Assembly: GCA_947305345.1 (NCBI GenBank)
Contig: CAMZDH010000001.1
Location: 1-22,857, forward strand
Length of the DNA stretch: 22,857 nt
DNA from: an uncultured Lachnospiraceae bacterium
GTDB lineage: Bacteria > Bacillota > Clostridia > Lachnospirales > Lachnospiraceae
Reading direction: 5' to 3'
The notes under the pieces are model-generated. The model saw only the letters and a program-made list of their open reading frames with translations, searched no databases and was not told where the DNA came from. Shown one piece after another: positions 1 to 22,857 of this stretch (within the stretch, counting starts at the first letter, position 1; every line of letters starts with the position of its first letter). Both the position numbers and the translations under genes were made by a program.

Positions 1-853
1 TCCGGCCGAGCGACGCGCCGTAGGCAAGGTCGTCCATGACGAGCACGAGCCCGTCCGACGGCAGTCCGCAGGTCTTCACTTTCTCGCTGAACCAATGCAC
101 GGCCTCCGGCAGCGTTTCCTTCGTCACGAGTTTCCGCTCGACCGTCTCAAACCCGAGGCTGTCCAAAAAGTTCAGCTGTTCGTTCATGGAATTATGGAAA
201 TCCGCGCCCTCCGCCTCGATCAGCGCGAACGCGATGAGGTTGACGCACCGCGCCTTCGTGACCGCGGGATCCAGCTGCCGGACTGAGCCCGCGACGAGGT
301 TTCTGGGGTTTTTGTATTTCGCGTCCTCGTCGATCTCTTCATTCAGGCGCTCGAAGTCCGAATAACGGATCACCGCCTCGCCCCGGAGCACGAGTTTTCC
401 GGTAAACGGGATCGAAAGCGGCAGATTCTTAAAGTTCCGCGCGTTGGCCGTAACGACCTCGCCGACCTCGCCGTTCCCGCGGGTGACGGCCTTGAAAAGC
501 CGTCCGTTTTCATAGGTCACGACGACCGTGATGCCGTCCAACTTCCACGACAGCACGCCCGTGACGTCTCCTAAAAAGTCCTGTAGGACACTGACTTCCT
601 TCGTCTTGTCGAGCGACAACGCGGGCTTCTCGTGCCGTTCCTTCGGAAGCGCGGACGCAACCTCGTACCCCACCTTGTCGGTCGGGCTCCCGGACAGCAC
701 GGTACCGGTCGTCTTTTCCAGCTCGACCAGCTCGTCGTACAGCTTATCGTAACGCTCGTTCGGCATGATCTCCCGTCCGTCCCGGTAATATGCCCGGGCG
801 GCCTCGTCGAGAATGCCGATCAGTTCCTTCATGCGCTCGATCGCGTTCATCAT
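1..853 (-). CDS. ligA: NAD-dependent DNA ligase, N-terminal part (3' end outside window)
   Basis: The enzyme seals nicks in duplex DNA using NAD+ during replication and repair. The reading frame is open from the ATG at 853 to the left edge, giving about 284 residues of a protein usually near 650-670, so the OB-fold, zinc finger, HhH and BRCT parts lie outside. Visible are the Ia domain, the conserved PALSLDKT stretch (about 77-84), the adenylation motif SWKLDG with the AMP-accepting lysine at about residue 104, and the nucleotidyltransferase segment ending in DDLAYGASLGR. The start is fixed by an ATGA overlap with the stop codon of the pseudouridine synthase gene upstream, which implies translational coupling. 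It is the last gene of the capA-to-ligA operon seen here. Identification is firm. Confidence 0.95.
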   Translation of the reverse strand, partial: MMNAIERMKELIGILDEAARAYYRDGREIMPNERYDKLYDELVELEKTTGTVLSGSPTDKVGYEVASALPKERHEKPALSLDKTKEVSVLQDFLGDVTGVLSWKLDGITVVVTYENGRLFKAVTRGNGEVGEVVTANARNFKNLPLSIPFTGKLVLRGEAVIRYSDFERLNEEIDEDAKYKNPRNLVAGSVRQLDPAVTKARCVNLIAFALIEAEGADFHNSMNEQLNFLDSLGFETVERKLVTKETLPEAVHWFSEKVKTCGLPSDGLVLVMDDLAYGASLGR

Positions 854-1641
854 TTCTTCCTTTGCGGTTTCCGTGCGGGCGCGGCAGGCGCCGCCTTCGG
901 ATAACTCTTCCTATGCACGGGGATCTCCATTTTTTCAGACTGCTTCAACAGGGTTTTCAGTTCCTCGCCGCCGAGTTTCCTATAGGTGCCCGCCTCGAGA
1001 TCGCCGAGCGTGACGTTCATGATCCGGACGCGCTTCAGCTTCTCGACCTGAACCCCAAGCGTCTCGCACATCCGCCGGATCTGCCGGTTCAGTCCCTGTG
1101 TCAGGACAATGCGGAACCGTTTGTTTCCGATCTTTTCCACGCGGCAGGCGCTCGTTTCCCGGTTCAGTTCCTCCAAAAAGACGCCCTTTTCCATCCGCTC
1201 GAGAAAATGCGGCGTGACGTCCTTATTGACCTGCACTTCGTATTCCTTTTCGTGGCGGAGGCCCGCATCGGTCACGTGCTTCGCGAAGGCGCCGTCATTC
1301 GTTAAAAAAATAAGCCCTTCCGACTCCTTGTCGAGCCGCCCGACCGGGTACAGTTTTTCCGGGTAGGCAACGAGGTCGACGACGTTCGTCTCACCCTTAA
1401 ACGCGCGTGTCGTGCAGACGACGCCCCGCGGCTTATGCACCGCCAGAATGACGCGCTCCGGCTTTGCTGAAGAAACGGGTCTCCCGTCGAGCAGGATCGC
1501 GTCCGCGTCGGTCACCTTCTGCCCCTTCTCCGATGGCATTCCGTTCACTAGGATCCGGCCTTCTTCGACCGCCCGGTCCGCTTCCCGCCTGGAGAGGACG
1601 CCGCGCTCACTCAGATACTTGTTTAATCTGATCGGTTCCAT
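850..1641 (-). CDS. rluF: RluF-type pseudouridine synthase (23S rRNA / tRNA)
   Basis: A 263-aa pseudouridine synthase of the RsuA/RluB/RluE/RluF family. An N-terminal S4 RNA-binding domain (about 4-50, RLNKYLSERGVLSRREAD) precedes the catalytic domain with GRLDKESEGL, where Asp104 is the expected catalytic aspartate, and the LTQGLNRQIRRMCE motif. The HKPRGVVCTT motif and the C-terminal LKRVRIMNVTLG segment resemble RluF (23S U2604, also tRNA-Tyr U35 in E. coli) more than RluB; the exact target is inference. The C-terminus is a basic Pro/Ala/Lys tail. It starts 31 nt after queA with only a weak Shine-Dalgarno; an in-frame TAA just upstream rules out a longer product. Its stop overlaps the ligA start (ATGA). 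Confidence 0.85.
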   Translation of the reverse strand: MEPIRLNKYLSERGVLSRREADRAVEEGRILVNGMPSEKGQKVTDADAILLDGRPVSSAKPERVILAVHKPRGVVCTTRAFKGETNVVDLVAYPEKLYPVGRLDKESEGLIFLTNDGAFAKHVTDAGLRHEKEYEVQVNKDVTPHFLERMEKGVFLEELNRETSACRVEKIGNKRFRIVLTQGLNRQIRRMCETLGVQVEKLKRVRIMNVTLGDLEAGTYRKLGGEELKTLLKQSEKMEIPVHRKSYPKAAPAAPARKPQRKK

Positions 1642-1672
1642 ATCCGTATTATGCCATAGCCCCCTCGTTTTT

Positions 1673-2695
1673 TCAACGAATGAACATCGCGTCCCCGAAG
1701 CTGAAGAACCGGTAACGTTCCCGCACGGCTTCCTGATACGCGTTTAAAATGTGCTCCCGCCCCGCGAGCGCGCTGACGAGCATGATCAGCGTCGACTCGG
1801 GCAGATGGAAATTCGTGATCAGGGCGTCCAAGACCTTAAAGCGGTAGCCGGGATAGATGAAAATGTCGGTCCAGCCGCTTTTCGCGGTGAGGTGCCCGTC
1901 GTCCGCCGCTGCGGATTCCAATGTCCTGCAGGAGGTCGTCCCGACCGCGATGACCCGGCCGCCCCGCGCCTTCGTGCGGTTCACGATGTCCGCAGCCGTT
2001 TCGTCGATCTCGTAGTATTCCGAATGCATGAGGTGGTCTTCGACCTTCGTTTCCTTGACCGGGCGGAACGTTCCGAGCCCGACGTGGAGCGTGATCTCCG
2101 CGATCCCGACGCCCATGCGCCGGACCTCTTCCAGGAGCTCCTTCGTAAAATGCAGACCCGCGGTTGGCGCCGCCGCCGAGCCGTCATACTTCGCGTAAAC
2201 GGTCTGGTAGCGGTTTTTGTCCTGAAGCTTGTGCGTGATGTACGGGGGAAGCGGCATTTCGCCGAGCCGGTCGAGGACTTCCTCAAAAATGCCCTCGTAC
2301 GTGAATTTCACGAGCCGGTTGCCGTCCTCGATGACATCAACGATCTCCACCTCAAGTTCCCCGTTGCCAAACGTCACTTTCGTCCCCGGGCGGCACTTCT
2401 TGCCGGGCCGGACGAGCGTCTCCCAGACGTCTTTTTCCCGGCGCCGTAAAAGCAGGATCTCCACCGCGCCGCCGGTCGGGCGAACGCCGAGAAGCCGCGC
2501 CGGGATCACCTTCGTATTATTGATGACAAGGCAGTCGCCCGGACGAAGCTCGCTCGTAATGTTTTTGAAAATGCTGTGCCGGACTTCTCCCGTGTTTTTA
2601 TCAAGGAGCAGCAGACGGGAATCCGACCGGTTTTCGATCGGATCCTGCGCGATCAGCTCCTTCGGGAGGTCGTAATAAAAGTCTTTGACGTCCAT
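1673..2695 (-). CDS. queA: S-adenosylmethionine:tRNA ribosyltransferase-isomerase QueA
   Basis: QueA transfers and isomerises the ribosyl part of AdoMet onto preQ1 at position 34 of GUN-anticodon tRNAs, forming epoxyqueuosine. The 340-aa length is normal for the family. Family hallmarks are the N-terminal [32 protein letters not shown], the [10 protein letters not shown] segment and the C-terminal [18 protein letters not shown]. It begins 6 nt after the second beta-helix gene, and its GGAGC ribosome binding site lies inside the end of that gene, so the two are co-transcribed. No tgt or queC-F lies in the window, so the neighbours say nothing further about queuosine synthesis. Identification is firm. 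Confidence 0.97.
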
Positions 2696-2701
2696 TTCGT
2701 T

Positions 2702-3331
2702 TTATGCTCCGGATGCGCTGTTCCGTGTTTCATTCAGCGCCGAATCGCGAAGGGTCACCGCCGAAATGCCACTGCCTTGTCCGGAGATTTCCGGCCCCCG
2801 CGAAAGGTCTTCGCCGCATTTGACGGCTTCCTGCTTCGCCTCTACGGTAAGGTACTGCAGAATGAAGCCGCTGCAGCCGCGGCGAAGGACGATGCCGTCG
2901 CCTTCCGACCGCACCGTGACCCGCTCCATCCGGACGTTCCGGCAGTATTCAAAGCCGACGTGCCCTTCGATCACGAGGTCTTCCAGCACCACGTGGTTCG
3001 CGTGATAAAACTCCAGATCCCCTTTCAGCACGGCCTTTCCGGTACCTTTGAGGTAAATGCGTTCGTCTTCCGCGCCGGATGCGCCGTCCTCCGCGGGGTC
3101 GTTCGTAAACAGCGGCTTTTCGCCGTTCATTTGCACGGTCACGCCGTCCTCAAGGACGATCTCGAGCGGACCGCAAAGACGGATCGTATCCTCGACCGCG
3201 ATGCTCTCCTTCACGACGACCTTCCGCTCGTCGTGCTTGATCACGCCGTCGATCGACTTCTGCATTTTTTCCGTATCCGTGCCCTTCATCTCCGACGGAG
3301 ACGTATAGCCGCGAAGCTTGACGATTTCCAT
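2702..3331 (-). CDS. cytosolic right-handed beta-helix protein, copy 1
   Basis: A 209-aa protein of unknown function. The N-terminal pattern TDTEKMQKSIDG followed by RKVVV resembles the start of pectate-lyase_3/GH28-type beta-helix proteins. The rest is short repeating beta-strand rungs (VVLEDLVIEGHVGFEY, VRMERVTVRSEGDGIVL) typical of a parallel beta-helix. There is no signal peptide or membrane segment, and I cannot find the GH28 catalytic Asp/His/Arg set. The length is about half that of a typical GH28 enzyme, so catalysis is doubtful. It is paralogous to the gene at 3404-4063 (shared D-[ST]-E-x-[IM]-Q-x-[AS]-I, RKV and L[LF]TN[ED] positions), so the pair probably arose by tandem duplication. 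It lies 72 nt after its paralogue and 6 nt before queA. Confidence 0.6.
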   Translation of the reverse strand: MEIVKLRGYTSPSEMKGTDTEKMQKSIDGVIKHDERKVVVKESIAVEDTIRLCGPLEIVLEDGVTVQMNGEKPLFTNDPAEDGASGAEDERIYLKGTGKAVLKGDLEFYHANHVVLEDLVIEGHVGFEYCRNVRMERVTVRSEGDGIVLRRGCSGFILQYLTVEAKQEAVKCGEDLSRGPEISGQGSGISAVTLRDSALNETRNSASGA

Positions 3332-3403
3332 GCTGTGCTCCTGTATTGAAAACCCGCTGTCAGCGCCTTTTTTGAGGCCGCCGCTGGCGTCTTCTTTAAA
3401 ATG

Positions 3404-4063
3404 TCAGTTTAAGATGTTCCGGATGCGGACGTCGTTCGGAAGCGTGACCCAGCCGTCCGCATTGCGAAGCGCCTGCATTCCTTCCGGATCCGTTTCCGTT
3501 CGGACCGCGCCGCCCGTGACGTTTTCGATGAGCATGCTGCCGCAGCCCGGCCGTACGTCGATGCCGGCTTCCGGGGTTTCTAAATTGCCGCAAAAATCAA
3601 TGTTCCGGATGAATGCGTTCTGAACGTCCGACAGCGTCATGCCCTGCCGGCAGCGCTCCAGGAAGAGATTTTCGATCCGAAGCCCGCTGACGTTTTGAAA
3701 GAACAGGAGCGGCGCCGCCTCAGCGTCGTTTTCCCCGCCGCACAGGGACACGTTCCCTTCTCCGTAGATCACCAGATCTCCCGCGCTTTGCATTGCCGGA
3801 TCCGCGTTCGAGGCTTCATTCGTCAGAAGACTGTCCTTCGCGCCTGCGGGACGTTCCAGCACACAGTTGTCCAATACAAGCGTGAAGCGCTCCGGAAGCG
3901 CGACCGCCTTCGGAAGCGTCCATTTCATCGACTTCGTCCGCACGCTGTAACGCGGGATGATCACTTTCCGGCAGCCGTCCTCTAAAGCGAGGCGGATCGC
4001 GTGCTGGATCGTCTCCGAATCATTCTCTCTCAGGGTCTCGTTCGCGTTGATGTACTCTCTCAT
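3404..4063 (-). CDS. cytosolic right-handed beta-helix protein, copy 2
   Basis: A 219-aa protein of unknown function, paralogue of the next gene. The N-terminus NDSETIQHAIRLALEDGCRK followed by VIIP is the classic entry of pectate-lyase-like beta-helix folds. Later rungs include LVIYGEGNVSLCGG, LRIENLFLERCRQGMTL and AFIRNIDFCGN, then PEAGIDVRPGCGSMLIENV. There is no signal peptide, so a cytosolic role is likely, and no recognisable polysaccharide-lyase or GH28 active site is seen. It starts 27 nt after the capA-like gene, with an AAGGA-type ribosome binding site (reverse of ccttcgtcctttt at about 4064-4076). The constant pairing with a CapA-like metallophosphatase suggests a shared pathway, but the substrate is unknown. 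Confidence 0.6.
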   Translation of the reverse strand: MREYINANETLRENDSETIQHAIRLALEDGCRKVIIPRYSVRTKSMKWTLPKAVALPERFTLVLDNCVLERPAGAKDSLLTNEASNADPAMQSAGDLVIYGEGNVSLCGGENDAEAAPLLFFQNVSGLRIENLFLERCRQGMTLSDVQNAFIRNIDFCGNLETPEAGIDVRPGCGSMLIENVTGGAVRTETDPEGMQALRNADGWVTLPNDVRIRNILN

Positions 4064-4090
4064 GCCTTCGTCCTTTTTAACGGATCGCCC

Positions 4091-5398
4091 TTATTCGAGC
4101 ACGATCTCGATGATCCCGTCGTCCCGGAGGTTCAGCTTCGTGCCGTACGGCGCGGACAATTCTCCGAGGCGCTCAAAAATCTCCCGCGTCTGTTTCGCAT
4201 TCGCGGGATAGGGAATGCCCTTGAACGTCCGCTCCTTTTCGAAGCCGAGCTCGACGGGCTTCAATTCCGCTTTCACGAGGCGGTTTTTATCATATTCCAG
4301 ATACGGAATGACCGTCCGGAAGTTGTAATACTGCGTATGGAGGCCGATTTTCCAGTCCTTGTTCCGCGCCGCCAGCGCCTGAATGTCCGTCATCTCCGGG
4401 AGGTTGAATTTGTCTAAAAGGTCCTGCGGCTGATGGACGACCATGTTCGACTGGAAGCAGAAATTGCCGAGCGAATAAAAGATCGGCTTGCCCTTGTAGA
4501 GCTCGATCGGCTTGAACTGATGCGTGCCGGTACCTATCACCGCGTCAACACCGTGATCGATGCAGAAATGCGCAAACTCCCGCGCGCCGTCGTCGGGCTC
4601 GCTCATATCCATGCCCTTGATGGCGTGATCATGCAGCATGACGACGACGTAATCCGCGACGTAATGCGCGTCCTTGATCGCGTTTTCCATGCGCTCTAAG
4701 TCCCGCGGATGGCAGGTCGTGACGACCTCCTCTTTTCCCTCGGTCCGGCAGAAGGTGAACTCGCCGATCTTTAACGTCCCTTCGGGCCAGGCGGGGTTGA
4801 ACCCGTCCCGGATGGAATACTTCAGAACCCCGTTGAGTTCCGTATTCTCATCGATCTCCTGCAGCGCCTGAAAATGCGCGGGATCGACGTAGACCTTCCG
4901 CGTCTTTCGCAACGCGTTGAGGCCCGGACGACCCTTTAAGGAACGCGACGCGTAGCCCGCCCTTGCCGCGGGATCAAAAGTAGCGCAGATCGCAAGGAAC
5001 GCGACGCGGCCGCTTTGAAACGTCCGGAACGCGGGCGCGGCCGCCTTTTCAAGATCCGCGCCGGCACCGGCGAAGGCGACGCCGCGTTTCTTCAAATGTT
5101 CAATGGTTTCCAAAAGCCCGTCGGGGCCCATGTCCATCGTGTGATTGTTCGCAAAGCCCATGAAATTGAGGCCGAACCGCAGGTAATGATCGAGCACCCG
5201 GGGTTCGCAGCTGATCCACGTGCCGCCGCAGTAGGCCGAGGCATACGTATCCCAGTCCGTCACCGTGGTTTCCAGATTGCCGATCCTTGCGTCGCCGCGT
5301 CCGATGAACGCTTTCAGTTCCTCGAAGCCTTCGTAGCCCTCCTCGGGGAGGCCCTGGTTCAGGATGGAATCGCCTGTTGCCGTGATCTTCATCGTCAT
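4091..5398 (-). CDS. CapA-family (PgsA-like) metallophosphatase-fold protein
   Basis: A 435-aa member of the CapA/PGA_cap family, which has a calcineurin-like metallophosphoesterase fold and is best known from poly-gamma-glutamate capsule loci. Metal-site motifs are visible in order: ATGDS (Asp10), IGNLE (39-43), ANNH (83-86), MLHDH (254-258), GTGTHQ (289-294) and SLGNF (309-313). Unlike capsule CapA proteins it has no N-terminal membrane anchor or signal peptide, so it is predicted cytosolic, and no capB or capC ligase genes are nearby. A capsule role is therefore not supported. The start is chosen because GGAG sits 7 nt before ATG 5398. It is the first gene of a six-gene operon behind the promoter at 5468-5496. 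Confidence 0.85.
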   Translation of the reverse strand: MTMKITATGDSILNQGLPEEGYEGFEELKAFIGRGDARIGNLETTVTDWDTYASAYCGGTWISCEPRVLDHYLRFGLNFMGFANNHTMDMGPDGLLETIEHLKKRGVAFAGAGADLEKAAAPAFRTFQSGRVAFLAICATFDPAARAGYASRSLKGRPGLNALRKTRKVYVDPAHFQALQEIDENTELNGVLKYSIRDGFNPAWPEGTLKIGEFTFCRTEGKEEVVTTCHPRDLERMENAIKDAHYVADYVVVMLHDHAIKGMDMSEPDDGAREFAHFCIDHGVDAVIGTGTHQFKPIELYKGKPIFYSLGNFCFQSNMVVHQPQDLLDKFNLPEMTDIQALAARNKDWKIGLHTQYYNFRTVIPYLEYDKNRLVKAELKPVELGFEKERTFKGIPYPANAKQTREIFERLGELSAPYGTKLNLRDDGIIEIVLE

Positions 5399-5467
5399 GG
5401 TCGTTCTCCCGGCCGGTCCGCTTTTTCCAAAAAAACGATGCTGTTCATGGACCGCGCTCTTCGTCTC

Positions 5468-5496
5468 ATTATATCGTAATGCCTATGAGAAATCAA
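5468..5496 (-). promoter_or_regulatory. sigma-A-type promoter of the capA-to-ligA operon
   Basis: Reading the minus strand, TTGATT (5491-5496) is followed by a 17-nt spacer and a perfect TATAAT (5468-5473). It lies immediately downstream of the regulator's terminator and about 70 nt before the capA-like start, so it is the natural promoter of that operon. Seen by eye; no transcript data. Confidence 0.75.
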
Positions 5497-5498
5497 TG

Positions 5499-5548
5499 AA
5501 AAAGGCCTCCCGGCCGGCGCATTTTTCGCACGTTGGGAAGCCTTTTTT
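5499..5548 (-). terminator. intrinsic terminator after the DtxR-type regulator
   Basis: Arms 5499-5511 and 5535-5547 pair over 12 of 13 positions (one C/A mismatch) with a 23-nt loop. Read on the minus strand, the GC-rich stem ends in a run of five T residues. It separates the regulator gene from the capA operon; A/T tracts on both sides could let it work in either direction. Confidence 0.75.
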
Positions 5549-5565
5549 GACCCGTTTTTGCCGCT

Positions 5566-5919
5566 TTATTTTTTCAGATGCTTCTGCAATGCCAGAAAAA
5601 CCTCTTCGCTGATGAAATGCTCCATTTTGCAGGCATCGTCCCGCGCGATCTTCGGATCCACGCCCATGCCGACGAACAGGTTCGTCAGCACCGTGTGCCG
5701 CTCATAGATCCGCTCCGCGATCGCACGCCCGCTTTCCGTCAGCGTGATCTCGCCCTTCGGGCCGACCGCGATGTGGCCGTCTTTCTTCAAAATACCAACC
5801 GCGCGGCTGACCGACGGCTTTGAAAAGCCCATCTCTTCCGCGATGTCGATCGACCGAACCGTTCCTTTCTTCGACAGGACCAATATGGTCTCCAGGTACA
5901 TTTCACCTGATTCCTGCAT
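5566..5919 (-). CDS. DtxR/MntR-family metal-dependent transcriptional regulator
   Basis: A 117-aa repressor-type regulator with a winged helix (about 8-62: MYLETILVLSKKGTVRSIDI, then GFSKPSVSRAV recognition helix) and a metal-binding dimerisation domain. Likely ligands are the Glu of MYLET, His in YERHTVL, and the Cys, Glu and His of DACKMEHF, matching the Cys-x2-Glu-His pattern of DtxR more than the Glu pattern of MntR. It lacks the C-terminal SH3-like domain, as in MntR. The start at 5919 has GAGGAG directly upstream; a longer open frame to 6078 has no ribosome binding site and non-family sequence. No metal transporter is adjacent, so iron versus manganese cannot be decided. Confidence 0.88.
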   Translation of the reverse strand: MQESGEMYLETILVLSKKGTVRSIDIAEEMGFSKPSVSRAVGILKKDGHIAVGPKGEITLTESGRAIAERIYERHTVLTNLFVGMGVDPKIARDDACKMEHFISEEVFLALQKHLKK

Positions 5920-5982
5920 CTCTACTCCTCTGTGCGATGATCTGCCGCCGCACCCGGCCGCATCCCTCTTGTTTCTTATTAT

Positions 5983-6011
5983 AAAATAGCATAGACCGCC
6001 CCCTCCGTCAA
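5983..6011 (-). promoter_or_regulatory. possible promoter of the DtxR-type regulator
   Basis: On the minus strand TTGACG (6006-6011) is followed by 17 nt and TATTTT (5983-5988); a better -10 (TATAAT, 5978-5983 on the plus strand as attata) lies slightly downstream but at a poor 22-nt spacing. The assignment is tentative. I see no clear DtxR-type palindrome here. Confidence 0.4.
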
Positions 6012-6149
6012 GACCGGGCGTCCGGGCGGTCTCTGCCCCGTTCCGTCTTAGCGCCGGCTCAAAAAAACATTTCAACAAAATGAATGCGTGAAAGTGATTT
6101 GCCTAAAAATAAGGCGTTTCGACTGCTTTTTTGTCGGCTGTTAGCCGCC

Positions 6150-6281
6150 GCTTTCACAGGATCCACATTTTTCACCGCCTGATTTCCACTTCAGGGAAGA
6201 ACGGGGATTTCCCTCGCTGCTTGGGCGCTTTGAAACAGTTTCTCCCGGCGTTTTCCACTTTTTCCACATCGGGTTTTCACC
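6150..6281 (+). promoter_or_regulatory. cluster of DnaA-box-like 9-mers in the divergent intergenic region
   Basis: The 476-nt gap 5920-6395 contains seven same-orientation 9-mers ending in CAC[A/C/T]: 6150-6158, 6159-6167, 6168-6176, 6182-6190, 6251-6259, 6260-6268 and 6273-6281. The one at 6260 (TTTTCCACA) fully fits the DnaA-box consensus TTWTNCACA; those at 6168 and 6251 miss it by the last base only; the others have two mismatches. Three are exactly back to back, then two more are back to back. Between the groups is a 6-bp hairpin (6193-6198 with 6209-6214). They lie upstream of the DnaD- and DnaI-like genes. DnaA binding is inference from the consensus. Confidence 0.5.
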
Positions 6282-6302
6282 GAACGCCGGCCGCGGCCGC
6301 TC

Positions 6303-6331
6303 TTTTCAACCGGACCGTTTTACGCTATACT
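6303..6331 (+). promoter_or_regulatory. probable promoter of dnaD-dnaI-prs
   Basis: TATACT (6326-6331) is a good -10 element. TTTTCA (6303-6308) at 17-nt spacing is a weak -35, so activation or moderate strength is expected. It is 65 nt from the start codon of the DnaD-like gene and just downstream of the DnaA-box-like cluster. Confidence 0.5.
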
Positions 6332-6344
6332 TTGGGCAGAAAGA

Positions 6345-6359
6345 GAGACGGTCCGTCTC
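6345..6359 (+). repeat. short perfect inverted repeat in the dnaD leader
   Basis: GAGACG (6345-6350) and CGTCTC (6354-6359) flank a 3-nt loop, about 14 nt after the -10 element. It may be an operator or a leader hairpin; four T residues follow after one C, too weak for a confident terminator call. Confidence 0.4.
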
Positions 6360-6395
6360 CTTTTCTGTATTAACCCGCTGAAAGTTGGTTGTTGC

Positions 6396-7529
6396 ATGAA
6401 AGAATTACAGTTGCATTCAACAATTCTAAATACAGTCGTAGAGGTTCCGATATCATTCATAGACACACACCTGCAGGAGGCCACCGGCCTGGGGCTCAAG
6501 GTGTATCTATACCTCTTACGCGCTGTCAACGCGCCTCATCTGGCCCTCTCCGTCGATCTGATGGCGGATCTGTTCAAGGTCTCCAGAGAAGAGATCGTGA
6601 TGGCGCTCGGATTCTGGGCCTCCCGGCAGATGCTCTCTCTGGAATTCGAATCCGGCGAGCTCTCCGGCATTACCTTACGGTCTTCGGACGGTGCCGTCCC
6701 CGCGGCATCATTTCAGACGGCGGCTTCCGTTGCCATGTCTTCTGCTCCTGCGGCAGCGGAAGTTCCGCCGGTTTCTCCTCAAAAACCGGCAGCAAAAGAA
6801 TCAAAGCGCCATGCTCCGCTCCCGCAGAATGTGCAGTCCCTGCCGGAACGGGAAGCGCACCCGGACGCATTGGACGCGCTGTATGAAGACGAGCATTTCC
6901 TCGAGCTTCTGTCCCTGTTAGACCATTACTACGCGAAGCTGAACGGCCGCCCCGCGCCGGAGCGCATGAAGGAGGCCCTGGGCCGCGCGTACCTCATTCT
7001 GAACCGCGACGCGGACATGACCGAATACCTGATGGAATACTGTCTCGACGAAAGCCGCTTCGTGCCGTCCCGGCTGGAAAAGACGGCGGAAGGCTGGCAG
7101 GCGGAGGGGCTCAATACCCTCTCGCTCGTCAAGTCGGGCACCGCGAAAAAACACCGCATCACGTATCAGATTTTAAACGCGCTCGGCATCACCGGCCGGG
7201 GACCCACGCCGTCGGAACTCGCTTACATTACCGACTGGCGGAAGGATTTCGACCACACGCTGGTCATTGAGGCCTGCGCCCGCACGATCGGCGCCCTGCA
7301 CCGCCCCGATTTCAATTACGTTTCCGGGATTCTGGACCGCTGGAAGGCGGCAGGCGTGCAGTCCCTGCAGGACGTTGCCGCATTGGACCGCGCGCACGAA
7401 GAAAAGAAGGAAGCCAAAAAGCAGTCGAATGCCGCGGAACCGAAGTGCACCGTTAGGAAGAGTCGTTTCCGTAATTATGACGAACGCGATATAGACTACG
7501 ATGCCCTGTTCGCCGGTTCCGGCAACTAA
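6396..7529 (+). CDS. DnaD-domain replication initiation protein
   Basis: A 377-aa DnaD/DnaB-type primosome protein, expected to help bring the replicative helicase to the origin. The N-terminal winged-helix part (about 12-80) has the family's VPISFIDTHLQEATGLGLKV then YLYLLR. A Pro/Ala/Ser-rich linker (about 97-150) leads to two helical DnaD-like regions, the second carrying the diagnostic FNYVSGILDRWKAAGV (306-321, YxxxI..W). A charged Glu/Lys tail follows. The start ATG has a poor ribosome binding site, but the N-terminus fits the family and no better start exists, so translation may be weak. It lies 12 nt upstream of the loader ATPase, the usual clostridial arrangement. DnaA-box-like repeats upstream suggest replication-linked control (inference). 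Confidence 0.88.
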   Translation: MKELQLHSTILNTVVEVPISFIDTHLQEATGLGLKVYLYLLRAVNAPHLALSVDLMADLFKVSREEIVMALGFWASRQMLSLEFESGELSGITLRSSDGAVPAASFQTAASVAMSSAPAAAEVPPVSPQKPAAKESKRHAPLPQNVQSLPEREAHPDALDALYEDEHFLELLSLLDHYYAKLNGRPAPERMKEALGRAYLILNRDADMTEYLMEYCLDESRFVPSRLEKTAEGWQAEGLNTLSLVKSGTAKKHRITYQILNALGITGRGPTPSELAYITDWRKDFDHTLVIEACARTIGALHRPDFNYVSGILDRWKAAGVQSLQDVAALDRAHEEKKEAKKQSNAAEPKCTVRKSRFRNYDERDIDYDALFAGSGN

Positions 7530-7541
7530 ACGAGGTGACTC

Positions 7542-8543
7542 ATGCCGCTTTTAAACCATCAGTATGAAGCCCTGATGCGCGAATACGACGCGCGGCGCAT
7601 GCAGCATGAGCTCGACGCCGAAGAACGCCGGCAGGCCATTTACAGACAATACCCCGATCTTGAGAAAAACCACGCTGCCCTGACACAGAACGCTGTCAGG
7701 CTTGCCAAAGCGCGGATCTTTCATGCGCCGGACATTTCTTCCCTGGAGACCGAACGCGAGAATTTAAGCGAGGAGCGGCGCGAACTGATCGCCGCCGCCG
7801 GTCTGACGGAAAATGATTTTCTCCCGAAGTATACCTGCAAGGAATGCGGCGACACGGGCTTTGTCAACGGCCGGAAATGCCGCTGCTTCAAGGCGCGGGA
7901 GATCCGGCTTCTCTATGAAAACAGCCATCTGGAAACGCTGCTCTCGCGCGAAAACTTCGACACGCTTCGGATGGACCTCTACAGCCGCGAGCCCCGCGAA
8001 AACGCGCCTTCGGTCTATGAGGAAATGCAGAAGCACATCGCGGCGTGCCGCGCCTTTGCGGAGAACTTCCCCGAGGACCCGCCGCGAAATCTCCTGCTCT
8101 ACGGCCGCCCCGGCCTCGGCAAGACCTTCCTCACGAACTGCATCGCGAAAGCGCTTCTGGACCGCGGATTCTCCGTTCTGTATTATTCTTCGATCTCTCT
8201 CTTCGACCGCCTCGCGAAGATCCGCTTCGGGAAGACTGAGGACGACGGCACCGAAGAGCTTGACAGCATGTTCGAATGCGACCTTCTGGTCATCGACGAC
8301 CTCGGCACCGAGCTCACGAACGCGCTCGTGGAGAGTCAGCTTTTCCATCTTGTCAACGAGCGCCTGCTATCCCGTAAAAGCACGATCATTTCGACCAACA
8401 TGAGCCTCACGATGCTCGCGAAGACCTATTCCGAGCGCACCGGCTCCAGAATTATCAGCAATTATGAAGCAATTCAGTTGACGGGAGAAGACCTTCGTTC
8501 TAAAATGAAACTGGAAGCGGACCACAAGGCCCGTAAGCAGTAA
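7542..8543 (+). CDS. DnaI/DnaC-like helicase loader AAA+ ATPase
   Basis: A 333-aa IstB/DnaC-type AAA+ ATPase expected to load the replicative helicase. A coiled, charged N-terminal region (1-90) precedes a zinc-binding cluster CKECGDTGF...CRC (Cys99, Cys102, Cys113, Cys115) like that of DnaI. Then come Walker A GRPGLGKT (188-195), Walker B LLVIDDLG (248-255), sensor STN (284-286) and the arginine-finger segment ERTGSR (298-303). A GAGGTGA ribosome binding site precedes the ATG. It could be confused with IstB of IS21, but there is no transposase, and the DnaD neighbour and zinc cluster favour the chromosomal loader. It is co-transcribed with dnaD-like and prs. Confidence 0.9.
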   Translation: MPLLNHQYEALMREYDARRMQHELDAEERRQAIYRQYPDLEKNHAALTQNAVRLAKARIFHAPDISSLETERENLSEERRELIAAAGLTENDFLPKYTCKECGDTGFVNGRKCRCFKAREIRLLYENSHLETLLSRENFDTLRMDLYSREPRENAPSVYEEMQKHIAACRAFAENFPEDPPRNLLLYGRPGLGKTFLTNCIAKALLDRGFSVLYYSSISLFDRLAKIRFGKTEDDGTEELDSMFECDLLVIDDLGTELTNALVESQLFHLVNERLLSRKSTIISTNMSLTMLAKTYSERTGSRIISNYEAIQLTGEDLRSKMKLEADHKARKQ

Positions 8544-8575
8544 AATACAGTTGCGCACCTGCAAAGGAGATCCTT

Positions 8576-9754
8576 ATGGCTGACGTGAAATTGCAAACGA
8601 TCCCGGTTGGAAAACTCGGCATCATCGCGATGGAAAACATCCTGCCGCTCGCGGAAAAGGTGGACGCCTACATCGCGAGCTGGCGGAACGAGCGTGAGAA
8701 ATCCGCCGCCGAAGATGAGATCCATTTCCAAGGCTATCAGCGGGACAGCTATCTCCTTGCCGCCAAGACGCCGCGGTTCGGCTCCGGCGAAGGCAAGGGT
8801 CAGCTTTTTGAATCCGTCCGCGGACTGGACGTCTACATTATGGTCGACGTCCTGAATTACAGCCTGACCTACCGGCTCTGCGGTCTCACCAACCATATGT
8901 CTCCCGACGATCACTATCAGGACCTCAAGCGCATCATCGGCGCGATCCAGGGCAAGGCGACGAGGATCACTGTCATCATGCCGTTCCTCTATGAGAGCCG
9001 GCAGCACCGCCGCACCGCGCGCGAGTCGCTGGACTGCGCCGCCATGCTGCAGGAACTTTTCGCGCTCGGCATCGACGACCTCATTACATTCGACGCACAC
9101 GACCCCAGGGTTATGAACGCGATCCCCGACAAGGGCTTTGAGAACGTTTCCTGCACCTACCAGTTCATTAAACAGCTCTGCCGCGCGATCCCCGACATCC
9201 GGCTGGACAGCGATCACCTCGTGATCATCAGCCCGGACGAGGGCGGCATGGGACGCGCCGTGACCTTCGGCAACTACTTAAACGTCAACGTCGGCATGTT
9301 CTACAAGCGCCGGGATTACACCCGCATCGTCAACGGCACGAACCCGATCATCGCGCATGAGTACCTCGGCAGCGAGCTGGACGGCAAAGACGTCCTGATC
9401 GTCGACGACATGATCTCCTCCGGCGGCTCCATGCTGGAGGTGGCAAAGGAACTGAAAGCCCGCGGCGCCGGCCGTGTCTTCTGCGCGGCAACCTTCGGTC
9501 TGTTCACGAACGGCCTCGAGAAATTCGACAAAGCCTTCGAAGAAGGCTACATCGACAAGGTCCTTACGACGAACCTCACGTACCTGCGTCCGGAACTCTT
9601 CGAGCGCCCGTATTATTCGGCTGCCGATCTCAGCAAATACATCGCGCTGATCATCGACAACCTGAACCACAATAATTCTCTGGCGGATCTCCTTTCTCCG
9701 ACCGAGCGGATCAACCGGTTCCTCGAAAAACACCGCCGCCAGTTCGAGCAGTGA
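8576..9754 (+). CDS. prs: ribose-phosphate pyrophosphokinase (long clostridial form)
   Basis: The enzyme makes PRPP from ribose 5-phosphate and ATP for purine, pyrimidine, histidine, tryptophan and NAD synthesis. At 392 aa it is longer than the common ~315-aa form, with insertions near the N-terminus. Visible motifs are FDAHD (172-176), SPDEGGMGRA (219-228), KRRD (244-247) and the PRPP loop VDDMISSGGS (276-285). The usual loop is VDDMIDTGGT; here it is SSGGS, as in long-form relatives I recall. AAGGAGATCC lies just upstream of the ATG. It is the third gene of the dnaD-dnaI-prs unit, 32 nt after the loader gene, followed by a hairpin terminator. Confidence 0.92.
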   Translation: MADVKLQTIPVGKLGIIAMENILPLAEKVDAYIASWRNEREKSAAEDEIHFQGYQRDSYLLAAKTPRFGSGEGKGQLFESVRGLDVYIMVDVLNYSLTYRLCGLTNHMSPDDHYQDLKRIIGAIQGKATRITVIMPFLYESRQHRRTARESLDCAAMLQELFALGIDDLITFDAHDPRVMNAIPDKGFENVSCTYQFIKQLCRAIPDIRLDSDHLVIISPDEGGMGRAVTFGNYLNVNVGMFYKRRDYTRIVNGTNPIIAHEYLGSELDGKDVLIVDDMISSGGSMLEVAKELKARGAGRVFCAATFGLFTNGLEKFDKAFEEGYIDKVLTTNLTYLRPELFERPYYSAADLSKYIALIIDNLNHNNSLADLLSPTERINRFLEKHRRQFEQ

Positions 9755-9770
9755 TCCTAATTCAAAATAC

Positions 9771-9803
9771 ATCGGCCGCGGAGTTCCCCCTGCGGCCGAT
9801 TTT
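9771..9803 (+). terminator. intrinsic terminator after prs
   Basis: A perfect 9-bp GC-rich stem (9771-9779 with 9792-9800, ATCGGCCGC / GCGGCCGAT) with a 12-nt loop is followed by TTT. The T tract is short, so some read-through into the next gene is possible. Confidence 0.65.
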
Positions 9804-9823
9804 ACGAAATGGACTGAAGGACC

Positions 9824-9848
9824 TGCTCCAAAGGACGGGAGCATTTTT
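9824..9848 (+). promoter_or_regulatory. hairpin plus T5 tract abutting a start codon
   Basis: TGCTCC (9824-9829) pairs with GGAGCA (9838-9843) around an 8-nt loop, followed by TTTTT and then directly the ATG at 9849. The ribosome binding site GGGAG lies within the 3' arm and loop edge. It has the form of a second prs terminator, but would also hide the ribosome binding site of the next gene if transcribed. Confidence 0.5.
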
Positions 9849-10283
9849 ATGAACAAAAACGATCTGCGTTTTTTTGAAGAATACAAAAAGCTCGACCTTC
9901 AGTTAAAGGATCTTCTGGAGGAAAACGCCGGCGTCTCCGCATACCTCGCCGCAATGGAGGAAACCGCGCCCAAGGATCAGGCGGCCGTCCCGGGCTGGAA
10001 CGCGGATTATCGTCAGCTGAAACATCTTCGCCGGGCAAGGAACCGGCTTGCGCACCAGCCGGAAAACTCGGATTCTGTCACGACAAAGAAGGATCTTCTC
10101 GATCTTCAGGATTTTTCGCGAAGGATCTCTGACGGGACCGATCCCCTTTCGCTTTCGCGCGCCGCCGGAGACCGCTCCGGCAGGGTCTCCGAAGAAAAAC
10201 GCTCCGCTTTGCTCTGGCTGATCCTGTTGCTGCTTCTCGTCGCGGTCCTCACCGGGCTGATCATCTATTCCTTTGTCTCCTGA
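9849..10283 (+). CDS. HEPN-like small protein with C-terminal membrane anchor
   Basis: A 144-aa protein of unknown function. Residues 1-95 are helical and soluble and include LKHLRRARNRLAHQ, in which R64-N65-x3-H69 has the R-N-x3-H form seen in HEPN-fold proteins, many of which are ribonucleases. A polar segment (95-117) leads to one hydrophobic helix (about 119-142) at the extreme C-terminus, a tail-anchored layout with the motif in the cytosol. The ribosome binding site lies in a hairpin just before the ATG. It ends 5 nt before the convergent sirtuin gene. It probably belongs to an uncharacterised clostridial family; nuclease activity is not shown. Confidence 0.7.
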   Translation: MNKNDLRFFEEYKKLDLQLKDLLEENAGVSAYLAAMEETAPKDQAAVPGWNADYRQLKHLRRARNRLAHQPENSDSVTTKKDLLDLQDFSRRISDGTDPLSLSRAAGDRSGRVSEEKRSALLWLILLLLLVAVLTGLIIYSFVS

Positions 10284-10288
10284 CGCAT

Positions 10289-11032
10289 TCAAATGTTCAA
10301 CGCGCCGAGCACCTGTCCGATCGGTTCGTTGATCTCAAGATCATTTTCCGCGTCCCGCGAATAGTGGAGATGCTGCTTGTTGATGATCACGAGGTGTTTT
10401 CCCCTGAAATACCGCACATAGGACGCCGCCGGGTAAACCGTCAGCGAGGTGCCTCCGATGATCAGAAGGTCTGCCTTCGAGATCGCCTTCACGGCCTTCG
10501 AGACCGCCTCCTCCGGCAGCGCCTCCTCATAAAGCGTCACGTCGCACCGGATCACGCCGCCGCATTTGCAGTGCGGCACCGCCTCCTCCGAATTGAAAAT
10601 GTGATCCGCGGGGTATTTCCGGTGGCAGCGCATGCAGTAGTTCCGCTCCGTTGAACCGTGAATCTCATAGACGGTTTTACTGCCCGCGCGGGCGTGGAGC
10701 CCGTCAATGTTCTGCGTGACGACCGCCTTTAGTTTCCCGGCCGCCTCGAGGCGCGCAAGCGCGTAATGCGCCGCGTTCGGCTTCACGGCGCGCGCATCCA
10801 TCTTCTGCCGGTAGAATTCGAAGAAGACCTTCGGCTCGTTCACGAGGCAGGAATGGCTCAGAAGATACTCCGGCGAGTATCCTTCGAACCGGACGTCGTG
10901 CTGGTTGTAAAGCCCGTCCTTGCTCCTAAAATCCGGAACGCCGCTTTCCGTCGAGACGCCGGCCCCGCCGAAAAAGACGATGTACTCCGATTCATCGATG
11001 AACCGCTGCAGTTTTTCTAACGCATTTTCCAT
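10289..11032 (-). CDS. Sir2-family NAD-dependent protein deacylase
   Basis: A 247-aa bacterial sirtuin that removes acyl groups from lysines using NAD+, giving nicotinamide and O-acyl-ADP-ribose. Motifs: GAGVSTESGVPDFR (23-36), TQNIDGLH (106-113), catalytic His125 in EIHGS, zinc cysteines at 133, 136, 155 and 157 (CMRC and CKC), and GGTSLTVYPA near residue 190. In IRCDVTLYEE a Cys replaces the usual Pro, a small oddity. GGAGG lies just before the ATG. It is monocistronic by layout, between a convergent gene and a terminator. Substrates cannot be told from context. Confidence 0.93.
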   Translation of the reverse strand: MENALEKLQRFIDESEYIVFFGGAGVSTESGVPDFRSKDGLYNQHDVRFEGYSPEYLLSHSCLVNEPKVFFEFYRQKMDARAVKPNAAHYALARLEAAGKLKAVVTQNIDGLHARAGSKTVYEIHGSTERNYCMRCHRKYPADHIFNSEEAVPHCKCGGVIRCDVTLYEEALPEEAVSKAVKAISKADLLIIGGTSLTVYPAASYVRYFRGKHLVIINKQHLHYSRDAENDLEINEPIGQVLGALNI

Positions 11033-11074
11033 TTTTCCTCCGAAGCCGCCATGTTCTATGACCGTACATAAAGA

Positions 11075-11107
11075 ACAAGACCCGGCAGAAAGCCCGCCGG
11101 ATCTTGT
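11075..11107 (-). terminator. intrinsic terminator after the Tic20/DUF4870-like gene
   Basis: Arms ACAAGA-x-CCGGC (11075-11086) and GCCGG-x-TCTTGT (11096-11107) pair over 11 of 12 positions with a 9-nt loop. On the minus strand it is followed by TCTTT. It sits between the membrane-protein gene and the sirtuin gene. Confidence 0.65.
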
Positions 11108-11121
11108 CGTGAACGCATTCC

Positions 11122-11490
11122 TTATTTCAGGATCTTGAACTTGCCGATGATCGGCAGCTCGACCACCTTGCCGCGCGCGGCATTGACGATGCCGAAGACC
11201 GCGAGCACGGTGCAGCCTGCGCCGACCGCACCCTCAAGGATCCTGAAGATGAAGCCGATGTACGGGATCAGGCCCAGCAGGCCGAGTACGAAGCACGATA
11301 CGCCGGCGATGATGCAGTTGATGATGCCCTGGTTCGTATTGAAGCGCGCGGACTTCGACTCCTTCGCCGCGAATAACGGTACCAGGAACAGCGGGCCGAT
11401 GTACGCAAGGATCGACATCGTCTTGTTGTCCTGGCGGTCTTTCTCCTCGAATTCCCCGGTCCTGTCAGTAATGTTGAAAAGCTCGTTCAT
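11122..11490 (-). CDS. Tic20/DUF4870-like small membrane protein
   Basis: A 122-aa predicted membrane protein. The segment ILAYIGPLFLVPLFAAKESK, followed by ARFNTNQG, is the signature of DUF4870/Tic20-like proteins (usually ...SKFARFHANQG). Three hydrophobic helices are visible (about 25-41, 55-78, 84-104), with a short charged N-terminus and a basic C-terminus. The function of this family in bacteria is unknown. GGGG lies upstream of the ATG at a longish spacing. It has its own promoter (11575-11603) and terminator, so it is monocistronic. Confidence 0.8.
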   Translation of the reverse strand: MNELFNITDRTGEFEEKDRQDNKTMSILAYIGPLFLVPLFAAKESKSARFNTNQGIINCIIAGVSCFVLGLLGLIPYIGFIFRILEGAVGAGCTVLAVFGIVNAARGKVVELPIIGKFKILK

Positions 11491-11574
11491 AACGGTGGTT
11501 CCCCTTTCTAAAAGCAGCTGTTTAATACTTTATCATATTTATGCATATTGCTATGCCTTCAGGATGATAGTATA

Positions 11575-11603
11575 GTTATAGCCCATTTCCCCGCTGTCTT
11601 CAA
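11575..11603 (-). promoter_or_regulatory. promoter of the Tic20/DUF4870-like gene
   Basis: On the minus strand TTGAAG (11598-11603) is followed by 17 nt and TATAAC (11575-11580). This is about 85 nt upstream of the start codon. Confidence 0.55.
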
Positions 11604-11622
11604 GGGTTTTTGTCGAAAAAGA

Positions 11623-11641
11623 GCGCAATTCCCTATTGCGC
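11623..11641. repeat. 7-bp perfect inverted repeat between divergent promoters
   Basis: GCGCAAT (11623-11629) and ATTGCGC (11635-11641) flank a 5-nt loop. It lies between the minus-strand promoter at 11575-11603 and the plus-strand promoter at 11661-11688. On the minus strand it is followed by TCTTTTT, so a terminator is one reading and a shared operator another. Confidence 0.5.
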
Positions 11642-11660
11642 CCGGCGCAAAAGACGCCAT

Positions 11661-11688
11661 TTGACTTTTCTCAACTTTCGGGTATGAT
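11661..11688 (+). promoter_or_regulatory. promoter of the Sel1/TPR-like gene
   Basis: TTGACT (11661-11666), a 16-nt spacer and TATGAT (11683-11688) form a strong sigma-A-type promoter, 36 nt before the ATG. Confidence 0.7.
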
Positions 11689-11723
11689 GTTAGTGAGATT
11701 TTGATGACGAAAAAGGATTTCAG

Positions 11724-12812
11724 ATGTTCCATAAGCATAAGATTACAGACAAAGAGGTCCAGTTCGTACTCGATCGGACCGATCCGGACACGGGCCGCTA
11801 TACCGGCACCGAAGACGCGCTCGACGAGTACCGTGATCTCGTGCTTGCCGGTGTGAAGAGCGGCGAGACGGACCTGCTTCAGATCTACGCGGACGCCTGC
11901 TACGGCGGCAACAACGCATTTTCCGAAGACTGGAAAAGCGCTGAGAAAGCGTACCTTCGCCTCATCGACGGCACCGATACCCCGCTGCCCTACTGGTACA
12001 GCTCGCTCGGCTACATTTACTACTACGGGCGGACGAACGGCGGCATCCCGGACTACGACAAAGCCTTCCAGTATTTCAACACGGCAGCCTGGGCCGGTTT
12101 CATAGAAGCTAAATATAAACTCTCCGACATGTTTTTAAACGGTCAGGGCACGCTTCGAAGCCCGTCCAATGCGCTCGAGATCCTGTTTGACCTCTACCCG
12201 GTCGTCCAACTGCATCTGGAGGGCGAACATTTTGACTGCAAATTCGCGGACGTTGCGATCCGTTTGTCGCGCTGCCTAGAGGAAGGCGTCTCCATTCCGA
12301 AAAACCCGGAAATGGCCTATTTTTTCGCGTTCCAGGCCGCATTTGCGATCGAGAAGCGTAAACGCTTTCACTTCTACGGGGACGACAAGGTGGCGCGGCG
12401 GATCCAGGCCGCGCTGAAGCGGCTCGAAAAGGAACTGCCGGACGATTACTTTTCGACGTGCGTCACGCAGCGCGACCCCTTTATCGTGGGCGCGCTCCTG
12501 AAATCTGTCCATGACATGGAGATCCGTTTTTTGAAAAAGGGAAATGATCTCTTCCTGATGGCCAAGACGAACCCGGCCGAAGACGATCCGAAGAATTTTC
12601 TCCTGACCGAGCCGCGGCTGAAGCTCTGCACCCTGGCGGAAACGGTACTGATGCGGGTCGAAAACCCGACCTATTTCCAGCTGGCGGACGGCGGAGCGCC
12701 GTATTACTGCAACAGCATTTCCTACCACGAAGAGGATGGGACGTGGTACTTCATGGACTATGACGAGGCGGTCGCGTGGCTCCGCTGCGACGGCTTCTCA
12801 TTCGAGTGTTGA
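11724..12812 (+). CDS. Sel1/TPR-like repeat protein
   Basis: A 362-aa cytosolic protein without signal peptide. Residues about 50-150 hold Sel1-like helical repeats: SLGYIYYYG, then DYDKAFQYFNTAAWAGFIEA, and KLSDMFLNGQG, with the [AG]..G..A.Y.L...Y..G spacing of the family. A further repeat-like unit is ADVAIRLSRCLEEG. The C-terminal half (about 215-362) is not recognised and ends in a Trp/Asp/Tyr-rich segment (DGTWYFMDYDEAVAWL). Such repeats usually mediate protein contacts; no partner can be named. AAGGA lies upstream of the ATG. Its last 15 nt overlap the convergent maf gene. Confidence 0.75.
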   Translation: MFHKHKITDKEVQFVLDRTDPDTGRYTGTEDALDEYRDLVLAGVKSGETDLLQIYADACYGGNNAFSEDWKSAEKAYLRLIDGTDTPLPYWYSSLGYIYYYGRTNGGIPDYDKAFQYFNTAAWAGFIEAKYKLSDMFLNGQGTLRSPSNALEILFDLYPVVQLHLEGEHFDCKFADVAIRLSRCLEEGVSIPKNPEMAYFFAFQAAFAIEKRKRFHFYGDDKVARRIQAALKRLEKELPDDYFSTCVTQRDPFIVGALLKSVHDMEIRFLKKGNDLFLMAKTNPAEDDPKNFLLTEPRLKLCTLAETVLMRVENPTYFQLADGGAPYYCNSISYHEEDGTWYFMDYDEAVAWLRCDGFSFEC

Positions 12813-13409
12813 GAGGAGACTGTCGATTGCGGCGGATAATGCGGTGACCGGAAGGCCGACGACATTGTCGTAATCGCCGCGGATCTGCTTGACGAGCGCG
12901 CCGCCCTTTCCCTGAATGCCGTACGCGCCGGCCTTGTCGAGCGGCTCTCCGGTCGAAACGTACGTCCGGATCGTCGAATCGGACAATGCTTTGAAAATCA
13001 CTTCGGTGTCCTCGTGAAACGTCTGTTTCACGGGGGCTTTTTTCTGTCCCAAAGAGGCGATGACCGTCACGCCGGTATAAACGTGGTGCGCTTTGCCGGA
13101 GAGCATTTTCAGCATTTCGACGGCCTTTTCCGGCGTATGCGGCTTTCCGAGCACCGTCTGATCCAGGGCGACGACCGTATCGGCGCCGATGACAAGGATC
13201 GGCTTGCGTTTCTTCGGCCGGAGGCGCTGATACACCTCCGAGGCCTTCTGGTCCGACAGCGCTTCAACGAGCGACTGCGGATCCTTCGCGTCGGTGCGTT
13301 CTTCTCCTTCAGCCGGGCAGATTGCAAACTGAAACCCCGCCTTCTTAAGAAGCTCCTTTCGCCTGGGCGACCCGCTTGCGAGCACGATCAAAAAATCTTT
13401 TCGTTCCAT
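12798..13409 (-). CDS. maf: Maf-family nucleoside triphosphate pyrophosphatase
   Basis: Maf proteins hydrolyse non-canonical or canonical dTTP/UTP-type nucleotides and have been tied to septum control. The 203-aa protein has the N-terminal LASGSPRRKELL (10-21), IGADTVVALDQTVLGKP (74-90) with the catalytic Asp in GADTVV, and the C-terminal GAYGIQGKGGALV and GDYDNVVGLPV. The start at 13409 is chosen because GGAGG lies 6 nt upstream; the longer frame to 13442 runs into the terminator hairpin. It overlaps the convergent Sel1-like gene by 15 nt. The transcript source is odd: a terminator hairpin ends about 20 nt before the start codon. Confidence 0.92.
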   Translation of the reverse strand: MERKDFLIVLASGSPRRKELLKKAGFQFAICPAEGEERTDAKDPQSLVEALSDQKASEVYQRLRPKKRKPILVIGADTVVALDQTVLGKPHTPEKAVEMLKMLSGKAHHVYTGVTVIASLGQKKAPVKQTFHEDTEVIFKALSDSTIRTYVSTGEPLDKAGAYGIQGKGGALVKQIRGDYDNVVGLPVTALSAAIDSLLSTLE

Positions 13410-13426
13410 TTTGATCCTCCATGATC

Positions 13427-13464
13427 GAAAAAGAGAGCGCATCCCTTTGCAGAACGCGCTCTCT
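13427..13464 (-). terminator. intrinsic terminator after the AspT-family permease
   Basis: A perfect 9-bp stem (AGAGAGCGC at 13432-13440 with GCGCTCTCT at 13456-13464) and a 15-nt loop, followed on the minus strand by a T tract. It ends the permease transcript, yet lies directly in front of the maf ribosome binding site. Confidence 0.85.
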
Positions 13465-13480
13465 TCTGCCGTAGTCTGCT

Positions 13481-14680
13481 TTACAGGATCATCGCGACGA
13501 TCTTCGCGGTCAGGACGACCAGCACGAGCGCGATCGGATAGGTCGCCGCGTACGAGCCGGAGATCTCGTCGGTCCCGGTCGTCGAGATCAGCGTACCGAG
13601 CGCCGGCGTCGACGTCATGCCGCCCGTGATCGACGCGAGGTTGTTGAAAATCCGAAACTTAAAGACATATTTTCCAAACAGGAAGCCGACGATCATCGGA
13701 ACGATCGTGATCAGCACGCCGAGCAGGAAATTGACGACGCTGACATTTGAAATGAAGTTCACGCCGCCCGGTACACCCGCGCCGATTAGGAACAGGGCAA
13801 GACCGAGTTCCCGGAAGAAATTCGTCGTCTTCTTGCTGACCGAAATATCCAGCTTTCCGATGTGTCCGATGTGTCCTACGATGAGGCCCATGATCAGCGT
13901 GCCGCCGGACGAACCGAGCGAGAAATTGATGCCCGGGATCTTGAAGCTGCCGAGGACCATGCCGAGCGCGACGGTCACCATGAACGGAAAGAAATCGAGC
14001 GCATCCAGTTTATACCGCTTTTTGCCGTCGTCCTTCACCGCGATCGACGCGTTTTCCACGAGCTCCCGCTCCTTGTCCATGTCGGTCTTTAAAAAGCGCG
14101 GCATCAGCTGAACGAAGAAGACGACGCCGAGCACACCGAAGAGATAGGCAATGCCGTACCCTGCGGTCACCAGATTCTCCGCGTCCGTCCCCTCAAACAT
14201 TTCCTTCGCGGCGGAGAGGCCGGGCGTCGAGGTCAGCGCGCCGGTCATCAGTCCGAGCGCCATCGGCGTCTTTACCTTAAAGACCGTGATGATCAGCACG
14301 GTAATGAGCGCGCCGGTCAGGATGACGACGAGACCCATCAGAAGGTATCCGACGGTCTTCTTGTTGAAATTCCGGAAGAATTTCGGGCCGGCGATCAGGC
14401 CGACCGCCGTCACGAAGAGCGCCGTACCGAGGCTTGAAAACGTCGAAAACGTCTTTTTCACTTCCGCGCTGTAAAGGACGATCTCCTTGCCGCCGATCGT
14501 GATGGACGGCACATACGACACGAAAATGCCGTACAAAAGCGCCATGACGAGTACGCCCGCCGTCCCGAGCGAAATGCCCTTGATCTTGATGCCGCCGAGC
14601 GCATAGCCGAGGGCCGCGATGACAAATGCCGCAAAGAGCGGAGACAACAGGGCTTTGACCACCCCTCCGATGTATTCCAT
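13481..14680 (-). CDS. AspT/YidE/YbjL-family transporter (possible dicarboxylate exporter)
   Basis: A 399-aa integral membrane protein with about ten hydrophobic segments in two homologous halves. Each half carries the family motif: GLMTGALTSTPG (143-154) and ITGGMTSTPALG (351-362). A hydrophilic loop (about 195-225) joins the halves, but the TrkA-C domains found between them in AspT, YidE and YbjL are absent. Known relatives exchange aspartate for alanine (AspT) or export succinate (SucE1 of Corynebacterium glutamicum). It starts 47 nt after sucD with GGGG before the ATG and no terminator between, so it is probably the last gene of the kor-suc operon. Succinate or another dicarboxylate as substrate is inference from this context. 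Confidence 0.82.
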   Translation of the reverse strand: MEYIGGVVKALLSPLFAAFVIAALGYALGGIKIKGISLGTAGVLVMALLYGIFVSYVPSITIGGKEIVLYSAEVKKTFSTFSSLGTALFVTAVGLIAGPKFFRNFNKKTVGYLLMGLVVILTGALITVLIITVFKVKTPMALGLMTGALTSTPGLSAAKEMFEGTDAENLVTAGYGIAYLFGVLGVVFFVQLMPRFLKTDMDKERELVENASIAVKDDGKKRYKLDALDFFPFMVTVALGMVLGSFKIPGINFSLGSSGGTLIMGLIVGHIGHIGKLDISVSKKTTNFFRELGLALFLIGAGVPGGVNFISNVSVVNFLLGVLITIVPMIVGFLFGKYVFKFRIFNNLASITGGMTSTPALGTLISTTGTDEISGSYAATYPIALVLVVLTAKIVAMIL

Positions 14681-14727
14681 GTGAAAACCCCTTTGATTCG
14701 ATCCGTTTTCTGTATTTTACGCGCGTT

Positions 14728-15633
14728 TTACGCCTGAATCAAGCATTTTTCATAAATGCCCGCGCGACGGATCGCTTCAACGAGCGCTTCGCCGATCCGG
14801 TCCGGCGTCGGCGCCACGATGACGCCGCAGTTCGTCAGCGCCTCGATCTTCCCTGCCGCCGTGCCTTTGCCGCCGGAGATGATCGCGCCCGCGTGACCCA
14901 TCCGTTTGCCTTTCGGCGCGGTCTGGCCGGAGATGAACGCCGCGACCGGCTTCGTCATGTGGTCGCGGATGTATTCCGCGGCTGCTTCCTCGCCGGAGCC
15001 GCCGATCTCGCCGATCATGACGACCGCGTACGTGTCCGGATCTTCCTCAAACCGCTTTAAGACGTCAATGAAGCCCAGACCCCGGATCGGGTCGCCGCCG
15101 ATGCCGACCGCCGTCGATTGGCCGATGCCGCGCTGGCTCAGCTGGTTGACCGCTTCATAGGTGAGCGTCCCGGAGCGGCTGATGACGCCGACGTGTCCTT
15201 CCTTGTGAATGTATCCGGGCAGAATGCCGACTTTCGCCTTGCCTGGAGAGATGAGCCCCGGGCAGTTCGGGCCGACGAGCACGGTCTTCTTGCCGCGCAT
15301 ATAGTTCTTGACCCGCGCCATGTCGAGGATCGGGATACCTTCCGTAATGCAGACCACGAGGTCGAGTTCCGCGTCGATGGCCTCAAAAAGCGCGTCCGTC
15401 GCGAACTTCGGCGGAACATAGATGATGGACGCGTTCGCGTTCGTCGCTTCCTTCGCTTCTTTTACCGTATCAAAGACCGGCACGCCGAGGACTTCCTCTC
15501 CGGCCTTGCCGGGCGTGACGCCGCCGACCACCTTCGTGCCGTACTGGATCATCTGCTCGGTGTGGAACCGTCCCTGCGAGCCCGTGATGCCCTGCACCAG
15601 AAGTCTCGTATTCTGATCGACCAAGATACTCAT
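14728..15633 (-). CDS. sucD: succinyl-CoA synthetase alpha subunit
   Basis: The alpha subunit of succinate-CoA ligase binds CoA and carries the phosphohistidine. The 301-aa protein shows the CoA-binding start [24 protein letters not shown] (121-131), the GIGGDPIRG segment (177-185), and the active-site His247 in [11 protein letters not shown]. The start at 15633 is set by a perfect GGAGG 7 nt upstream and by the ATGA overlap with the sucC stop; a longer frame upstream to 15828 lies in sucC and is spurious. Translation is coupled to sucC, giving equal subunit amounts. Confidence 0.96.
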
Positions 15634-16793
15634 TTTGCACCTCCTGCCGCTTCGACGGCCTTTCTCGCCGCGTCTGCCATGTCTTCCGCCGGAATGATCG
15701 CGAGTCCGGATTCCTTCAGGATCTCCTTGCCGCGCTCGACGTTCGTGCCCTCCAGCCGGACGACGAGCGGGACCGTCATGCCGAGCTTTTTCGCCGCGGT
15801 GACGACGCCCTCGGCGATGATGTCGCATTTCATGATGCCGCCGAAAATGTTGACCATGATCGCCTTTACGTTCGGGTCGGATAATAAGATCTCAAATGCG
15901 GCCGTGACGCGTTCCGTCGTCGCGGAGCCGCCGACGTCCAGGAAGTTCGCGGGGCTGCCGCCGAACTTCTTGATGATGTCCATCGTCGCCATCGCGAGGC
16001 CGGCGCCGTTCACGAGGCAGCCGATGTTGCCGTCGAGGCTGATGTAATTTAAGTCGAATTCCGACGCGCGCGCTTCCTTCGGGTCTTCCTCGTCGATGTC
16101 CCGGAGTTCCGCGATCTCCGGATGCCGCATCAATGCGTTGTCGTCGAAGTTGACTTTCGCGTCGAGCGCTAAAATGTGGCCGTCCGTCGTCGTGACGAGC
16201 GGATTGATCTCGACGAGCGAGCAGTCCTTCTCGATGAAAAGCCGGATCATGCCGCGAAGCGTCGCGATGAATTCCTTCTGTAACGTCCCGGTGAGACCGA
16301 GCTTTTTCGCGACGCCGATGCCCTGATAGGCGCGGAAGCCGCCGAAGATCGAGACCGGCTCTTTGACGATCAGCTCCGGATGGAGCTTCGCGGTCTCTTC
16401 GATCTCCGTGCCGCCCGCTGCGCTCGCGATGATCACGAGGTTCTCGTTTTCATTGTCGGCCGCGACCGAAAGGTAGAATTCCTTTTCGTAGGAAGCCGCG
16501 CCGGTGACCAGGACTTTCCGGACGAGTTTGCCCTCGGGGCCGGTCTGATGCGTCACGAGCTGCATGCCGATCATTTTTTCTGCAATGCCGCGCGCTTCCT
16601 CAGGACTCGACGCGAGCTTCACGCCGCCGCCCTTGCCGCGTCCGCCCGAATGGATCTGCGCCTTGATCACGCATTTTTCGTAGGCTTTTGTGGCCTCGTA
16701 GACTTCTTCCGGGGTCTTGCAGACCGTGCCGGACGGAACGTTGACGCCGTAGGCGCCGAGCAGTTCCTTCGCTTGATATTCATGGATCTTCAT
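15630..16793 (-). CDS. sucC: succinyl-CoA synthetase beta subunit
   Basis: The beta subunit holds the ATP-grasp nucleotide site and the specificity region. The 387-aa length is standard. Motifs: [17 protein letters not shown], the [15 protein letters not shown] nucleotide loop (about 44-58), [34 protein letters not shown] and [12 protein letters not shown]. In this operon the enzyme most likely runs toward succinate with substrate-level phosphorylation, using the succinyl-CoA made by KorABCD. Whether ATP or GTP is formed cannot be told. AAGGAG lies in the end of korC, 3 nt separate the two genes, and the stop overlaps sucD. Confidence 0.97.
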
Positions 16794-16796
16794 GCG

Positions 16797-17282
16797 TTAC
16801 GCTCCTTCCACTAATGCGATGCCCTCGTTCAGGGCTTTCTCGTTGATGGCTTCCGTCCCCTTCGGAATGTGCAGGAACACGGCCGATTTGAGGTCTTCGT
16901 TCGAGACGAACTTCAACAGTCCGTTGATCGCGCCGACCGCGACGATGTTCGCGGTCATTGCCTTGCCGACTTTTTCGACCGCGGTCCTCAGGATCGGAAG
17001 TTTGACGACGCGGTAGCCGTTCAATGCCGCCGGAGCCGTCAGCGTGTCGTCAATGAGGACCAGGCACCCCTCGGGAAGATTCTGCCCGTAGGTGTCGAGC
17101 GATTTCTGCGTCAGCGCCATCAGAAACGTCGGATGCTGCACCTTCGTGAAGCCGATCTTTTCATCCGAAATGATGACCTCGGCCTTGCAGCTGCCGCCTC
17201 TTGCCTCCGGCCCGTAGGACTGGCTCTGTGCAGTCTGTTTGCCGGCGATCACGGCCGCTTCCCAGGCTTCCTCGAGCGACAT
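16797..17282 (-). CDS. korC: 2-oxoacid:ferredoxin oxidoreductase gamma subunit, N-terminus abnormal
   Basis: The gamma subunit of the KorABCD complex. Residues 9-161 match the family well: EAAVIAGKQTAQSQSYGPEA (8-27) then RGG, EVIISDEKIGFTKVQHP, and a C-terminal domain ending in EGIALVEGA. Family members are usually about 180-190 aa and begin with a glycine-rich GxGGQGxxxAG strand-loop; here this is missing and replaced by MSLEEAWE. The ATG lies 34 nt inside the korB 3' end, in another frame, and no ribosome binding site precedes it, unlike every other gene of the operon. MSLEEAW itself resembles the KMSPEEL element near the normal KorB C-terminus. A deletion joining korB and korC, or a sequence error, is likely; function may be impaired. 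Confidence 0.8.
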   Translation of the reverse strand: MSLEEAWEAAVIAGKQTAQSQSYGPEARGGSCKAEVIISDEKIGFTKVQHPTFLMALTQKSLDTYGQNLPEGCLVLIDDTLTAPAALNGYRVVKLPILRTAVEKVGKAMTANIVAVGAINGLLKFVSNEDLKSAVFLHIPKGTEAINEKALNEGIALVEGA

Positions 17283-18031
17283 GTCCGGTGCGCCTGCGCG
17301 GCCGTCACGAAGTTCTCCTTCTGGTTCCGCATCATGTCGACGGCGGAGCCTTTCTTGTTCTTCCGTCCGTAATAGGTCGGGCAGACGTCCGCGACTTCGA
17401 TGATCGAGAAGCCCTTGTGCGCAATGCCGTCCTGGATCAGCTTGATCGCCTGCGGCACGTGATAGACCGTGGCGTGCGCGGCATAAGTCGCGCCGGCGCC
17501 CGCGGCAAGAAGCGCCACGTCAAACGGCCGGTCAATGTTGCCGTACGGCGCGGTCGTCCCGTAATCGCCGGTCGGCGTCGTCGGGGAATACTGCCCGCCG
17601 GTCATGCCGTAGATCGAATTGTTCATCACGATGACCGTGAGGCCGATGTTCCGGCGCGCCGCGTGGATCAAGTGGTTGCCGCCGATCGCGGACGCGTCGC
17701 CGTCACCGGTGATGACGATGACTTCGAGTTCCGGACGGGCCACTTTGATGCCGGTCGCGAACGCGATCGCGCGCCCGTGCGTCGTATGGATCGTCGAGCA
17801 GTCAAAATAGCCTGCGGCCCGGCTGGAGCACCCGATGCCGGAGACGACGACCAGATTGTTCCGGTCGATCTTCAGATTTTCGATCGCCTGCGCGACGTCG
17901 CGCATGATGATGCCGTTGCCGCAGCCCGGGCACCAGATGTGCGGCAGGTGCTCCGGACGCATGTATTTGAATACCAGGTCGGAAACGTTCGCGTCCTTTT
18001 TACGGACGCCGGTCATATCAACAGCTGCCAT
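17249..18031 (-). CDS. korB: 2-oxoacid:ferredoxin oxidoreductase beta subunit, C-terminus abnormal
   Basis: The beta subunit binds thiamine diphosphate. The 260-aa protein shows HIWCPGCGNG (31-40), SGIGCSSR (64-71), the ThDP-Mg motif GDGDASAIGGNH...MNN (109-138), YGMTGGQYSPTTP (141-153) and CPTYYGRKNKKGS (217-229). After TAAQA (243-247) the sequence turns into a basic, Pro-rich, unconserved tail (HRTCRSRKPGKRP), where relatives read on with an element like KMSPEEL and a further 20-30 residues. A KMSPEEL-like string (MSLEEAW) appears in the +1-type frame and is used as the start of korC, pointing to a frame change and deletion. The start at 18031 has GGAGG 7 nt upstream; it is 2 nt after the korA stop. 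Confidence 0.9.
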   Translation of the reverse strand: MAAVDMTGVRKKDANVSDLVFKYMRPEHLPHIWCPGCGNGIIMRDVAQAIENLKIDRNNLVVVSGIGCSSRAAGYFDCSTIHTTHGRAIAFATGIKVARPELEVIVITGDGDASAIGGNHLIHAARRNIGLTVIVMNNSIYGMTGGQYSPTTPTGDYGTTAPYGNIDRPFDVALLAAGAGATYAAHATVYHVPQAIKLIQDGIAHKGFSIIEVADVCPTYYGRKNKKGSAVDMMRNQKENFVTAAQAHRTCRSRKPGKRP

Positions 18032-18033
18032 GA

Positions 18034-19158
18034 TTACGCCTCCTCGATCTTCTGTAAGATTTCCTGCGGGGTGATGACCGTGCCGTCCACCTTGCCGACG
18101 AATTTCACTTCGCAGTGATCGCCCGCGACGCGGCGCACTTCGTGGACCATCTGTCCGTAGTTGTGCTCCGCAACGACAATGCGTTTCACCTTCCGTGTCA
18201 CCGGAAGAAGCTCCCGCTCCGCGAACGGCCAGATCGTGATCGGGCGGAACATGCCGCATTTGATGCCCTTCTTCCGGGCCTCCTCCATCGCGGTGGCCGC
18301 CGCGCGGGCGGTACCGCCGAAACAGTAGATCGCGACCTCCGCGTCTTCCAAATGCGCTTCTTCCACCTGGACGATGTCTTCGTAATTTGCTTCGATCTTT
18401 TTCATCAAACGCGTCACCAGCTCGCCCGCGATCTGATTGTTGTTCGTCGGGAAGCCGGACGCGTCGTGCAGCAGACCGGTAATGTTATAGCGCTCGCCCT
18501 TCCCGAACGGCGCCATCTTCGGAACGAGCTCGCCCTCCGCGATATGATACGCGAGGTCCTTCGCGTGATACGCTTCCGGCTCGGGGCGGTTGATGACCTC
18601 GACCGACTCCGGGATCTCAATGCCTTCGCGGAGGTGTCCGACGATCTCGTCCATCAGGAAAATGACCGGCGTCCGGTATTTTTCCGAAAGGTTGAAGCAG
18701 CGCACCGCGAGTTCATACGTCTCCTTGACGCTCGACGGAGACAGCGCGATCATCGGATGATCGCCGTGCGTGCCCCAGCGCGCCATCATGACGTCGCCCT
18801 GGGAGGGGCTGGTCGGCAGGCCCGTCGAAGGCCCGGACCGCTGCACGTCCACGACGACGAGCGGGATCTCCGCAAGGCAGGCATAGCCTAAATTCTCCTG
18901 TTTTAAGGAGAATCCGGGGCCGCTCGTCGCGGTCATCGCCTTCACGCCGGTCGTCGACGCGCCGATCGCGCAGGCGATCGAAGCGATCTCGTCTTCCATC
19001 TGAATGAATTTGCCGCTCACCTGGGGGAGCCGCACGGCGCTCGCTTCGGCGATCTCCGTCGACGGCGTGATCGGATACCCGGCGTAAAACCGCATGCCGG
19101 CCGCGATCGCCCCTTCCACGCAGGCTTCATTGCCCTGCATCAGGACTGTCTTTCCCAT
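18034..19158 (-). CDS. korA: 2-oxoacid (2-oxoglutarate):ferredoxin oxidoreductase alpha subunit
   Basis: The alpha subunit supplies the pyrimidine-binding part of the ThDP site and the substrate region. The 374-aa protein has GNEACVEGAIAAGMRFYAGY (9-28) then PITPSTEI, ATSGPGFSLKQE, VDVQRSGPSTGLPT, the MARWGTHGDHP element, and a C-terminal transketolase-C-like domain (RPITIWPF, VVAEHNYGQM). This family member type is usually annotated KorA/VorB; the adjacent sucCD genes favour 2-oxoglutarate as substrate, though branched-chain 2-oxoacids cannot be excluded by sequence alone. GGAGG precedes the ATG. It is 3 nt after korD. Confidence 0.93.
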   Translation of the reverse strand: MGKTVLMQGNEACVEGAIAAGMRFYAGYPITPSTEIAEASAVRLPQVSGKFIQMEDEIASIACAIGASTTGVKAMTATSGPGFSLKQENLGYACLAEIPLVVVDVQRSGPSTGLPTSPSQGDVMMARWGTHGDHPMIALSPSSVKETYELAVRCFNLSEKYRTPVIFLMDEIVGHLREGIEIPESVEVINRPEPEAYHAKDLAYHIAEGELVPKMAPFGKGERYNITGLLHDASGFPTNNNQIAGELVTRLMKKIEANYEDIVQVEEAHLEDAEVAIYCFGGTARAAATAMEEARKKGIKCGMFRPITIWPFAERELLPVTRKVKRIVVAEHNYGQMVHEVRRVAGDHCEVKFVGKVDGTVITPQEILQKIEEA

Positions 19159-19161
19159 CGC

Positions 19162-19359
19162 TCACGCCTCCTTCTTTTCCTGTACGTAGATCGCGTAATC
19201 CGGGCAACGGAGTTCACAGGTCCCGCACAAAATGCAGTCCGTGCCCTCTTTCTCCCGTACTTTTTCGTTTTTGACCTCCAGGTGTCCCTTCGGGCAGAAT
19301 GCGGCGCAGATCCCGCAGCCCTTGCACCAGGCGGTGTTGATGATCAACTCTTTCGCCAT
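19162..19359 (-). CDS. korD: ferredoxin-type 2x[4Fe-4S] delta subunit of the 2-oxoacid oxidoreductase
   Basis: A 65-aa electron-transfer subunit with two cubane motifs: CKGCGICAAFCP (Cys12, 15, 18, 22) and CILCGTCELRCP (Cys42, 45, 48, 52). It passes electrons from the ThDP site to free ferredoxin. The basic/acidic C-terminal QEKKEA is typical of KorD. GGGAGG lies upstream of the ATG. It is the first gene of korDABC-sucCD and the one nearest the divergent lysR promoter region. Confidence 0.92.
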   Translation of the reverse strand: MAKELIINTAWCKGCGICAAFCPKGHLEVKNEKVREKEGTDCILCGTCELRCPDYAIYVQEKKEA

Positions 19360-19404
19360 GAATGATCCTCCCTTGAGCGGATTCTCATAAACCCGTTCAT
19401 TCTT

Positions 19405-19433
19405 ATTCTATAATTCTATATATACAATTACAA
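19405..19433 (-). promoter_or_regulatory. probable promoter of korDABC-sucCD
   Basis: On the minus strand TTGTAA (19428-19433), a 17-nt spacer and TAGAAT (19405-19410) lie in a strikingly AT-rich stretch, about 45 nt before korD. Overlapping alternatives exist in the TATATATA run. Confidence 0.55.
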
Positions 19434-19444
19434 TAAGATATATG

Positions 19445-19461
19445 CTTGTGCTTTACACAAG
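19445..19461. promoter_or_regulatory. LysR-type operator palindrome
   Basis: CTTGTG (19445-19450) and CACAAG (19456-19461) form a perfect 6+6 palindrome with a 5-nt centre. It contains a T-N11-A core as in LysR boxes. It covers the lysR -35 element and lies 12 nt beyond the korD -35, placed for autorepression and divergent activation. Confidence 0.65.
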
Positions 19462-19480
19462 AAAAATATTGTGATAAGAT
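19452..19480 (+). promoter_or_regulatory. promoter of the LysR-type regulator
   Basis: TTTACA (19452-19457), a 17-nt spacer and TAAGAT (19475-19480), about 30 nt before the start codon. The -35 lies inside the palindrome 19445-19461. Confidence 0.6.
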
Positions 19481-19511
19481 GCTTTCGTCAGGTCGATGCG
19501 GGGAGGTGCTC

Positions 19512-20477
19512 ATGAATTTTCAGAATCTCGAATATTTTCTCGTCGTTGCGGAGGAAAACAACATTTCACGGGCGGCGGAGCGGCTGCATCTTTCACAGCA
19601 GGCGCTGTCCGGGCACATCATCCGTCTGGAGGAAGAGGTCGGCTGCCCCCTGTTCAACCGGAAGCCCTCTTTTTCCCTGACTTACGCCGGCGAATGCTTC
19701 CGCGATCAGGCGCGGCAGATGCTGAACTTAAAGCACCAGTCCGACAGCATGATCCGGGACATCCGCGCGAACGAGAAGGGGCAGCTCCGCATTGGCATTT
19801 CCTATTCCAGGGGACAGGCGATCCTGCCGATCGTCCTGCCGGAATACTCCGAGAAGCACCCGCAGGTAGATCTTTCGATCGTCGAAGACGACGCGGAAAA
19901 CCTGGAATACCGCCTGACACAGGGGACGCTGGACGTGATGATCGGCTTCATGCCGTTCGTTTCGCCGCTTCTATCCTCCCGCCCGCTCTTCAACGAACAC
20001 CTCTTCGTCGTCGCGTCGAAGGAGCTTCTGAAGGCCGCTTTCGGGGACCGGTTTCAGGAAAACCTCGCGGAATTTGCGCGGACCAGCAACCTTCGCCTCC
20101 TCGCGGACATGCCGTTCGTTTTTCTCCGGAAGGGCGAGCACATCCGCACGATGATCGACAACGAATTCGGGTTCCAGAAGATCGTTCCGAACGTCCGCAT
20201 CGAGACCAGCAACACGCAGACCGCGCTCGCGCTCGCGGCGGCCGGCATGGGCGTCACGATCGTGCATGAGATCCTGCTGAAAACGAGTTATACGCTCGGC
20301 GGCCTCTCGAACCCCGCGACCAGGGAAAAGGTCCTGATCGCCCCGTTCAAGAAGGACGCGCTCGTGGACACGATCGGCATCGGCTACCACAAGGACCGCT
20401 ACATGCCGAAGCTCACGAAGGACTTCATCGAGCTCTGTGAAAGAAGGCTTTATCATTTCGGCTTCACCGAAGAATGA
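19512..20477 (+). CDS. LysR-family transcriptional regulator
   Basis: A 321-aa LysR-type regulator: N-terminal winged helix (NFQNLEYFLVVAEENNISRA, then AERLHLSQQALS; HTH about 18-37) and a periplasmic-binding-like effector domain from about residue 90 (GQLRIGISYSRGQAILP onward). The start at 19512 has GGGAGGTG just upstream; the longer frame from 19446 would run through the promoter. It is divergent from korDABC-sucCD with 152 nt between, the classic layout for a LysR protein controlling the opposite operon. The likely inducer would be a pathway metabolite such as 2-oxoglutarate (inference). It ends at a bidirectional terminator. Confidence 0.93.
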   Translation: MNFQNLEYFLVVAEENNISRAAERLHLSQQALSGHIIRLEEEVGCPLFNRKPSFSLTYAGECFRDQARQMLNLKHQSDSMIRDIRANEKGQLRIGISYSRGQAILPIVLPEYSEKHPQVDLSIVEDDAENLEYRLTQGTLDVMIGFMPFVSPLLSSRPLFNEHLFVVASKELLKAAFGDRFQENLAEFARTSNLRLLADMPFVFLRKGEHIRTMIDNEFGFQKIVPNVRIETSNTQTALALAAAGMGVTIVHEILLKTSYTLGGLSNPATREKVLIAPFKKDALVDTIGIGYHKDRYMPKLTKDFIELCERRLYHFGFTEE

Positions 20478-20504
20478 CTCCGGAACAGCCCTTGATCAAT
20501 ACAA

Positions 20505-20530
20505 AAAGCGGACCCGCCAAGGTCCGCTTT
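20505..20530. terminator. bidirectional terminator between lysR and trmL
   Basis: A perfect 10-bp stem (AAAGCGGACC at 20505-20514 with GGTCCGCTTT at 20521-20530) with a 6-nt loop and A/T tracts on both sides. It serves the convergent lysR and trmL units. Confidence 0.88.
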
Positions 20531-20550
20531 CTTGCAATCAAAATGCGTTT

Positions 20551-21051
20551 TTATGCTTCGCTCCGCCAGTTCAGCCGGTGGAGCCGTCCGTTCGCTTCGA
20601 GCCCGGAAAAATCCTGCTGCCGGAGCGCTTCGTACAGGACGATTGCGACCGAATTCGCGAGGTTTAACGACCGGTTCTCCGCCTTCATCGGGATCCGGAT
20701 GCAGCGTTCCTCATTATCGACGAGGATCTCCTCCGGAATGCCCGCGCTTTCTTTCCCGAAAAGAATGTAGTCGTCCGGTCCGTACGGGACTTCCGCATAG
20801 GTCTTGTGCGCCTTCGTCGTCGCGTAATAGATCTTCGCGCCCGGATTCTTCTCCAGGAATTCCCTGTAGTCTTCATAGACGCGGACGTCGAGGTCGTGCC
20901 AGTAATCGAGCCCCGCCCGCATCAAGGACTTCTCGTTCAGCCGGAAGCCGAGCGGTTTGATGAGATGCAGGACCGAACCGGTCGCCACGCAGGTGCGCCC
21001 GATGTTGCCGGTATTGGAAGGGATCTCCGGCTCATGCAGGACGACGTGCAT
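20551..21051 (-). CDS. trmL: tRNA (cytidine(34)/uridine(34)-2'-O)-methyltransferase TrmL
   Basis: A SPOUT-class methyltransferase that 2'-O-methylates the wobble base of tRNA-Leu isoacceptors. The 166-aa protein has all family blocks: VLHEPEIPSNTGNIGRTC (4-21), LFGKESAGIP, IRIPM and RSLNLANSVAIVLYEALRQQ, which form the AdoMet-binding knot. The ATG at 21051 is preferred over an upstream TTG because the protein then begins exactly where relatives do. It overlaps the end of the small membrane-peptide gene by 20 nt, and the ribosome binding site is weak (CAGG), suggesting coupling. It is the last gene of the trpS-to-trmL unit. Confidence 0.93.
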   Translation of the reverse strand: MHVVLHEPEIPSNTGNIGRTCVATGSVLHLIKPLGFRLNEKSLMRAGLDYWHDLDVRVYEDYREFLEKNPGAKIYYATTKAHKTYAEVPYGPDDYILFGKESAGIPEEILVDNEERCIRIPMKAENRSLNLANSVAIVLYEALRQQDFSGLEANGRLHRLNWRSEA

Positions 21052-21178
21052 GTGTCCGGCCTGACCCGATGAGCGACGCAATGATCGGCGTCACGATCAT
21101 CGCAAGCACGATCACGATGACCACGATGATCAGCACGATCTTCGTGTTTTTGCCGCCATTTTTGTTGAAATCAATCAT
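21032..21178 (-). CDS. 48-aa single-pass membrane peptide
   Basis: A short gene missed by length cut-offs: a polar, basic N-terminus (MIDFNKNGGKNTK) leads into a very hydrophobic Ile/Val-rich helix (about 14-39), followed by a short basic tail (GRTHARRPA). A strong GGAGGAG ribosome binding site lies 7 nt before the ATG at 21178, while the longer frame to 21247 has none. It is between nth (20 nt after its stop) and trmL (20-nt overlap). No known family is recognised; the strong ribosome binding site and position in an operon support real translation. Confidence 0.65.
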   Translation of the reverse strand: MIDFNKNGGKNTKIVLIIVVIVIVLAMIVTPIIASLIGSGRTHARRPA

Positions 21179-21198
21179 GATAAGCTCCTCCGTATGGA

Positions 21199-21834
21199 TT
21201 ATTTCTTGCCCTCCGGGCACTCTCCCTTCAGAAAACAGTCCTTGCAATGCGGGCTCCTTGCGGTACAGACCGTCCGCCCGAGCGTAATGATCTGCAGGTT
21301 GTAAAGGACCCAGTGATCCTCCGGGAGTACCTTCATGAGGTCGTATTCGACCTTCTCCGGATCCGTATTATCCGTTAAACCCAGCCGCTTGGAAATGCGT
21401 TTCACATGCGTGTCGACGACGATCGACGGCTTCCCGTAGACGTTTCCCAGGATGACGTTCGCGGTCTTCCGGCCAACGCCGGGAAGCGTTAGTAGGTCCT
21501 CCATCGTGTCCGGCACTTTCGAGCCGTACGCGTCGCGGAGCCTCGTCATGCAGTTTTTGATGTTCCGCGCCTTGTCGTGATAAAACCCGACCGAATGGAT
21601 CGCATTCTCCAGGTCCTCGATCTTCGCGTCCGCGAAGGCTTCGACCGTCGGATACTGTTTAAAAAGCGCCGGCGTCACGAGATTGACGCGCGCGTCGGTG
21701 CATTGGGCGGAGAGCATGACCGCGACCAGAAGTTCGTGGTCCGAGCCGTGCGTAAGATACACCTTGTTGTCGGTCCCGTAGGCCTCGTCGAGAAGCGCGA
21801 GGACGTTTTTGACGTGCGTCTTACTTGGCTTCAT
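21199..21834 (-). CDS. nth: endonuclease III
   Basis: A bifunctional DNA glycosylase/AP lyase that removes oxidised pyrimidines in base excision repair. The 211-aa protein shows LSAQCTDARVN (41-51), the helix-hairpin-helix LPGVGRKTANVI with catalytic Lys123, catalytic Asp141 in VDTHVKRISKRLG, and the C-terminal [4Fe-4S] cluster spacing C-x6-C-x2-C-x5-C (Cys190, 197, 200, 206). The start at 21834 overlaps the stop of the lipoprotein gene as ATGA and begins where family members do; a longer open frame to 21924 is overlap. A weak AAGGGG precedes it. Confidence 0.96.
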   Translation of the reverse strand: MKPSKTHVKNVLALLDEAYGTDNKVYLTHGSDHELLVAVMLSAQCTDARVNLVTPALFKQYPTVEAFADAKIEDLENAIHSVGFYHDKARNIKNCMTRLRDAYGSKVPDTMEDLLTLPGVGRKTANVILGNVYGKPSIVVDTHVKRISKRLGLTDNTDPEKVEYDLMKVLPEDHWVLYNLQIITLGRTVCTARSPHCKDCFLKGECPEGKK

Positions 21835-22502
21835 TGATTCGTTTCCCCTTCCGGGAAGCTGAATGCCACCCCGAGCGACGCAAACGACGGGTCTTCCATG
21901 CCGGCCGCCGTCGCGGTGCCCCACTGCAGTTCCGTCACGCGGCCGTTCACTTCCTTCCGCCAGAAGCTCGTCCGCATCGTATAGACCACGTTGTTGACGG
22001 TATCCGAATGCGTGACCGTCTCGTCGGGTTCTCTGAAAAGCCGCACAAGCTCCTCCTGCATTTTCGAGGAAAGCTCAGCAATCGAAAGCGTATTCTCATC
22101 CGGCGTTTCGGGCGTTTGGAACCCGATGGAAACGAAGTCGACGATCTCGTCGTCGAGGATCCCGACGTTTCCGCTGTCGTTCTCGCGGCCGAAGATCGTC
22201 CGGTGCAGATCGCCTGCCGTATAAACCGTTTCTCCGTTTTCCGTATAGCCTTCAAGGTCTGTCACGGCAAAATCCGTGAGCCGCTGAAAATCTGAGAAGT
22301 TCTGTCCCCAGGTAAATCCTGGGAAGCAATAACCGCCCTGCTCCGTATAGAGCTCCGAAAGCGTGAGCGGCTTCGGAACGCTCCGCTCGGCCTCGTTCAT
22401 CAGCCGCATCTCGATCATCGACCTGCAGCCCGCGCCTGACAAAACGCCAAGCGCTATCACCGCCGCGAACAGCATTCGAATGATCACGGATCCTCTCTTC
22501 AT
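21831..22502 (-). CDS. predicted lipoprotein of unknown function
   Basis: A 223-aa exported protein. The N-terminus has basic residues (KRG, R9), a hydrophobic core (MLFAAVIALGVLSGAG) and Cys26, consistent with a lipoprotein signal, though the lipobox (GAG-C) lacks the usual Leu at -3. The mature part is acidic, with alternating predicted strands (GYCFPGFTWGQNFSDFQRLT, NVVYTMRTSFW, VTELQWGTA), and no recognised domain. It starts 6 nt after trpS with AAGG upstream and couples to nth by an ATGA overlap. Location on the outer face of the membrane is inferred; the role is unknown. Confidence 0.75.
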   Translation of the reverse strand: MKRGSVIIRMLFAAVIALGVLSGAGCRSMIEMRLMNEAERSVPKPLTLSELYTEQGGYCFPGFTWGQNFSDFQRLTDFAVTDLEGYTENGETVYTAGDLHRTIFGRENDSGNVGILDDEIVDFVSIGFQTPETPDENTLSIAELSSKMQEELVRLFREPDETVTHSDTVNNVVYTMRTSFWRKEVNGRVTELQWGTATAAGMEDPSFASLGVAFSFPEGETNQ

Positions 22503-22508
22503 CGCTCT

Positions 22509-22857
22509 TTACCTTATCCGCTCCGGATAGCCCACTTTTTTCTGGACCTTCCGAAGGGTCTTTAGCGCCAGATATTCCGCCCGCGCCGCATTTTCCTTGA
22601 TGATGCCGTCGACGTACGCCTTGTCCTTTAACAGCGCGGCCTGCTTCTCCTGAATCGGCAAAAGAAGGTCCGCGACCGACTCGCCGACCGCGAGCTTGAA
22701 TTCGCCGTAGCCCCTGCCGTCAAACTCTTTTTCGACCTCTTCCGGCGTTTTTCCGGTCACGGCCGAATAGATGTCGATCAGGTTCCGGATGCCGGGCTGC
22801 GCCTCCGAATAACGGACACAGGCTTCGTTGTCCGTCACCGCGCGTTTGAATTTCCGA
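22509..22857 (-). CDS. trpS: tryptophanyl-tRNA synthetase, C-terminal part (5' end outside window)
   Basis: Class Ic synthetase that charges tRNA-Trp. The last about 115 residues are seen: KFKRAVTDNEACVRYSEAQP, GIRNLIDIYSAVTGKTPEEV, GRGYGEFKLAVGESVADLL, LLPIQEK and the terminal ALKTLRKVQKKVGYP, all matching the anticodon-recognition helical domain of bacterial TrpRS. The catalytic Rossmann part with HIGH and KMSKS-type motifs is beyond the right edge; the GTG at 22838 is internal, not a start. It leads the minus-strand unit trpS-lipoprotein-nth-peptide-trmL. Confidence 0.93.
   Translation of the reverse strand, partial: RKFKRAVTDNEACVRYSEAQPGIRNLIDIYSAVTGKTPEEVEKEFDGRGYGEFKLAVGESVADLLLPIQEKQAALLKDKAYVDGIIKENAARAEYLALKTLRKVQKKVGYPERIR

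Follow-up and report, generated by a model that had tools for sequence, protein, structure and literature searches.

Genes at the locus

The window, i.e. the whole 22,857-nt stretch of DNA that was analyzed, is the entire contig C1 of an assembly of 880,180 bases in 166 contigs, 54.86% complete and with a contamination estimate of 0.19%. Its minus strand carries genes in the order korD, korA, korB and korC, followed by sucC-like and sucD-like frames. The features considered here are:

19162..19359, minus strand: korD-like gene for a 2x[4Fe-4S] ferredoxin, the first gene of the operon, with its ATG preceded by GGGAGGATCATTC
18034..19158, minus strand: korA, alpha subunit of a 2-oxoacid:acceptor oxidoreductase, 374 aa (PF01855, PF17147, NF006412)
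17249..18031, minus strand: korB as read in the contig, 260 aa (open reading frame list, PF02775, comparison with the homologue P0121)
17291..17430, minus strand: 3' segment of korB (residues 201-247), a foreign-looking patch of 140 nt, 97% identical to contig C13 of the congener G006
17263..17290, minus strand: linker of 28 nt between the patch and korC, with the korC ATG (17282) inside it (anchored comparison, sequence searches)
16797..17282, minus strand: korC as read in the contig, 161 aa (PF01558, comparison with the homologue P0001)
15630..16793, minus strand: sucC, downstream neighbour of korC, a 387-aa open frame

We take 19162..19359 to be korD-like from its cysteine spacing, and the names sucC and sucD are presumptive ones given on reading of the sequence alone. 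By Pfam and NCBIfam searches, KorA belongs to the alpha family of 2-oxoacid:acceptor oxidoreductases, KorB to the beta family and KorC to the gamma family; KorA scored 548.5 bits against NF006412 (NCBIfam cut-off 411). Both the gene order korD-korA-korB-korC and the domains of the encoded proteins (PF01855/PF17147, PF02775 and PF01558) are those of 2-oxoacid:ferredoxin oxidoreductases of the KorDABC/OorDABC type (PRK08659, PRK09628, PRK08537). The window differs from this type in that, at the junction, KorB has no tail and KorC lacks its first 24 residues, and in that both KorB and KorC fall under the curated NCBIfam cut-offs among the matches listed.

Among the best 80 of 592 in a contig scan, the nearest named relatives were a pair of draft genomes from metagenomes, both titled Clostridia bacterium; one came from sheep rumen, and identity to the KorB of the window was 76%. 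No nearer kin, as judged by KorB, was found among these 80, from which records of or near the window's own genome are possibly absent.

Protein ends and gene spacing at the korB-korC junction

The TPP-binding domain of KorB is covered nearly in full (PF02775, 121.7 bits, cut-off 21.9, profile positions 2-151 of 151). The first-pass annotation had reported a lost KorB tail, and this was borne out. From CPTYY to its end the window KorB has only 44 residues; 115 of the 120 listed homologues showed the pattern, and these have 69-96. The C-terminal tail after GRKN (the MSPEEL...PEYT element) is absent from the window.

KorC retains most of the POR domain (PF01558, 77.2 bits, cut-off 27.4, profile positions 14-172 of 173), with positions 1-13 of the profile uncovered. 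Its score against the PRK08537 equivalog was 142.4 bits, below the NCBIfam cut-off of 235; truncation may not be the sole cause of this low score. As the earlier reading had stated, the GxGGQG motif is absent. It is present in 118 of the 120 homologues listed (the best 120 of 7973 passing the E-value threshold), the exceptions being P0095, which reads as a normal sequence with a late start, and P0116, whose motif carries a single substitution. Before SYGPEARGG the window KorC has 21 residues; 92 of the 120 listed homologues showed this pattern, with 23-41 residues ahead of it, and the minimum of 23 belongs to one single protein. An intact KorC, P0001 (178 aa), carries GSGGQG and is 97% identical to the window KorC, which lacks its first 24 residues. 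With P0001 as the query, the closest solved structures by sequence, 3on3 and 3g2e, aligned continuously from residue 2 or 3, indicating that the residues missing from the window KorC are part of the normal subunit.

The start of korC lies 34 nt inside korB, in a different frame of the complement strand. The sequence 5' of its ATG, CAGGCGCACCGGAC, contains nothing that resembles GGAGG apart from an AGG at a distance of 10 nt, while korD, korA, korB, sucC and sucD are preceded by GGAG- or GGAGG-like sites (by eye). Each of these points agrees with the earlier description of the junction.

At the DNA level, 164 nt separate the CPT codons of korB from the YGPEARGG codons of korC in the window, compared to 307-453 nt at 45 other loci. 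The number of loci is what remains of a table of 58 rows once the 6 for the window itself and 7 duplicates of a relative are taken away; loci lacking both motifs within 800 nt were left out of the count, and some of the genomes behind it may coincide with named records. Between fixed anchors, the window has 176 nt and G006 has 341 nt, a difference of 165 nt. Both frames at the junction are open. The lesion is isolated, with long open reading frames on both sides. A search of the same 54.86%-complete assembly for the missing KorB tail and KorC N-terminus returned, at E up to 1, only the known site on C1. In an assembly so incomplete, absence of these pieces elsewhere is neither for nor against a chimera.

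Composition of the KorB end

The best of the 120 listed KorB homologues, P0121 (287 aa), is intact and matches the window KorB at 233 of residues 1-234. After residue 234, P0121 continues with KWQKENTVTVEKAKTMSPEEL and a full tail, whereas the window reads RNQKENFVTAAQA. These last recognizable KorB residues of the window are absent from P0121 and occur in two of the 120 listed homologues, P0122, which is near-identical to the KorB of G006 (by eye), and P0126. The window KorB is, then, a mosaic: residues 1-234 are as in P0121 with one difference, residues 235-247 are as in G006, and residues 248-260 are encoded by the linker and out-of-frame korC. The RNQKENFVTAAQA stretch does not look native and matches a G006-like lineage.

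Comparison of the DNA revealed 77.2% identity between the window and G006 over 4586 aligned bases, the patch included. The patch contains the best of 4110 overlapping 120-nt windows (117/120 identical positions; mean 92.1, sd 8.5), and the next non-overlapping window in the aligned part of the contig reached only 109/120. Also within the patch is a run of 62 nt (17343-17404), the longest over which the window and the fetched G006 contig agree exactly. When G006 was compared with two stretches of another relative, G012, their longest exact match (47 nt) fell at the same spot. Part of the DNA identity of the patch is attributable to protein conservation, since over 130 nt of the same korB query G012 reaches 85% identity. 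Since P0121 and the window agree up to residue 234, the switch point may fall anywhere from about residue 201 to residue 234 of KorB. G006 itself is not the donor, as its identity to the patch is 97%, short of 100%.

In korA, the window shares a 63-nt exact run with G012 (18946-19008), longer than the 62-nt run with G006 in korB. The best 120-nt window against G012 at this site has 111/120 identical positions, so that it is not clearly a patch or a switch.

The linker between the patch and korC

Sequence of korC type begins at 17262 and runs downwards from there. From residue 8 onward the window KorC is of this species' own kind (97% match to P0001), and the preceding codons, MSLEEAW, are made up of the 28-nt linker plus the first base of korC-like sequence. 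The earlier view of the korC start as chimeric was correct in this sense: linker codons are joined to korC of its own kind.

MSLEEAW had also been compared to the KMSPEEL element of KorB. No basis for this likeness was found in DNA. The best score of the linker against the missing-segment region of G006, G009 and G012 was reached or exceeded by 1448 of 2000 shuffles and by 1522 of 2000 random 28-mers from the window; a KorB remnant is not demonstrable, and this origin of the linker was rejected. The peptides MS.EEAW, DMSLEE, SLEEAW and EEAWE were met in none of the 240 listed KorB and KorC homologues.

Sources of the linker in its own genome, relatives, the order or viruses were rejected as well. 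None of 40 relatives contained it when up to 3 mismatches were allowed, nor did any of 391 other genomes of the order at up to 2; it had no exact match in viral contigs, and in its own genome matched nothing beyond the window itself.

Origin of the junction

We consider that the korB-korC junction is most likely a metagenome-assembly chimera, an artefact rather than biology. In a mixed sample, the assembler would have passed from the korB of this species into a G006-like korB across a stretch of identical DNA, and after at most about 140 nt would have rejoined this species' korC via the 28-nt piece, skipping about 165 nt at the second join. A G006-like organism would have been present in the sample, and the join would have been made during assembly and not in a cell. 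Several observations favour a chimera: databases hold intact P0121 and P0001, near-identical to the window subunits; the patch is 97% identical to G006, compared to 77.2% over the aligned bases; the longest exact run with the fetched G006 contig is inside this patch; the source assembly is incomplete and in many contigs; and there are, besides, the mosaic-looking P0126 and a G012 korB lying on two contigs (see below). Judged from identity alone, P0121 (on a contig of 7496 bases from NCBI) and P0001 (on one of 693 bases from ENA) presumably come from the same species as the window; provided that they do, shortening is not characteristic of the species. The first-pass annotation was right to treat assembly error as a live alternative.

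De Bruijn assemblers cannot pair flanks across conserved regions longer than the k-mer, and mostly fragment or form a consensus, strains at 90-99% identity being meant (PMC11443906). That tendency and that range count against a chimera of species at about 77% identity. The same is true of the two joins required, with a linker that has no match in the genomes searched, of the 63-nt G012 run in korA that shows no clear switch, and of the low estimated contamination. The window is like a chimeric metagenome contig in that it turns into the sequence of a relative within its longest exact match to the fetched G006 contig, in its low-completeness, many-contig source and in the existence of near-identical intact forms elsewhere. 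It is unlike a plain strain-switch chimera in its unmatched linker and net loss: two genomes are joined at a shared exact stretch at the first join, and no shared stretch is present at the second. The linker is the least explained part of the junction and the main point against pure assembly error. If the chimera is true, a conserved stretch between related species has led to a false truncation, with false protein ends that annotation would take as real.

Filler sequence is explained more easily in a cell than in assembly, and a real event would have left it there: G006-like DNA would have entered the cell, paired homologously in the conserved korB stretch and joined illegitimately inside korC, with part of korB replaced, about 165 nt removed and the 28-nt filler remaining. 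The isolated lesion with long open frames on its flanks agrees with such an event. One homologous and one non-homologous end characterize homology-facilitated illegitimate recombination, as described in PMC3240628, and the junction as it reads in the contig has one end of each kind with the loss at the latter. For conjugation in E. coli the same source gives a frequency of 3x10^-10 per recipient cell, which speaks against a real event, since one draft assembly would have had to capture a rare occurrence. The existence of near-identical intact forms of both KorB and KorC, and the lack of the linker in the 40 and 391 other genomes searched, also argue against it, and we regard a real event as unlikely. 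A little more doubtful still is the fuller proposal that natural one-ended recombination with a sister species recently broke korBC in one strain and disabled an otherwise conserved oxidoreductase. Lacking the glycine-rich loop of KorC and the KorB tail, the complex formed after a real event would probably be inactive, and the locus would offer a modest example of a central metabolic enzyme broken by recombination between species, here in an uncultured clostridium.

In the reading preferred by the first-pass annotation, native korB-korC had simply lost about 100-150 nt and changed frame, MSLEEAW being a remnant of KorB. This reading was right in that sequence is missing (a net 165 nt compared to G006), and MSLEEAW does resemble MSPEEL at the protein level. 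A deletion in native sequence, however, does not fit the G006-like KorB end ahead of the break, nor a linker that matches the missing-segment region no better than shuffles do, and is highly improbable. In favour of a short KorBC complex conserved in one lineage, both frames are still open and the remainder of KorC is conserved. Close relatives sharing the short form, which had been proposed as a check, were not found: the short spacing occurs at 0 of the 45 other loci, just one listed KorC homologue, among the 92 that show the motif, has an N-terminus comparably short (23 residues), and near-identical proteins are intact, with P0121 and P0001 contradicting a short complex outright if they are from the same species. 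We give this possibility almost no credence.

Mosaic-looking P0126 and the split korB of G012

A second mosaic-looking KorB, P0126, is encoded on a contig of 1817 bases. Its body is G012-like (by eye) and its tail G006-like, agreeing with P0122 at 78 of the 79 alignment positions from 210 onward. P0126 is either another chimera or a product of real recombination, which in a conserved stretch would be indistinguishable from a switch-prone spot in assembly; it gives a hint that switching may happen repeatedly at this spot. The korB of G012 is split between the end of contig C20 and the start of contig C77 of that genome, the two pieces overlapping at query residues 135-150. P0126 and the broken G012 korB fit, as hints, a spot prone to switching in mixed samples.
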